This document shows, in pieces, positions 1 to 64,000 of a DNA stretch of 64,000 nucleotides; the first letter of the stretch is position 1; each line of letters begins with the position of its first letter. The translations under genes were made by a program, and so were the position numbers. Below the pieces are notes generated by a model. The model searched no databases. It saw only the letters and a list, made by a program, of their open reading frames with translations, and had not been told where the DNA came from. The DNA lies in the NCBI RefSeq assembly GCF_036884295.1, contig NZ_CP145608.1, forward strand, positions 868,001 through 932,000. Reading direction: 5' to 3'. This DNA comes from Brochothrix thermosphacta DSM 20171 = FSL F6-1036. GTDB lineage: Bacteria > Bacillota > Bacilli > Lactobacillales > Listeriaceae.

Positions 1-290
1 TTGCAAAGATTCGTTAGAAAGATAACAAACCTCTTAAGAAGGTGTTTTTCCAATAAGGACAATAACTTCCTATTGAATTATACACTTAGTTTTTGTTAAA
101 TTCAAAATATTGGGACAAGAGAAATATTTTGTGCAAGGTAGCGTGTTTGTTAATAGGTCACTATAATTAATTAAAACGTTCAGCTAATTGATTGTGGTTT
201 ATCTAACAGGAACTTCTAAAGTTTATGCGACAAACACCATTTTTTCAGTTATAATGTATAAGAATGAGAAAAAGCGAGGTGCCTGAAATT
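1..290. other. Upstream non-coding region of the yqeG cluster
   Basis: No gene is supported here. The stretch is AT-rich. A short imperfect hairpin followed by a T-run near 30-50 could be the terminator of a gene outside the window. TATAAT at 250-255 is a plausible -10 element for yqeG; a good -35 is not evident. The eleven bases before and including this -10 recur upstream of holA. Confidence 0.5.
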
Positions 291-812
291 TTGTTGAAAA
301 TGTTTTTACCCAATCGAATGGTTACATCACCGTATGTAATCACGCCGGAACAACTACAGCGAAATGGAATTAAAGTCGTGTTTACGGATCTTGATAACAC
401 ACTAATTGCATGGGATGATGAAGCGGCGCCTGAACAATTACACAATTGGATTAAAGAATTGAAAACAGCTGGAATCGAGCTGACAATTGTTTCTAATAAT
501 AATGAAGAACGTGTGAGCAAATTTGCGGAAGAGGTTGGCGTTCCGTTTGTTTATCGTGCAAAAAAACCATTGAACTCCGGTTTTAAACGAGCAATGCGTA
601 TCTATGCAGTTCGTCGTGACGAAGTAGCAATGATAGGAGATCAGCTTTTGACGGATATTCTCGGTGGTAACCGTGCCCGTTTATTTACGATTTTAGTTCA
701 GCCAGTTAAGCAAAGTGATGCTTGGAACACTAAAATTAATCGTCAGATTGAAAAGTTGATTGTGTCATTATTAAAACGAAAGAATCCATTAAAATGGGAG
801 GATACACTATAA
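291..812 (+). CDS. yqeG: YqeG, HAD-superfamily (subfamily IIIA) phosphatase
   Basis: Putative cytoplasmic phosphatase of the HAD superfamily; its physiological substrate is not settled. HAD motif I is visible as TDLDNTLIAWD near residue 33, followed by the SNNN motif II region and the acidic GDQLLTD motif near the C-terminus. The length (173 aa) is normal for YqeG. I place the start at TTG 291, because GAGGTG at 276-281 is correctly spaced and the resulting N-terminus (M-L-K-M-F) matches the family; an upstream ATG at 264 has no ribosome binding site and lies almost on the predicted transcription start. It is directly followed by yqeH and heads a long + strand operon, the usual Bacillales order. 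Confidence 0.93.
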   Translation: MLKMFLPNRMVTSPYVITPEQLQRNGIKVVFTDLDNTLIAWDDEAAPEQLHNWIKELKTAGIELTIVSNNNEERVSKFAEEVGVPFVYRAKKPLNSGFKRAMRIYAVRRDEVAMIGDQLLTDILGGNRARLFTILVQPVKQSDAWNTKINRQIEKLIVSLLKRKNPLKWEDTL

Positions 813-1913
813 ATGGAAAATGAAGAATTACATTGTATTGGTTGCGGGGCAATCATTCAATCAGAAGATCCAAACGCGCTAGGCTATGCTCCGGCTTCAA
901 GCCTAGGAAGAGAACAAGTTATTTGTAAACGTTGTTACCGCTTGAAACACTATAACGAGGTTCAAGATGTATCTTTAACAGATGATGATTTCTTGCGTAT
1001 TTTGAACGGACTAGGCGCTAAAAAAGGTTTAATTGTTATGATAGTTGACATCTTTGACTTTGATGGTAGCTGGTTACCTGGGTTACAACGTTTTGTTGGA
1101 AATAACCCGATCCTTTTATTGGGAAATAAAGTTGACTTACTGCCACATTCGCTTAAACGTCCTCCACTAATGAACTGGATGCGTGGTCGTGCAAAAGAGT
1201 TAGGTATGAAACCTGTTGCAGTTGATTTAATCAGCTCGTTAAGAGATGGTGAAATTAGTCCTGTGTTAGAATTGATTGAAAAACACCGTAATGGTGGGGA
1301 TGTTTATGTTGTCGGTTGTACCAATGTTGGGAAATCAACATTTATCAATCGTATTATCCACGATGTGAGTGGTGAAAAAGACATTATTACAACGTCTCAT
1401 TTCCCAGGCACAACACTTGATACGATTGAGATTCCGTTAGATGACGGCAGCATGTTAGTTGATACACCAGGAATTATAAATCATCATCAAATGGCACATG
1501 TTGTCACAAGCAAAACATTAAAAGCAATCACACCGAAAAAAGAAATCAAACCAGTTAGCTATCAATTGAATGAGGAACAAACACTCTTCTTTGGTGGACT
1601 TGCAAGATTAGATTATATTTCAGGTGGTAGACGCTCACTTACATGTTACTTGCCAAACAGCATTAAAATCCATCGTACCAAATTAGAAAAAGCAGATGAG
1701 CTTTATGCAAATCATTTAGGTGAGTTATTACAACCGCCATTTGCTGAGGATGTTGCTGATTTCCCTAAACTAGTGGGGCAAGATTTTCATGCGAAAGCGA
1801 AAATGGACATTGTTTTTTCTGGACTTGGCTGGGTAACAGTAGAAGAAGGTGCCCATATTAAAGCTTGGGTTCCTGAAAATGTGAATGTTACAATTCGTAA
1901 ATCAATCATGTAA
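813..1913 (+). CDS. yqeH: YqeH, circularly permuted ribosome-assembly GTPase
   Basis: Cytoplasmic GTPase needed for 30S ribosomal subunit biogenesis in Bacillales. A zinc-finger-like pair CIGC (about residue 9) and CKRC (about 38) opens the protein. The GTPase motifs then occur in permuted order: NKVD (G4) near residue 106, SS (G5), GCTNVGKST (G1, P-loop) near 168, and DTPG (G3) near 216. A C-terminal domain follows. Its 366 residues are full length. GGGAGG lies just upstream of the ATG and overlaps the end of yqeG, indicating tight translational coupling in the same operon. Confidence 0.96.
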   Translation: MENEELHCIGCGAIIQSEDPNALGYAPASSLGREQVICKRCYRLKHYNEVQDVSLTDDDFLRILNGLGAKKGLIVMIVDIFDFDGSWLPGLQRFVGNNPILLLGNKVDLLPHSLKRPPLMNWMRGRAKELGMKPVAVDLISSLRDGEISPVLELIEKHRNGGDVYVVGCTNVGKSTFINRIIHDVSGEKDIITTSHFPGTTLDTIEIPLDDGSMLVDTPGIINHHQMAHVVTSKTLKAITPKKEIKPVSYQLNEEQTLFFGGLARLDYISGGRRSLTCYLPNSIKIHRTKLEKADELYANHLGELLQPPFAEDVADFPKLVGQDFHAKAKMDIVFSGLGWVTVEEGAHIKAWVPENVNVTIRKSIM

Positions 1914-1934
1914 CAAAAGGACGGTGATGGATCG

Positions 1935-2756
1935 ATGAAAAAAACATATGCGGTAATTGGTTATCCAGTTTCTCATAGTATCTCTCCAGCAATTCATCAG
2001 CAAGCGTTAAATGCATTGGAAATTGATGCGAGTTATGTACCATTTGAAATTACTTGTGCGAATCAAGCAGCTGCTTTTAGTGGTTTGAAAGCTTTAGGTA
2101 TAGATGGGTTTAATATAACAGCACCTTATAAAGAAGCGATTATTCCATACTTGGATGAATTAGCAGATAGTGCAAAGTTAGCGCAGGCGGTAAATACTGT
2201 TAAGAAAACTGACACAGGCTACGTGGGTTACAATACTGACGGCGATGGTTTTATTGCCAGCCTGAAAGAAGATTTTAAAGCTTTAACACTGGAAACTCGC
2301 TTCTTGATTATCGGTGCAGGTGGCGCTGCAAAAGGGATATTAGAGGCTATGAAAGCGCAAGGTTACAACAATATCACCATCACTAACCGTACACTTGCAA
2401 CAGCTGAAAATTTAGCGGAGCTTTTAAATTGCCAGTCAATGGACTTAGAAACGGCGCAAGCAAACTTAGCAGATTTTGACTGTATTGTTCAAACAACATC
2501 AGTAGGAATGGATGCAAGTAGTGAGGCGTTACCAATTGAACTGACAGGTTTAAGAGCAGATACGTTCGTCAGTGATTTAATATATAATCCGCAAGAAACT
2601 GCTTTTTTGAAAGCAGCAGGAAGCAATCCTAAACAAAATGGTTTAGGAATGTTAATTTATCAAGCCGCATTGGCATTTGAAATCTGGACAGGTAAATGGC
2701 CTGATATTGATTTAATGTACAATGCTGCAAATGAGAAAGGGTTTAAAAAATGCTAA
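1935..2756 (+). CDS. aroE: Shikimate dehydrogenase
   Basis: NADPH-dependent reduction of 3-dehydroshikimate to shikimate, in chorismate/aromatic amino acid synthesis. The substrate-binding N-terminal domain shows GYPVSHSISP and NITAPYK (catalytic Lys of the N-x-T-x-P-x-K motif). The nucleotide-binding domain shows GAGGAAKG near residue 128, and QNGLGML is near the C-terminus. At 273 aa it is complete. It lies between yqeH and yhbY as in B. subtilis, and its last codons overlap the start of yhbY by seven bases. aroA further downstream (37 kb) belongs to the same pathway. Confidence 0.96.
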   Translation: MKKTYAVIGYPVSHSISPAIHQQALNALEIDASYVPFEITCANQAAAFSGLKALGIDGFNITAPYKEAIIPYLDELADSAKLAQAVNTVKKTDTGYVGYNTDGDGFIASLKEDFKALTLETRFLIIGAGGAAKGILEAMKAQGYNNITITNRTLATAENLAELLNCQSMDLETAQANLADFDCIVQTTSVGMDASSEALPIELTGLRADTFVSDLIYNPQETAFLKAAGSNPKQNGLGMLIYQAALAFEIWTGKWPDIDLMYNAANEKGFKKC

Positions 2757-3043
2757 AAGGTAAACAAACACGTTATTTAAGAAGTCAAGCACACCATATC
2801 TCACCAATTTTCCAAATTGGTAAAGGTGGAATTAATGAAAATATGATTCGTCAAATTAAAGAGGCTTTAGAAGTTCGTGAGCTAATCAAAGTGAGCGTTC
2901 TCCAAAACAGTGATGAAATTCCAGCTGAAGTAGGTTTGACGATTGCTAAGAAAACAAAAGCGCAATTAGTCCAAGTAATTGGTAAAACAATTGTTCTTTA
3001 CCGTCCATCAAAAAACGATCCTAAAATTCAACTCCCATCATAA
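2750..3043 (+). CDS. yhbY: YhbY-family CRM-domain RNA-binding protein
   Basis: Small (97 aa) protein consisting of one CRM (chloroplast RNA splicing and ribosome maturation) domain. In bacteria this family associates with pre-50S ribosomal particles. The signature is the basic N-terminus (LKGKQTRYLR) followed by the IGKGGIN loop, the CRM GxxG-type RNA-binding loop, near residue 24. The ATG overlaps the end of aroE, so translation is probably coupled. It stands in the ribosome-assembly cluster with yqeH and rsfS, which fits that role. Confidence 0.93.
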   Translation: MLKGKQTRYLRSQAHHISPIFQIGKGGINENMIRQIKEALEVRELIKVSVLQNSDEIPAEVGLTIAKKTKAQLVQVIGKTIVLYRPSKNDPKIQLPS

Positions 3044-3061
3044 AATAATCGGGGTGTAACA

Positions 3062-3634
3062 ATGACAAAACGTATTGCTATACTAGGTGGAACATTTAAT
3101 CCACCTCACTTAGGACACTTATATATTGCAGAACAAGTTTTCGAAATGTTAAACTTGGATGAAATAAGATTTATGCCTAATGCTGTCCCGCCTCATAAAA
3201 AGGTGACTGAGGGTATTAGTGATGAAAACCGTGTTGAGCTTGTTCGTAAAGCAATTGAAGGTAATTCACATTTTAAAATGGAATTATATGAAATTGAAAA
3301 AGGTGGCGCATCATACACCTACGATACAATGTTAGAATTGACTAAGCGAGAGCCAAATACGGAATTTTATTTTATCATCGGAGCTGATATGGTTGAATTT
3401 TTACCGAAATGGTATAGAATAGACCGTCTAATGGAGTTAGTGACCTTTATCGGTGTGACAAGAAGTGGTTTTCAATTGAACACTGATTATCCGATGAAAA
3501 AATTAGAATTGCCCTTGTTTGATGTCTCTTCATCAGGCATCAGGGCTCAAATAAAGGCGGATAAATCAGTGCGCTATATGGTGCCAGACAATGTTTATTA
3601 CGCTATAAAGGAGTGCCGATTTTATGAATCGTGA
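3062..3634 (+). CDS. nadD: Nicotinate-nucleotide adenylyltransferase
   Basis: Transfers AMP from ATP to nicotinic acid mononucleotide in NAD biosynthesis; cytoplasmic. The nucleotidyltransferase signature GGTFNPPHLGH (HxGH motif) is at residues 9-19, and SSSGIR, the family's ISSTxIR motif that binds ATP phosphates, is near residue 160. The length of 190 aa is typical. It overlaps the start of yqeK by eleven bases. The nadD-yqeK-rsfS-yqeM order is strongly conserved in Bacillales. A GGGG-rich ribosome binding site precedes the ATG. Confidence 0.96.
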   Translation: MTKRIAILGGTFNPPHLGHLYIAEQVFEMLNLDEIRFMPNAVPPHKKVTEGISDENRVELVRKAIEGNSHFKMELYEIEKGGASYTYDTMLELTKREPNTEFYFIIGADMVEFLPKWYRIDRLMELVTFIGVTRSGFQLNTDYPMKKLELPLFDVSSSGIRAQIKADKSVRYMVPDNVYYAIKECRFYES

Positions 3635-4214
3635 AGAAGCTTTAGAGTTGGTTAAACCACATTTAACGGAACAGCGCTATATCCATACATTAGGCGTGGA
3701 AAAAACAGCAATTGAATTAGCGAGACAGTATGGTGTCGATCCTGAAAAAGCTAGTTTAGCGGCAATTTTTCATGACTATGCTAAAGTTCGCGACATCGAT
3801 GAGATGCGTCATATTATTATAAAAGAAGATTTAGATCAAAGTTTATTACAATATCATCCTAACCTCTGGCATGCACCAGTTGGAGCAGTGTTAGTTAATA
3901 AGGAAATGGGCATTGATGATCCTGAAATTTTAGGTGCAATCACTTTCCATACGACAGGTCAACGTAATATGTCACCACTTGAAAAAGTTATTTTTGTGGC
4001 AGACTACATTGAGCCAAATCGTGAATTTCCAGGTGTAGAAGAAGCGCGTGAGCTAGCAAAAAAATCGTTGGATGAAGCCGTTCGTTTTGAATTATCACAA
4101 ACGATGATTTATCTTATCCAAAGACAACAAACGATTTTTCCTGATACGTTCGAAGCGTATAATATGATTACAAAACAGTTAAAAGAAGAAGGAGAGCGAA
4201 ATTTTGATAAATAG
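3624..4214 (+). CDS. yqeK: YqeK, HD-domain diadenosine tetraphosphate hydrolase
   Basis: HD-domain metal-dependent phosphohydrolase. YqeK-family enzymes are known to cleave Ap4A symmetrically to two ADP. The HD signature is visible as IFHDYAK near residue 49, with further metal-ligand histidines (HAPVGA near 88, ITFHT near 108) and ADYIEPNR near 127. At 196 aa it is complete. It overlaps nadD upstream and rsfS downstream, so the three are translationally coupled. Confidence 0.93.
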   Translation: MNREEALELVKPHLTEQRYIHTLGVEKTAIELARQYGVDPEKASLAAIFHDYAKVRDIDEMRHIIIKEDLDQSLLQYHPNLWHAPVGAVLVNKEMGIDDPEILGAITFHTTGQRNMSPLEKVIFVADYIEPNREFPGVEEARELAKKSLDEAVRFELSQTMIYLIQRQQTIFPDTFEAYNMITKQLKEEGERNFDK

Positions 4215-4560
4215 TAAAGAGGTATTAATGCTTGCAGCTAAAGCAAGTGACGATAAACGTGCAGAAGATATTATGGCGCTTGATATGACAGAGTTAAGCT
4301 CGATGGCAGATTATATTTTAATCGCTCATGGTAACTCTGAGAAACAAGTACAAGCTATTGCAAATGAAATTAAAGATAAAGCAAGTAAACAAGGTATTAC
4401 AATCGAACGTATGGAAGGTTTATCTGCAGCGCGTTGGATCTTAGTTGATTTAGGCGATGTTGTTGTACATGTTTTCCATCACGAAGATCGTGCTTACTAT
4501 AATTTAGAAAAACTATGGGGTGACGCACCACTTGTTGACGTTACTGCTGCGTTTGAATAA
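4204..4560 (+). CDS. rsfS: Ribosomal silencing factor RsfS
   Basis: Binds ribosomal protein L14 on the 50S subunit and blocks subunit joining, lowering translation in slow growth. The 118-aa sequence shows the family core: KASDDKRAEDI, D-x-T-x-LSSMADY, and the C-terminal WILVDLGDVVVHVF segment. It starts with TTG 4204, supported by AAGGAG at about 4188-4195. The gene ends exactly where yqeM begins and overlaps yqeK. Confidence 0.95.
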   Translation: MINSKEVLMLAAKASDDKRAEDIMALDMTELSSMADYILIAHGNSEKQVQAIANEIKDKASKQGITIERMEGLSAARWILVDLGDVVVHVFHHEDRAYYNLEKLWGDAPLVDVTAAFE

Positions 4561-5295
4561 ATGAAAGAAAACTACGATACGTTTCCACTTGTTTATGATG
4601 ATTTGATGGATAAATCACTCTATGAAAAGTGGGTGGATTTTGTAGTACGCCATACACAATCGCAATCAACTTTGTTGGACTTAGGTTGTGGTACTGGAGA
4701 ATTCGCTTTACGTTTAGCTGAAAAGTATGATGTTTCAGGACTTGATCTTGCAGCAAATATGTTGGTTTTAGCACAGGATAAATTTGAAGAAGCATCTTTA
4801 ACGATTCCTTTGTTTGAAGCTAACATGCTTGATTTTGATTTAGGTCAATCGTTTGAAACGATTACATGTTTAAGTGATTCACTGAACTACATGACTGATG
4901 AAGCGAGTGTAAGTAAAGTATTTGAACGTGTACAGCAACACTTAACAGAGACAGGGACATTTATTTTTGATGTTCATAGTATCTATAAAGTAGATGTGCT
5001 ATTTGATAATTATGTATTTGCTGATAATGATGACGATGTCTCATTTATTTGGCGCTCATACAAAGGCGAAGAAGCGCATACTGTAGAACATGATTTATCA
5101 TTCTTCCTCTATGACGAAGAAATGGATATGTACACGCGTCGTGATGAATTACATTGCGAACGTACATATTCAGTCGAGACTTATGAAAAGCTATTACTAG
5201 CAGCTGGTTTCTCTAAAGTTGGTGTTTATGCCGACTTTACTGATGAGGCTCCGTCTGAAACGTCAGAACGCTTGTTTTTTGTCTGTCAAAAATAA
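4561..5295 (+). CDS. yqeM: YqeM, class I SAM-dependent methyltransferase
   Basis: Predicted Rossmann-fold methyltransferase of unknown substrate. SAM-binding motif I is LLDLGCGTGEF near residue 39, followed by motif II (GLDLAANML) and SLNYM in the motif IV region. The length of 244 aa matches YqeM. The ATG abuts the rsfS stop codon with no spacing. The gene is last in its transcription unit, being followed at once by a clear intrinsic terminator. Its consistent position next to rsfS has led to suggestions of a translation role; that is inference. Confidence 0.9.
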   Translation: MKENYDTFPLVYDDLMDKSLYEKWVDFVVRHTQSQSTLLDLGCGTGEFALRLAEKYDVSGLDLAANMLVLAQDKFEEASLTIPLFEANMLDFDLGQSFETITCLSDSLNYMTDEASVSKVFERVQQHLTETGTFIFDVHSIYKVDVLFDNYVFADNDDDVSFIWRSYKGEEAHTVEHDLSFFLYDEEMDMYTRRDELHCERTYSVETYEKLLLAAGFSKVGVYADFTDEAPSETSERLFFVCQK

Positions 5296-5300
5296 TCGAA

Positions 5301-5340
5301 AAAGATTCTAAGATAGTATAAATCTTAGAGTCTTTTTTTG
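5301..5340 (+). terminator. Intrinsic terminator after yqeM
   Basis: The arms at 5301-5314 and 5322-5335 form a near-perfect stem with a short loop, and a T-run follows. It closes the yqeG-yqeM operon and separates it from the competence genes. Confidence 0.85.
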
Positions 5341-5498
5341 TGCAAATTAATAATTATGTATAAGATTTTCCCTGTTTTAAATAGCTATTTAACATGAAAG
5401 GTATCTAAAAATAAAGATTAAATCGATACTGGCATCTATCAATAATAAGGAAGGTTGATAGATAAGAGCGAAAAGTTAAACAGGAAGAGGTGGACGCC

Positions 5499-6095
5499 AT
5501 GAGAAAGATAAAAACATTTTATCAAGAATATCGATTAATATCTTATGTTGTGATAGGCGTTTTTATAACGGGGATATTAATCTTTTTGTTACCAGAGGTA
5601 AAGGTAGAAGAAACGCCGCAAGTGAATGCGGTCCAAACAGAGCCTATGAAAGAGAAAAAAACCGATGCAGAAGTAACACATTTTACAGTTGATGTAAAAG
5701 GGGCAGTAGGAAAACCTAATGTGTATGAAATAGCAATTGATGCACGGATTAAAGATGTTATCCATTTGGCAGGTGGTGTGACCGAAAAGGCGGATACTAG
5801 CCAGTTGAATTTAGCACAAAAGGTCGTAGATCAAATGGTCGTTAACGTGCCTTTTGAAGGTGATTTACCATCTGATCAAGTAGATGAAACAGATGCTGCA
5901 CCAGTCAAAATCAACATTAATCAGGCGAAAGTAACTGATTTTGAAGGCGTTCCCGGAATTGGAGCTGTAAAAGCAGCGACAATTATTAGCTATCGTGAAG
6001 AAAATGGTTTGTTTGAAAATATCGAGGCACTGACTAATGTAACTGGCATAGGTGACAAAACAGTTGAGCGCTTAAAGGATTACCTTGATGTATAA
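5499..6095 (+). CDS. comEA: ComEA, membrane DNA receptor for transformation
   Basis: Binds incoming double-stranded DNA at the cell surface and delivers it to the ComEC channel. A single N-terminal membrane segment (about residues 15-35) is followed by a charged linker, an SLBB domain (about 60-125, FTVDVKGAVGKPN) and two C-terminal helix-hairpin-helix DNA-binding motifs (GVPGIGAVKA and VTGIGDKTVERL). I prefer ATG 5499 over GTG 5490 because AGGAAGAGG occupies 5482-5490. No obvious ComK box was recognised upstream. comEB and comEC follow. Confidence 0.92.
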   Translation: MRKIKTFYQEYRLISYVVIGVFITGILIFLLPEVKVEETPQVNAVQTEPMKEKKTDAEVTHFTVDVKGAVGKPNVYEIAIDARIKDVIHLAGGVTEKADTSQLNLAQKVVDQMVVNVPFEGDLPSDQVDETDAAPVKININQAKVTDFEGVPGIGAVKAATIISYREENGLFENIEALTNVTGIGDKTVERLKDYLDV

Positions 6096-6115
6096 CGCTT
6101 TTTATTGAAAAGAGA

Positions 6116-6145
6116 TTGACGGGTAGTAAGTTGTGTGATTATACT
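6116..6145 (+). promoter_or_regulatory. Sigma-A-type promoter upstream of comEB
   Basis: TTGACG (6116-6121), an 18-bp spacer and TATACT (6140-6145), about 35 bp upstream of the comEB start. It suggests that comEB-comEC can be expressed apart from comEA. Confidence 0.6.
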
Positions 6146-6179
6146 GATAATAAGAAGATAAACAGAGGAGCGACATTTA

Positions 6180-6725
6180 ATGGAGAGAATATCATGGAAT
6201 CAATACTTTATGGCACAGAGTCACTTGCTAGCTTCACGTAGCACGTGTCATCGTTTAATGGTGGGAGCAACAATTGTTCGCGATAATCGTATCATTGCAG
6301 GTGGATATAATGGCTCTGTAGCACGAGAGGCCCACTGTATTGATGGTGAGTGTTTAATGGATCACGGGCATTGTATCCGAACAGTTCATGCTGAAATGAA
6401 TGCGATTTTACAATGTGCTAAATTTGGTGCATCTACTGAACAAGCTGAACTGTATGTGACACACTATCCGTGTGTTAATTGTAGTAAGGCCATTATACAA
6501 GCGGGTATAAAAAAAGTGCACTTTGCTCAGGATTATCATAATCACCCCTATGCTCAGCAGCTATTTAAACAAGCACAAGTAGAAACTGTTCATGTGCCTT
6601 TAGATCCTGTTTATTCTCAACATTTCGCTGTCGAATTAAAGAAAGATGTGCTTGCTGCACTCTCACAATTACCTGAAACAACAGAAAATGTAACGTTGAT
6701 TAAAGCGGTGAAAAAACAGCTTTAA
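6180..6725 (+). CDS. comEB: ComEB, dCMP deaminase-family protein
   Basis: Cytidine/deoxycytidylate deaminase fold protein encoded in comE operons. It is not essential for transformation in B. subtilis and probably makes dUMP from dCMP. The zinc site is visible as HAE (VHAEMNAI, near residue 70) and PCVNCSKAI (near 98). A further cysteine/histidine-rich region (CIDGECLMDHGHCIR) lies before it, as in other dCMP deaminases. The 181 aa are in the normal range. A GAGGAG ribosome binding site precedes ATG 6180. Confidence 0.93.
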   Translation: MERISWNQYFMAQSHLLASRSTCHRLMVGATIVRDNRIIAGGYNGSVAREAHCIDGECLMDHGHCIRTVHAEMNAILQCAKFGASTEQAELYVTHYPCVNCSKAIIQAGIKKVHFAQDYHNHPYAQQLFKQAQVETVHVPLDPVYSQHFAVELKKDVLAALSQLPETTENVTLIKAVKKQL

Positions 6726-6740
6726 AACGGAGGTGATGTT

Positions 6741-8954
6741 ATGGCACGCCATCTGTTAGTGATAAGTTGTGTGATGTTATTTATTGCTGTAGCGATGGAA
6801 AAAGAAGCCTTTAGCTTTGTTATTATTGTGCTCATAATATGTTGCTTATTAAGTTGGAAATATAAACAGCTTTTATATTTTTTACCGATGTTATTGTTGC
6901 TGATGATTATTTATCAGTCCAGCGCTGAACAGAGTTTTCGCAAAAGCGCACCTGATTTTTTAAAGTCTTTTAAGATTAGTGCTGAACCGCTGATTGATGG
7001 TGATCGTTTCCAAGCGATAGTTACACAAGGAAAACAAACAAGTAAAATGAGTTATGTGATGAATACAGAAAACGAAAAGGATGCGTTAAGGCATATAAAA
7101 CCTGGCGATAATTTACAGATTAGTGGTGAAACACGTAGCCCTAATCGTGCAAAAAATCCTCATCAATTTGATGAACGGTTGTATTTAAAGTACCAGCATA
7201 TCCACCATGTTATTACGGCTGTTTCGATTGACAAACTAGCAGACAGCAAACCCTCGTGGCATACAAAAATTCTACAGCTACGCCATTATTTATTGGCCGT
7301 AGTAACAGAAAAAGCACCATCTAAAGTAGGTTCTTATACAAGAGCGCTGATTTTTGGTGAACGAGATAGTCTTGAAGAGGAGACTGTTGAAGCCTATCGA
7401 TCATTAGGTGTCATACATCTTTTAGCGATTTCTGGTCTACATGTACACCTCATCGGTGCGATTTTATTTATGATAACGCTTTATTTAGGGGCTACAAGAC
7501 GTTTAAGTGCAAGTCTTGCTATTGTCTTCTTATTGTTCTATCTCGTGTTAGCAGGTGCTAATGCGCCTGTTGTGAGAGCAGTAAGCATGATGTGTTTGCT
7601 TTTTTTTAATGAGATCATCCCTTCGAAAATATCCACGTTCACTGCTTTGATTATAAGTTTCAATTTGCAAATCCTCCTCGATCATTATCAACTCTTTTCT
7701 ATAGGCTTCCAGCTGTCGTATGCCGTCTGTTTAGGATTGGTTTTAAGTCGGAATATTATCCGCCAATCTCAAAGTAGAGTAGTTGAAGGACTGAAAATAT
7801 CAATTATTGCGACGTTAATGTCTCTTCCTTTAATTAGTTACCATTTTTTTGAAATTTCACTTGCAAGTATTTGGAGCAATTTAATTTTTGTACCCCTCTA
7901 TACACTATTCATCATTCCTGCATGTTTGGGAACAGCCCTTATTTTACCACTTTTTGAAATACCCACCCCGCTTTTAACACTGTTTGAAAAAGTGTTGAGT
8001 TTGAGTGAAACGTTTGCGATCAAATTAAATGAGTTACCGTTTAACACATACATTACTGGACGAGCCCCATTAGTTAGCTATTTTATAATAGTTGTACTTT
8101 TATGGAGTTTTTTTATAGCCTGGGAGCGGAAGTGTTATTTAAAGACATTGACTTTACTGTTGATTATAACAATCCTGAGTTTGCCAATCCAAACACAATG
8201 GAGCAATAAAGGCAGGGTCGTTATGATTGATGTGGGTCAAGGCGATAGCCTTTTTATACAGCTACCAAATAATAAAGGTAATATGTTAATCGATACAGGC
8301 GGACAATTTGATTGGCAGCCACGGGAGGAATGGCAGAAACGTAAACGTGTCTATACCATAGGGAAAAACGTCCTAAACCCTACACTTAAAGCATTAGGTG
8401 TTAGTCGAATTGATCAAGTTATCCTTACGCATAGTGACTTCGATCACATGGGGGCGTTGGTGGAATTAGCTGAAGAGATCAAGCTTGGTGAAATTATAAT
8501 CGGACGTGGTAGTGCCAGTGACAAGTTATTAGCAACAATGTTAACAAAATTGAAAGCTATTCCTCAACGAGAAGTTGTTGAAGGCGATGAATTAGTGTTG
8601 GGGAAGATTAGGTTCACTGTTTTAAATCCACAAGCAGAAGGCGGTATAGGTGAAAATCGCGATTCTGTAGTATTGCATGCGGTTATTGCTGGAAAAAGTT
8701 GGTTGTTTACTGGTGATATGGAAAAAGAGCAAGAACAGCGTATCATGAAGGAATACCCTAAATTAGGCCTCGATTATTTAATGGTAGCTCACCATGGGAG
8801 TAAACATTCGACAGATGCCACTTTTGTTGAAAACATGCAGCCAAAAGAGGCGTGGATTTCTGTAGCCGAAAAATCAAGATATGGACATCCTCATCCCGAG
8901 GTTTTAGAAATTTTAGCAAATAATAATGTTCGTATTCGTAGTACGGCATTATAG
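6741..8954 (+). CDS. comEC: ComEC, DNA-uptake channel, slightly truncated by an amber codon
   Basis: Polytopic membrane protein that translocates single-stranded DNA during transformation. In order: N-terminal membrane helices, an OB-like domain, the ComEC/Rec2 competence domain (AISGLHVHLIGAI near residue 233, then many helices), and a C-terminal metallo-beta-lactamase-like domain (DVGQGDSLF near 496, HSDFDHMG near 569, AHHGSKHSTD near 684). The frame stops at TAG 8952-8954, right after RSTAL. Reading on in the same frame gives GALIYHFDY and then TAA at 8982-8984, which resembles the end of full-length relatives. So roughly ten C-terminal residues appear lost by a CAG-to-TAG-type change. Whether function is lost is unknown. 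Confidence 0.9.
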   Translation: MARHLLVISCVMLFIAVAMEKEAFSFVIIVLIICCLLSWKYKQLLYFLPMLLLLMIIYQSSAEQSFRKSAPDFLKSFKISAEPLIDGDRFQAIVTQGKQTSKMSYVMNTENEKDALRHIKPGDNLQISGETRSPNRAKNPHQFDERLYLKYQHIHHVITAVSIDKLADSKPSWHTKILQLRHYLLAVVTEKAPSKVGSYTRALIFGERDSLEEETVEAYRSLGVIHLLAISGLHVHLIGAILFMITLYLGATRRLSASLAIVFLLFYLVLAGANAPVVRAVSMMCLLFFNEIIPSKISTFTALIISFNLQILLDHYQLFSIGFQLSYAVCLGLVLSRNIIRQSQSRVVEGLKISIIATLMSLPLISYHFFEISLASIWSNLIFVPLYTLFIIPACLGTALILPLFEIPTPLLTLFEKVLSLSETFAIKLNELPFNTYITGRAPLVSYFIIVVLLWSFFIAWERKCYLKTLTLLLIITILSLPIQTQWSNKGRVVMIDVGQGDSLFIQLPNNKGNMLIDTGGQFDWQPREEWQKRKRVYTIGKNVLNPTLKALGVSRIDQVILTHSDFDHMGALVELAEEIKLGEIIIGRGSASDKLLATMLTKLKAIPQREVVEGDELVLGKIRFTVLNPQAEGGIGENRDSVVLHAVIAGKSWLFTGDMEKEQEQRIMKEYPKLGLDYLMVAHHGSKHSTDATFVENMQPKEAWISVAEKSRYGHPHPEVLEILANNNVRIRSTAL

Positions 8955-9050
8955 GGCGCTCTTATTTATCATTTCGATTATTAAAAATAACAGAGTAGGG
9001 AATTCATCCTTAAAAAGAGAAAGCAGTTCGATAATAATGCCATTTTCAGT

Positions 9051-9056
9051 TATAAT
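9051..9056 (+). promoter_or_regulatory. Candidate -10 element for holA
   Basis: TATAAT at 9051-9056, about 43 bp upstream of holA, with no convincing -35. The preceding bases TTTTCAG are the same as those before the yqeG -10. Confidence 0.4.
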
Positions 9057-9098
9057 AAAGAGGTGAGAATATATTGGTAAAGAGTTGGGGATGAAAAG

Positions 9099-10103
9099 AT
9101 GATCAAAGAATGGCAAACGATTGAACGTGGAGAGTTTTCTCCTGTTTATTTAATCATTGGAACAGAGGCGTATATTATTCAGGAAACGCTGAAACGTATC
9201 GAAGAAAATGCGCTGATTGCAGACGAAGCTGAGTTTAATTATGCGAATTTCGATTTAACTGAAACATCGATTGAAGTAGCGATTGGCGAAGCTGAATCCG
9301 TTCCTTTTTGGGGGGATCGTAAAGTTGTAATCCTTCAACGCCCCACTTTTTTAACTTCTGAAAAAGACAAGGTGGATCATCAAATAAAGGGTTTTGAAAA
9401 TTATTTGAATGAGCCTGTACCGTTTACAATTCTTGTTATTGTGGCGGGTGTAGATAAGTTGGATGCACGGAAAAAAATAAGTAAATTAGTGCAAAAAAAT
9501 GCTGTTGTTATCGATGCAACTGCACCCAACGAACAAAGTTTATTACGCTGGTTATCTGAAAGAGCGACCGCTTTAAATATGGATTATGAACCGGCAGCAA
9601 TGCAAGAGTTAATGGTATTAACTAATTTCCAACTATCTGTAGCCATTCAAGAATTAGAAAAAATAGCGTTGTTTGTAAATGGTGGTTTGATGACTGTTCA
9701 AATTGTAGAAGATATGGTTGTAAGATCGTTGGAACAAAATGTTTTTCAATTGACTGAAAAAGTGGTTAATAAAGAGACAGGTAAGGCCTTGCGTATCTAC
9801 CAAGATTTAATTAAACAAAAAGAAGAGCCGATTAAGATATTGGCATTATTGATTAGCCAATTTCGTTTGATGAACCAAGTTAAAATTATGAAGAAAAAAG
9901 GATACAGTGATCCAGAAATGGCACACACGCTAAAAGTCCATCCTTATCGAGCGAAGTTAGCAGCACAATCTGTCCGTAATATTGAATTGATACATTTACA
10001 AACAGCATTAGCGGCGTTGGCAAAAGCTGACTTTGAATTAAAGACAGGTAGAGGATTACCAGGCCAAAAAGTTGAGTGGTTTATTTTCAATTGGCATGCC
10101 TAA
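9099..10103 (+). CDS. holA: DNA polymerase III delta subunit
   Basis: Delta subunit of the clamp loader; it opens the DnaN sliding clamp. The sequence has the expected AAA+-like N-terminal region (PVYLIIGTEAYIIQE) and the conserved C-terminal collar (ALLISQFRLMNQ, LKVHPYRAKLAA, DFELKTGRG). The length (334 aa) is normal. It follows comEC as in many Bacillales. ATG 9099 is used; an overlapping upstream ATG at 9091 is out of frame. The gene converges with thrB, sharing a bidirectional terminator. Confidence 0.95.
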   Translation: MIKEWQTIERGEFSPVYLIIGTEAYIIQETLKRIEENALIADEAEFNYANFDLTETSIEVAIGEAESVPFWGDRKVVILQRPTFLTSEKDKVDHQIKGFENYLNEPVPFTILVIVAGVDKLDARKKISKLVQKNAVVIDATAPNEQSLLRWLSERATALNMDYEPAAMQELMVLTNFQLSVAIQELEKIALFVNGGLMTVQIVEDMVVRSLEQNVFQLTEKVVNKETGKALRIYQDLIKQKEEPIKILALLISQFRLMNQVKIMKKKGYSDPEMAHTLKVHPYRAKLAAQSVRNIELIHLQTALAALAKADFELKTGRGLPGQKVEWFIFNWHA

Positions 10104-10110
10104 CAACAAA

Positions 10111-10158
10111 CAAAAAAGTAACGTCTCTGAGAAATTTTCTCGAAGACGTTACTTTTTA
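10111..10158. terminator. Bidirectional terminator between holA and thrB
   Basis: Perfect 15-bp arms (10112-10126 and 10143-10157), A-rich on the left and T-rich on the right, so that both strands end in a U-tract. The thrB stop codon lies inside the right arm. Confidence 0.9.
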
Positions 10159-11019
10159 ATTTACTTGAATACCAACAGTATCTACATTAAGATGGATTAA
10201 ATTTGCTGTTGAATCAAAGCTTTTTAGATCAGCCATTAAAGCTGCAGTTTTTTCAGGCTGAGATAAGATTAAGACTGTGGGTCCTGCACCTGATAAACAG
10301 CAACCATAAGCATCGAAAGTTTTAACGCGTTCACGTAAAAGCTCTAATTGAGGCACGAGTGATTTACGATAATGCTCGTGGAAAAGATCCTGCGCCATCA
10401 TTTCACCCATTTGTTTTAAATCACCTGACAATAAGCTCGATAACATCACATTGCTAATCGCACTTGCTTTAACCGCTGTGCCATAAGGTAATTCCTCAGG
10501 TAAAACACTGCGACTCAGCGTTGTCGCTAATTCAGTTTGTGGAATAAAGGCAACAATGTCACAGTTTGGAAAGTTATGACGTGTGTAGCGTGTCTCTTCA
10601 CCGAGTTGAACAGCAATCACCAAACCGCCAAATACGGCAGGCGCAACATTATCCGGATGACCTTCAATGTTAGTCGCGATGCGCATTTTTTCTTCTGCGG
10701 AAAGCTTGAGCTCACCTAACTGATTGGCAAGTTCAATTCCCGCAACAATCGCAGCAGCGCTACTTCCCAATCCACGAGTGGATGGAATATCACAACGCAT
10801 CACGAGATGTTGTGGTTGAATATGCGGTGCGAGTGCAAGTGCTGTTTCAATAATAAGATTAGAGGCATCTGTTGGGATACCGTCACCTAATTGATGCTCA
10901 ATGAACCAAGTGTCTGCAGGGGTCACATCAAGTTCTAAATAAAGGGAAAGAGCCAAACCACAAGAGTCGAACCCAGGCCCTAAATTTGCTGTGGTAGCAG
11001 GCACCTTGATGCGCATCAT
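10156..11019 (-). CDS. thrB: Homoserine kinase
   Basis: Phosphorylates L-homoserine with ATP, the penultimate step of threonine synthesis. GHMP-kinase features are visible: [15 protein letters not shown] at the N-terminus, the glycine/serine-rich ATP loop [11 protein letters not shown] near residue 85, and [11 protein letters not shown] near the C-terminus. The 287 aa are complete. The start overlaps the thrC stop region (the ATGA junction at 11016-11019), so it is last in a hom-thrC-thrB operon on the minus strand. Confidence 0.95.
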
Positions 11020-12071
11020 TCTGCTGTTGCCGCTGCTAAATGTTTGGCAATTTCATCATATGTATTGAGACGATGAATTGTAGCAGGGACTTTATTGATA
11101 GCTGAATCAGGGTCTTTTAAGCCATTACCTGTAAAGACCGTCACGACTGTTTCACCCGGTTTGATTTGACCACTCTTCACATGCTTAATGACACCAGCTA
11201 AAGAGGCAGCTGAGCCCGGTTCAATAAAGATACCATCCATACGAGCGACAGCTTGATAAGCAGCTAAAATTTCATCATCGCTAACAGCGTCAATAAAACC
11301 ATTGGATTCATCACGAGCCGCTTCTGCAAAAGCCCAACTTGCCGGGTTTCCAATACGAATTGCTGTTGCAAATGTTTCAGGAGCAGCGATTGGCGCTCCT
11401 TGGACGATTGCTGCAGCGCCTTCTGCTTCAAAACCGTGCATACGGGGAAGACCGCTTTGTTTTTTGTCATTAAATTCTTTAAAGCCTTTCCAATAAGCAG
11501 TGATATTACCAGCATTTCCAACTGGAATTGCTAAAACATCAGGTGCTTTACCAAGTTGTTCAACAACCTCGAAAGCAGCTGTTTTTTGACCTTCGATACG
11601 ATAAGGGTTAACAGAGTTAACAAGGGTTACCGCTTCTTTTTCAGCAATATCACGAACCATAGTAAGAGCGTCATCAAAGTTACCATCAATTGAAATAATA
11701 TCAGCACCGTACATAACCGCTTGCGCAAGTTTTCCAAGTGCAACTTTACCCTCAGGAATAACGATGTATGCTTTTAAACCAGCACGTGTTGCATAAGCTG
11801 CAGCCGCAGCTGAAGTATTACCCGTAGAGGCACAAATAACTGCTTTGGCTCCATCTTCTTTTGCTTTAGCCACGGCCATCACCATCCCACGATCTTTAAA
11901 CGAACCTGTGGGATTCACACCTTCTGTTTTAGCATACAATGTAATGCCTAATTTTTCTGATAGGTGAGGTAAAGGCACTAATGGTGTATTACCTTCATGT
12001 AATGATAATAAAGGTGTGTTCTCATTAACCGGTAAAAATTCTTTGTATTTTTTTAATAATCCCTCATACAT
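11016..12071 (-). CDS. thrC: Threonine synthase
   Basis: PLP-dependent conversion of O-phosphohomoserine to threonine. The PLP lysine is in [11 protein letters not shown] near residue 58, the phosphate-binding glycine loop is VGNAGN near 183, and the N-terminus reads [10 protein letters not shown]. At 351 aa it belongs to the short Bacillus-type class. It starts two bases after hom ends and overlaps thrB. Confidence 0.96.
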
Positions 12072-12073
12072 AA

Positions 12074-13354
12074 TTAATCCTCCACTCGATAATGTGAGTT
12101 AACCACAATACCACTCTCATTTTTTAAAGTCTCTAACGCAAGATGCAGGTTTTCACGACTTGTTTCGTGTGTAATGATAACGACAGTTGCTTGTTCATTT
12201 GATTCAGGTAATTGTAGAATACGGCTGAATCCAATTTTTTGTTCAGTGAAACGCTGTGTCATTTTTAAGAAAGTACCTGTTTCATCAGTCATCTTTAGAC
12301 GAACAAAGTATTTTGCGAGGCAATCTTTGTCAGCCAATTTATTTGTTTCATGCACATAAGAACTAAAAGCATTCCCATTTGTGCCAAGTTTTGTATTTTT
12401 TGCAACAGTAATGATGTCGCTGACAACGCTTGAAGCCGTTGGTAATTCACCAGCACCAGGGCCATAATACATCGTTTCACCTGCAGCTTCACCTAACACA
12501 AATACAGCATTATTTTCATTGTGAACACCTGATAAAGGATGCGTTTTTGGAAGCAGGGTAGGTGTGACGCAAACATCTACGGCACCGTTGTGTTCTTCAG
12601 CAATCCCTAAAAGTTTAATTGTATAACCTAATTGATCGGCTAATTTGATTTCGTCCACTGTTAATTGACGAATCCCAGTTGTCGAAACATCATCTAGTGA
12701 AACATTCATACCGAAGCTTAAACGAGTTAAAATAACCATTTTACGTGCAGCATCAATCCCATCAACGTCATTAGTTGGGTCGCTTTCAGCAAAACCAAGT
12801 TCTTGTGCTTGTTTTAAAGCAGTTTCGTATGAAAGTCCTTCGCTGGTCATTTTAGTCAACATGAAGTTAGTGGTACCGTTAACGATCCCCATTACTTTTT
12901 TCAAATGATCTGATGCAAGGCCGTTAACAATTGTACGTAAAATTGGAATTCCGCCTGCAACACTTGCTTCATAGAAGAGGTCGCAATTATTTTCACGAGC
13001 AACTGTGATCAAGTGATCGCCGTGTAAAGCAATAAGATCTTTGTTTGCTGTTACAACATGTTTACCAGCGCGTAACGACTTAAGTACATAATCGTAAGCG
13101 ATATCGATTGTGCCCATTACTTCGACGATGATTGAAATTGATGGATCACCAATTACATCATTTACATTGTCAGTAACAGCAACATCAACGTCTTCATAAC
13201 GTCGCGTTTTCGTGAGATCACGAACCAAAACCTTTGTTACTTTAATATCATAACCAGTAATCTGGCTAATCTTACTCTTATGTTCGTCTAAAATTCTCAC
13301 GACGCCACTTCCGACAGTCCCGAATCCGAGAACACCTACATTCAATGATGACAT
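12074..13354 (-). CDS. hom: Homoserine dehydrogenase with ACT domain
   Basis: Reduces aspartate semialdehyde to homoserine, the branch point to threonine and methionine. Visible: Rossmann motif GFGTVGSGV near the N-terminus, [11 protein letters not shown], the catalytic-domain segment [11 protein letters not shown], and a C-terminal ACT domain (from about residue 345) expected to bind threonine for feedback control. I set the start at the ATG complementary to 13352-13354, because AAGGAGG is ideally spaced before it and the product begins [12 protein letters not shown]. The open frame extends 24 bases further upstream without a ribosome binding site. Confidence 0.94.
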
Positions 13355-13426
13355 AAAATACCTCCTTGTAATTTTCATTTCTATTAAATTTAGAATTGTT
13401 TGATTTATTAGAAAATTAATATTCTC

Positions 13427-13455
13427 AGTATAATAAAAATCCCACTATAAAGCAA
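13427..13455 (-). promoter_or_regulatory. hom-thrCB promoter (minus strand)
   Basis: Read on the minus strand: TTGCTT (13455-13450), a 17-bp spacer, and TATACT (13432-13427), about 75 bp before the hom start. The -35 lies inside one arm of the long hairpin at 13439-13489. Confidence 0.65.
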
Positions 13456-13489
13456 GGTAAGATTATAGGACCTTGTAATATAATGGGAT
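13439..13489 (-). promoter_or_regulatory. Long inverted repeat overlapping the hom promoter
   Basis: Outer arms 13439-13449 and 13479-13489 (11 bp, one mismatch) and inner arms 13453-13458 and 13470-13475 (6 bp, perfect) enclose an 11-base loop. On the minus strand it is followed by TTTTT, so it can act as a read-through terminator after rpsT. It also places the hom -35 in its arm, so it could be an operator or attenuator. Confidence 0.6.
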
Positions 13490-13503
13490 AATAAATTTTG
13501 GAT

Positions 13504-13533
13504 AAAACAAAAGAGCCCTATACAACAGGCTCC
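13504..13533 (-). terminator. rpsT terminator
   Basis: On the minus strand a GAGCCT...AGGGCTC hairpin is followed by TTTTGTTTT, eight bases after the rpsT stop codon. Confidence 0.75.
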
Positions 13534-13541
13534 CAAAGAGA

Positions 13542-13796
13542 TTATTTAGCTAATTTTTTAGCAAGACGTGATTTACTACGGTCTGCTTTGTTTTTGTGAA
13601 TCAAACCTTTTGAAACAGCACCATCAAGTTTAGAAACAGCTTGGCTATATAATTCACTTGTGTTATCAGCGTTAGCTACAACAGCAGCGTCGAATTTTCT
13701 AACAGCTGAACGAACAGCAGCACGTTGTGAAGATTTTAATTCATTACGAGTTTCTGTTTGTTTTACGCGTTTAATAGCGGATTTAATGTTAGGCAT
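13542..13796 (-). CDS. rpsT: 30S ribosomal protein S20
   Basis: Primary 16S rRNA-binding protein of the small subunit. The 84-aa, strongly basic sequence opens [15 protein letters not shown] and closes with [14 protein letters not shown], the standard S20 pattern. GGAGGTGAC gives a strong ribosome binding site. It is a monocistronic-looking unit, with its own promoter (13876-13904) and terminator, placed head-to-head with lepA. That is the usual holA-rpsT-lepA neighbourhood, here interrupted by the threonine operon. Confidence 0.97.
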
Positions 13797-13875
13797 TTAT
13801 GTCACCTCCGTTGAAATAATCATACTATGGCTCATCTAATTAGATAGCTCTAATTCCAACCATAAGACAGACTTA

Positions 13876-13904
13876 ATTATATATGAAAATTGAAGGGATT
13901 GCAA
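13876..13904 (-). promoter_or_regulatory. rpsT promoter (minus strand)
   Basis: On the minus strand TTGCAA (13904-13899), a 17-bp spacer and TATAAT (13881-13876). It leaves a leader of about 70 nt before the S20 start, in which autogenous control would be possible. Confidence 0.8.
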
Positions 13905-13980
13905 ACGTCTATTCTAAATTTATTTTTAAAAGGCTTTTTTTAATAGTAGAAAGAGCTTTAATACATAAATAACAAGGGAT

Positions 13981-14009
13981 TTGCCAAACAATTGTAGCTA
14001 CTATATAAT
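13981..14009 (+). promoter_or_regulatory. lepA promoter
   Basis: TTGCCA (13981-13986), a 17-bp spacer and TATAAT (14004-14009), about 120 bp upstream of lepA. The remainder of the 13797-14131 gap holds the divergent rpsT promoter and no other recognised element. Confidence 0.75.
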
Positions 14010-14131
14010 AAAGTTAGATAAATGCCTTCTTATAATGAAGCTGAAGTGAAACGCAAATAGAGATGAAATTGTATTGTCTGCTATATGAGTATTTATAAGA
14101 GTGTTTGCAAAGAGTGATAGGAGTGGACAAA

Positions 14132-15964
14132 TTGGATTTAAACCAGATGAAAGCGCGTCAAAAAAATATACGTAATTTTTCAATCATTGCCCATATTGAT
14201 CATGGTAAGTCAACATTGGCTGACCGTATCTTAGAAAAAACGAATGCACTGACGCACCGTGAGATGAAGCATCAATTGCTTGATTCCATGGATTTAGAGC
14301 GTGAACGTGGTATTACAATTAAATTGAATGCCGTACAACTTTCTTACAACGCTAAGAACGGTGAAACATATACGTTCCATTTAATAGATACACCAGGACA
14401 TGTCGATTTCACATATGAAGTATCTCGAAGCTTAGCTGCCTGTGAAGGTGCTGTTCTTGTAGTTGATGCTGCTCAAGGGATTGAAGCACAAACATTAGCT
14501 AACGTTTATTTAGCATTAGATAATGATCTTGAAATTTTACCAGTTATTAATAAAATTGATTTACCCGCAGCTGACCCTGAACGTGTGCGTGGTGAAATTG
14601 AAGATGTAATTGGATTAGATGCAAGTGAAGCTGTCTTAGCGTCAGCAAAAGCTGGTATTGGTATCGAAGAAATTTTAGAACAAGTTGTTGAACATGTACC
14701 TGCTCCAACAGGGGACTTAGAAGCGCCGTTACAAGCGTTGATTTTTGACTCTGTTTACGATGCATACCGTGGTGTTATTACGAGTATTCGTGTCATGAGT
14801 GGTACAGTAAAAGCAGGCGATAAAATTTACATGATGCAAACAGGTAAATCATTTGAAGTAACTGAAGTAGGTGTATTTGACCCGAAAGTATCGCCACAAG
14901 ATGTCTTGATGGCAGGTGATGTTGGTTACCTTACTGCAGCAATCAAGCAAGTAGCAGATACACAAGTAGGGGATACGATTACGCATGCAGAAAATCGTGC
15001 AGCTGAACCTTTACAAGGTTATCGTAAAATGAACCCGATGGTTTATTGTGGTCTTTACCCAATCGATTCGTCAGATTATGTTGATTTACGTGATGCACTT
15101 GAGAAACTTGAATTGAATGATTCAGCATTACAATATGAAGCTGAAACATCACAAGCACTAGGATTTGGTTTCCGTTGTGGTTTCTTGGGACTTCTACACA
15201 TGGAAATTATTCAAGAACGTATTGAACGTGAATTTAATATCGACTTAATTACCACAGCACCAAGTGTTATCTATCATGCAACATTAACAGATGATACAGA
15301 AGTGGTGGTATCGAATCCATCAGAAATGCCAGATCCATCATTAATTGCTTATGTTGAAGAACCTTATGTTAATGCATCAATCATGGTACCAAATGAATAT
15401 GTCGGTGCCGTTATGGAGTTAACGCAACGTAAGCGTGGTAATTTCATCACAATGGATTATATGGATGATATTCGTGTTAACGTTAAATATGAAATTCCAC
15501 TATCTGAAATTGTTTACGATTTCTTTGACCAACTCAAATCGAACACGCGTGGTTATGCGTCATTAGATTATGAAATTATCGGATACCGTCAATCTAAACT
15601 AGTGAAGATGGATATCTTATTGAACAGCGAAAATGTCGATGCTTTAAGCTTTATTGTTCATCGTGATTTTGCTTACGATCGTGGAAAAGTGATTGTTGAA
15701 CGTTTACAAAAACTCATTCCGCGTCAACAATTTGAAGTGCCAATTCAAGCGGCAATCGGTAATAAAGTGGTCGCACGTTCAACGATTAAAGCGTTGCGTA
15801 AAAACGTCTTGGCTAAGTGTTACGGTGGCGATATTTCTCGTAAACGTAAATTACTCGAAAAACAAAAAGCTGGTAAAAAACGTATGAAATCAGTTGGTTC
15901 TGTTGAAGTGCCTCAAGAGGCATTTATGGCAATCCTTAAAATTGATGAAGATACAAAAAAATAA
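14132..15964 (+). CDS. lepA: Elongation factor 4 (LepA), back-translocating GTPase
   Basis: Ribosome-bound translational GTPase. G1 is AHIDHGKST, switch I is RERGITIK, G3 is DTPGH and G4 is NKID; EF-G-like domains and the LepA C-terminal domain ([30 protein letters not shown]) follow. I choose TTG 14132: AGGAG lies about 9 bases upstream, and the start [10 protein letters not shown] corresponds to the family N-terminus. The open frame extends to 14105 without a ribosome binding site. About 610 aa. Many Bacillales have hemN and hrcA after lepA; here a wall hydrolase and pepT follow. Confidence 0.96.
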
Positions 15965-15981
15965 AGGCTTATATCATTTAG

Positions 15982-16010
15982 AGCAGTCACATGTGTGGCT
16001 GTTTTTTATT
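15982..16010 (+). terminator. Terminator after lepA
   Basis: CAGTCACA pairs with TGTGGCTG (one G-T wobble), and the stem is followed by a T-run. Confidence 0.75.
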
Positions 16011-16127
16011 TTAAGTAACCATTATATAGAAGTGTGTTCATATAGAAAAACACATCGTTTTGTTTGCTATCTGAGCAATCAACCACTAAACTAAGAAACA
16101 TAATAAGTTGTGATAGTGGGTGAAAAA

Positions 16128-16757
16128 ATGATCATTAAGACAAAAAAATCAAAAAAGAAAAAGCGTCAAGACTTAATTATTACAGGGATAGTCTGCCTAG
16201 TATTTGTCGTGTTTTTAAGTATAATTATTGGGAAACTATCACAAGAAGAAGCGGCACCTGTAATTACAGAAGTTGACGAAGCAAAGATAACTGCCGAGAA
16301 AAAACAAACCTTTATAAAAAAAATATCACCAATAGCGAAAAAAAATCAAAAAGATAGTGGCTTGTTAGCAAGTGTGAGTATGGCCCAAGCTATTTTAGAG
16401 TCTGATTGGGGTACGAGCGATTTGGCTGTCGAAGGAAAAAATTTATTTGGTATCAAAGGTCAATATAAAAAACAATCGATCAAGTACCCAACACAAGAGT
16501 TTGAAAATGATGAATGGATCACGGTTGAAGCGGCATTTAGAAAATATTCTAGCTGGGAAGAATCGATGAACGATCATGTTAAGCTTTTTAAGGATGGTAC
16601 GACTTGGAATGCTAATCAGTATAAAGAGGTGCTGGTTGCAAAGGATTATAAAAAAGGCACAATGGCTTTACAAAAAGCAGGTTATGCGACAGATCCAGAC
16701 TATGCGGACAAGCTAGTTTCAGTAATTGAAAAATATAAATTAATGGAGTATGATTAG
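16128..16757 (+). CDS. Membrane-anchored GH73 glucosaminidase
   Basis: Predicted peptidoglycan hydrolase (endo-beta-N-acetylglucosaminidase, glycoside hydrolase family 73). A highly basic cytoplasmic N-terminus (KTKKSKKKKRQD) precedes one hydrophobic segment (about residues 18-38), which probably anchors it facing outward. The catalytic region contains AQAILESDWGTS, whose glutamate matches the GH73 acid residue, then NLFGIKG and the C-terminal YATDPDYADKL. ATG 16128 is preferred over an in-frame GTG at 16110 because GGGTGA precedes it. There is no wall-binding repeat. The substrate and physiological role are inferred from the family only. Confidence 0.85.
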   Translation: MIIKTKKSKKKKRQDLIITGIVCLVFVVFLSIIIGKLSQEEAAPVITEVDEAKITAEKKQTFIKKISPIAKKNQKDSGLLASVSMAQAILESDWGTSDLAVEGKNLFGIKGQYKKQSIKYPTQEFENDEWITVEAAFRKYSSWEESMNDHVKLFKDGTTWNANQYKEVLVAKDYKKGTMALQKAGYATDPDYADKLVSVIEKYKLMEYD

Positions 16758-16798
16758 CCTATGATTACTTGAAAATAGACTTTAGGAGCTGAGATATA

Positions 16799-18016
16799 AT
16801 GGAAAAAATCACAGAGCGTTTAATTACTTATGCTAAAATCGATACTCAATCTGATGAGAATAGTACAACAACACCTTCAACACCCGGACAATGGGATTTG
16901 TTGCATCACCTTGAGAAAGAAATGAAAGAAGTGGGATTAACAGATGTCCATTTAGATGAGAATGGTTATTTAATGGGAACTGTACGTGGTGATTTAGATG
17001 TCGCAACAATCGGTTTTTTAGCACATGTTGATACGGCAACCGACTTTACAGGTAAAGATGTCAAACCACAAATACATGAAAACTACGATGGCAAAGATAT
17101 TGTTTTGAACAAAGAACATAATATTGTGATGACAACGGCTGATTTTCCAGAGTTGAGTGACTATAAAGGTCAAACATTAATAACAACTGATGGAACAACC
17201 TTGTTAGGCGCAGATGATAAAGCTGGTATTGCAGAAATTATGACGGCAATGGAATATTTAATTGCACATCCAGAAATTAAACACGGTGATATCCGCGTAG
17301 CCTTTACACCTGATGAGGAAATTGGACGTGGACCTGAAAAATTTGATGTGGAACGATTTAATGCCGATTTTGCTTACACAATGGATGGTGGTCCTGTTGG
17401 AGAATTGGAATATGAATCATTCAATGCTGCAGGAGCAGTCATTACTTTCCAAGGAAATAGTGTTCATTCAGGTACCGCAAAAGGTAAAATGGTAAATGCA
17501 GGTGCACTGTTTGCAGAGTTTCATGCGTTGTTACCAGCTGATGAAGTACCAGAAAAAACAGAAGGTAAAGAAGGGTTCTTCCATCTGAATAATATGAGCG
17601 GTAGCGTAGAAAGTGCAAAAGCCTCATATATTATTCGTGATTTTGATCGTGAAGAATTTGAAGAACGTAAACGAGTGTTAACTGCAGCGGTTAAACAAAT
17701 GCAAGCTAAGTACGGTGAAAAAGTTATTACAATTGAAATGGCAGATCAATATTACAATATGCGTGAAAAAATAGAGCCTGTTATTGAAATTGTTGCGTTG
17801 GCACAAAAAGCCTATGATAAGTTAGGCATTACGCCACATATCATTCCAATTCGTGGTGGAACAGATGGCTCACAATTGTCTTATATGGGTTTACCAACAC
17901 CGAACGTATTTGCAGGTGGTGAAAACATGCATGGTAAGTTTGAATATGTCGCAGAAGAATCAATGATCCAAGCGATGAAGGTCATCATTGAAATCGTTAA
18001 AGAACACGCAAATTAA
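16799..18016 (+). CDS. pepT: Peptidase T (tripeptidase)
   Basis: Cytoplasmic zinc aminotripeptidase of family M20. Metal and catalytic residues are visible: AHVDTATDF (His plus Asp) near residue 80, GADDKAG near 139, TPDEEIGRG (Glu pair) near 173, MDGGPVG near 195, and the C-terminal [11 protein letters not shown]. The 405 aa are full length. TAGGAG precedes the ATG. A strong terminator follows directly, so it ends its transcription unit. Confidence 0.96.
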
Positions 18017-18017
18017 T

Positions 18018-18066
18018 AAAAAAGATAGAAGTGTTGTCATCATGGCAACTGCTTCTATCTTTTTAA
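18018..18066 (+). terminator. Terminator after pepT
   Basis: Long stem (AAAAAGATAGAAG pairing with CTTCTATCTTTTT) with a T-rich 3' side. Confidence 0.88.
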
Positions 18067-18130
18067 AATAATCGAACTGAAAGAAATTACCCGAGTTAAA
18101 CTAATAGATATCGTTCTTTTGAAAAAAACA

Positions 18131-18139
18131 TGCTATAAT
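18131..18139 (+). promoter_or_regulatory. Extended -10 promoter for the DUF975 gene
   Basis: TGC-TATAAT (18131-18139), an extended -10 lacking a good -35, about 34 bp upstream of the TTG start. Confidence 0.5.
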
Positions 18140-18172
18140 TACAGGTGATATAAAATTAAAAGAGGTGAGACT

Positions 18173-19078
18173 TTGAAAAACATAAGCTTGATTAAAAATG
18201 AGGCGAGAGCAGCATTAAAAGGTCATTGGGGAATTGCGATTGGTGTTTTCTTATTGATGCTTGTGATCAATGGTGCATTGAACATGGTTGCTCCATTTGA
18301 TGCTACAACAGAATCTACAGGAAATACGATTCTATCATTCATGAGTGTTTTGGTCACAATATTCGTAAGCATTCCTTTGACAACAGGATTTCAATGGTTT
18401 TATTTAAGTCTTTTTGACGGTGAATCATTGAGTGTTAAAAAAATGTTTTCAGCTTTTGGTAAAGGCTTTTACTTAAAAGTTATTTGGGCAAATATTTTAG
18501 TGGGTATCATGGTATTTATCTGGACTTTACCGGCAGTACTTATTGGTATATTAGTAGTTATTCTAGGCATGACTGAAGTGATGAGCTTATGGTTGCTCAT
18601 TATTCCAATTATCTTACTTATCTTACCGATTATGAAAGCTTATAGTTACACGCAAACATTTTTCCTAATCAAAGATAATCCTACGCTTTCAGCTTGGGAT
18701 GCAATTAAAACAAGTAAAGAAATTATGTCGGGGAAACGTATGAAACTTTTCCTCACAGAATTATCATTCATCGGTTGGATGATCTTACCATTAGTGATTG
18801 GTTTATACGGCGCATGGTTGATGTTCAGTGCTTTTATCTCAAATACTGGTACGTCAGCTGTTGGATTTGGTATTGGTATTTTGTTTATCGGACTCGCATT
18901 TTTCATCGGTATGATTGTCTGTATTTATTTAGCACCATACTACCAAACAACAGTGGCTTCATTTTATCGTATGCTTCAACCAAAAGAAGTTATTGTGGAA
19001 GAAGTCATCATAGAAAATGATTCATATGTTGAAGAAGTAAGTACTTTAGATAACAATACGGATGAAACGAACCGTTAG
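18173..19078 (+). CDS. DUF975-family integral membrane protein
   Basis: 301-aa membrane protein of unknown function. The N-terminus KNISLIKNEARAALKGHWG is the conserved opening of the DUF975 family. About six hydrophobic segments follow (around residues 22-45, 58-80, 105-135, 140-160, 200-225 and 233-260), then an acidic cytoplasmic tail rich in Glu, Val and Asn. It starts at TTG 18173 behind GAGGTGA. It forms its own transcription unit with an extended -10 promoter and a terminator at 19097-19124. Nothing in the neighbourhood indicates a role. Confidence 0.8.
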   Translation: MKNISLIKNEARAALKGHWGIAIGVFLLMLVINGALNMVAPFDATTESTGNTILSFMSVLVTIFVSIPLTTGFQWFYLSLFDGESLSVKKMFSAFGKGFYLKVIWANILVGIMVFIWTLPAVLIGILVVILGMTEVMSLWLLIIPIILLILPIMKAYSYTQTFFLIKDNPTLSAWDAIKTSKEIMSGKRMKLFLTELSFIGWMILPLVIGLYGAWLMFSAFISNTGTSAVGFGIGILFIGLAFFIGMIVCIYLAPYYQTTVASFYRMLQPKEVIVEEVIIENDSYVEEVSTLDNNTDETNR

Positions 19079-19096
19079 AATAATTTTCGGAAATTT

Positions 19097-19124
19097 GAGA
19101 GAGGCTTTTGCTTCTCTCTTTTTG
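19097..19124 (+). terminator. Terminator after the DUF975 gene
   Basis: GAGAGAGG pairs with CTTCTCTC (8 bp, one wobble), followed by TTTTTG. Confidence 0.8.
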
Positions 19125-19138
19125 TTTAGTAAGTGTAT

Positions 19139-19182
19139 AAAAAACAACCGTCTGACATTTTTTGTCAGACGGTTGTTTTAGT
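19139..19182. terminator. Bidirectional terminator (broken sip gene side)
   Basis: Long perfect stem AACAACCGTCTGAC...GTCAGACGGTTGTT with A and T flanks on the two sides. It probably ends minus-strand transcription from the signal peptidase gene. Confidence 0.88.
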
Positions 19183-19194
19183 TTTGATCTAGCT

Positions 19195-19665
19195 TTACTT
19201 AAACGGATAAAATTTGAAACCAAGCTTACCATCAATTTGGTCTTTATTAACAAATCCAATCATACGACTATCCGTGGAATTTTCGCGATTATCACCTAAC
19301 ACATAATAAGAATCTGCTGGTACAGTGACTTCGTCAATATCGTCAGTTACACCTTGAGTAGTAAAGGATTGTGTTGTTTTTTTACCATTAATATACAATT
19401 CATTATGACTCACTTTTACGGTATCACCAGGCATTCCGATAATTCGTTTGACAAAAATGCTACCAGAACCAATTTCGTCAAATATGACAATATCAAATCA
19501 ATCAATACTGGCTTGTTTATAGGCGATATGACGGTCACGGTCGTTTAAAGTAGGGTCCATTGAGTGACCATCAATCACAACAGGTGAAAAGAAAAAGACA
19601 CGTGCAATAATAATAAGGATGATGACAGCTGCAACAAAAGCATATTCTCTAACTATTTTTTTCAT
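19195..19665 (-). pseudogene. sip: Type I signal peptidase interrupted by an in-frame TGA
   Basis: The conceptual minus-strand reading starts at ATG 19665, behind GGAGG, with MKKIVREYAF. It has a single membrane anchor, then GHSMDPTL with the catalytic serine (about residue 35). Codon 56 is TGA (19500-19498), directly after QASID; the frame then continues without shift as FDIVIFDEIG, VKRIIGMPGD (catalytic lysine) and GDNRENSTDSR to a normal end. CGA (Arg) at this position would fit the family pattern. The full gene would be 156 codons. Either it is inactive, or only fragments are made: 55 residues, or a re-start at ATG 19434 lacking the catalytic serine. A sequencing error cannot be excluded. 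Confidence 0.88.
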
Positions 19666-19700
19666 AAAATCCTCCGATGTATAGATTGAAATTTAACTTC

Positions 19701-19730
19701 TTATCATTTTTTTAAGTCATTAATAGTCAA
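19701..19730 (-). promoter_or_regulatory. Candidate promoter of the sip gene (minus strand)
   Basis: On the minus strand TTGACT (19730-19725), an 18-bp spacer and TGATAA (19706-19701), about 36 bp before the start codon. Confidence 0.5.
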
Positions 19731-19907
19731 TTTATCTTTTATAACTAATTGAAATAATAAAAAACGAGAGTTATTAGTGACATTATACCACGTCGCAATA
19801 CTTTGGTCATATGATATTGTGCGGAGAGTCATTGTTTTTATCAATTTCTAAATGTGCTAACAAGAGAGGCTGATTAAGCGCTCCGTTGAACAAAATATAG
19901 AAGTCAC

Positions 19908-20846
19908 TTACTTCTTATTTTTTTTATTGCCTAACCATCCTTTACGATAGAGCCATAGAGCAACAAGACCAGTGAAAAAGAGTATCAACAAGAGTGAGTA
20001 AAGATAACCGTATTTTAAATAAAGTTCGGGCATTACACGGAAGTTCATCCCCCAAATTGCTCCAAATACAATGACAGGTGTGGTTAATACTGTGAACATA
20101 GTAAGAGCATTCATAATTTCATTGCCACGGTATGAAGCAAATGTTGTACTTAAGTCTAACATTGATGAAAGTTGTTTTTCATATTGATTAAGCAAGTCTG
20201 TCGTTCGTTCAAAGCGTTTATTAAACGAGTGAATCGCATGTTTTTGCAAATGGTTGTTTGTGTATATTTCTTCTGTCGCTAGTTTGATTTCTTGTAGCGG
20301 TAACGTAAGGTGTCGCAATCGTAATAAATCTGAACGCCAATTAAATAATTGTTGTACCTGCTTTTGTTTAAACTTATCATAGTGTCGTTTTTCAGCAGTA
20401 ACAACGCTACGTTCGAAATGATCTATTTCAGATAAAAACGGATTTAGTGTTTTTGTTAATAGAAAATAAAGTGCTTCAATAGGTGTCTCAAAAGATTTTA
20501 ATATGGCAACGGTTGTAGCTAAAGAATGCCCCGTTAAGTCAGGGATATTTAAATCAGTTAATAATAATTGATATTGGTCGACATAAAAATGAGCGAGCAG
20601 ATTGGATTGTGAGGAAGTCTTTGTAATATAATGAAAAGAACCGATCATACAATTTTTTTCAGATGCTATAAAATCATTTGTTACGTGTAAGTAATTTGTA
20701 TCAGTTAACAAGGCGCTTTCTTCTATAAAAGGCGTGTATTGGGGGAATACATTTGCGATTTTGCTAAAGTCAGATGGTTCATTGAGTAAGCAATAATGAA
20801 ATTGCCAATTACCACAGGAGACGGTTTCAATAAAAGCTGGTTTCAT
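19908..20846 (-). CDS. CorA-family divalent cation transporter
   Basis: Predicted Mg2+/Co2+/Ni2+ channel of the CorA (2-TM-GxN) family. The sequence has a long cytoplasmic N-terminal domain with coiled helices (about residues 130-240), then two C-terminal membrane segments. The first ends in the diagnostic GMN motif (GAIWGMNFRVMPE, near residue 268); the second is near 280-300, followed by a basic tail. At 312 aa it is of normal length. It is divergent from the serine hydrolase gene, and the 75 bp between them must hold both promoters. Confidence 0.88.
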   Translation of the reverse strand: MKPAFIETVSCGNWQFHYCLLNEPSDFSKIANVFPQYTPFIEESALLTDTNYLHVTNDFIASEKNCMIGSFHYITKTSSQSNLLAHFYVDQYQLLLTDLNIPDLTGHSLATTVAILKSFETPIEALYFLLTKTLNPFLSEIDHFERSVVTAEKRHYDKFKQKQVQQLFNWRSDLLRLRHLTLPLQEIKLATEEIYTNNHLQKHAIHSFNKRFERTTDLLNQYEKQLSSMLDLSTTFASYRGNEIMNALTMFTVLTTPVIVFGAIWGMNFRVMPELYLKYGYLYSLLLILFFTGLVALWLYRKGWLGNKKNKK

Positions 20847-20921
20847 ACGTCAACTTCCTTCCAAAATATGATATAGTTACTATGTAAATGAAGTATACCA
20901 CGTCCATTAAAGGAGGTAACC

Positions 20922-21920
20922 ATGGAAATATTAGAAAACTACATCAAACAGATGGTTGCCGATAAAATAATTCCTGGTGCAACATACGGTATTTATCAAC
21001 AAGGAAAATGGGTTAATGCTCAAGTGGGCAGTTCGCAACTCCTTCCAACGGCATTAGTGTTACAAGAGAATGCCATTTACGATGTCGCATCACTTACTAA
21101 AGTATTGGTAACGACACCGTTATTATTGAAATTGTATGAACAAAAACAAATTGATATTTTAAAACCTGTGCACTATTATTTGCCGCGTTTTAAATACCTA
21201 GAAGTGACAGTTAAGCAACTAACCACACATCAGTCAGGATTGGCAAAAAACATTCCTAACTATCCAATAAAAACAGCGACTGATGTAGAAAATTATATGT
21301 ACGATATTCCACAAGATAATACTGCTGGAGATACAATCAATTATTCAGATGCCAATTTTCTGTTGCTAGGTGCAGTGATTGAAGCGGTGACCAAACAACC
21401 AATTGATAGACTTTTTAGCGAACAAATCACTAAACCACTGGCTATTGAAAATTTATTATTTAACCCTAAAAACAAAGCGAAATTAGAGTGTGTCCCAACT
21501 GAATTACATACACAGCGTGGACTAATTAAAGGGGATGTACATGATCATAAAGCATACTGTCTTGGCGGTATTGCGGCACATGCGGGTTTATTTGCGAATA
21601 TTGAAGCGATTGAAAAGTTAATCAATCATTTAATGGGGTGGAATAGTCCAGAATTACTGACGGATGAAAGTCGAAAACTAATTCAAACAGTACAAGGAGA
21701 AGATCGTGTGAATAAGCGATCGATTGGATGGGATTTACGTTTTAATCAGGCACAACAACCCATCATGTACCATACAGGATTTACAGGAACGTTTATCTTA
21801 ATTAATCCGATGAAAACTGAAGCGGTGATTGTTTTAACCAACCGTATTCACCCCAATAGAGAAAACCAACTATTTCTAACAGTACGGGATAAATTTATAG
21901 AAGCTTATTGTAAACGATAA
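20922..21920 (+). CDS. Serine beta-lactamase-like hydrolase (class C / esterase fold)
   Basis: Beta-lactamase-superfamily serine hydrolase without a signal peptide, so probably cytoplasmic. The active-site motifs are SLTK (SxxK; ASLTKVL, near residue 58), YSD in NYSDANF near 140 (YxN-type), and HTG in YHTGFTGTF near 285 (KTG-type). The length (332 aa) fits the EstB/PbpX-like group. Activity on beta-lactams is not implied; esterase or D-peptidase roles are equally possible. AAAGGAGG precedes ATG 20922. It is followed at 13 bp by ytpP. Confidence 0.85.
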   Translation: MEILENYIKQMVADKIIPGATYGIYQQGKWVNAQVGSSQLLPTALVLQENAIYDVASLTKVLVTTPLLLKLYEQKQIDILKPVHYYLPRFKYLEVTVKQLTTHQSGLAKNIPNYPIKTATDVENYMYDIPQDNTAGDTINYSDANFLLLGAVIEAVTKQPIDRLFSEQITKPLAIENLLFNPKNKAKLECVPTELHTQRGLIKGDVHDHKAYCLGGIAAHAGLFANIEAIEKLINHLMGWNSPELLTDESRKLIQTVQGEDRVNKRSIGWDLRFNQAQQPIMYHTGFTGTFILINPMKTEAVIVLTNRIHPNRENQLFLTVRDKFIEAYCKR

Positions 21921-21933
21921 AAAAGGGGCGATA

Positions 21934-22269
21934 ATGATGAAAAAAGTAGCAACAATACAAGAATTCAACACAATCATTCAGACAGGTAAAACGATTGTTA
22001 TGTTTAGTGCAGATTGGTGTGGTGACTGTGTTTATATCGAGCCGCAATTACCCGAAATTGAAGCGGATAACCCAACATTTAATTTTATTCATGTGGATCG
22101 TGACGAATTGCTTGAGCTTTGCCAAGACTTAGCTATTTTTGGTATTCCTAGTTTTGTAGCATTCGAAAACGGTAAAGAAACGGGCCGTTTTGTTAATAAA
22201 GAACGTAAAACGAAAGAAGAAATCAATCGTTTTGTAGCGTCTTTGAGCAGTCAGGAGCGTAGTGAATGA
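21934..22269 (+). CDS. ytpP: Thioredoxin-family protein YtpP
   Basis: Small (111 aa) thioredoxin-fold protein with the redox motif FSADWCGDCVYIEP near residue 28 (CGDC instead of the CGPC of thioredoxin) and the cis-proline segment FGIPSF near 73. Cytoplasmic; partners unknown. Either of two consecutive ATGs (21934, 21937) may serve behind AAGGGG. The stop overlaps the ytpQ start (ATGA), so it is coupled to ytpQ and ytpR, as in B. subtilis. Confidence 0.9.
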   Translation: MMKKVATIQEFNTIIQTGKTIVMFSADWCGDCVYIEPQLPEIEADNPTFNFIHVDRDELLELCQDLAIFGIPSFVAFENGKETGRFVNKERKTKEEINRFVASLSSQERSE

Positions 22270-23066
22270 AACCAACTATCTTTACTGTAAAAGAATTATT
22301 AATTAATAAACTAAATAATCCTGACTATCGTTATACCTTTGATAAGGACTCAGGCACGTTACAAGTTAAAAATGATCGTGTAAAAAATGCTGTTACGATT
22401 CAATTGGCCGAACTCGTCAAACTCATAGAGCGTGATGGAGAATCTGCACTTGATAAGCAAGTGTATTATATTACCAGCAGTTTTGCGGCAGCGCAAAATA
22501 CGAAACGTGTAGAAGATCATATGGACGATCTTTATCCCGTTATACGTTCAAGCTCATTCCCACTTGAAACAAAAGAAGGGGAGCCGTTTATTGTTACAGA
22601 CCATACAGCAGAAACGCGAATTTATTACGTTTTAGATTTGGGCAATACCTACCGTTTATTAACTCAGAAAGATACAAGTGTGTTAGCGGTAGAAAAGATC
22701 AAAAGTCAGGCGTTAATCAACCTCAATACTAAAAAGATTCCATTAAAAGAAGATAATGTAGCAGGAAACCGTTTTTACTTTGTTAGAACCAATGATGGTT
22801 ATGATGCGAGTCGTTTGCTCAATGAAAAATTCATGGAAAAAATGGAAAAAAACGCAAAAGGTCAGATCGTTGTAGCAGTACCACATCAGGATGTGTTATT
22901 ATTAGTAGATGTAGTGAATGAAGCGGGTTATGATGTTATTGGGCACTTAACACTTGATTTTTATGCCTCAGGACCGGTGCCAATTACAACATTGGCATTT
23001 GAGTATTCAAAAGGTCATTTAACACCTGTATTCATTTTGGCTAAAAACAAACAAAAGGGGTTATAA
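22266..23066 (+). CDS. ytpQ: YtpQ, DUF1444-family protein
   Basis: Cytoplasmic 266-aa protein of the DUF1444 family, without known activity. No membrane segment, signal peptide or catalytic motif is evident. I recognise it by its N-terminal pattern (VKELLINKLNNPDYRYTFD) and by its position between ytpP and ytpR, the conserved order in Bacillales. It overlaps ytpP by four bases and is separated from ytpR by only two bases. Confidence 0.85.
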   Translation: MKPTIFTVKELLINKLNNPDYRYTFDKDSGTLQVKNDRVKNAVTIQLAELVKLIERDGESALDKQVYYITSSFAAAQNTKRVEDHMDDLYPVIRSSSFPLETKEGEPFIVTDHTAETRIYYVLDLGNTYRLLTQKDTSVLAVEKIKSQALINLNTKKIPLKEDNVAGNRFYFVRTNDGYDASRLLNEKFMEKMEKNAKGQIVVAVPHQDVLLLVDVVNEAGYDVIGHLTLDFYASGPVPITTLAFEYSKGHLTPVFILAKNKQKGL

Positions 23067-23068
23067 AA

Positions 23069-23689
23069 ATGATAGTAAATGTATTTTATAATGAAAAAGG
23101 AATTGGCGATGTATTGATCGTTCAAATGAACGGTAAAAAAGCTGAAAAAACAATAACTGAATCTAACAATAATGTGACTGAAATTAAAAATGCCGATACG
23201 AATGAAGTAATTGGCTATAACTTATTTAAAGTGAAAGAAAAGACAGCGTTAAACGTGACAGATAAAGTAGAAGTCACAGACGAAACAATTGCAATTATTA
23301 ACGAACAATTGAGTGCTGCCGGTTTTGAAACATTAAAAGATGTGGATACAAGTCCTAAATTTGTTGTCGGTTATGTAAAATCAAAGGCAGAACACAGTAA
23401 CTCAGACCATCTTAGTGTATGCCAAGTTGATTTGGGTACACATGTTGAGCAAATTGTTTGTGGTGCACCAAACGTTGATGAAGGGCAATACGTTGTGGTA
23501 GCTAAAGTTGGCGCAGTAATGCCAAGCGGTTTAATCATTGAACCTTCTGCATTACGTGGTGAAAAAAGTAACGGTATGATCTGTGCAGCACGTGAATTAG
23601 CTATTCCTGATGCACCAACTGAAAAGGGCATTATGATTTTAGAAGGATCAGACTATAAAGCAGGTCAAGCATACGCAATCCTCTTTTAA
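23069..23689 (+). CDS. ytpR: YtpR, tRNA-binding (EMAP/PheT-N-like) domain protein
   Basis: 206-aa protein whose C-terminal half is an OB-fold tRNA-binding domain like the N-terminal part of PheT. Visible are KFVVGYVKSKAEHSNSDHLSVCQVD, VCGAPNV, GAVMPSGLIIEPSALRGEKSNGMICAARELAIP and the closing EKGIMIL. The N-terminal roughly 95 residues are specific to YtpR. It probably binds tRNA; the cellular role is not known. It is third in the ytpPQR operon. Confidence 0.92.
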   Translation: MIVNVFYNEKGIGDVLIVQMNGKKAEKTITESNNNVTEIKNADTNEVIGYNLFKVKEKTALNVTDKVEVTDETIAIINEQLSAAGFETLKDVDTSPKFVVGYVKSKAEHSNSDHLSVCQVDLGTHVEQIVCGAPNVDEGQYVVVAKVGAVMPSGLIIEPSALRGEKSNGMICAARELAIPDAPTEKGIMILEGSDYKAGQAYAILF

Positions 23690-23771
23690 GTTAAACAATG
23701 GCTCAGTGTAGCATTGAAGACTATAGTTTGGTAAAATTAACTATATAAGAAGAGAAACGAGGGTGATGCAG

Positions 23772-24734
23772 ATGGCTGGTTGGTTTAAAAAAATGTTGAA
23801 TTTAGACGAAGATGAAACAAGCTCACAGAAACAAAAGGTAGTAAGACCAATCGCTGATAGTAAAAAGGAACGGCGCACACCCGCACCAATTAAAAATAAA
23901 CAAGCACCAGATTATAATGAAGGTCGTGTGCGAACTGTCACAATGGATTCTGCAAGTAAGACACCGCGCACCAATAGAAAACCAATTATAGAACAAGAAA
24001 AAGTGGTTGAAAAAGTTAAACCACCTACAAAAGAAGTGAATAAAGAAATTGAAACAACCTCAGACGAGATAAAGTGGCATTCTGCATCACGAGAATCTCA
24101 TTTTAAGGCGAGAGATATTCCTTCGCCTGTCTTTGGATTTCAAAAAAGAAATATGAGCCAATTCTATCCCAAACGACAGGAGCTAGAAACACCTGTCTTT
24201 GACGATCATATAAAGCATGAGGAAAAACCTATTGAAAGTAATAACCCTGCACTAACAAGTGAGTCAGTAGAAGTATTGCATGATACTTTAGAAGTGGAGA
24301 ACGTGGAATCGTTGGTTGAAACCAGCACTGAAGTTAACAGTGAAATAGGACCGATTGAAGAAACAAGCGAAACTGAAAATAGTGATGTAGCAGAAATTGT
24401 TAGCGATAAGCTTGATAAACGTACGGATGTCATTGAAAATAATAAAGCAGTTGAAGCAGTTGAAGCAGTTGAAGCAGTTGAAGCAGTTGAAGTTCGTGCT
24501 GAAGATCAGCCGGATGTTTTAACGATTACTGCGGATGGCAAAGTTAAATTACCGAAATCAATTAAACCCAGTGGGGATCATTTTACTGATGCTGAAATTC
24601 AACAAATTGCTCGTGTAGCTGCTGTTGAAATGACACGTAAAATTCGTTCGAAGCGACTGAATGCAGGAACAGCACAACAAGAGTTGAACGCTCGTTTACG
24701 TTCTGTTGAAGAAATAATGAGAAAACGAAAATAA
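23772..24734 (+). CDS. Motor-less protein in the SftA (YtpS) position
   Basis: 320-aa hydrophilic protein without membrane segments. Its N-terminus ([15 protein letters not shown]) and the motif [13 protein letters not shown] near residue 115 resemble, from memory, the N-terminal part of the cytoplasmic DNA translocase SftA, which in Bacillales lies exactly here between ytpR and murC. A low-complexity acidic middle contains five 9-bp repeats (VEA units). The C-terminus (about 240-320, [20 protein letters not shown], basic helix) is well ordered. No Walker A or B motif or FtsK gamma domain is present, and only 38 bp separate it from murC. ATG 23772 is chosen because GAGGGTG precedes it. Function unknown. 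Confidence 0.7.
24447..24491 (+). repeat. Five-copy 9-bp minisatellite in the SftA-slot gene
   Basis: Five perfect consecutive copies of GCAGTTGAA, coding for alternating Ala-Val-Glu. The repeat is in frame, so copy-number change would alter length without frameshift. Confidence 0.95.
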
Positions 24735-24772
24735 CCAATGAAACTAAATTAGTAATAATGGAGGCTTTTATA

Positions 24773-26080
24773 ATGAGTACATATCATTTTATAGGGATTA
24801 AAGGCACAGGTATGAGCGCGTTAGCACAGATTTTACATGATGAAGGCGAAACTGTCCAAGGTTCGGATATCGATAAATTTTTCTTTACGCAAAATGCACT
24901 TGAACGTGCGAATATAAAGATGTTACCTTTTTCAAAAGAAAATATTTCAGCAGAAATGACTGTCATTCAAGGGGCAGCATTCCCAGATTCGCATGAAGAG
25001 GTTATTGCAGCAAAAGCAATCGGAGCAAAAGTTATTCCTTATAATGAATTTTTAGGATCTTTAATTAAAGGTTATGCCAGTATTGCTGTGACAGGTTCAC
25101 ATGGTAAAACATCAACAACGGGATTATTATCACATGTATTAGAAGGTGTTACCTCAGTTTCTTATCTAATTGGTGATGGGACTGGTCATGGAGTTAAAAA
25201 TTCGGATTATTTTGCGTTAGAAGCATGTGAGTATCAACGTCATTTCCTCGCGTATAAACCAAATTTCACAGTTATTAATAATATTGATTGGGATCACCCT
25301 GATTATTTTAAAACTGAAGGTGATGTGATTGATGCCTTTCAATCAATGGTTGAACAGACAAGTAAAATGGTAATTGCAAATGGTGATGATGATAAAGTGC
25401 GTGCATTGAATTATACAACACCGGTAGTTTATTTTGGTATTGGTGAAAATAATAACTATCGTGCAGTTAATATTAATCGTCATACTGCGGGTTGTAGTTT
25501 TGATGTTACAGTTGATGGTAAGTTATACGGCTCGTTTAACGTACCAACTTTCGGCGAACACAATGTTCGTAATGCACTTGCTGTTATCGTATTTACGCAT
25601 CTTGAGGGCTTATCAATTGAAGCGGTTCAATCGAGACTACGCACATACGAAGGTGTAAAACGTCGTTTTAGCGAAAAAGTAATTGGCGATCAAGTACTGA
25701 TTGATGATTACGCTCATCATCCAGCAGAAATTGAAGCAACTATTAACGCAGCTCGTCAAAAATATCCAGATAGAGAAGTGGTTGCGATTTTCCAACCGCA
25801 TACTTTTAGTCGTACAAATACGTTTTTAAACGCCTTTGCTGAATCCCTAAGCAAAGCTGATGAGACGTATCTATGTGATATTTTTGGTTCTGCACGTGAA
25901 CAAACCGGAAACTTAACCATTCAAGACTTAGCGGATTTAATTGAAGGAAGCCATGTTATTCAAGAACAACATACAGAAGTATTGAAGCAATTCAAAACAG
26001 GAGTATTGTTATTTATGGGTGCAGGAGATATCCAGAAATTCCAAAAAGCTTATGAGTTAACAATGACAATTCAGAGCTAA
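24773..26080 (+). CDS. murC: UDP-N-acetylmuramate--L-alanine ligase
   Basis: ATP-dependent addition of L-alanine to UDP-MurNAc, the first amino acid step of the peptidoglycan stem peptide. Visible: [14 protein letters not shown] at the N-terminus, the ATP loop [12 protein letters not shown] near residue 105, [10 protein letters not shown] near 170, and [10 protein letters not shown] near 310. About 435 aa. ATG 24773 is preferred to an upstream ATG (24758), because the latter forms part of the GGAGG ribosome binding site. It stands at the end of the ytpPQR neighbourhood and is followed by a terminator. Confidence 0.96.
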
Positions 26081-26153
26081 AATAAAGCTAGATAGTGAGT
26101 ATCCTATTTATTTCTATGATTCTGATTGAGGTATACCTAAATTTTCTAAGAGT

Positions 26154-26187
26154 AAAAGCCACAGTAATTAAAATGTGGCTTTTTTAT
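26154..26187 (+). terminator. Terminator after murC
   Basis: AAAAGCCACA pairs with TGTGGCTTTT around a short loop, followed by T-residues. Confidence 0.85.
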
Positions 26188-26247
26188 TATGGAAAAGAAC
26201 AATATAAAGGCGAAAAAAAGTCAGTGGCAAGCGGTTTTATCTTTTTT

Positions 26248-26280
26248 GACACAGATATAAGTGAAATGTGTCTTTTTTTG
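26248..26280 (+). terminator. Second terminator-like hairpin before the heme operon
   Basis: GACACA (26248-26253) and TGTGTC (26267-26272), then TTTTTTTG. It insulates the Fur-controlled promoter from upstream read-through. The rest of the 345-bp murC/heme gap holds the promoter and Fur box. Confidence 0.65.
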
Positions 26281-26312
26281 TCACAAACTATGAAAGTTAT
26301 CTGAAAACTTAT

Positions 26313-26341
26313 TGACAATGATAATCATTATCACTTACAAT
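26313..26341 (+). promoter_or_regulatory. Heme-operon promoter with an embedded perfect Fur box
   Basis: TTGACA (26313-26318), a 17-bp spacer and TACAAT (26336-26341). The spacer contains TGATAATCATTATCA at 26319-26333, an exact match to the 7-1-7 Fur consensus inverted repeat. Fur-Fe2+ bound here would cover the whole core promoter, so the operon should be on only when iron is scarce. Confidence 0.93.
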
Positions 26342-26425
26342 TGATGAAGTATAGGAATTAAATACATTGGGAGCGTTTTATAGGACGTAAAAGTTCTGTA
26401 TCACGACTTATATAGGAGGAATACA

Positions 26426-27073
26426 ATGAAAAAATTATTAGCGACAGTCGTAATGATTACTACATTGACACTTTCACTGTTTATATTACCGCAAACAACG
26501 CATGCAGCAGTTGCAGATGGTACTTATTCAGTTGATTATACAGTATTACAGGGAGGTAGTGACTCGGTTTCAATGGCGAATGATTATTTTGATAAGCCAG
26601 CAACTGTAACAGTTTCAGGTGGTGAAACAACTGTGGATATTCAAGTGAATCACAGTAAATGGATTACAGGCTTATGGTTAAACTCAGCTAGCGAACAAGT
26701 CATTAGTTCCGATAAAGGGGCAGATACACGTAAAGTTCGTTTTAATATAGGGACTTTAGAAGAACAAATTCCTGCAAAAATAAAAGTTGATATTGATGAT
26801 AATGATTTGAATTATCACCATGAGTACAAAATTGTTTTGAAATTTGTATTGCCAAAAAACACTGAAAAAGCCAGTGGTACGAGTGATTCAAAAAACACAG
26901 ATGCAGTAGTTGCAAAAGGGACTGATACAAGTGGTAGCAGTGCAACAACTTCGACTGAAAAAGTGGCAAATCCCAAATCTGGGGATAATTCTTCAATGAT
27001 GCTTTATGGTGGATTGGGACTTTTAGCATTAATCGGTTTAGTGGTAGTTAGAAAAAAAACAGCAACAAAATAG
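26426..27073 (+). CDS. Small wall-anchored heme-binding NEAT protein (IsdC/Hbp1-like)
   Basis: First gene of the iron-regulated operon. It has a signal peptide (MKKLLATVV..., cleaved after about THA, residue 28) and one NEAT domain (about 30-150). The domain carries S-x-x-x-x-x-Y (SMANDYF) and the heme-ligand signature YxxxY (YHHEYKIVL near 132). A Ser/Thr-rich linker leads to a sorting signal: NPKSG near residue 182, a hydrophobic segment and RKK. It is expected to be exported, anchored by a sortase and to bind heme within the wall, like S. aureus IsdC or Listeria Hbp1. AGGAGG precedes the ATG. The giant NEAT gene follows after 15 bp. Confidence 0.9.
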   Translation: MKKLLATVVMITTLTLSLFILPQTTHAAVADGTYSVDYTVLQGGSDSVSMANDYFDKPATVTVSGGETTVDIQVNHSKWITGLWLNSASEQVISSDKGADTRKVRFNIGTLEEQIPAKIKVDIDDNDLNYHHEYKIVLKFVLPKNTEKASGTSDSKNTDAVVAKGTDTSGSSATTSTEKVANPKSGDNSSMMLYGGLGLLALIGLVVVRKKTATK

Positions 27074-27088
27074 GGGGAGATAATATTG

Positions 27089-30000
27089 ATGAAAACGGTG
27101 ATTAATAAATTTAGTGTATTTGTCCTCATTGCTATGTTAGTAGTAAGCTTTTTCCCATCTTATGTAGCAAGCGCTGATTCAACAGTGTTAAAAGATGGTG
27201 GCGAATATAAAGTTAATGTTAATTTCTTTAAAGATAAAACTGGCTCGACAACAAAAGAAAAGTCGGTAGCAGATGATTATATTAATAATGAAGCAACAAT
27301 TAAGGTTGAGAATAATCAACCCTATTTATATTTAAACGTAAAAAATAGTTCTTGGTGGAAAGCAATGGCAGTTAGTGAAACGGGTAACCGTCCAGAAACG
27401 CCAAATCCAAAAGAGGATTACGCTGGAAAATATAACGATGTTCAAATCGTTTCAAAAGATGATAGCACTCAAACGCAAGTAATCAAAATTAAAGTAGAAG
27501 ATTTGAATAAAATCGTTTATTCGTATATGCATATCGTTGTGGATACAATTCCTGGATTTACTTACGACAACTGGTATCAAATTGATCTTGTCATTGATCC
27601 AGCATCGGTACAAGTTATTTCTGAACCAGAAGAAAAACCAGCAGCATTAGCAGATGGCACGTACAAAGTCCCATTCGCTGCAAAACATGCAACACAAGAC
27701 AAAGCAAGCAGCATGCAAAAATATTTTGATAATCCCGTTTACATCCAAGTAAAAGATGGCAAACGTACGGCAGCAATGACAATTAATGACACAGATACGG
27801 TGAAAGAGTTCCAAACAACCGTGGATGGCGCATTTAAAGAAACAACAACGTTGTCAACTAAAGATAAAACACGTACGGTTCAATTTAATGTACCGGATGA
27901 AAACGCAGATTTATTGGCACACGTGAACTATGAAGCGCCATTTAATGGTGGTGTTCATAAAGGCAGCGCAGATTTCCGTCTAGCATTTGATACAACACAA
28001 GCAACAAAAGTAGCAGATTCAGAGTTCCCAGTGGCAACGCCCACAGAACCTGAAAAACCAGCAGCATTAGCAGATGGTACGTATAAAATCCCATTCGCTG
28101 CAAAACATGCCACTGAAGACAAAGCAAGCAGCATGCAAAAATATTTTGATAATCCCGTTTACATCCAAGTAAAAGATGGCAAACGTACGGCAGCGATGAT
28201 AATTAATGACACAGATACGGTGAAAGAATTCCAAACAACCGTGGATGGCGCATTTAAAGAAACAACAACGTTGTCAACTAAAGATAAAACACGTACAGTT
28301 CAATTTAATGTACCGGATGAGAATGCAGATTTATTGGCACACGTGAACTATGAAGCGCCATTTAATGGTGGTATTCATAAAGGTAGTGCAGATTTCCGCT
28401 TAGCATTTGATACAACACAAGCAACAAAAGTAGCAGATTCAGAGTTCCCAGTGGCAACGCCCACAGAACCTGAAAAACCAGCAGCATTAGCAGATGGTAC
28501 GTATAAAATCCCATTCGCTGCAAAACATGCCACTGAAGACAAAGCAAGCAGCATGCAAAAATATTTTGATAATCCCGTTTACATCCAAGTAAAAGATGGC
28601 AAACGTACGGCAGCGATGACAATAAATGACACAGATACGGTGAAAGAATTCCAAACAACCGTGGATGGCGTATTTAAAGAAACAACAACGTTGTCAACTA
28701 AAGATAAAACACGTACGGTTCAATTTAATGTACCGGATGAAAACGCTGATTTATTGGCACACGTGAACTATGAAGCGCCATTTAATGGTGGTGTTCATAA
28801 AGGTAGTGCAGATTTCCGCTTAGCATTTGATACAACACAAGCAACAAAAGTAGCAGATTCAGAGTTCCCAGTGGTAACGCCCACAGAACCTGAAAAACCA
28901 GCAGCATTAGCAGATGGTACGTATAAAATCCCATTCGCTGCAAAACATGCCACTGAAGACAAAGCAAGCAGCATGCAAAAATATTTTGATAATCCCGTTT
29001 ACATCCAAGTAAAAGATGGCAAACGTACGGCAGCGATGACAATAAATGACACAGATACGGTGAAAGAATTCCAAACAACCGTGGATGGCGTATTTAAAGA
29101 AACAACAACGTTGTCAACTAAAGATAAAACACGTACGGTTCAATTTAATGTACCGGATGAAAACGCTGATTTATTGGCACACGTGAACTATGAAGCGCCA
29201 TTTAATGGTGGTGTTCATAAAGGTAGTGCAGATTTCCGTCTAGCATTTGATACAACACAAGCAACAAAAGTAGCAGATTCAGAGTTCCCAGTGGCAACGC
29301 CCACAGAACCTGAAAAACCAGCAGCATTAGTAGATGGTACGTATAAAATCCCATTCGTTGCAAAACATGCCACTGAAGACAAAGCAAGCAGCATGCAAGG
29401 TTACTTTACAAATCCAGCTTATATCAAAGTTGAAAATGGTAAACGCACGGTTGCTATGACTATTACAGATTCTAAGACAGTCACAAGCTTCCAAACAATG
29501 GTTGCCGGTGCACTTAAAGATGTTAAAGTATTATCAACAGATAGCAAAAATAATACGCGCACGGTTTCATTTGAAATCGATGATGAAAAAGCAGATCTTT
29601 TTTCACATGTGACATATGCCGTAGATATGGGCAATGCACGCGCAATATATGAAGGTAAAGCAGATTTTCGTTTAGCGTTTGATCCAAAAAATGCGATGAT
29701 TGTTTCACCACTTGAGTTTCCTCAAGCTGAGACACCAACAGAGCCAGAAAAACCATCAACGATTGATCCTTTGAAATTAAAAGATGGCTCAACTTATACA
29801 ATTGATTTTGAAGTCACAAAAGAAAACAGTAAAGAAGTTTCAATGATGGATGAATATATGGTGAAACCAGCTGTAATCAAAGTTGAGAAAAAACAGCCAT
29901 TTGCCTATGTTACACTAAAAAACAGTCATTGGATTCAAACGTTTGAAACAGAACAGAATGGAAAATATATTGCTGCTGAAGTAGTTGAAAACAATAAAAC

Positions 30001-31612
30001 AAAGGATACACGTGTTGTAAAATACCCTATAAAAGATGCAACTGTGTCGACAAAAGTACGCACACACGTTAAAATTACCGACGTTCCTGGATTGAAGTAT
30101 GATGAAACGTATGGCGTTAATGTAAAATTAGATGCCAAATCAATCAAAGAAACAACTCCAACAGAACCTGGTAAACCAACAGAACCTGGCAAACCAACAG
30201 AACCTGGTAAACCAACAGAACCTGGTAAACCAACAGAACCTGGTAAACCAACAGAACCTGGCAAACCAACAGAACCTGGCAAACCAACAGAACCTGGCAA
30301 ACCAACAGAACCTGGTAAACCAACAGAACCTGGTAAACCAACAGAACCAAGTAAACCAACAAAACCTAGCAAGCCAGCACCTGTTGATCCATTAAAGTTA
30401 AAAAACAATCATCAGTATACGGTGAACTTTAAAGTTTTGAAAGAAAAATCAACAGAATTATCAATGATGGATGGTTATACACAAAAACCAGCCGTTATCA
30501 AAGTTGAAAAAAATCAAGCCTATGCTTACGTTACATTAAAAAATAGTCACTGGATCAAAACATTTGAAACGAAACAAAATGGTAAATTTGTTGCAGCACA
30601 AGTTGTAAGCAAAGATGCTAAAAAAGACACACGTGTCGTGAAATATCCTGTGAAAAATGCTGCTGACTCAACAGAAGCGCGCACTCACGTTAAAATTACA
30701 GATGTACCAGGATTAAAATATGACAATGTTTATAAAATAACGGTTAAGTTGGATGGTAAATCAATTAAAGATGTCACAACAACCAAACCAGTGTTGCCAG
30801 TGAAACCTCAACCACCAGTAAAACCAACAACGCCAGTAAAACCAAGTAAGCCTGTAACGCCAGTAAAACCAAGTAAGCCTGTAACGCCAGTAAAACCATC
30901 TCAACCAGTAAAAACAGCAGTGGTTAACCCTAACAAATTACAAGAGGGTAAAAGTTACTCAACAAATTTCACTATCCTAAAAGAAAATTCAAACGCTGTT
31001 TCAATGATGGATAGCTACACGCAAAAACCAGCTATTATCAAAGTTGAACAAGGGCAAGCTTATCTTTACTTGACACTGACTAATAGCCATTGGATAAAAA
31101 CGTTTGAAACAAAACAAAATGGTAAATTTATTGCGGCTCAAGTAGTATCAAAAGATACGAAAAAAGATACGCGTGTCGTAAAATATAAGATTCCAAATGG
31201 AGCAGCAGCAACAGAAGCACGTACACATGTCAAAATTGATGATGTTCCAGGTTTAGATTATGACAATTACTACAATGTTACTGTGAAACTTGATCCAAAA
31301 ACATTAACAGATACTACCGGGAAAAAAGTTGTTCAATTGGCAGTTGTAACTAATGCGAACAATACATCAGGTACTGGACCAAATGGGACAGCGAACACTG
31401 TGTCAACTTTGGCACAACCAAATAATAATGCAGGTGCAGCTTTGCTAAAACCAACTTTTGCAAAAGCAGAACAAGCACCCATTAAACAAACGGCAGCAAC
31501 TAAACAACAAAATGTGAAGACTGGCGATAAAGCAAGTATGTTCATTTACGGATTATTTGTTATACTAGCTAGTGGGTACTTTATCAGAAGATTCCAAGTG
31601 AGAAATCGATAA
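27089..31612 (+). CDS. Giant nine-NEAT cell-wall heme/hemoprotein receptor
   Basis: About 1,507 aa. In order: signal peptide (to about residue 30); NEAT1 (33-175) with YDNWY; five tandem 140-residue NEAT units starting near 182, 322, 462, 602 and 742, the first four almost identical, none with YxxxY (VHKGSADF at that place; YEGKADF in the fifth); NEAT7 (about 890-1020, YDETY); a PTEPGK repeat linker (1024-1095); NEAT8 (about 1098-1228, YDNVY); a PVKPSKP linker; NEAT9 (about 1280-1408, YDNYY); and a sorting signal NVKTG at 1475 with hydrophobic segment and basic tail. The role is capture of heme and probably hemoproteins at the surface. ATG 27089 is preferred over TTG 27086 for spacing to AGGGGGA. 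Confidence 0.9.
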   Translation: MKTVINKFSVFVLIAMLVVSFFPSYVASADSTVLKDGGEYKVNVNFFKDKTGSTTKEKSVADDYINNEATIKVENNQPYLYLNVKNSSWWKAMAVSETGNRPETPNPKEDYAGKYNDVQIVSKDDSTQTQVIKIKVEDLNKIVYSYMHIVVDTIPGFTYDNWYQIDLVIDPASVQVISEPEEKPAALADGTYKVPFAAKHATQDKASSMQKYFDNPVYIQVKDGKRTAAMTINDTDTVKEFQTTVDGAFKETTTLSTKDKTRTVQFNVPDENADLLAHVNYEAPFNGGVHKGSADFRLAFDTTQATKVADSEFPVATPTEPEKPAALADGTYKIPFAAKHATEDKASSMQKYFDNPVYIQVKDGKRTAAMIINDTDTVKEFQTTVDGAFKETTTLSTKDKTRTVQFNVPDENADLLAHVNYEAPFNGGIHKGSADFRLAFDTTQATKVADSEFPVATPTEPEKPAALADGTYKIPFAAKHATEDKASSMQKYFDNPVYIQVKDGKRTAAMTINDTDTVKEFQTTVDGVFKETTTLSTKDKTRTVQFNVPDENADLLAHVNYEAPFNGGVHKGSADFRLAFDTTQATKVADSEFPVVTPTEPEKPAALADGTYKIPFAAKHATEDKASSMQKYFDNPVYIQVKDGKRTAAMTINDTDTVKEFQTTVDGVFKETTTLSTKDKTRTVQFNVPDENADLLAHVNYEAPFNGGVHKGSADFRLAFDTTQATKVADSEFPVATPTEPEKPAALVDGTYKIPFVAKHATEDKASSMQGYFTNPAYIKVENGKRTVAMTITDSKTVTSFQTMVAGALKDVKVLSTDSKNNTRTVSFEIDDEKADLFSHVTYAVDMGNARAIYEGKADFRLAFDPKNAMIVSPLEFPQAETPTEPEKPSTIDPLKLKDGSTYTIDFEVTKENSKEVSMMDEYMVKPAVIKVEKKQPFAYVTLKNSHWIQTFETEQNGKYIAAEVVENNKTKDTRVVKYPIKDATVSTKVRTHVKITDVPGLKYDETYGVNVKLDAKSIKETTPTEPGKPTEPGKPTEPGKPTEPGKPTEPGKPTEPGKPTEPGKPTEPGKPTEPGKPTEPGKPTEPSKPTKPSKPAPVDPLKLKNNHQYTVNFKVLKEKSTELSMMDGYTQKPAVIKVEKNQAYAYVTLKNSHWIKTFETKQNGKFVAAQVVSKDAKKDTRVVKYPVKNAADSTEARTHVKITDVPGLKYDNVYKITVKLDGKSIKDVTTTKPVLPVKPQPPVKPTTPVKPSKPVTPVKPSKPVTPVKPSQPVKTAVVNPNKLQEGKSYSTNFTILKENSNAVSMMDSYTQKPAIIKVEQGQAYLYLTLTNSHWIKTFETKQNGKFIAAQVVSKDTKKDTRVVKYKIPNGAAATEARTHVKIDDVPGLDYDNYYNVTVKLDPKTLTDTTGKKVVQLAVVTNANNTSGTGPNGTANTVSTLAQPNNNAGAALLKPTFAKAEQAPIKQTAATKQQNVKTGDKASMFIYGLFVILASGYFIRRFQVRNR
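27632..29731 (+). repeat. Tandem 420-bp NEAT-domain repeats (4 near-identical + 1 divergent)
   Basis: Unit starts at 27632, 28052, 28472, 28892 and 29312 with exact 420-bp periodicity, each beginning GAAAAACCAGCAGCATTAG. Units 1-4 differ by a handful of substitutions; unit 5 keeps its first 85 bp or so and then diverges. This indicates recent unequal-crossover expansion. Confidence 0.95.
30158..30373 (+). repeat. 18-bp PTEPGK minisatellite linker
   Basis: Twelve 18-bp units: ten encode PTEPGK (differing only in synonymous positions), then PTEPSK and PTKPSK. It forms an extended Pro/Glu/Lys spacer between NEAT7 and NEAT8, likely variable in copy number. Confidence 0.95.
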
Positions 31613-31652
31613 ACACTGCTAATACTGTTTAGTTAATTACAAAAACTTTTTA

Positions 31653-31690
31653 AGACAGGCCTTAGCATTAATGCTAAGGTCTTTATTTTA
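31653..31690 (+). terminator. Weak terminator/attenuator between the giant NEAT gene and isdE
   Basis: A perfect 20-bp palindrome CCTTAGCATTAATGCTAAGG (31660-31679) is followed by TCTTTATTTTA. It may only partly stop transcription, reducing transporter expression relative to the surface proteins. Confidence 0.55.
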
Positions 31691-31709
31691 TGAGAGAGGT
31701 GACTTCATA

Positions 31710-32591
31710 GTGAAATTTAAAAAAATAATTGTACTAAGCGCCGCCTTACTTTTATTAGCGGGTTGCGGTAGTCCAAAATCAGCAGCAGATGAAACAAGCA
31801 CAAAAAAAATGGAACAAGAAAAACGTGTTGTCACAACTACAGTTGCGACAACTGAAATAATGGCAAAATTAAATGTTGATTTAGTGGGCATCCCGACGTC
31901 TTCTAAAAAATTACCAGAGCGTTATGCAAAGGTACAAAAAACAGGCTCTCCAATGAGCCCAGATTTGGAGATTATTCGTTCATTAAAGCCAGATGTTGTG
32001 TTAGCTACTAAAACGTTAGAGGCTGATCTGAAAGATGGTTTTGAACAAGCCCAATTAAAAGCAGAATTTCTTGATTTTCGCAGTATATCTTCAATGGAGG
32101 ATGAAATAACAAAGTTAGGGAAAACATTAGAGCGTGAAAAGGAAGCAAAAGTATTGAATGAAACATTATCACAACACGTATCTAATATAAAAGCAGAAGT
32201 TGCTGGAAAAAAACAGCCAACAGTGCTCATCTTAATGGGAATTCCAGGCAGTTATTTAGTTGTCACTGAGCATGCCTATATTGGCGACTTGGTGAAAATT
32301 GCGGGGGGAAAGAACATTATTCAAGACCAACCCCAAGAATATTTAGCATCTAACACTGAATTTTTACAAAAAAGTAACCCTGATATTATTTTGAGAGCAT
32401 CACATGGAATGCCGAAAGAGGTCGTTGAGATGTTTGATAAAGAATTTAAAGATAATGATATTTGGAAGCACTTTAACGCTGTCAAAAAGGGTCGAGTTTA
32501 TGATTTAGATGAAAATTTATTCGGTATGACAGCTTCTTTGAATGCACCAGATGCATTAGACAAAACAGTAGAGTACCTCTATGAAAAATAG
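31710..32591 (+). CDS. isdE: IsdE-like heme-binding lipoprotein
   Basis: Substrate-binding lipoprotein of a heme ABC importer. Lipobox LLAGC (Cys19) follows a short basic signal sequence. The class III (cobalamin/siderophore-type) binding fold contains GSPMSPDLEII, whose Met corresponds to the IsdE heme-axial Met, and LRASHGMPKE near residue 230, whose His corresponds to the second axial ligand. I start at GTG 31710 behind GAGAGGTGA, since the frame's earlier start adds 13 residues that break the signal peptide. About 293 aa. Its last eleven bases overlap isdF. Confidence 0.92.
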   Translation: MKFKKIIVLSAALLLLAGCGSPKSAADETSTKKMEQEKRVVTTTVATTEIMAKLNVDLVGIPTSSKKLPERYAKVQKTGSPMSPDLEIIRSLKPDVVLATKTLEADLKDGFEQAQLKAEFLDFRSISSMEDEITKLGKTLEREKEAKVLNETLSQHVSNIKAEVAGKKQPTVLILMGIPGSYLVVTEHAYIGDLVKIAGGKNIIQDQPQEYLASNTEFLQKSNPDIILRASHGMPKEVVEMFDKEFKDNDIWKHFNAVKKGRVYDLDENLFGMTASLNAPDALDKTVEYLYEK

Positions 32592-33561
32592 AGTGATTTG
32601 GCTGTATGTTATTGTAACTACCGTTTTGATTCTTGCGATACTGTGGTCATTACTATCCGGCAGTATTTCTATCACTTTTTGGGAAATAGCAACACAATTG
32701 TTCAGTTCGGGAAATGAAAATGTTGCGATTATTCGTGATTTACGCTTACCACGTATTATATTAGCGTTATTTGCAGGAGCGGCACTCTCTGTTTCAGGGT
32801 TATTATTACAAGCTGTTTTAAAAAATCCGCTTGCAGATGCAGGTGTTATTGGTATTTCAGCGGGAGCGCAGTTGTTTGTGTTGAGTTTACTCACTTTTTC
32901 ACCTCAAATGTACAATTGGTCACCGGTTGCCGCTTTTATAGGAGGGAGTATCGCTTGCGTGTTAGTCTTCCTATTTAGTATTCGTTCAGGGCTTAACCCA
33001 CTCTATTTGATTATCATTGGAGTGGCCGTTAACGCTGTTTTCACTGGATTAGGTGATCTAGTATCTGGAATTGGTGCACAAGTCAGTAGTCAGGCATCTG
33101 GGAGTGCTATTGGCTTTGGTATGAAGAAATGGTCAGATGTATCAATGTTAGTGGGTTACGGTGGTTTAGGATTGCTGTTATCATTTTTCCTTGCAAAGCG
33201 CTGTAACTTATTGGCTTTAACAGATGATGTTTTGGTTGGATTAGGAGCACCGATAGCCCGTATCAGAATTATGATTGCTGCTGTTGCCGTTTTGTTGGCA
33301 GCCATTGCAACTGCAGTGGTAGGCGTCATTGCTTTTGTAGGATTATTAGTACCACACATGGCGAGATCCTTATTAAAAACAGCAGATCATCGTATATTAC
33401 TGCCTTTTTCAATGCTGTTAGGTGGTTTGTTATTAATTATTGCAGATACGTTGGGACGGATTATGTTTGAGCAAGTTGAAATTCCAGCGGCAATTATCAT
33501 GTTGATCATTGGTGGACCATTCTTAATCCTATTGATGTGGCGTAATAAAGTAATTCGTTAA
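32581..33561 (+). CDS. isdF: IsdF-like heme ABC transporter permease (FecCD family)
   Basis: Membrane permease of the BtuC/FecCD type that passes heme from IsdE into the cytosol. About 8-10 hydrophobic helices are visible; family motifs include RDLRLPRIILALFAGAALS near residue 46, NPLADAGVIGISAGAQ near 83, and FVGLLVPHMARSLLKTADHR near 247, the region that contacts the ATPase. The 326 aa are complete. The start overlaps isdE. No ATPase gene adjoins it, so energy must come from an ATPase encoded elsewhere. Confidence 0.92.
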   Translation: MKNRVIWLYVIVTTVLILAILWSLLSGSISITFWEIATQLFSSGNENVAIIRDLRLPRIILALFAGAALSVSGLLLQAVLKNPLADAGVIGISAGAQLFVLSLLTFSPQMYNWSPVAAFIGGSIACVLVFLFSIRSGLNPLYLIIIGVAVNAVFTGLGDLVSGIGAQVSSQASGSAIGFGMKKWSDVSMLVGYGGLGLLLSFFLAKRCNLLALTDDVLVGLGAPIARIRIMIAAVAVLLAAIATAVVGVIAFVGLLVPHMARSLLKTADHRILLPFSMLLGGLLLIIADTLGRIMFEQVEIPAAIIMLIIGGPFLILLMWRNKVIR

Positions 33562-33574
33562 GAGGGGGAAGCAG

Positions 33575-34303
33575 ATGAAACGAAAGATACTCAATCTTAT
33601 TATGCTTGCTGTGCTTGTTTTTTCGAGTTACCAAATAATAAAAACATATCGTGAAAATAAACATAATCAAACAGTTTTAACAGAAGTACAAACGTTATAT
33701 AAAGAAGAGATACAAACAACGCCTAAGGGGGAGGAACAAAAATTCCCTGCTTTTAAAAAGTTACAAACGATTAATCCGGATATTATTGGTTGGTTAACAA
33801 TTGCGGATTCAACAATTAACTATCCTGTTTTACAAACGGATAATAACGATTATTACTTGAAGCATAATTATCAAGGCGAGTCAGCTCGCGCAGGTAGCGT
33901 TTTTAAAGATTTTCGTAATACTAACCAAGATGAAAAGAATACGATTATTTATGGGCATAATATGAAAGATGGTTCAATGTTTGCTGATATTCAAAAATAC
34001 ATGGATAAAGATTTTTTTAAGTCACATCCCACATTTGAATATAATACAGAAACAGAAAACTATAAGGTTGAGGTATTTGCTGTCTATGAAACGACGACTG
34101 ATTTTTATTATATTGAGACTAATTTTAATGAAACAGCTTCTTTTGCGCGATATCTGAGTGAAGTTCAAAAAATGTCCGTTTATAAAACCGATGTGAAGGT
34201 TTCTGATGAAGACCATATCATTACTTTATCAACGTGTGATACTGGTTTTGATTATGAAAAAGGGCGGTATGTGGTGCAAGGTAAAATTGTTAAAAGTGAT
34301 TAA
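33575..34303 (+). CDS. srtB: Class B sortase
   Basis: Membrane-anchored transpeptidase that links wall proteins to peptidoglycan. An N-terminal signal-anchor (about residues 5-20) precedes the sortase barrel. The catalytic residues are His in IIYGHNMKDGS near 127, Cys in ITLSTCDTG near 221, and Arg in KGRYVVQG near 233; TLSTC is the class B form. At 242 aa it is full length. Its position as last gene of the heme operon, as in S. aureus and Listeria, implies the two NEAT proteins are its substrates. Confidence 0.94.
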   Translation: MKRKILNLIMLAVLVFSSYQIIKTYRENKHNQTVLTEVQTLYKEEIQTTPKGEEQKFPAFKKLQTINPDIIGWLTIADSTINYPVLQTDNNDYYLKHNYQGESARAGSVFKDFRNTNQDEKNTIIYGHNMKDGSMFADIQKYMDKDFFKSHPTFEYNTETENYKVEVFAVYETTTDFYYIETNFNETASFARYLSEVQKMSVYKTDVKVSDEDHIITLSTCDTGFDYEKGRYVVQGKIVKSD

Positions 34304-34306
34304 AAT

Positions 34307-34342
34307 AAAAAGGTAGGGAACCAGAGGTTTCCTACCTTTTTT
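34307..34342. terminator. Bidirectional terminator between srtB and ampS
   Basis: AAAGGTAGG-AAACC-type stem around a four-base loop, with A- and T-runs outside both arms. It ends the heme operon on + and ampS on -. Confidence 0.88.
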
Positions 34343-34346
34343 ATGC

Positions 34347-35462
34347 TTATTTTAAGTTGTCAGGATTTAATGCCTCAAGTTCTGGCAAAACAAACAATCC
34401 GTTATCACGAATAAGAACATCATCGAAGAAAATTTGGCCACCACCATAATCAGCACGTTGGATATTTACCATATCCCAATGAATGCCTGATGTATTGCCA
34501 TTGTATGCTTCATCGTAGCATTGTCCCGGAGTAAAGTGGAAGCTGCCACGAATTTTTTCATCAAATAAGATATCTTGCATAGGTTCTGCGATGTAAGGAT
34601 TAACACCAATAGCAAACTCACCGATATAACGTGCGCCTTCATCAGTATCGAGTATCGCATTCAATTTTTCAGGTTCATTTGAACATGTCGCATCTACAAT
34701 CTTTCCATCTTTGAACGTTAATTTAATGTTTTCAAAAGTTGTACCATTATAGGGTGACGGTGTGTTGTGAGTAAGAACACCATTAACTGAGTCTTTAACA
34801 GGAGCAGTATATACTTCGCCATCAGGAATGTTGTTTTGTCCAGAACATCGAATAGCTGGAATATCTTTGATAGAGAAGCTCAAATCAGTGCCAGGTCCAA
34901 CTAAGCGAACGCGATCAGTTCGTTCCATTAAACTTTGTAAAGGTTTCATTGCTTCATCCATTTTACTATAGTCTAAATTACAAACATCGAAGTAAAAATC
35001 TTCAAATCCTTCTAAACTACGCCCCGCTAACTGAGCCATTGCTTGATTCGGATAACGTAAAACAACCCATTTTGTTTGTTTTACACGCACGTTAGAGTGC
35101 ATGTATTGCACTGTTTGGCTGTAAATGCCATTTTTATCAGCAGGCACATCCGCTTTAGCGTTGATATTGTCAAAGGCACGTAATCCAATATAGGCATCCA
35201 TTTCTTTCATTACTGCCGTTTCAAAATCGGCTTGTAATTTAAATTGCGGTAAAGTTGCGCCAAGTAATAATTCACGCTCTATTTGGTTATCTTTTAAAGA
35301 AACAAAAGGTTGACCGCCAGCGGCATAAGCTTCTTTAACAAGTGCCTTTACGAATTCACGTTGAATACCAAAGTTTTCAATCAGAACCTTTTCACCAGGT
35401 TTCAAATCGATTGAATAGTTAATTAAATTGTGAGCAAGTGTATCTAGACGTTGGTCTCTCAT
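34347..35462 (-). CDS. ampS: M29-family aminopeptidase
   Basis: Cytoplasmic metallo-aminopeptidase of family M29 (AmpS/PepS). The 371-aa sequence shows the family's N-terminal GEKVLIENFG and mid-region GPGTDLSFSI, the metal-ligand region PDGEVYTAPVKDSVNG near residue 220, GEFAIGVNPYI, the HFTPGQCYDEAYNG/IHWDM region near 320, and a C-terminal FFDDVLIRDNGLF. Full length. AAGGGGG precedes the ATG. Same-order genes ampS-ytxG-ytxH-aroA-ccpA occur in Listeria as I remember it. Confidence 0.92.
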   Translation of the reverse strand: MRDQRLDTLAHNLINYSIDLKPGEKVLIENFGIQREFVKALVKEAYAAGGQPFVSLKDNQIERELLLGATLPQFKLQADFETAVMKEMDAYIGLRAFDNINAKADVPADKNGIYSQTVQYMHSNVRVKQTKWVVLRYPNQAMAQLAGRSLEGFEDFYFDVCNLDYSKMDEAMKPLQSLMERTDRVRLVGPGTDLSFSIKDIPAIRCSGQNNIPDGEVYTAPVKDSVNGVLTHNTPSPYNGTTFENIKLTFKDGKIVDATCSNEPEKLNAILDTDEGARYIGEFAIGVNPYIAEPMQDILFDEKIRGSFHFTPGQCYDEAYNGNTSGIHWDMVNIQRADYGGGQIFFDDVLIRDNGLFVLPELEALNPDNLK

Positions 35463-35715
35463 TATATATCCCCCTTAAATTGTAATCTCTTACATTTTAC
35501 CTTAAACGCTGTGATTACTCAACAAAAGGCTGTTAAATCGGACTTTATTAAAAAAATAAAGCCAAAAAATTCCAATAGAATTGAAAAAAAAGAAACGCTC
35601 TAAAAAAAAACAAGTAAATGATTATGAATTACGCCCGTTTATTGCTAGAATAAGAGAAAGGGAACGTTATTCCTTTCGAAAGTAGCAAAATAAGTAATAA
35701 GAGGAAGGTGTAGAA

Positions 35716-36144
35716 ATGATTGCAATATTATATTGGGCTGCATTTATTGCCGCAATCGCTTTACTCATCGGTGCTATCTTTTTAGCCCGTGCATTTGTAG
35801 CGATGTCGAAAACAATGGATGCTGTTACAAAAACAATGGGGACGCTTGATACACAAGTTACAGGTATCACAACTGAGACACAGTTAATCTTAAACAAAAC
35901 CAACACTTTAGTTGAGGATGTTAATGGTAAAGTTGCAAGACTAGATCCAATCTTCGATGCAATGGGTGATATTGGTGTTTCTGTGCAAGATTTAAACACG
36001 TCAATCCGTAATATGTCTTCAACGGTATCAAATAGCGTAAAGATGACGGAAGAAAAAGTGAGTAATACGGTATCGTACAGCAATGCATTTATGGTTGTGC
36101 GTGATATCTTGAAGAAACGCAAAGCTAACAAAGAAGTTAAATAA
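35716..36144 (+). CDS. ytxG: YtxG, DUF948-family membrane protein
   Basis: 142-aa protein with one N-terminal membrane helix (about residues 3-25), then a long amphipathic/coiled-coil region (MSKTMDAVTKTM...) with regularly spaced hydrophobic residues, ending in a basic tail. It belongs to DUF948. Relatives are general-stress genes in Bacillus; no convincing sigma-B promoter could be assigned here. GAGGAAGG precedes the ATG. ytxH follows after 27 bp, probably in the same operon. Confidence 0.88.
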   Translation: MIAILYWAAFIAAIALLIGAIFLARAFVAMSKTMDAVTKTMGTLDTQVTGITTETQLILNKTNTLVEDVNGKVARLDPIFDAMGDIGVSVQDLNTSIRNMSSTVSNSVKMTEEKVSNTVSYSNAFMVVRDILKKRKANKEVK

Positions 36145-36171
36145 AACAACTACTATTAGGAGGAATTTAAC

Positions 36172-36762
36172 ATGACAGAGAAAAAATGTGTATCAACTCA
36201 AAATTTTGTTTTAGGGGGACTAATTGGTGCGGCTGTTGGATCAGTTGTAGCATTATTACTTGCTCCAAAATCAGGCCGTGAATTACGTTCAGATATTAAT
36301 GATCAAGTGCAATCTGCTAAAGAGAAAGCATATGATGTAAAAGATGCAGCTTTAGAAAAAGGTGCAGAATTAAGTGATTATGCTAAAATTCAAACAGATT
36401 CATTAAAAGAGCAGACAGCTCGCTTTACAGATACTGTAAAATCAAAAGCAAGCGAAGTTTCTGGAGCAGCTAAAAAATATGGTATTAAAATTAAAGCTGA
36501 TACTGAAGATGCAATAGAAGAGGTTTCTGGTAAAGTAGAGGACACTCAAGAAGTTGTAGCCGATAAAGTAGATGAAGCAAAAGATAAAGCTAAGGATGTA
36601 GCTGATAAGGTATCTGATAAAGTAGATGAAGCAAAAGATAAAGCAGAAGACGTGAAAGATAAAGCGGAAGATGTGAAAGATGTTGCTCATTCTGAAGCAA
36701 AAGACGTTAAAAAAGCAGCTAAAAAAGCAGCTAAAAATGTTGAAAAAGAAATTAAAAAATAA
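36172..36762 (+). CDS. ytxH: YtxH-like general stress protein with LEA-like repeats
   Basis: 196-aa protein. The N-terminus holds a glycine-rich membrane segment (FVLGGLIGAAVGSVVALLLAP, residues 11-31) followed by KSGRELRSDI, the YtxH signature. The remainder is a highly charged Lys/Asp/Glu/Ala helix with imperfect 11-residue-type repeats (DKVDEAKDKA, DVKDKAEDV), resembling LEA/coiled-coil proteins. Expected to be a stress-associated membrane protein of unknown mechanism. AGGAGG precedes the ATG. It ends in a clear terminator. Confidence 0.88.
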   Translation: MTEKKCVSTQNFVLGGLIGAAVGSVVALLLAPKSGRELRSDINDQVQSAKEKAYDVKDAALEKGAELSDYAKIQTDSLKEQTARFTDTVKSKASEVSGAAKKYGIKIKADTEDAIEEVSGKVEDTQEVVADKVDEAKDKAKDVADKVSDKVDEAKDKAEDVKDKAEDVKDVAHSEAKDVKKAAKKAAKNVEKEIKK

Positions 36763-36804
36763 GGATTATAACGAGATACATACGGTATAACACTTAAACT
36801 AATT

Positions 36805-36855
36805 AGGCTGCATATTTCCGAAAGTTTAGCGGAAGTATGTGGTCTGATTTTTTTA
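36805..36855 (+). terminator. Terminator after ytxH
   Basis: CATATTTCCG pairs with CGGAAGTATG (one wobble), partly extended outward, then TGATTTTTTT. Confidence 0.75.
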
Positions 36856-36907
36856 ATAGGAAGATTTCAGAGAGACATTCACAGACAGGACACTAATTAA
36901 ACATCAA

Positions 36908-36937
36908 TTGACTTAACTTTTCGAATTGTTAGATAAT
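36908..36937 (+). promoter_or_regulatory. Candidate aroA promoter
   Basis: TTGACT (36908-36913), an 18-bp spacer and GATAAT (36932-36937). It would leave a leader of about 135 nt containing a hairpin at 37023-37046. Confidence 0.45.
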
Positions 36938-37022
36938 ATCAATCAAAACTGTGTTAAAATTAAAGAAATTTATGTTTCAAAGTTGAAAGAGTTCAAGAGG
37001 TATGTTATTATAAAAATACACC

Positions 37023-37046
37023 TACACTTTAACGCTTGAAAGTGTA
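37023..37046 (+). promoter_or_regulatory. Leader inverted repeat before aroA
   Basis: TACACTTT and AAAGTGTA, eight perfect base pairs with an 8-nt loop, 30 bases upstream of the aroA start. It may be an operator or an RNA hairpin; no T-run follows. Confidence 0.5.
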
Positions 37047-37076
37047 AAAACAATTTGAGATGAGAGGGATTTTATA

Positions 37077-38147
37077 ATGAATAATCAACCGTTAGATGAA
37101 CTAAGAGCTAAAATTGACCTAGTCAATAAAGAAATTCTTGATGCAGTGAACAAACGTCAATCGTATATCGCTGAAATTGGAGATGTTAAAAGCAAACAAG
37201 GTGTTCACCGTTACGATCCTGTTCGTGAACGTGACATGTTAAATAAATTGATTGCCGTTAATGAAGGTCCCTTAACAGATCAAGAACTTGAATACACTTT
37301 TAAAGAAATTTTTAAAGTTGGACTTGAGAAGCAAGAACAAAGTAAGAAAAAAGAATTATTAGTATCACGTAAACGTCAACCAGAAAATACTGTTGTTACT
37401 ATAAATGGAGTTGAAGTTGGAAATGGTAAACCGGCTTTTGTCTTTGGACCATGTGCGGTAGAATCATTTGAACAAACTTCTTCAGTTGCTGATAAAATTA
37501 AAAGTAAGGGTCTTAACTTGATGCGAGGTGGTGCTTTTAAACCACGTACATCACCATATGACTTCCAAGGATTGGGCGTTGAAGGCTTAGAAATTCTTGA
37601 TAAAGTACGTAAAGGATCTGGACTTGGTGTTATTAGTGAAATCGTTTCACCACTAGATGTTGAAGTCGCATGCGAGCACATTGATGTTATTCAAATTGGT
37701 GCACGTAACATGCAAAACTTTGAGTTGCTAAAAGCGGTAGGTAAAACTAATAAACCAGTTTTATTAAAACGTGGACTTGCAGCAACAATTGATGAGTTTA
37801 TTCATGCAGCAGAATACATCTTGGCACAAGGTAATCCAAACGTTATTTTATGTGAGCGCGGTATCCGTACTTACGAAAAAGCGACACGTAATACGCTTGA
37901 TTTATCAGCAGTTCCAATCTTAAAACAAGAAACACACTTACCAGTAATGGTAGATGTGACTCATTCTACAGGTCGTAAAGATATCATGTTACCATGTGCA
38001 AAAGCTGCTCTTGCAGTAGGTGCAGATGGCGTAATGGCAGAAGTACATCCTGATCCAGCAGTTGCACTTTCAGATTCAGCACAACAAATGGATTTTGAAG
38101 AATTTGACGCTTTCTGGGATGAATTAAAAGCATTCGCAGCTAAGTAA
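37077..38147 (+). CDS. aroA: Bifunctional chorismate mutase / DAHP synthase
   Basis: First enzyme of the shikimate pathway (3-deoxy-D-arabino-heptulosonate 7-phosphate synthase) fused to an N-terminal AroQ-type chorismate mutase. The mutase part (about residues 1-85: [29 protein letters not shown]) serves as the prephenate/chorismate feedback sensor in Bacillus-type enzymes. The synthase part (about 110-350) shows [47 protein letters not shown] and [10 protein letters not shown]. The 356 aa are complete. GAGAGGG precedes the ATG. aroE upstream (1.9 kb) uses the product of this branch. Confidence 0.96.
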
Positions 38148-38235
38148 TATGTAAAAGGTGAAAACACCTTGTTGTTTCTCTAAGGAATTGGAGGACAATA
38201 AAATCAAATATTAAGCGCCAAAGAAATTATAATTA

Positions 38236-38270
38236 TTAAAAACCACGGGATTCCCGTGGTTTTTATTTTT
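38236..38270 (+). terminator. Terminator after aroA
   Basis: Perfect stem AAAAACCACGGGA/TCCCGTGGTTTTT followed by ATTTTTG. Confidence 0.92.
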
Positions 38271-38308
38271 GTTTTTTTCATTCGTTTTCAAAAAAAATAA
38301 AAAAATCA

Positions 38309-38322
38309 TGAAAACATTTGCA
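38309..38322 (+). promoter_or_regulatory. cre-like site at the ccpA promoter
   Basis: TGAAAACATTTGCA matches the catabolite-responsive element consensus (WTGNAANCGNWNNCW) except at one base of the central CG. It overlaps the -35 of the ccpA promoter, so it could mediate autorepression by CcpA. Confidence 0.5.
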
Positions 38323-38346
38323 AAAGACGTCAAACAGGAGTATTAT
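38318..38346 (+). promoter_or_regulatory. ccpA promoter
   Basis: TTGCAA (38318-38323), a 17-bp spacer and TATTAT (38341-38346), giving a leader of about 85 nt before ccpA. Confidence 0.75.
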
Positions 38347-38437
38347 AAATGTATATTGGTTACGTTTACATTTCATACATTAAGTGAATATAAACTATAA
38401 AAGCTAAAAAATATAAACATAATAAAGGAGAATTTAC

Positions 38438-39436
38438 ATGACAATTACAATTTACGATGTCGCCCGTGAAGCTAATGTATCAATGGCTACGGTCTCACGT
38501 GTCGTCAATGGCAATCCAAATGTTAAACCTGTAACAAGAAAAAAAGTTTTAGACGTTATCGAACGCTTAGGTTATCGTCCAAATGCTGTAGCAAGAGGTT
38601 TAGCAAGTAAAAAAACAACAACAGTAGGGGTAATTATTCCTGATATTTCAAACGTTTTTTATGCAGAACTTGCGCGAGGTATTGAAGATATTGCAACAAT
38701 GTATAAATATAACATCATTTTGAGTAATTCTGATAATAATGAAGAGAAAGAATTAGTCGTACTGAACACACTTCTAGGTAAACAAGTAGATGGTATTGTT
38801 TATATGGGTAATAAAATTACAGATAAGCTACAAGACGAACTTAAACGAGCGAATACACCTGTTGTACTCGCTGGGGTATTAGACGCAACTGAGAAACTTC
38901 CTAACGTTAATATTGATTATAAACAATCAACCTATGCGGTTGTAACGGAACTGATTGGTAAAGGTCATACTAAGATAGCTTTCTTGAGCGATGGTATCGA
39001 AAATACAAATACGCGCGCGAAGTATGAAGGTTACTTGATGGCATTATCTGAAGCTAAGATTGAATTAAACTCAGCGTTAATCGTTGAATTAGAAGGTAAT
39101 AATTACCATCAAGGTACAATTGGCTGGTCACGTTTAACTGAAAATAAAGTTGAGGCAACAGCTATTTTTGCATCGGATGATGAAATTGCGATAGGTGCTT
39201 TGAATGCAGCCCAAGACGCTGGCGTTAAAGTACCAGATGAGCTTGAAGTAGTGGCATCAAACAATACTAAAATTACTTTAATGGCACGCCCACAATTGAC
39301 AACAGTTGTTCAACCGTTGTATGATATCGGTGCTGTAGCAATGCGCTTATTAACTAAATTGCTTAACAAAGAAGAGATTACGTCACCACATGTGACTTTG
39401 CCATACAGTATTCAAAAACGAGGCACAACGAAATAA
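38438..39436 (+). CDS. ccpA: Catabolite control protein A
   Basis: LacI/GalR-family global regulator of carbon catabolite repression; binds cre sites with HPr-Ser-P as corepressor. The helix-turn-helix is at the N-terminus ([26 protein letters not shown]) and the hinge helix is [13 protein letters not shown]. The periplasmic-binding-protein-like core contains [23 protein letters not shown], and the C-terminal [12 protein letters not shown] is typical. The 332 aa are complete. AAGGAG precedes the ATG. It follows aroA as in other Bacillales. Confidence 0.96.
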
Positions 39437-39439
39437 AAG

Positions 39440-39487
39440 CACACAGGGCGATTGGGTCAACCTTTGACTTAGTGGCCCTTTGTCTTT
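39440..39487 (+). terminator. Weak possible terminator after ccpA
   Basis: AGGGC and GCCCT enclose an inner GTCAA/TTGAC hairpin, and TTTGTCTTTT follows. It is imperfect. Confidence 0.35.
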
Positions 39488-39518
39488 TAAGGCGCTTGTG
39501 ATGAAGGAGAGAAATTTT

Positions 39519-40892
39519 ATGTACCAAGCACCACCCGTTAATAAAAATGAAGAAATTGAACTAACCGTAGAAAGCTTATCACACGAAGGTGTAGGCGTAT
39601 GTAAGGTTAATGGTTATCCTTTATTCGTTAAAAATGCCTTGCCAGGTGAAACCGTCAATGTAAAAGTAACGAAGACATTAAAAAATTATGGTTTTGGTCG
39701 TTTACAAAAAATTGTAACGCCAAGTATCGATCGTGTCACACCGCCTTGTGCTGTTTATTCGCAATGTGGTGGTTGTCAGCTGCAACATTTATCTTACCAA
39801 GGGCAAAAGAATTTTAAGCAACAACATGTAATAGATGTTTTTCGTCGATTAGGCCATTTTACAGATGCGAATGTCCTTGAAACAAAAGGGATGGATAATC
39901 CATGGGCGTATCGAAATAAATCACAGTTACCTTATGGGACTGTTAATGGCATGAATCAACTAGGTTTTTATCGTGAGCGAAGCCATGATTTGATTGCGAC
40001 AGATACGTGTCTGATACAAAATACGCACAATGACCGAGCGATGCAAGCAATCAATGCGATTTTAGCTAAACATGAGGTCTTTCCTTATAATGAACGAACA
40101 CACAAAGGCGTATTACGTCATGTAATGCTACGTTATGGTCGTAGTACTAATGAATTGATGGTTGTGTTGATTACTCGTACACCAGATATGCCAAGTCGCC
40201 GAGTGATTGTTGAGGAAATCATTGCCGCAGTGCCAGAAATTGTGAGCGTCTATCAGAATGTTAATAATAAAAAGACAAACGTTATTTTTGGAGAGCAAAC
40301 GATTCATTTGTATGGTCAAGAAACGATTGAAGATACGATTCATGATGTTAAGTTTAAAATTTCACCACGCTCATTTTATCAAATCAATCCAGACCAAACC
40401 GAAATTCTTTATGCAGAAGCATTGAAGAGTGCTGCGTTAACTGGAAATGAGAACGTAATTGACGCTTATTGTGGGATTGGCTCTATTTCATTGTGTCTTG
40501 CTAAGGATGCCAAACATGTGTATGGCGTTGAAATAGTACCTGAGGCAATTGAAGATGCGAAAGAAAATGCGATTATTAATGGCTTGGAAAATACGACCTT
40601 TGAAGCAGGACCAGCTGAAGTTGTTATCCCTAATTGGTATAAACAAGGAATCACAGCAGATGTTATTTGTGTTGATCCACCGCGTAAAGGGTGCGACGAG
40701 AAGTTATTAAATACATTATTGAAAATGAAACCACGTCGAATTGTATATGTATCATGTAACCCTGCAACCTTAGCGCGAGATGCTCGCGTGTTAGTAGATG
40801 GTGGTTATAAATTAGAAGATGTGCAACCTGTTGACATGTTTCCACAGACAACTCACGTGGAGGTAGTCACGGCTTTTACGTTAGTTGATTAG
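39519..40892 (+). CDS. rlmCD: 23S rRNA (uracil-5-)-methyltransferase, RlmD/RlmCD type
   Basis: SAM-dependent m5U methyltransferase acting on 23S rRNA. An N-terminal TRAM RNA-binding domain (about residues 10-65, ELTVESLSHEGVGVCK) precedes an iron-sulfur cysteine cluster (CAVYSQCGGCQ near 76). The Rossmann core holds FYQINPDQTE and VIDAYCGIGSISL, and the nucleophilic cysteine lies in VSCNPATLARD near 412, with DMFPQTTHVE at the end. I use ATG 39519, because AAGGAGA precedes it; upstream in-frame starts lie in the ccpA 3' region. About 457 aa. The exact target uridine(s) cannot be told from sequence alone. Confidence 0.92.
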   Translation: MYQAPPVNKNEEIELTVESLSHEGVGVCKVNGYPLFVKNALPGETVNVKVTKTLKNYGFGRLQKIVTPSIDRVTPPCAVYSQCGGCQLQHLSYQGQKNFKQQHVIDVFRRLGHFTDANVLETKGMDNPWAYRNKSQLPYGTVNGMNQLGFYRERSHDLIATDTCLIQNTHNDRAMQAINAILAKHEVFPYNERTHKGVLRHVMLRYGRSTNELMVVLITRTPDMPSRRVIVEEIIAAVPEIVSVYQNVNNKKTNVIFGEQTIHLYGQETIEDTIHDVKFKISPRSFYQINPDQTEILYAEALKSAALTGNENVIDAYCGIGSISLCLAKDAKHVYGVEIVPEAIEDAKENAIINGLENTTFEAGPAEVVIPNWYKQGITADVICVDPPRKGCDEKLLNTLLKMKPRRIVYVSCNPATLARDARVLVDGGYKLEDVQPVDMFPQTTHVEVVTAFTLVD

Positions 40893-40943
40893 TAGCAAGA
40901 CTATTGTTAAGAGTTAAATAAAACGCTGAGGGAGATGCTGATT

Positions 40944-41324
40944 ATGCACACTGAAAAACCTAAAGATGTGGCGGAATACATATCTAATCAAGCAGAAGTT
41001 GCTCGCCCACTCTTAGAAGCAATACGAGCGCTTATTAAAGAAGCGGTACCAGAAGCAGAGGAAACAATTAGCTGGAATGCACCGTTTTATAAACATCATG
41101 GTATGTTGGCTGGGTTTGCTGCTTATAAACAGCATATTCGTTTTGGAGTAGTAGGGAGTGAGATTGATAGTGTTATTAGGGAGAAACTCACAGAGCGCGG
41201 ATATAATGTGCTTGAGCGAGGTCTTCAAATTAAATTTGATCAAGAAATACCAATGGTTGAATTAACACAAATTTTACAAACAAAAGCGCAGGACAACGAG
41301 AAAAAACAAAAAAACAAAAAATAA
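40944..41324 (+). CDS. DUF1801-family protein
   Basis: 126-aa soluble protein of the DUF1801 (YdhG-like) family, of unknown function. The family hallmark is ETISWNAPFYKHHGMLAGFAAYK near residues 35-57, followed by IRFGV. I choose ATG 40944 rather than 40935, because GAGGGAG at 40929-40935 overlaps the latter. The C-terminus is a Lys/Gln/Asn-rich tail. It appears monocistronic or co-transcribed with rlmCD; a bidirectional terminator follows. Confidence 0.82.
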   Translation: MHTEKPKDVAEYISNQAEVARPLLEAIRALIKEAVPEAEETISWNAPFYKHHGMLAGFAAYKQHIRFGVVGSEIDSVIREKLTERGYNVLERGLQIKFDQEIPMVELTQILQTKAQDNEKKQKNKK

Positions 41325-41372
41325 AAATACCCGTTAGTCTCAATTAGAAAATGAGTCTAGCGGGTGTTTTTA
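41325..41372. terminator. Bidirectional terminator after the DUF1801 gene
   Basis: ACCCG...CGGGT and CTCA...TGAG arms (one mismatch), with A- and T-runs outside. Confidence 0.78.
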
Positions 41373-41387
41373 TGTGATAGTAGTTAG

Positions 41388-41693
41388 CTATACGAATTCA
41401 ATTTCTACAATGGCATCATTGAGTGAATCTAACATTTCGTTTTTATCAATAAACTCAGACCATTCTGATACAGAAGGGTCTTTCTTGATTTCAACTTTAA
41501 TTTTTTCATGAACGTTGCCAGAAAAGTCTAACCACATTTTATAGGCAGCACGTTCCATTTTTTCTTCAGTCCAACGTTTTTTATTCGGACGACGTTTATT
41601 TTTTTCTTGCTGATAATCCAGTGCATTAGATAGAAAGACAGTGTGATTCGAGAGGTTCTTCTCTAAGTAATCTGTTAACTCTTGTTTTGTCAT
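41388..41693 (-). CDS. Hypothetical 101-aa protein
   Basis: I do not recognise the family. The product is hydrophilic and charged: a helical N-terminus (TKQELTDYLEKNL), a basic stretch (QEKNKRRPNKKRWTEEK), then an acidic C-terminal half. There is no signal peptide, membrane segment or cysteine. I place the start at the ATG complementary to 41691-41693, because AAAGGAG precedes it; the frame extends 45 bases further without such a site. It is isolated between a convergent terminator and the divergent Rrf2 gene. Reading-frame length, ribosome binding site and codon use support it as real. Confidence 0.7.
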   Translation of the reverse strand: MTKQELTDYLEKNLSNHTVFLSNALDYQQEKNKRRPNKKRWTEEKMERAAYKMWLDFSGNVHEKIKVEIKKDPSVSEWSEFIDKNEMLDSLNDAIVEIEFV

Positions 41694-41903
41694 GGTTAAG
41701 CTCCTTTTTAGTTGTGGTGCATGTGTAAAATACGACACAATATTTTTCTTGTTCTTTAATTATAGCACTCGTAGGAGTTGGAAGACACACTATATTACTT
41801 CTTTGTTTAATTTCATAAATTGACGGGAATTATCAGACAAAAAGCCTTAATAAATAAAAAAAGGTTATTTTGAAAAAAAAATAAAAAAATTGAGCATTTT
41901 ATG

Positions 41904-41932
41904 TTGCTTTTTTAAGAAAATGGTATTATATT
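41904..41932 (+). promoter_or_regulatory. Promoter of the Rrf2-yhgE operon
   Basis: TTGCTT (41904-41909), a 17-bp spacer and TATATT (41927-41932). The 303-bp gap (41694-41996) otherwise holds only AT-rich sequence and the promoter region of the divergent hypothetical gene. Confidence 0.55.
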
Positions 41933-41996
41933 GTATTAGGGACATCAAAAGACCCTAAAGGACAATCAATATCTCTATCGGAAAGGAAGTAGGCCA

Positions 41997-42497
41997 ATGA
42001 AATTTTCCAAAAGTATGAAGCAGGCAATATGCATCATGGTTTTGTTAGCGACGCAGATACCAGAGAAATCGCTTAAATCACAAGATATTAGTGAACGATT
42101 ACAGATGTCACAAGCGTATTTGAAAAAGATTATGCGTAAATTGGTTGTTGCAGGACTGATAAAATCAGTTTCAGGTAACAACGGAGGTTATATGATTGTG
42201 AAATCAATTAATGAAATGACACTGTATGATATTTACCATGCTGTTTGTGGGCCAGTTCAAACATTCAGTGATGAAGATAATATGTTGTTAGATGCATTTA
42301 ATGGTGCGATGCAGGCTAAAAATGGTTTGCAAGAACTTGAAGAAGTTTTTTCTTTAATGGATAGAGGCATTGAAAAGTTTTTAAAGGGTATCATAGCAGG
42401 TCCGTTTTTAAAGAATATTCTTGGCGTCTCTGAAGTGCCAGTTGTTGACTGGACAGACGTTGAAAAGAGTATCAAAGATAATTTAAGGGAGGTATGA
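41997..42497 (+). CDS. Rrf2-family transcriptional regulator
   Basis: 166-aa winged-helix regulator of the Rrf2 family. The N-terminal wHTH is recognisable (MKFSKSMKQAICIMVLLA, SQDISERLQMSQAYLKKIMRKLVVAGLI, SVSGNNGGYMI). Unlike IscR or NsrR it lacks the three-cysteine iron-sulfur cluster motif: only Cys12 and one cysteine near residue 83 are present. It is probably a ligand- or redox-independent repressor. Its stop overlaps the yhgE ribosome-binding region, so the two form an operon and yhgE is the likely target. Confidence 0.88.
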   Translation: MKFSKSMKQAICIMVLLATQIPEKSLKSQDISERLQMSQAYLKKIMRKLVVAGLIKSVSGNNGGYMIVKSINEMTLYDIYHAVCGPVQTFSDEDNMLLDAFNGAMQAKNGLQELEEVFSLMDRGIEKFLKGIIAGPFLKNILGVSEVPVVDWTDVEKSIKDNLREV

Positions 42498-42502
42498 GTT
42501 AT

Positions 42503-45229
42503 ATGTGGAAAAAACAATGGAAAGAACTTTTAGGTAACCGTGTGTTACTCATTTCTGTTATCGTCTTACTATTCATACCGATTATGTATGCAGGGACGTT
42601 CTTAGGATCAATTTGGGATCCATATGGTAAAACAGAGAATTTAAAAATTGCAGTCATCAATGAAGATAAGCCTGTCGAAATGGAAGGCAAAAAATTGGAT
42701 GTCGGGGATCAATTAGTTAGTAACTTGAAAAAGAACGATTCTTTTGACTGGCAGTTTGTGTCCAACAAAGAAGAGGCAAATAAAGAGTTACGAACTGGTG
42801 ATTATTACATGATTATCACCATTCCAAAAGATTTCTCGAAAAACGCTTCAACAGTGTTAGATAAAAAGCCCAAAGAGATGCAATTAAACTACACAACAAA
42901 CCCGGGTAAAATTATGACAGGTGATTTGCTGGGTACTCAAGGTGCTACAGCAGTTAACCAAACAATTTCAGAATCAGTAACAGAACAATATAGTAAAACT
43001 ATTTTTACTGTTATCGAAAAAATGGGCGATGGATTCGGAGAAGCATCAAAGGCTTCTGATAAATTAGCCAAAGGAACAAACACAGTAAAAGACGGTAATA
43101 AAAAAATTGCAACAAACCTTGAAAAAATGGCAGACAGCACACTTACTTTCCAATCAGGAAGTAAAAAATTAGTAGTGGGTGTGGATGCCTTACAATCAGG
43201 TGTTTCGCAATTAAATACCGGTGCAACAAAATTAAATACAGGTATTGGTACATATACAAACGGTGTGGATCAACTAGCTAGCGGTTCTAATAAATTGGTA
43301 GCAGGTGCTGATCAATTAACTGCAAACTCAGGCGCATTGAACAATGGTGCGAGCAGTTTAGCAAATGGTTTATCACAATTACAAACAGGTAGTTCAGCAT
43401 TGCAAAATGGTGTAGGTGCTGTAGCTGATGGTAATAAACAATTAAGTGATGGCTTAGGACAGCTTGCTGGTAAAACACCAGAACTTGTAGATGGTATTAA
43501 CCAGTTAGCTGAAGGACAAAAAAGTTTAACAGCTGGTTTAGATAAAATGAATAAAAATACTGAGCCGTTAACTAATGGTTTAGCAAGTATGAAAGATGGT
43601 ATCGATCAATTGAGTGCTGGCTTAAATGGCACTGAAATGCCCAATATTGATGCAGCTAAATTGAAGGCTCAATTAACGGCGGTAGGTACAAGTTTAGAAA
43701 ACATTGCTGCCACTGTGCAAGCGCCGGATCAATCGGATGAAGTTAAAGCCGTGGCTAATACAGCAGCATTCAAAGCGATGACGCCAGAACAACAAAAAGA
43801 ACTTATGACAGCTCTACAAACTGCAGTTGGTGGCAAAGCGCAAAAACAAGCTGCTAGTCTTGCAAGTGCTAAAGAAAATCTTCAAAGCGTCGGAGGCACA
43901 TTAAACGCTCTTGATACTGAAGCCTTAACACAACAAATCACAAAATTAAAAGCTGGCGTTGCAGAGTTACAAGCAGGTGTAAATAAATTAGCACCAGGTT
44001 CAGTTACTCTTGCTAACGGTATTGCAGATGCCCATGCTGGAAGTGAAAAACTTCAAGCGGGTGCAGAACAATTACAAGCGAGTGCACCAACTTTAACAGG
44101 AGCAATCAATAGTGCGTCTGCTGCCAGTCAAAAACTAGCAGATGGTGCATCTAAAGCAAATGCGGGTGTCGGTCAATTAGCGACTGGTATTAACAGTGCT
44201 GCTGACGGTTCTCAAACATTAAACAATGGTTTATCTACTTACACAGCAGGAGTTGGTACTTTAGGTAACGGAGTGTCTACTTTAAATGGTGGGGCTTCAA
44301 AACTTGCTGCAAACTCAGGTCAATTACAATCAGGTGCTTCACAATTAGCAACTGGTACAAATCAATTAGCAGAGAAAACACCAGAACTTGCTTCAGGTGT
44401 GGGTCAATTAAATGACGGTGCTGGTAAATTACACGACGGTGCCACACAATTAGCAGAGGGTTCAAATAAATTAACTGATGGTTTAACAAAAGTATCGGAT
44501 GGAACAATCAAATTAGGTGACACATTAGGTGATGCTTCAACAAAAGTTTCCGATACAAATCTTAACCCAGCAAACGCAAAAATGATTTCAAAACCAACAG
44601 ATTTAAATCACACAGAAATTAGTAAAGTACCAAATTACGGTCACGGTTTAGCACCATATGTAATCGCATTAGCACTTTTTGTTGGGGCGTTGACATTCAA
44701 CGTTATCTTCCCAATCGAAGTACCTGTTGCGTATCCAAAAACAGCCGTATCATGGTGGTTCAGTAAATTTAGTGTATTAGTCGTACATGCAGTAGCTCAA
44801 GCATTATTGCTAGATGTTATCATGTTGCTATTCTTAGGATTGGAAGTCGATCATGTCGGGCAGTTCGTTATGATTACAGTGTTTACATCATTAGCTTACA
44901 TGTCGATTGTAGCATTCCTAGCAATTACATTAGGTAACCCAGGTCGCTTTATTGCGATGGTCTTACTTGTTATTCAATTAGGTGCAAGTGCCGGAACGTT
45001 CCCATTACCATTAACAAATGGCTTCTTCCAAGCAATGCACCCATTCATGCCAATGACATATGCCGTTAACGGTTACCGTCAGGCGATGACGAGTGGTTTA
45101 TCAAATGGTGTTTTCTGGCAAACAATGGGCGTTATGGTCGGTATAGTGATCGTATTCAACGCATTGTTAATTGCTGTGCTTCACTTACAACGTAAAAAGA
45201 ACTATCGTTTAGACCCTAACGAAAATTAA
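42503..45229 (+). CDS. yhgE: YhgE/Pip-family ABC-2-like membrane protein
   Basis: About 908-aa membrane protein of the YhgE/Pip (phage infection protein) family. One N-terminal membrane segment (about residues 14-35) is followed by the conserved KIAVINEDKPV. A very long extracellular region (about 150-730) is made of degenerate 7- to 14-residue repeats (L-x-x-G-x-x-x-L, e.g. QLASGSNKLVAGADQL), likely an extended coiled rod. It ends in about six C-terminal membrane helices of ABC-2 permease type. GGAGG at 42488-42492 favours ATG 42503 over 42494, which is one base away. Function uncertain; relatives have been linked to phage entry or secretion. Confidence 0.88.
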   Translation: MWKKQWKELLGNRVLLISVIVLLFIPIMYAGTFLGSIWDPYGKTENLKIAVINEDKPVEMEGKKLDVGDQLVSNLKKNDSFDWQFVSNKEEANKELRTGDYYMIITIPKDFSKNASTVLDKKPKEMQLNYTTNPGKIMTGDLLGTQGATAVNQTISESVTEQYSKTIFTVIEKMGDGFGEASKASDKLAKGTNTVKDGNKKIATNLEKMADSTLTFQSGSKKLVVGVDALQSGVSQLNTGATKLNTGIGTYTNGVDQLASGSNKLVAGADQLTANSGALNNGASSLANGLSQLQTGSSALQNGVGAVADGNKQLSDGLGQLAGKTPELVDGINQLAEGQKSLTAGLDKMNKNTEPLTNGLASMKDGIDQLSAGLNGTEMPNIDAAKLKAQLTAVGTSLENIAATVQAPDQSDEVKAVANTAAFKAMTPEQQKELMTALQTAVGGKAQKQAASLASAKENLQSVGGTLNALDTEALTQQITKLKAGVAELQAGVNKLAPGSVTLANGIADAHAGSEKLQAGAEQLQASAPTLTGAINSASAASQKLADGASKANAGVGQLATGINSAADGSQTLNNGLSTYTAGVGTLGNGVSTLNGGASKLAANSGQLQSGASQLATGTNQLAEKTPELASGVGQLNDGAGKLHDGATQLAEGSNKLTDGLTKVSDGTIKLGDTLGDASTKVSDTNLNPANAKMISKPTDLNHTEISKVPNYGHGLAPYVIALALFVGALTFNVIFPIEVPVAYPKTAVSWWFSKFSVLVVHAVAQALLLDVIMLLFLGLEVDHVGQFVMITVFTSLAYMSIVAFLAITLGNPGRFIAMVLLVIQLGASAGTFPLPLTNGFFQAMHPFMPMTYAVNGYRQAMTSGLSNGVFWQTMGVMVGIVIVFNALLIAVLHLQRKKNYRLDPNEN

Positions 45230-45247
45230 AAAACAATGAATAAGAAA

Positions 45248-45300
45248 AGTATCGAGTTGAGAATGGAAACGTTTCTCAATTTGATGCTTTTTTTTGATGT
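45248..45300 (+). terminator. Terminator after yhgE
   Basis: AGTATCGAGTTGAGA pairs with TCTCAATTTGATGCT (few wobbles), followed by TTTTTTTT. Confidence 0.85.
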
Positions 45301-45410
45301 TCGGGTATTGTAACGATATGACAAAAATGTAAGTTGAGATGCAGTGGTAATTTATCACTAAAACAGATAGAATAAACTATATACGCAAAAAAAGTTGGGA
45401 GTCTGAATAT

Positions 45411-48038
45411 ATGAAGCAACGCTTATCGCAAATTATTACTTATTTACAAAAAAATAGTGGCATTGTTCGTCTAGTTTTTATTGGCCTAATTGTGGCTATC
45501 CTTTCTTTTGTTCTGATATCTGAAGGGCGAAATATTAATTTTCCATTACTTAAATCTTATATGGTTGCACAATCTCCAAGTACAATATTATTAATTTTAT
45601 TGATAGGATCAGTCGCTTTAATACCGATGATTCTCTATGATTTTGTATTAGTGGCGTTATTGCCTCATAAATTTTCTAAGTGGCGAATTATTCAAGCTGG
45701 TTGGATTGCAAATACGTTTGCAAATATTGGAGGCATGGGAGGCGTCGTTGGGGCATCAATTCGTTTGATGTTTTATGGCGATGAACAAGTGAAGAAAAAA
45801 GATTTATTGTTTGCATTATCAAAGATAGGAATGTTTTTACTATCTGGGTTATCAGTTTTGTCTATCGCTATTTTAGGAGCATTCTTAATCCCAGGGTATG
45901 CAAATCATTTTATCCATTATTGGCCATGGCTCTTAGGGGCAGGTTTGTATTTTCCGATTTTATGGATTATCACAAGTACCAAAAAATATGGATTTTTCAG
46001 TGACTTAACGACCAATAAAAAAGTAGTGCTAATTTTAGCATCTACGATGGAGTGGTTTGCAGCAGCAGGAGCGTTTGTTGCAATTGGTTGGTTATTGAAT
46101 GAACCGGTTGATGTCATTAAATTATTCCCTGTATTTGTAATAGCTTCAATTATTGGGATGGCCTCATTGATTCCGGGAGCGTTGGGTTCCTTTGACCTTG
46201 TGATGATTTTAGGGATGAGTGCATTAGGAATCAACAGTGAGATGGCAGTAGCTTGGGTATTATTTTACCGAATCGCTTATTACTTTGTACCATTCTTCAT
46301 TTCATTGATAATGCTACTTGTTCGTGGGCTCAGAAAATTAAATGCCTTTTTTGAAGGTATTCCTGCTGCAGGGCTTCGCAAAACAGCCCATATGGGACTG
46401 GTTGTTTTTGTCTACTTAGCAGGTCTGATCCTGATTGTAACATCTACGTTACCATATGCCGGCGATCATTTTAAGATTGTCTCTGACTTTAGGTCTTACG
46501 GTTTTGTCTTTTTATCCCAACTAACTTCGGTTACCTACGGCTTTATATTAATTGGTTTAGGTCGTGGGATTGAACGGAAAACGAAAAAAATGTATTTAGT
46601 TACGTTAATCGTGTTAGTTGCAGCGATAACTAATACACTCGTAAGGGGTGTTTCAGTTAAACAAACGGTTATTCTTTCGATTGTGCTGATTTGTTTGATA
46701 TTGGCGCGTAAAGAATTTTACCGTGTGAAGTTTGTCTATACGTGGAGTCGTGCGATTATTGATACTGTTATCTTTGTGAGTGCGATTATATTATATATTT
46801 GGATTGGTATCTATAATCGTCCATCAATTAAAAATCCGCATTTTGTACCCGATTGGTTAGTGATAAAATCTCAGCAAATTTGGTTTTTAGGAATTGTAGG
46901 AATCCTGCTCGGTATCCTTGTGTTAGCATTATTGTATGTATACACCAGCTATACGACAGATAGTCTAGGGTCGCCTTATAATCGTCAAAAAGTTGAGCGT
47001 CATTTGAAGAAGTATGGCGGAAATGATATTTCTCATTTGGTTCATTTACGCGATAAAAATATTTTTTGGTCAAAAGACGACAAGCTGATGTTCCTCTATC
47101 GAACATATGCTGATAAAATGGTGATTATGGGAAATCCAATCGGAGATCTTTCCTATACACAATCAGCAGTTGAAGAATTGATGGAACGAGCAGATTTGTT
47201 CGGTTTCCGACCTGTTTTTTATGAAATTGATGAATCGATGATTACCATGTTACATGAACACGGGTTTGATTTCATGAAAATTGGTGAACAAGGTTATGTT
47301 GATGTTCAAGAATTTACACTTTCAGGTAAAAAGAAAAAAGGGTTACGTGCGGCTATTAATAAATTAGAGCGTGAAGAATTTGTTTTTGAAGTCGTCCAAC
47401 CACCATTTACTCTTGAAATGATGCAGCAACTCAAAGCTGTTTCTGATGATTGGTTGGGATCTCGTTTAGAAAAAGGGTTCTCATTAGGTTTCTTTGATGA
47501 AAGTTATATACGCGAAGCGGGAGTTGCTGTTGTAAAAAACAAAGAGAGCGAAATAATCGCCTTTGCAACAATAATGCCGTCTAATACAGATGAGTTAATT
47601 TCGATTGATTTAATGCGTCAGTCTCATAAAGCACCTTCTGGTATTATGGATTTCTTGTTTGTTAATTTATATATTTGGTCGAAAGAAAATGGGTATCAAG
47701 AATTTAATTTAGGAATGTCACCGTTGTCCAATGTAGGTGAAAGTCGTTATGCGTTTGCTAGTGAGCGAATTGCTGGTTTAATTTACCGTTTCAGTCAAGA
47801 TTTTTATGGTTTTCAAGGATTGCGTAACTATAAAAATAAATATGTGAAGGAATGGCGTCCGCGCTATATCGCTTTCCGTAAGAGTAGTTCGGTTGCCTTC
47901 ACGATGATTCAATTAATGTTATTGATCAGTAAACGTCGTTTGTTACCAGCGAATGAAATTGAATATCACGATCATGTGAACGAAAATAGCGAAAAGATAG
48001 AAGAAAAGCCAAGTGATGATGCTCAGAAACAGTTATAA
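45411..48038 (+). CDS. mprF: MprF, lysyl-phosphatidylglycerol synthase/flippase
   Basis: Makes aminoacyl- (usually lysyl-) phosphatidylglycerol from aminoacyl-tRNA and flips it to the outer leaflet, lowering negative surface charge and giving resistance to cationic peptides and daptomycin. About 14 hydrophobic segments occupy residues 15-530 (flippase and lipid-synthesis part). A soluble C-terminal GNAT-like synthase domain follows (about 545-845: DKNIFWSKDDKLMFLYRTYADKM, NPIGDL, FNLGMSPLSNVG, YKNKYVKEWRPRY). The 875 aa are full length. GGGAG lies upstream of the ATG. A DedA gene follows after 66 bp. Confidence 0.94.
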   Translation: MKQRLSQIITYLQKNSGIVRLVFIGLIVAILSFVLISEGRNINFPLLKSYMVAQSPSTILLILLIGSVALIPMILYDFVLVALLPHKFSKWRIIQAGWIANTFANIGGMGGVVGASIRLMFYGDEQVKKKDLLFALSKIGMFLLSGLSVLSIAILGAFLIPGYANHFIHYWPWLLGAGLYFPILWIITSTKKYGFFSDLTTNKKVVLILASTMEWFAAAGAFVAIGWLLNEPVDVIKLFPVFVIASIIGMASLIPGALGSFDLVMILGMSALGINSEMAVAWVLFYRIAYYFVPFFISLIMLLVRGLRKLNAFFEGIPAAGLRKTAHMGLVVFVYLAGLILIVTSTLPYAGDHFKIVSDFRSYGFVFLSQLTSVTYGFILIGLGRGIERKTKKMYLVTLIVLVAAITNTLVRGVSVKQTVILSIVLICLILARKEFYRVKFVYTWSRAIIDTVIFVSAIILYIWIGIYNRPSIKNPHFVPDWLVIKSQQIWFLGIVGILLGILVLALLYVYTSYTTDSLGSPYNRQKVERHLKKYGGNDISHLVHLRDKNIFWSKDDKLMFLYRTYADKMVIMGNPIGDLSYTQSAVEELMERADLFGFRPVFYEIDESMITMLHEHGFDFMKIGEQGYVDVQEFTLSGKKKKGLRAAINKLEREEFVFEVVQPPFTLEMMQQLKAVSDDWLGSRLEKGFSLGFFDESYIREAGVAVVKNKESEIIAFATIMPSNTDELISIDLMRQSHKAPSGIMDFLFVNLYIWSKENGYQEFNLGMSPLSNVGESRYAFASERIAGLIYRFSQDFYGFQGLRNYKNKYVKEWRPRYIAFRKSSSVAFTMIQLMLLISKRRLLPANEIEYHDHVNENSEKIEEKPSDDAQKQL

Positions 48039-48104
48039 CTTTATTTATAAGGTTAAAATGTGCTATGATTTAGCAGTAATTAAATCATGAAAGTGAGCGA
48101 TTAA

Positions 48105-48752
48105 ATGACTATCATACAGAATATTATTAGCTTTATTATACACATCGATAAGCATCTTGTTGAAATCATTAATATGTTTGGCGTTTGGTCTTATGTAATT
48201 CTATTCGCCATTGTTTTTGTTGAAACAGGATTGGTTATTTTTCCTTTCTTACCAGGTGATTCGTTATTATTTGCGGGTGGTGCACTTGCAGCATTGGGAT
48301 CGTTTAATTTAACGACGCTTGCTATTACATTCTTTGTAGCAGCAGTCATCGGTGATACAGTAAATTATCATATCGGTAAGTGGTTAGGTACTTCAATACC
48401 TAAAGGAAGTTGGCTCAGCAAAGTTATTAGTGAAGAACGAATTGCAATTGCAAATGGCTTTTTTGAGAAACATGGAGGTAAGACGATTATAATTGCACGT
48501 TTTATGCCGTTTATTAGAACATTTGCACCGTTTGTTGCAGGGGCTTCGCACATGTCTTACCGCAAATTCTTTATGTACAATGTAATTGGCGCATTCATTT
48601 GGGTTGGATTGTTTACATATGCAGGTTATTTCTTTGGAAACATTCCATTTGTTCGTGATAATTTTTCAACTGTAATTTTAGCGATTATATTTGTGTCAAT
48701 ATTACCAGCGGTCATTGGATGGATACGTTCGCGTATCACTAAAAATAAATAA
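48105..48752 (+). CDS. DedA-family membrane protein
   Basis: 215-aa polytopic protein of the DedA/SNARE-associated (VTT) family; some members flip undecaprenyl phosphate or phospholipids. The sequence shows FVETGLVIFPFLPGDSLLFAGGALA near residues 46-70, GDTVNYHIGKWLG near 85, and FMPFIRTFAPFVAGASHMSYRKF near 130, with conserved acidic and arginine residues. TATGAT near 48063 is a possible -10. Neighbourhood with mprF points to membrane-lipid or envelope function, which is inference. Confidence 0.92.
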   Translation: MTIIQNIISFIIHIDKHLVEIINMFGVWSYVILFAIVFVETGLVIFPFLPGDSLLFAGGALAALGSFNLTTLAITFFVAAVIGDTVNYHIGKWLGTSIPKGSWLSKVISEERIAIANGFFEKHGGKTIIIARFMPFIRTFAPFVAGASHMSYRKFFMYNVIGAFIWVGLFTYAGYFFGNIPFVRDNFSTVILAIIFVSILPAVIGWIRSRITKNK

Positions 48753-48755
48753 ATG

Positions 48756-48788
48756 AAAAACAACCACTTTTGTGGTTGTTTTTTTGAA
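48756..48788. terminator. Bidirectional terminator between the DedA gene and yfhF
   Basis: AAAAACAACCAC pairs with GTGGTTGTTTTT, with A- and T-tracts on either side. Confidence 0.9.
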
Positions 48789-48793
48789 CTCTT

Positions 48794-49714
48794 TTATTTG
48801 TTAGTCAAATCTATCAGTGCTTGACGTAACGTAGGGTATTTAAATATAAACCCATTTTGTGTTAATTTTGTTGGCACCGCATGCTGCCCTTTTGTAACAA
48901 GCATCGCCGATTCACCAAAAACAGTGTTAATTGCAAAGCGTGGTACAGGTATAAAAGTCGGACGATGTAAAATATCACCTAGCTCTTTGGCGAATTCATG
49001 TTGACGAACCGCATCTATTGACGTGAAATTCACTACGCCAGCAAAAGCTTCTACTGTAACAACGAACGCTAATGCCTTGATACAGTCATCAATATGTATC
49101 CAAGAATACCATTGATTACCATCTGCTATTTTGCCGCCAGCACCAAGCTTTGAACTCTTGAGCAAAGGTGGAAAAGCTCCTTTATCGGAGTCAAGGATAA
49201 GGCCGAATCGGCTATAAATGACACGAATATCATATTGAGAAAGAGGGGCTGTTGCTTGCTCCCAATCTTTTACAACGGAACCGAGAAAATCTTTAGCATA
49301 CGGGTAATCTTTTGTATCATCATAAACGGTTGAAGAAGGCTCGTAACCGCCGATAGCACTTGCGTTAACCCAAACAGAAGGTTTGTGTTCTAAATGATGG
49401 ACAAGTTCAACTAAAGCCTTTGTACTGTCAATACGACTGTTGCGTATTTCTTTTTTGACGGCGCTGGTCCAACGTCGAGGCCCAATAGGTGCACCGCTTA
49501 AATTATAGATAACATCAATTACGATGTTATTTTCTTGAAGCTGTTGTAAAACCTTTTGATAAGATGGTGGCTGCCATGTGATAAAATGAATGTATGTAGA
49601 CTCTGTTTGTTGAGGGTGTCGTGTGAGAATATACACCTGATGTTTTTGTTCGGTTAATAATCGTGTTAGTTTTTCACCGATCATTCCGGTACCACCGCTG
49701 ATTAAAATATTCAT
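48794..49714 (-). CDS. yfhF: YfhF, TIGR01777-type NAD-dependent epimerase family protein
   Basis: 306-aa SDR-family protein (extended, epimerase-like) without known substrate. The dinucleotide loop GGTGMIGEKL is at residues 7-16, YNLSGAPIGPRRW near 70 and NASAIGGYEP near 115. The C-terminal domain (FIPVPRFAINTVFGESAMLVTKGQHAVPTKL) is the DUF1731 part typical of the TIGR01777 family. GGAGGTG precedes the ATG. It is divergent from recX, the arrangement known from B. subtilis yfhF-recX. Confidence 0.9.
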   Translation of the reverse strand: MNILISGGTGMIGEKLTRLLTEQKHQVYILTRHPQQTESTYIHFITWQPPSYQKVLQQLQENNIVIDVIYNLSGAPIGPRRWTSAVKKEIRNSRIDSTKALVELVHHLEHKPSVWVNASAIGGYEPSSTVYDDTKDYPYAKDFLGSVVKDWEQATAPLSQYDIRVIYSRFGLILDSDKGAFPPLLKSSKLGAGGKIADGNQWYSWIHIDDCIKALAFVVTVEAFAGVVNFTSIDAVRQHEFAKELGDILHRPTFIPVPRFAINTVFGESAMLVTKGQHAVPTKLTQNGFIFKYPTLRQALIDLTNK

Positions 49715-49784
49715 TAATTTACACCTCCAAAGTTTCTATAGGTTAATTGTAACGCAAAATATGTTAGATGGAAGGAAGAATGAC

Positions 49785-50579
49785 TTGAAAAAAATTACAA
49801 AAATAGAAGTTCAAAAAAAGAACGAGCAACGTTTTAATATATATATAGATGAAGCATTTGCCTGTGGGGTTGATATTGCTGTCTTAACAGAGTTTGGTTT
49901 AGCAAAAGGGATGGAAGTGACCGATGAATTATTAGAGCAGCTGACGGATCATGAAACCCATCGAAAAGCAATTAACCGCGCGTTGGTTTATTTAGGGGCA
50001 CGTGTACGATCAGAAAAAGAAGTTATTGAAGATTTGCAAAAAAAGGAATATGAAGAAGATGCCATTGATGCAGCAATGTTGTATCTAAGAGAGAATAAAT
50101 TTGTTGATGATAATGCCTTTGCAAAAATGTTTTGTCGTACGATGGTTAATACAACCCTCAAGGGACCACAAACAATTAAACGTGAGTTACGTCAAAAAGG
50201 TATTGGGGAGAACGATACAGAAGAAGCATTGGAGTACTTTACGGATGAATTACAGGATGAACATCTATACAAGGTGTTAACTAAAGCCGCACGAACGCAG
50301 CATAATGTCTCTCAGGTTAAGTTGAAACAAAAATTACAAACAGCTGTTATGACAAAAGGTTACTTTAATAACAAAGATATTATGGACGCTGTGTTGCAAG
50401 AGTTTGTATCTGACGAAGAAGAAGAAGATGCGCTTAAATTACAGTATGAAAAGTTCGAAAGAAAGTTCAGTAAGTACAAAGGTTATGAACGAAAGAGTAA
50501 AATTGTTAAAGGTTTGATGCAAAAAGGTTTCCGTTATGAGGATATCCAAAACTTTTTAGCAGCGCAAGAAGAATATTGA
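49785..50579 (+). CDS. recX: Recombination regulator RecX
   Basis: Binds RecA filaments and modulates recombination. The 264-aa, highly charged helical protein shows the repeated three-helix RecX modules: RALVYLGARVRSEKEVIEDLQKKEYEEDAI, VDDNAFAKMFCRTMVNTTLKGPQTIKRELRQKGI, and a third module near the C-terminus (KGLMQKGFRYEDI). I start at TTG 49785, since GAAGGAAG precedes it; ATG 49761 lies upstream of that site. The longer Firmicute-type RecX length is normal. Confidence 0.93.
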   Translation: MKKITKIEVQKKNEQRFNIYIDEAFACGVDIAVLTEFGLAKGMEVTDELLEQLTDHETHRKAINRALVYLGARVRSEKEVIEDLQKKEYEEDAIDAAMLYLRENKFVDDNAFAKMFCRTMVNTTLKGPQTIKRELRQKGIGENDTEEALEYFTDELQDEHLYKVLTKAARTQHNVSQVKLKQKLQTAVMTKGYFNNKDIMDAVLQEFVSDEEEEDALKLQYEKFERKFSKYKGYERKSKIVKGLMQKGFRYEDIQNFLAAQEEY

Positions 50580-50583
50580 ATGC

Positions 50584-50625
50584 AAAAGGACTGTCGCTTA
50601 TTAAAAGCAACAGTCCTTTTTTATA
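50584..50625. terminator. Bidirectional terminator between recX and yfhP
   Basis: AAAAGGACTGT (50584-50594) pairs with ACAGTCCTTTT; T- and A-runs flank both sides. Confidence 0.88.
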
Positions 50626-50626
50626 A

Positions 50627-51619
50627 CTATAAGTATTGTTCATCCAAGAAAAGTTTTTTCTGTAATTTTCCTTCAGTGAAAATCCAACCAGTATAAGAAG
50701 AGTGAATTTTCAAGGTGCTATCGAGTTTAACAACAGCTACAAATGGATAATGGCCATTGCTGCGATAACGAAGGTCTGTAAAAACAACCAAAAAGCCATT
50801 ATCTGGCAAACGTTCGAGATGCCAACGGTAAACTTTTGAAAAAGACAGGAACGATTTAACGTTTTCATCTTTAAGAGCGTTAAGTATGATTGGATCTTCT
50901 TTAGGTAAGGGGATACGATCAAAACTTTCTAAAAACATTACTTGCGTGCGATAGGCACGAGCGACATAATATTTATTTTTAGTTGTAACAGCGACACGCC
51001 ACTGAAAGAAACGTGAAGTTGAAGCGATGATGATTTGTTCAACCTCGTCGTCTAGAAGGCGAGTAACAGAACGCTTGACACTTCGCTGGATTAAATAACG
51101 AATAATATAATAGACGGCAAGAATCAAGTAAAGAGTATCGAAAATTAGTAAAGGTTGTTTGTATATTAACCATAGAGCAATAGCGATGACATGTGTTCCA
51201 AAAATGAACCAATCAAACGTATTGATAAAACCAAGCCCAATCCAAGTTTTTGTGATGGGTCTTAATGCTTGTGTACCATATGAATTGAAAATATCTACAA
51301 AAACATGCAAAAACACTGCAAAAAAGCTCCATAAAAAGAGATGAGTCATGTTTAGGTTAAATAAATAACCAAAAACAATCGTAATGAGCGCAGGCCATAT
51401 AAACAGAAAAGGTAAAGAATGGGTAATCCCACGGTGATTTCGAATGTAGATACCATTGCCTTTTAATTTTAAGACAGTATCAATATCAGGTGCTTGTTGC
51501 GATATTATCATGGCGCCCATTAATCCAATCATACTTACATCAGCTGATTGGAAAGTGGGGTCAACTGTCGCTAGTCCACCAATCGCAACGCCCATAGCTA
51601 AATGTGTTGCTGAGTCCAA
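50627..51619 (-). CDS. yfhP: YfhP, membrane-bound DUF457 metal-dependent hydrolase family
   Basis: 330-aa membrane protein of the YfhP/YdjM (LexA-binding, inner-membrane hydrolase-like) family. The N-terminus MDSATHLAMGVAIGGL carries the conserved DxxTH, and further metal-ligand-like segments are QQAPDIDTVLK near residue 42 and HRGITHSLPF near 63. Several membrane helices follow (about 70-180), then a soluble C-terminal domain. The start is TTG (complement of 51617-51619) with a perfect AGGAGG upstream. It is divergent from mutY, as in Bacillus. Substrate unknown. Confidence 0.9.
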   Translation of the reverse strand: MDSATHLAMGVAIGGLATVDPTFQSADVSMIGLMGAMIISQQAPDIDTVLKLKGNGIYIRNHRGITHSLPFLFIWPALITIVFGYLFNLNMTHLFLWSFFAVFLHVFVDIFNSYGTQALRPITKTWIGLGFINTFDWFIFGTHVIAIALWLIYKQPLLIFDTLYLILAVYYIIRYLIQRSVKRSVTRLLDDEVEQIIIASTSRFFQWRVAVTTKNKYYVARAYRTQVMFLESFDRIPLPKEDPIILNALKDENVKSFLSFSKVYRWHLERLPDNGFLVVFTDLRYRSNGHYPFVAVVKLDSTLKIHSSYTGWIFTEGKLQKKLFLDEQYL

Positions 51620-51766
51620 TAGATTTCCTCCTAGTAATCAGAGTTATTAGTCGTTATAATAATAGAGGATAACAATGATTGATTAGTGTGTCAGGCATAA
51701 TTAAGTTACGCTTAATCTTATTATACAGCGTTATGGCTGATGTATCAAAAAGGAGTCTCTAAGATT

Positions 51767-52849
51767 TTGATGGCAAAATGGAGTGAAATAGAAAAAGAGC
51801 AGTTTTCAGAAGTACTTGTCGAGTGGTATGAACGTGAAAAAAGAGAGTTACCCTGGCGTGAAAATACTGAAGCGTATAGGGTTTGGGTATCTGAGATTAT
51901 GTTACAGCAAACACAAGTGGATACAGTGATTCCTTATTTCGAACGTTTCATGTCATTATTTCCAACAATGAAAGACTTTGCTTATGCACCAGAAGAACAA
52001 ATTTTAAAAGCTTGGGAAGGTTTAGGATACTATTCCCGCGTTCGGAATTTGCAAACGGCAATACGCGAAGTAACAGAAGCTTATGATGGGGTAGTTCCTC
52101 AATCTAAAGAGGCTATTTTATCTTTGAAAGGTGTCGGTCCATATACTGCTGGCGCAATATTAAGCATTGCCTACAATCAACCTGAAGCTGCAGTTGACGG
52201 CAACGTTTACCGTGTTTATTCACGATTAATGCGCATTGATGATGATATATCTAAGGCAAAGACACGTAAAGTGTTCGAGCAAGCAGTCAATCAAACGATT
52301 TCTCAGGATAAACCAGGTGCATTTAATCAGGCATTAATGGATTTGGGTGCTACGATATGTACGCCAAAGAACCCTAAGTGTGATATGTGTCCAGTGCAAA
52401 AATACTGTCGTGCCTATGCTGAAAACGATATTGAAAAGTATCCGTTCAAATCTAAAAAGTTAAAAACGAAACAAAAATATTTAGTTACAGCAATTATCCA
52501 AAGTAATGATGGGCGTTTTTTAGTACAGCAACGCCCCTCTGAGGGACTATTGGCTAATTTATGGATGTTCCCTTCTATAGAAGAAGAAAAACCAGTTGAA
52601 GATTTGGTTGAAAGTTATCAGGCGGGTGTATCGATGCCTCTATATCTAAACAATCAATCCTTAGGTAAAGTGAAACATGTTTTTTCACATTTGAAATGGG
52701 ATGTAGAAATAATCACAGGAGTAATGGATGAAGCAGATTTAATAGAGGGTTATCGTTTAGTTACGTTAGAAGAGATGAAAGTATTACCGTTTCCAGTACC
52801 CTATCAAAAAGTTTGGCAATTATACTTAAAAACAAGGAGTGAGTTATAG
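51767..52849 (+). CDS. mutY: A/G-specific adenine DNA glycosylase MutY
   Basis: Removes adenine mispaired with 8-oxoguanine. Visible: VSEIMLQQTQVDTVIPYFERF near residue 40, the helix-hairpin-helix LKGVGPYTAGAI near 115, the catalytic Asp in AAVDGNVYRVYSR, the 4Fe-4S ligands C-x6-C-x2-C-x5-C (CTPKNPKCDMCPVQKYC near 196), and a C-terminal NUDIX-like 8-oxoG recognition domain (about 230-360). The start is uncertain: TTG 51767 and ATG 51770 both lie behind AGGAG (51751-51755). fabL begins directly after the stop codon. Confidence 0.94.
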   Translation: MMAKWSEIEKEQFSEVLVEWYEREKRELPWRENTEAYRVWVSEIMLQQTQVDTVIPYFERFMSLFPTMKDFAYAPEEQILKAWEGLGYYSRVRNLQTAIREVTEAYDGVVPQSKEAILSLKGVGPYTAGAILSIAYNQPEAAVDGNVYRVYSRLMRIDDDISKAKTRKVFEQAVNQTISQDKPGAFNQALMDLGATICTPKNPKCDMCPVQKYCRAYAENDIEKYPFKSKKLKTKQKYLVTAIIQSNDGRFLVQQRPSEGLLANLWMFPSIEEEKPVEDLVESYQAGVSMPLYLNNQSLGKVKHVFSHLKWDVEIITGVMDEADLIEGYRLVTLEEMKVLPFPVPYQKVWQLYLKTRSEL

Positions 52850-53602
<753 letters not shown>

Positions 53603-53833
53603 AAACATAGGTAGGACTTTATATATAATAAGGGGTTATGGTATACTATATTATGAAATTAGTTGTAACAATAAATAAAAGCGTATTGCAAACAACTGTC
53701 CAAAAACAGCCACGAATAAACCATGAGCAATGCAGAGCTTGCCGAATTTCCTTCTCTTCCTTTTATTCAAGAAAAGGAGTGTGAGGCTTCTTATGTATCA
53801 GTCATGAGAGATTCCAGAAAGTAGGTTATAACA
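53603..53833 (+). promoter_or_regulatory. ntdP leader with extended -10 promoter and unexplained structured segment
   Basis: TGG-TATACT (53639-53647) is an extended -10. The roughly 180-nt leader that would follow is less AT-rich than neighbouring gaps. It contains a small hairpin (CCTTTT...AAAAGG near 53759-53777) and a 33-codon ATG frame (53723-53824) without a ribosome binding site. No known riboswitch class was recognised. Confidence 0.45.
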
Positions 53834-54397
53834 ATGTGTCTTCCAAATGAAGGGGACGTCATTAAGATTCAAAGTTATAAACACGACGGTAAGCTCCATC
53901 GTACCTGGAAAAAAACGACTGTTTTAAAGGCGACTGATCAATTACTAATAGGCGGAAATGATAGAACGCTTGTTATAGAGTCTGACGGCAGAAAGTGGGT
54001 AACGAGAGAACCGGCGATTTCTTATTTCCATAAAGAACACTGGTTTAATGTTATCTCAATGATTCGGGCGGATGGTGTTCATCATTATTGCAATATTGGT
54101 TCTCCTTATCTCATTGATAATGAAGCGCTGAAGTATATCGATTATGATCTTGATATTAAAGTGTTCCCAAATGGGAGTTTTCATTTATTAGATGAAGATG
54201 AATACGAGGCCCGTAAACGTTCGATGCACTATCCTGCTGAAATTGATCTTATCCTGAAACAACAGCTTGGAATTCTGACAGAATGGGTACTCGATAAAAA
54301 AGGTCCTTTTTCAGATGACTACATCGATTTTTGGTACTATAATAAATACCGTTCGATTCATCCAAACAATGACGTAGAAAAAGATGCCAAACACTAA
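53834..54397 (+). CDS. ntdP: NtdP-like nucleoside tri-/diphosphatase (DUF402)
   Basis: 187-aa DUF402 protein, related to S. aureus nucleoside tri-/diphosphatase and B. subtilis YgaC. Visible: [56 protein letters not shown], and the metal-ligand-rich [26 protein letters not shown]. It probably hydrolyses nucleotide phosphates in the cytoplasm. The ribosome binding site is poor (GTAGG), which may matter together with the unusual leader. The 3' end of the gene overlaps its terminator stem. Confidence 0.9.
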
Positions 54398-54420
54398 GTG
54401 TTGGCATCTTTTTTTATTTT
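54383..54420 (+). terminator. Terminator overlapping the end of ntdP
   Basis: AGATGCCAAACACT pairs with AGTGTTGGCATCT, followed by TTTTTTATTTT; the left arm includes the last codons and stop of ntdP. Confidence 0.9.
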
Positions 54421-54489
54421 AATGTGAAAAGCTGTATTTGAATGTCTATCATTTAAAGTATAAAAGCTTATGGAGTTAAAGAAGAATTA

Positions 54490-54519
54490 TTGACACGAAG
54501 GTCTTTTTAACAGTATTAT
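54490..54519 (+). promoter_or_regulatory. perR promoter
   Basis: TTGACA (54490-54495), an 18-bp spacer and TATTAT (54514-54519). The inverted repeat ATTAT-AGAG-ATAAT (54515-54528) covers the -10 and start region and could be a degenerate PerR operator. Confidence 0.7.
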
Positions 54520-54559
54520 AGAGATAATGTATAAATAGCAATTGAAAGGGTGGTTAATA

Positions 54560-55009
54560 ATGGAGCATACTCATGTTCATAACGATAATCATCTAGACAG
54601 TGCAATCGATATTTTAAAACATGCAGGTGTACGTATAACGCCCCAACGTCGAGCGGTGCTTGAATTTATAATCAACTCACACTCGCATCCTACTGCAGAT
54701 GAAATATATAAAGCTTTAGGGCGAGATTTCCCAAATATGAGTGTAGCAACTGTCTATAATAATTTGCATGTTTTTAAAGATGCAAATATTGTGAAAGAAT
54801 TATCATACGGAGATTCATCAAGCCGTTTTGATTTTACAACGCACGATCATTATCATGCAATTTGTAATAAGTGTGGTAAGATTGTTGATTTTTCATATCC
54901 TGGGTTAGAAGAAGTTGAAAGTTTAGCGTCACATGTGACAGGTTTTGAAATAGCGAGCCATCGTCTGGAAGTTTATGGTATTTGCGAAGAGTGTAAGAAA
55001 AAAGGTTAA
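54560..55009 (+). CDS. perR: Peroxide-responsive repressor PerR
   Basis: Fur-family repressor that senses H2O2 by metal-catalysed histidine oxidation. The wHTH is [12 protein letters not shown]...[11 protein letters not shown] and [15 protein letters not shown]. The metal-sensing region [25 protein letters not shown] holds the His and Asp ligands typical of PerR and the first CxxC; the second CxxC (CEEC) is at the C-terminus. The sequence is much closer to PerR than to Fur. ATG 54560 is used, because AAGGGTGG precedes it; an upstream in-frame TTG at 54542 is before that site. 149 aa. Confidence 0.95.
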
Positions 55010-55190
55010 AAAGTAATAAAGTTATTGACGGCGGTAAGATGATTTGATAATATAAAGAATGTTCTTGTTAAAACAACGTTTGAAAAAGAATTGCATGAAT
55101 GCAAAAAACTTTGTAAATGTTGTTAAGATACTGTTTGTAAATGCATGAAAAGTTATTTTAGTAAATTACTAATAAGTCTTTAAAAAACAA

Positions 55191-55220
55191 TTGACACACA
55201 GGTTCATATAGTGTTATTAT
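55191..55220 (+). promoter_or_regulatory. rRNA operon promoter P1
   Basis: TTGACA (55191-55196), an 18-bp spacer and TATTAT (55215-55220). Confidence 0.8.
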
Positions 55221-55275
55221 TAGTAAGTCTTAAATAAGTTTCCTTGAAGAAACATTTTTTATAAATAAAAAAATG

Positions 55276-55304
55276 TTGACTTAAGAAACATGGCGTGTTA
55301 TTAT
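55276..55304 (+). promoter_or_regulatory. rRNA operon promoter P2
   Basis: TTGACT (55276-55281), a 17-bp spacer and TATTAT (55299-55304). The two rrn promoters lie in tandem, 85 bp apart; their surroundings resemble each other (GTGTTATTATTA at both -10 regions). Confidence 0.85.
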
Positions 55305-55345
55305 TAAGTAGTTGTCAGCGAGAGCTTGATAACGATTGACCTTTG

Positions 55346-55371
55346 AAAACTGAATGAACGAAAAGACATAT
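55346..55371 (+). other. 16S leader boxA-like segment and 5' arm of the processing stalk
   Basis: CTTTGAAAACTGAAT (from 55341) is the antitermination-type motif repeated before 23S. Bases 55346-55371 are complementary, with a few mismatches, to 57220-57244 after 16S. They can form the RNase III processing stem around the 16S precursor. Confidence 0.65.
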
Positions 55372-55485
55372 TATATGCTTAAACTCTTCGGAGTTTAACC
55401 AATTAATTTCGTAACGCAAACAAGTAACAAATTTTTAGCTAGCGAACTAGTTAAGGATCATTTGATGGTTTAAACACTATCACTT

Positions 55486-60476
<4,991 letters not shown>

Positions 60477-60744
60477 TATTAATTTTTAAAAAAGCGAAAA
60501 TGACGATTGGTTGTCGCAAATTCTTTCTATATCAATAAGTATTCAGTTTTGAGAGTGCAAATTCTCTTGATAATTTCATATTATCCAAGCAATTAACAGG
60601 TAATGTATCTGTTAATATGAATTTTGTAAAAGCGAGTTATTCTAGGCGTTTATGAATCGATTGAGGAACATACTTAGGGTATGTGACAATTGAGATGAAG
60701 AAGACAACAACGAAAAACGAAGCTTAGATAAAATTCAAAAAAAC
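60477..60744 (+). other. 23S-5S spacer with 3' arm of the 23S processing stalk
   Basis: About 270 bp. Bases 60529-60550 are complementary (21 of 22) to 57281-57302 before 23S. No gene recognised in the remainder. Confidence 0.7.
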
Positions 60745-60861
<117 letters not shown>

Positions 60862-60864
60862 AAT

Positions 60865-60940
60865 GGGGGATTAGCTCAGCTGGGAGAGCATCTGCCTTAC
60901 AAGCAGAGGGTCGGCGGTTCGAGCCCGTCATCCCCCACCA
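60865..60940 (+). tRNA. tRNA-Val (anticodon TAC)
   Basis: Cloverleaf complete, with encoded CCA; anticodon loop CTTACAA. First of the array after 5S rRNA. Confidence 0.97.
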
Positions 60941-60947
60941 TTTTTTT

Positions 60948-61020
60948 GCCGACTTAGCTCAGCTGGTAGAGCAACTGATTTGTAATCAGTAGGTCGCGGA
61001 TTCGACTTCTGCAGTCGGCA
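60948..61020 (+). tRNA. tRNA-Thr (TGT), copy 1
   Basis: Complete without encoded CCA. Its T-stem has A-T where copy 2 (63386) has G-C, a compensatory difference. Confidence 0.96.
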
Positions 61021-61049
61021 TATATTTTTTGGAAAAATTCAAAAAATAC

Positions 61050-61078
61050 TTGTCAAAACCATATCGAAATGTTATAAT
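61050..61078 (+). promoter_or_regulatory. Internal promoter in the tRNA array
   Basis: TTGTCA (61050-61055), a 17-bp spacer and TATAAT (61073-61078), just upstream of tRNA-Lys copy 1. Confidence 0.7.
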
Positions 61079-61100
61079 TAATCTTGTTGACAAATGACAA

Positions 61101-61173
61101 GAGCCGTTAGCTCAGTTGGTAGAGCATCTGACTTTTAATCAGAGGGTCGCTGGTTCGAGCCCAGCACGGCTCA
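61101..61173 (+). tRNA. tRNA-Lys (TTT), copy 1
   Basis: Complete cloverleaf; anticodon loop CTTTTAA. Identical to the copy at 63514. Confidence 0.97.
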
Positions 61174-61176
61174 TAT

Positions 61177-61248
61177 GCGAAAGTAGTTCAGTGGTAGAAC
61201 ATCACCTTGCCAAGGTGGGGGTCGCGAGTTCGAATCTCGTCTTTCGCT
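61177..61248 (+). tRNA. tRNA-Gly (GCC), copy 1
   Basis: Complete cloverleaf; anticodon loop TTGCCAA. Identical to the copy at 63590. Confidence 0.97.
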
Positions 61249-61265
61249 TGTAATAAAATTTTTAA

Positions 61266-61351
61266 GCCGGGGTGGCGGAACTGGCAGACGCACAGGACTT
61301 AAAATCCTGCGGTGAGTGATCACCGTGCCGGTTCGATTCCGGCCCTCGGCA
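61266..61351 (+). tRNA. tRNA-Leu (TAA), copy 1
   Basis: Class II tRNA with long variable arm; anticodon TAA. Identical to the copy at 63679. Confidence 0.96.
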
Positions 61352-61369
61352 TAGTACGACTAATAAAAA

Positions 61370-61443
61370 GCGCCCATAGCTCAATTGGATAGAGTACTTG
61401 ACTACGAATCAAGCGGTTAGAGGTTCGACTCCTCTTGGGCGCA
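61370..61443 (+). tRNA. tRNA-Arg (ACG), copy 1
   Basis: Complete; anticodon ACG. Identical to the copy at 63783. Confidence 0.97.
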
Positions 61444-61452
61444 TTTACAGCA

Positions 61453-61526
61453 CGGGAAGTAGCTCAGCTTGGTAGAGCACTTGGTTTGGGACCAAGGGGT
61501 CGCAGGTTCGAATCCTGTCTTCCCGA
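61453..61526 (+). tRNA. tRNA-Pro (TGG), copy 1
   Basis: Complete; anticodon TGG. Identical to the copy at 63866. Confidence 0.97.
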
Positions 61527-61579
61527 TTGTATAGACATACATATACAAACGTAATATTCCAGTAATTACCCATTTTTAT

Positions 61580-61655
61580 GGGGCCTTAGCTCAGCTGGGA
61601 GAGCGCCTGCCTTGCACGCAGGAGGTCAGCGGTTCGATCCCGCTAGGCTCCACCA
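61580..61655 (+). tRNA. tRNA-Ala (TGC), copy 1
   Basis: Complete with encoded CCA; anticodon TGC. A second copy begins at 63993 and runs off the window. Confidence 0.97.
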
Positions 61656-61686
61656 ATTTTTATTAATAGTTAAGTAATAACATCAT

Positions 61687-61760
61687 GGCGGTGTAGCTCA
61701 GCTGGCTAGAGCATTCGGTTCATACCCGAAAGGTCGTGGGTTCGACTCCCTCTGCCGCTA
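61687..61760 (+). tRNA. tRNA-Met (CAT), elongator
   Basis: Complete; CAT anticodon with elongator-type acceptor (GGCGGTG) and no C1-A72 mismatch. An Ile2 identity cannot be fully excluded from sequence, but the pattern is that of elongator Met. Confidence 0.9.
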
Positions 61761-61774
61761 TATATTTTCACCTT

Positions 61775-61864
61775 GGAGGATTACCCAAGTCTGGCTGAAG
61801 GGAACGGTCTTGAAAACCGTCAGGCGAGTAAAATCGCGCGGGGGTTCGAATCCCTCATCCTCCT
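61775..61864 (+). tRNA. tRNA-Ser (TGA), tandem copy 1
   Basis: Class II tRNA, 90 nt, anticodon TGA. All four copies are identical in sequence; T at the discriminator position. Confidence 0.95.
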
Positions 61865-61980
61865 TAACTGAAATTACTGTGATGGTTTTGTACTATAACA
61901 GGTAATAACAGTGCTTTGTAAACGAAGTAAGCAAAGTAGTCTTGACTCTGTAAAGAGTTGTAATCTAATATTTTTATTTC

Positions 61981-62070
61981 GGAGGATTACCCAAGTCTGG
62001 CTGAAGGGAACGGTCTTGAAAACCGTCAGGCGAGTAAAATCGCGCGGGGGTTCGAATCCCTCATCCTCCT
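61981..62070 (+). tRNA. tRNA-Ser (TGA), tandem copy 2
   Basis: Identical to copy 1. Confidence 0.95.
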
Positions 62071-62186
62071 TAACTGAACTCACTGTGATGGTTTTATACT
62101 ATAGCAGCTGATAACAGTAACTTACAAACGTAAGCGAGTAAGGTAAGCAAAACTAGTTAAAAGTTAAAATCAAATATTTTTATTTC

Positions 62187-62276
62187 GGAGGATTACCCAA
62201 GTCTGGCTGAAGGGAACGGTCTTGAAAACCGTCAGGCGAGTAAAATCGCGCGGGGGTTCGAATCCCTCATCCTCCT
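62187..62276 (+). tRNA. tRNA-Ser (TGA), tandem copy 3
   Basis: Identical to copy 1. Confidence 0.95.
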
Positions 62277-62391
62277 TAACTGAACTCACTGTGATGGTTT
62301 ATACTATAGCAGTTGATAACAGTAACTTACAAACATAAGTGAGTAAGGTAAGCAAAACTAGTTAAAAGTTAAAATCAAATATTTTTATTTC

Positions 62392-62481
62392 GGAGGATTA
62401 CCCAAGTCTGGCTGAAGGGAACGGTCTTGAAAACCGTCAGGCGAGTAAAATCGCGCGGGGGTTCGAATCCCTCATCCTCCT
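62392..62481 (+). tRNA. tRNA-Ser (TGA), tandem copy 4
   Basis: Identical to copy 1. Confidence 0.95.
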
Positions 62482-62555
62482 TAACTGAGAATCACTGTGA
62501 AGGTTTTAATCGAGCAGTTGATACACAGTAAATTAACAAGTACTATTTATATTAT

Positions 62556-62629
<74 letters not shown>

Positions 62630-62657
62630 TTGCAAGTTAGCTTGCAAACAAGTTTTT

Positions 62658-62731
62658 GGTCTGGTAGTTCAGCTGGTTAGAATGCCTGCCTGTCACGCAG
62701 GAGGTCGCGGGTTCGAGTCCCGTCCAGACCG
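62658..62731 (+). tRNA. tRNA-Asp (GTC)
   Basis: Complete; anticodon loop CTGTCAC. Confidence 0.97.
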
Positions 62732-62740
62732 TTTTTTTTT

Positions 62741-62813
62741 GGCTCAGTAGCTCAGTTGGTAGAGCAACGGATTGAAGCTCCGTGTGTCGGCAGTTCGACT
62801 CTGTCCTGAGCCA
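62741..62813 (+). tRNA. tRNA-Phe (GAA)
   Basis: Complete; anticodon loop TTGAAGC. Confidence 0.95.
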
Positions 62814-62824
62814 TATTTTATGAT

Positions 62825-62898
62825 GGCGGTTGTGGTGAAGTGGTTAACACACCTGATTGTGGTTCAGGCATGCGTGGGTTCGATCCCCATCATCCGCC
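62825..62898 (+). tRNA. tRNA-His (GTG)
   Basis: Anticodon GTG; an extra 5' G pairs with the C discriminator, as expected for His. One T-T mismatch in the acceptor stem. Confidence 0.94.
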
Positions 62899-62908
62899 TT
62901 TTGTATAT

Positions 62909-62979
62909 GCGAGTGTAGTTTAGTGGTAAAACTACAGCCTTCCAAGCTGTTGTCGTCGGTTCGATCCCGATCACTCGCT
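62909..62979 (+). tRNA. tRNA-Gly (TCC)
   Basis: Complete; anticodon loop CTTCCAA. Confidence 0.96.
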
Positions 62980-62997
62980 TTAGTAAGTTAGAAAATA

Positions 62998-63071
<74 letters not shown>

Positions 63072-63077
63072 TTGTTA

Positions 63078-63150
63078 TCCGCAATAGCTCAGTTGGTAGA
63101 GCACACGACTGTTAATCGTGTTGTCGTAGGTTCGAGCCCTACTTGCGGAG
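63078..63150 (+). tRNA. tRNA-Asn (GTT)
   Basis: Complete; anticodon loop CTGTTAA. Confidence 0.97.
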
Positions 63151-63153
63151 TTA

Positions 63154-63241
63154 GGGGAAATACTCAAGTGGCTGAAGAGGCGCCCCTGCTAAGGGTGTAG
63201 GTCGCGAAAGCGGCGCGAGGGTTCAAATCCCTCTTTCTCCG
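63154..63241 (+). tRNA. tRNA-Ser (GCT)
   Basis: Class II, 88 nt; anticodon GCT and G discriminator, unlike the TGA isoacceptor here. Confidence 0.95.
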
Positions 63242-63252
63242 TATTATATTTA

Positions 63253-63324
63253 GGCCCGTTGGTCAAGCGGTTAAGACACCGCCCTTTCACGGCGGTATCA
63301 CGGGTTCGAATCCCGTACGGGTCA
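63253..63324 (+). tRNA. tRNA-Glu (TTC)
   Basis: Complete; anticodon loop CTTTCAC. Confidence 0.96.
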
Positions 63325-63340
63325 TAGCAGTAAAAAAATA

Positions 63341-63368
63341 TTGACAATGAAAGCATACGTGTTATACT
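63341..63368 (+). promoter_or_regulatory. Second internal promoter in the tRNA array
   Basis: TTGACA (63341-63346), a 16-bp spacer and TATACT (63363-63368), upstream of tRNA-Thr copy 2. Confidence 0.7.
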
Positions 63369-63385
63369 TACTATTGTCGTGTTAA

Positions 63386-63458
63386 GCCGACTTAGCTCAG
63401 TTGGTAGAGCAACTGATTTGTAATCAGTAGGTCGCGGGTTCGACTCCTGCAGTCGGCA
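63386..63458 (+). tRNA. tRNA-Thr (TGT), copy 2
   Basis: Complete; differs from copy 1 at a few positions in the D-loop and T-stem, including a compensated base pair. Confidence 0.97.
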
Positions 63459-63513
63459 TACATCTTCCTAGAAGATGTTGCTAGAAATAAATATTCAGCT
63501 TGTTGAAAAACAA

Positions 63514-63586
63514 GAGCCGTTAGCTCAGTTGGTAGAGCATCTGACTTTTAATCAGAGGGTCGCTGGTTCGAGCCCAGCACGGCTCA
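63514..63586 (+). tRNA. tRNA-Lys (TTT), copy 2
   Basis: Identical to copy 1. Confidence 0.97.
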
Positions 63587-63589
63587 TAT

Positions 63590-63661
63590 GCGAAAGTAGT
63601 TCAGTGGTAGAACATCACCTTGCCAAGGTGGGGGTCGCGAGTTCGAATCTCGTCTTTCGCT
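63590..63661 (+). tRNA. tRNA-Gly (GCC), copy 2
   Basis: Identical to copy 1. Confidence 0.97.
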
Positions 63662-63678
63662 TGTAATAAAATTTTTAA

Positions 63679-63764
63679 GCCGGGGTGGCGGAACTGGCAG
63701 ACGCACAGGACTTAAAATCCTGCGGTGAGTGATCACCGTGCCGGTTCGATTCCGGCCCTCGGCA
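63679..63764 (+). tRNA. tRNA-Leu (TAA), copy 2
   Basis: Identical to copy 1. Confidence 0.96.
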
Positions 63765-63782
63765 TAGTACGACTAATAAAAA

Positions 63783-63856
63783 GCGCCCATAGCTCAATTG
63801 GATAGAGTACTTGACTACGAATCAAGCGGTTAGAGGTTCGACTCCTCTTGGGCGCA
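63783..63856 (+). tRNA. tRNA-Arg (ACG), copy 2
   Basis: Identical to copy 1. Confidence 0.97.
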
Positions 63857-63865
63857 TTTACAGCA

Positions 63866-63939
63866 CGGGAAGTAGCTCAGCTTGGTAGAGCACTTGGTTT
63901 GGGACCAAGGGGTCGCAGGTTCGAATCCTGTCTTCCCGA
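63866..63939 (+). tRNA. tRNA-Pro (TGG), copy 2
   Basis: Identical to copy 1. Confidence 0.97.
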
Positions 63940-63992
63940 TTGTATAGACATACATATACAAACGTAATATTCCAGTAATTACCCATTTTTAT

Positions 63993-64000
63993 GGGGCCTT
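63993..64000 (+). tRNA. tRNA-Ala (partial, cut by window end)
   Basis: Only the first eight bases (GGGGCCTT) are in the window. Identity is inferred from the identical upstream spacer and from copy 1 at 61580. Confidence 0.8.

Follow-up and report, generated by a model that had tools for sequence, protein, structure and literature searches.

A nine-NEAT protein of Brochothrix thermosphacta assigned by sequence to Listeria Hbp2

Gene content of the locus

The window analyzed here is a stretch of 64,000 nucleotides (C1:868001-932000) of the complete 2.56-Mb genome of Brochothrix thermosphacta (Listeriaceae; G000), which consists of a single contig. One open frame on its forward strand (27089-31612) encodes nine NEAT domains (PF05031, 93-122 bits each, far above the cut-off; Table 1). 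The protein comprises 1,507-1,508 amino acids and starts either at the ATG at 27089, from which all residues are numbered here, or at a TTG at 27086. Its C-terminus carries the stretch NVKTGDKAS, followed by a hydrophobic segment and a basic tail, and a srtB gene is located close by; with the srtB_target model, the protein fell short of the 0.001 threshold.

The gene is the second in a locus of the order isdC/hbp1-hbp2-isdE-isdF-srtB, which is situated under a Fur box. The gene order is common to Listeria, Brochothrix campestris, and two genomes of genus g17 (G040 and G054). The Fur box overlaps promoter hexamers resembling TTGACA/TTACAAT and is identical at 19 of 19 positions to the box published for lmo2186 of L. 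monocytogenes at -108 (PMC4481299). In Listeria, G040, and G054, a gene for the heme ABC ATPase (lmo2182 type) separates the permease gene from the sortase gene; both Brochothrix loci lack it at the corresponding position (33561-33575 in the window; L019:11477-11481 in B. campestris). There is also no close ortholog elsewhere in either Brochothrix genome, where the best candidate is about 40% identical and FhuC-like; IsdF may be driven by a shared siderophore ATPase. One protein of the ABM family (PF03992), possibly an IsdG-like heme-degrading enzyme, is encoded far from the operon (G000:C1:2181171-2181410).

Table 1. Features of the nine-NEAT gene and its surroundings (window coordinates)
Feature	Position	Strand	Characteristics
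Fur box, GACAATGATAATCATTATC	26314..26332	+	17/19 to Fur consensus; 112 bp upstream of isdC ATG
IsdC/Hbp1-type single-NEAT wall protein	26426..27073	+	YHHEY, tail NPKSGD...; TIGR03656 219 bits, cut-off 156; groups with Listeria Hbp1
Nine-NEAT gene, putative Hbp2 ortholog	27089..31612	+	Signal peptide; PF05031 x9; putative SrtB-type tail read from sequence
N1	27197-27598	+	Hbp2-N1 type, YDNWY, lip SVADDY
Tandem array of 420 bp, N2-N5 and start of N6	27632..29398	+	4.2 copies, 97% match (TRF); unit comparison
N2-N5 together	27644..29254	+	Tyr281/421/561/701 at Hbp2 Tyr280 column; lip SSMQKY
Canonical ligand position of N2-N5	within 27644..29254	+	His290/430/570/710
N2	27644-27994	+	Hbp2-N2 type, PF05031 match
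N3	28064-28414	+	Hbp2-N2 type, PF05031 match
N4	28484-28834	+	Hbp2-N2 type, PF05031 match
N5	28904-29254	+	Hbp2-N2 type, PF05031 match
N6	29327-29683	+	Older Hbp2-N2 type copy; Tyr843 and Tyr854 at both Hbp2 tyrosine positions; lip SSMQGY
N7	29780-30133	+	Hbp2-N3 type, YDETY
(PTEPGK)n wall-type linker, N7-N8	30158..30367	+	11.7 copies of 18-bp repeat (TRF)
N8	30404-30754	+	Hbp2-N3 type, YDNVY
Pro/Lys-rich repeat linker (PVKPSKPVT), N8-N9	30796..30911	+	Repeat search and sequence reading
N9	30947-31294	+	Hbp2-N3 type, YDNYY
IsdE heme-binding lipoprotein	31671..32591	+	TIGR03659 405 bits, cut-off 299
IsdF-type heme/iron ABC permease	32581..33561	+	Permease families; position matches Listeria lmo2183
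Class B sortase SrtB	33575..34303	+	TIGR03064 278 bits, cut-off 154

Domain classes and tandem array

The initial annotation of this gene described nine NEAT domains of two classes in an ordered layout, with YxxxY present in N1, N7, N8, and N9 and absent from N2-N6, and this description is borne out by the PF05031 matches and the aligned motif positions. The four sites (residues 159, 1004, 1211, and 1391 in N1, N7, N8, and N9, respectively) fall at the place of the established ligand motif in the final strand. As initially proposed, these domains resemble ordinary heme-binding or relay domains. A fifth match (YAGKY, residue 111) belongs to a loop of N1, and a motif scan of the whole protein found none in N2-N6. 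The number of matches in the whole protein is only slightly above that in shuffled sequences (5 vs 2.0; P about 0.04); the significance of the motif comes from its aligned position, and its count carries little.

In a tree of 52 NEAT domains, N1 clusters with the first (100/99), N2-N6 with the second (100/99), and N7-N9 with the third domain (96/88) of Listeria Hbp2, which means that the class order of Hbp2 is present also in the nine-NEAT protein but with the second and third classes multiplied. The top match of a central domain in the PDB is NEAT2 of Hbp2 (4MYP/4NLA; E 7.6e-36 and 53% identity for N2), to which the central copies are 53-62% similar. Judged by sequence, the gene is the Brochothrix ortholog of Listeria hbp2 (lmo2185), with its domains multiplied to 1+5+3. 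In length the protein exceeds IsdB, IsdH, and Hbp2, as initially stated, but it does not fall outside the Hbp2 kind. Other identities were rejected: the scores remained far below the cut-offs for IsdX2 (NF058656, 530 bits vs 1400) and for the NCBIfam equivalogs IsdB (62/1231 bits) and IsdH (30/1400 bits), and the IsdC model (TIGR03656, 466 bits vs 156) was passed only because nine domains add up. Owing to this summing, automatic annotation may misname the protein IsdC.

The central domains differ in age. N2-N5 are mutually 96-100% identical at the protein level, whereas N6 as a whole is only about 62% identical to them; the four 420-bp units are 96-99% identical in DNA and differ at distinct sites. 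Codon differences per pair of the recent copies (N2-N5) amount to 2-13 synonymous and 1-4 non-synonymous changes. These similarities identify N2-N5 as a recent tandem array and N6 as an older copy, so that the five domains without YxxxY apparently represent a single ancestral state that was copied. In both Brochothrix species, the N2-type copies group by species, suggesting an independent expansion or homogenization in each of them.

Part of the copy number of five might be an artifact of assembly or strain, with most strains having a different number. Units that are almost identical over 420 bp form the type of array that is prone to recombination or misassembly, and the locus of B. campestris is split into three frames in a draft contig. 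However, the genome of B. thermosphacta is a single complete contig whose units differ at distinct sites, and B. campestris also possesses about four N2-type domains, which indicates an expansion in both species, each represented by one genome in this comparison. An artifact is unlikely, and it would be compatible with the preferred reading, namely that an Hbp2 ortholog was enlarged by tandem duplication.

Predicted heme binding by the central domains

The initial annotation took the five central domains, which lack YxxxY, to be of a non-heme type and to form a zone that docks hemoproteins such as hemoglobin or myoglobin and passes their heme to the flanking YxxxY domains. Brochothrix is a genus that includes meat-spoilage bacteria, which would suit such a role, as would the absence of YxxxY from N2-N6 and the loss of the tyrosine at the canonical ligand position in N2-N5. 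In addition, NEAT2 of IsdX2, which carries YKQTH, does not bind heme but has been reported to interact with hemoglobin (PMC4143258). Nevertheless, the nearest solved relative of the central domains, NEAT2 of Hbp2, lacks YxxxY and yet was crystallized with heme (4MYP). The structure predicted for N5 by AlphaFold (pLDDT 84) points in the same direction, because its top fold matches are 4MYP, described as "complexed with heme", and the apo form 4NLA (TM 0.86-0.89), both ranking ahead of heme-bound IsdX1 and IsdX2-N5. A joint prediction of N1-N2-N3 (pLDDT 50, pTM 0.33) was set aside as evidence.

Some NEAT domains that lack part of the motif bind heme through other axial ligands, as stated in a review that cites the work on Hbp2 (PMC7815599), and NEAT2 of Hbp2 is listed among the domains with tyrosine coordination (PMC12796733). 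In the chain numbering of 4MYP, Tyr280 belongs to "HVNY", and the canonical position is that of Tyr289. The Hbp2 structure study (Malmirchegini 2014) reportedly describes a non-canonical tyrosine in NEAT2, which by the numbering of the 4MYP construct is probably Tyr280. In our alignment table, every N2-type domain from Listeria, Brochothrix, and G040 has tyrosine in this column, and every YxxxY domain tabulated has valine or isoleucine. The column of Tyr289 is occupied by histidine in N2-N5 and by tyrosine in N6 and all other tabulated domains, and the four copies with this substitution may bind heme differently or not at all. Tyr289 is not known to be essential in Hbp2, and it was hence not treated as a defining residue of the ortholog. 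In two deeper homologs, domains resembling N2 that are encoded in Bacillus sp. JCM 19041 (L030:5293-6885), methionine occupies the Tyr280 column and the second tyrosine is replaced by glutamine, which may represent a third ligand variant.

The lip of the heme pocket provides a further distinction. Its serine and tyrosine (SxxxxY) are retained in all nine domains, whereas the non-heme NEAT domains of Staphylococcus aureus keep neither SxxxxY nor YxxxY (PMC4143258). No match to the hemoglobin-binding motif (F/Y)YH(Y/F), strict or relaxed, occurs anywhere in the protein, and hemoglobin binding by NEAT domains without this aromatic motif has been questioned (PMC7815599). Alignment via 4H8P (SMMNQY) and its Q29T mutant 4H8Q (SMMNTY) places lysine (N2-N5) or glycine (N6) at the Gln29 lip position, which rules out a glutamine at the fourth lip position as an argument for extraction from hemoglobin. 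In IsdX2, an amide residue at this position is needed for the extraction of heme from methemoglobin, and the departure of N2-N6 from that rule leaves heme extraction from hemoglobin without support. Their kinship with a heme-bound domain, the class tyrosine, the intact lip, and the missing aromatic motif make heme binding the better prediction, and for N2-N6 an unusual form of heme binding is more likely than none at all; a zone that captures hemoproteins is quite unlikely. A literature search retrieved neither measurements on NEAT domains of Brochothrix nor reports on heme uptake in this genus.

We consider it probable that the protein is an Hbp2 ortholog enlarged by tandem duplication of the second and third NEAT domains, whose N2-type copies bind heme and whose YxxxY domains relay it. 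The homology, the domain classes, the residues, the operon, and the Fur box were observed directly; heme binding by each domain and the order of transfer are inferred, and the benefit of additional copies is speculative. Under iron starvation, Fur would release the operon, as indicated by the sequence signals, and SrtB would fix the protein (N1, five N2-type domains, three N3-type domains, and a sortase-B anchor) to the cell wall, as suggested by the sorting signal and the neighboring gene. The five N2-type domains would probably bind heme via the non-canonical tyrosine of Hbp2-N2, whereas canonical binding is probable for N1 and N7-N9, which would hand heme on via IsdC to the IsdE-IsdF importer. 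With its duplicated domains, each molecule might have as many as nine heme sites and a longer reach through the wall. The histidine in N2-N5, the tentative assignment of Tyr280 as the ligand, and the lack of the ATPase gene in the operon count against this explanation.

It is also conceivable, but quite improbable, that N2-N5 bind heme in a mode new to NEAT domains, which would combine the non-canonical tyrosine of Hbp2 on strand 7 with the histidine at the canonical position on strand 8, e.g., by a Tyr/His exchange or a six-coordinate heme, with the five central domains serving as a heme-buffering string on the cell surface. Very unlikely is a role mainly as a spacer, in which the tandem copies together with the Pro/Lys/Glu linkers would carry N1 outward across the wall, and the extra copies would bind heme only incidentally or no longer: the long PTEPGK and PVKP linkers, the recent origin and near-identity of the copies, and the restriction of the histidine to exactly these four would fit, but the mostly synonymous codon differences among them are consistent with constraint on the protein, and all five central domains retain both the class tyrosine and the lip.

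Relation to known NEAT proteins

The rule that a missing YxxxY means no heme requires correction, because the only solved domain of the N2 class binds heme and a signature tyrosine marks the class; annotation by YxxxY alone gives too low a number of probable heme sites. The number of N2-type copies increases from one in Listeria to two in G040/G054, about four in B. campestris, and five in the nine-NEAT protein. This series offers a natural test of whether, in a food-spoilage lineage akin to Listeria, heme uptake is tuned by the copy number of NEAT domains.

Hbp2/SvpA (lmo2185) of L. monocytogenes and sensu stricto Listeria shares with the Brochothrix protein the class order, the operon, the Fur box, a putative SrtB-type tail, and the lack of YxxxY in the N2 class alone. 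It differs in size, with three NEAT domains in 573-600 amino acids as opposed to 1+5+3 in 1,508, in having Tyr289 where N2-N5 have histidine, and in the presence of the ATPase gene in its locus. In genus g17 of the same order (G040, G054; L022, L082), the orthologous gene and locus are present and the N2-type domain is duplicated (N1-N2-N2-N3), with open frames of 736 (G040) and 722 (G054) amino acids. Also in B. campestris (L019/L025), gene and locus are orthologous and the N2-type domains have been duplicated; its broken frames encode N1, about four N2-type domains, and two N3-type domains. The three overlapping frames (L019:5855-9585) lie within the repeat region of a draft contig and reflect either decay or a draft sequencing error.

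More distant systems resemble the protein in general design. IsdX2 of Bacillus anthracis is also a multi-NEAT hemophore that mixes domains with and without YxxxY, but it has five NEATs and lacks the class order of Hbp2. IsdB and IsdH of S. aureus are likewise multi-NEAT wall proteins with two kinds of domains; by contrast, their non-heme domains possess (F/Y)YH(Y/F) and a following helical linker, and the motif is absent from the Brochothrix protein. The Bacilli genus g116 (L079, L080, L081) encodes proteins of 1,336-1,462 amino acids with 9-10 NEATs and a similar mixture of YxxxY and non-YxxxY domains, but their domain classes and order are unlike those of Hbp2. The respective genes (L079:1579-5964, L080:2111-6118, L081:1782-5825) adjoin those of several single-NEAT proteins. 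The 9-10 NEATs of g116, together with an open frame of 4,213 residues elsewhere that has seven weaker matches, rule out that the Brochothrix protein is the longest NEAT protein. Similar NEAT counts already exist in g116; as far as searched, the new features in Brochothrix are the enlargement of Hbp2 to 1+5+3 domains and the histidine substitution in N2-N5.
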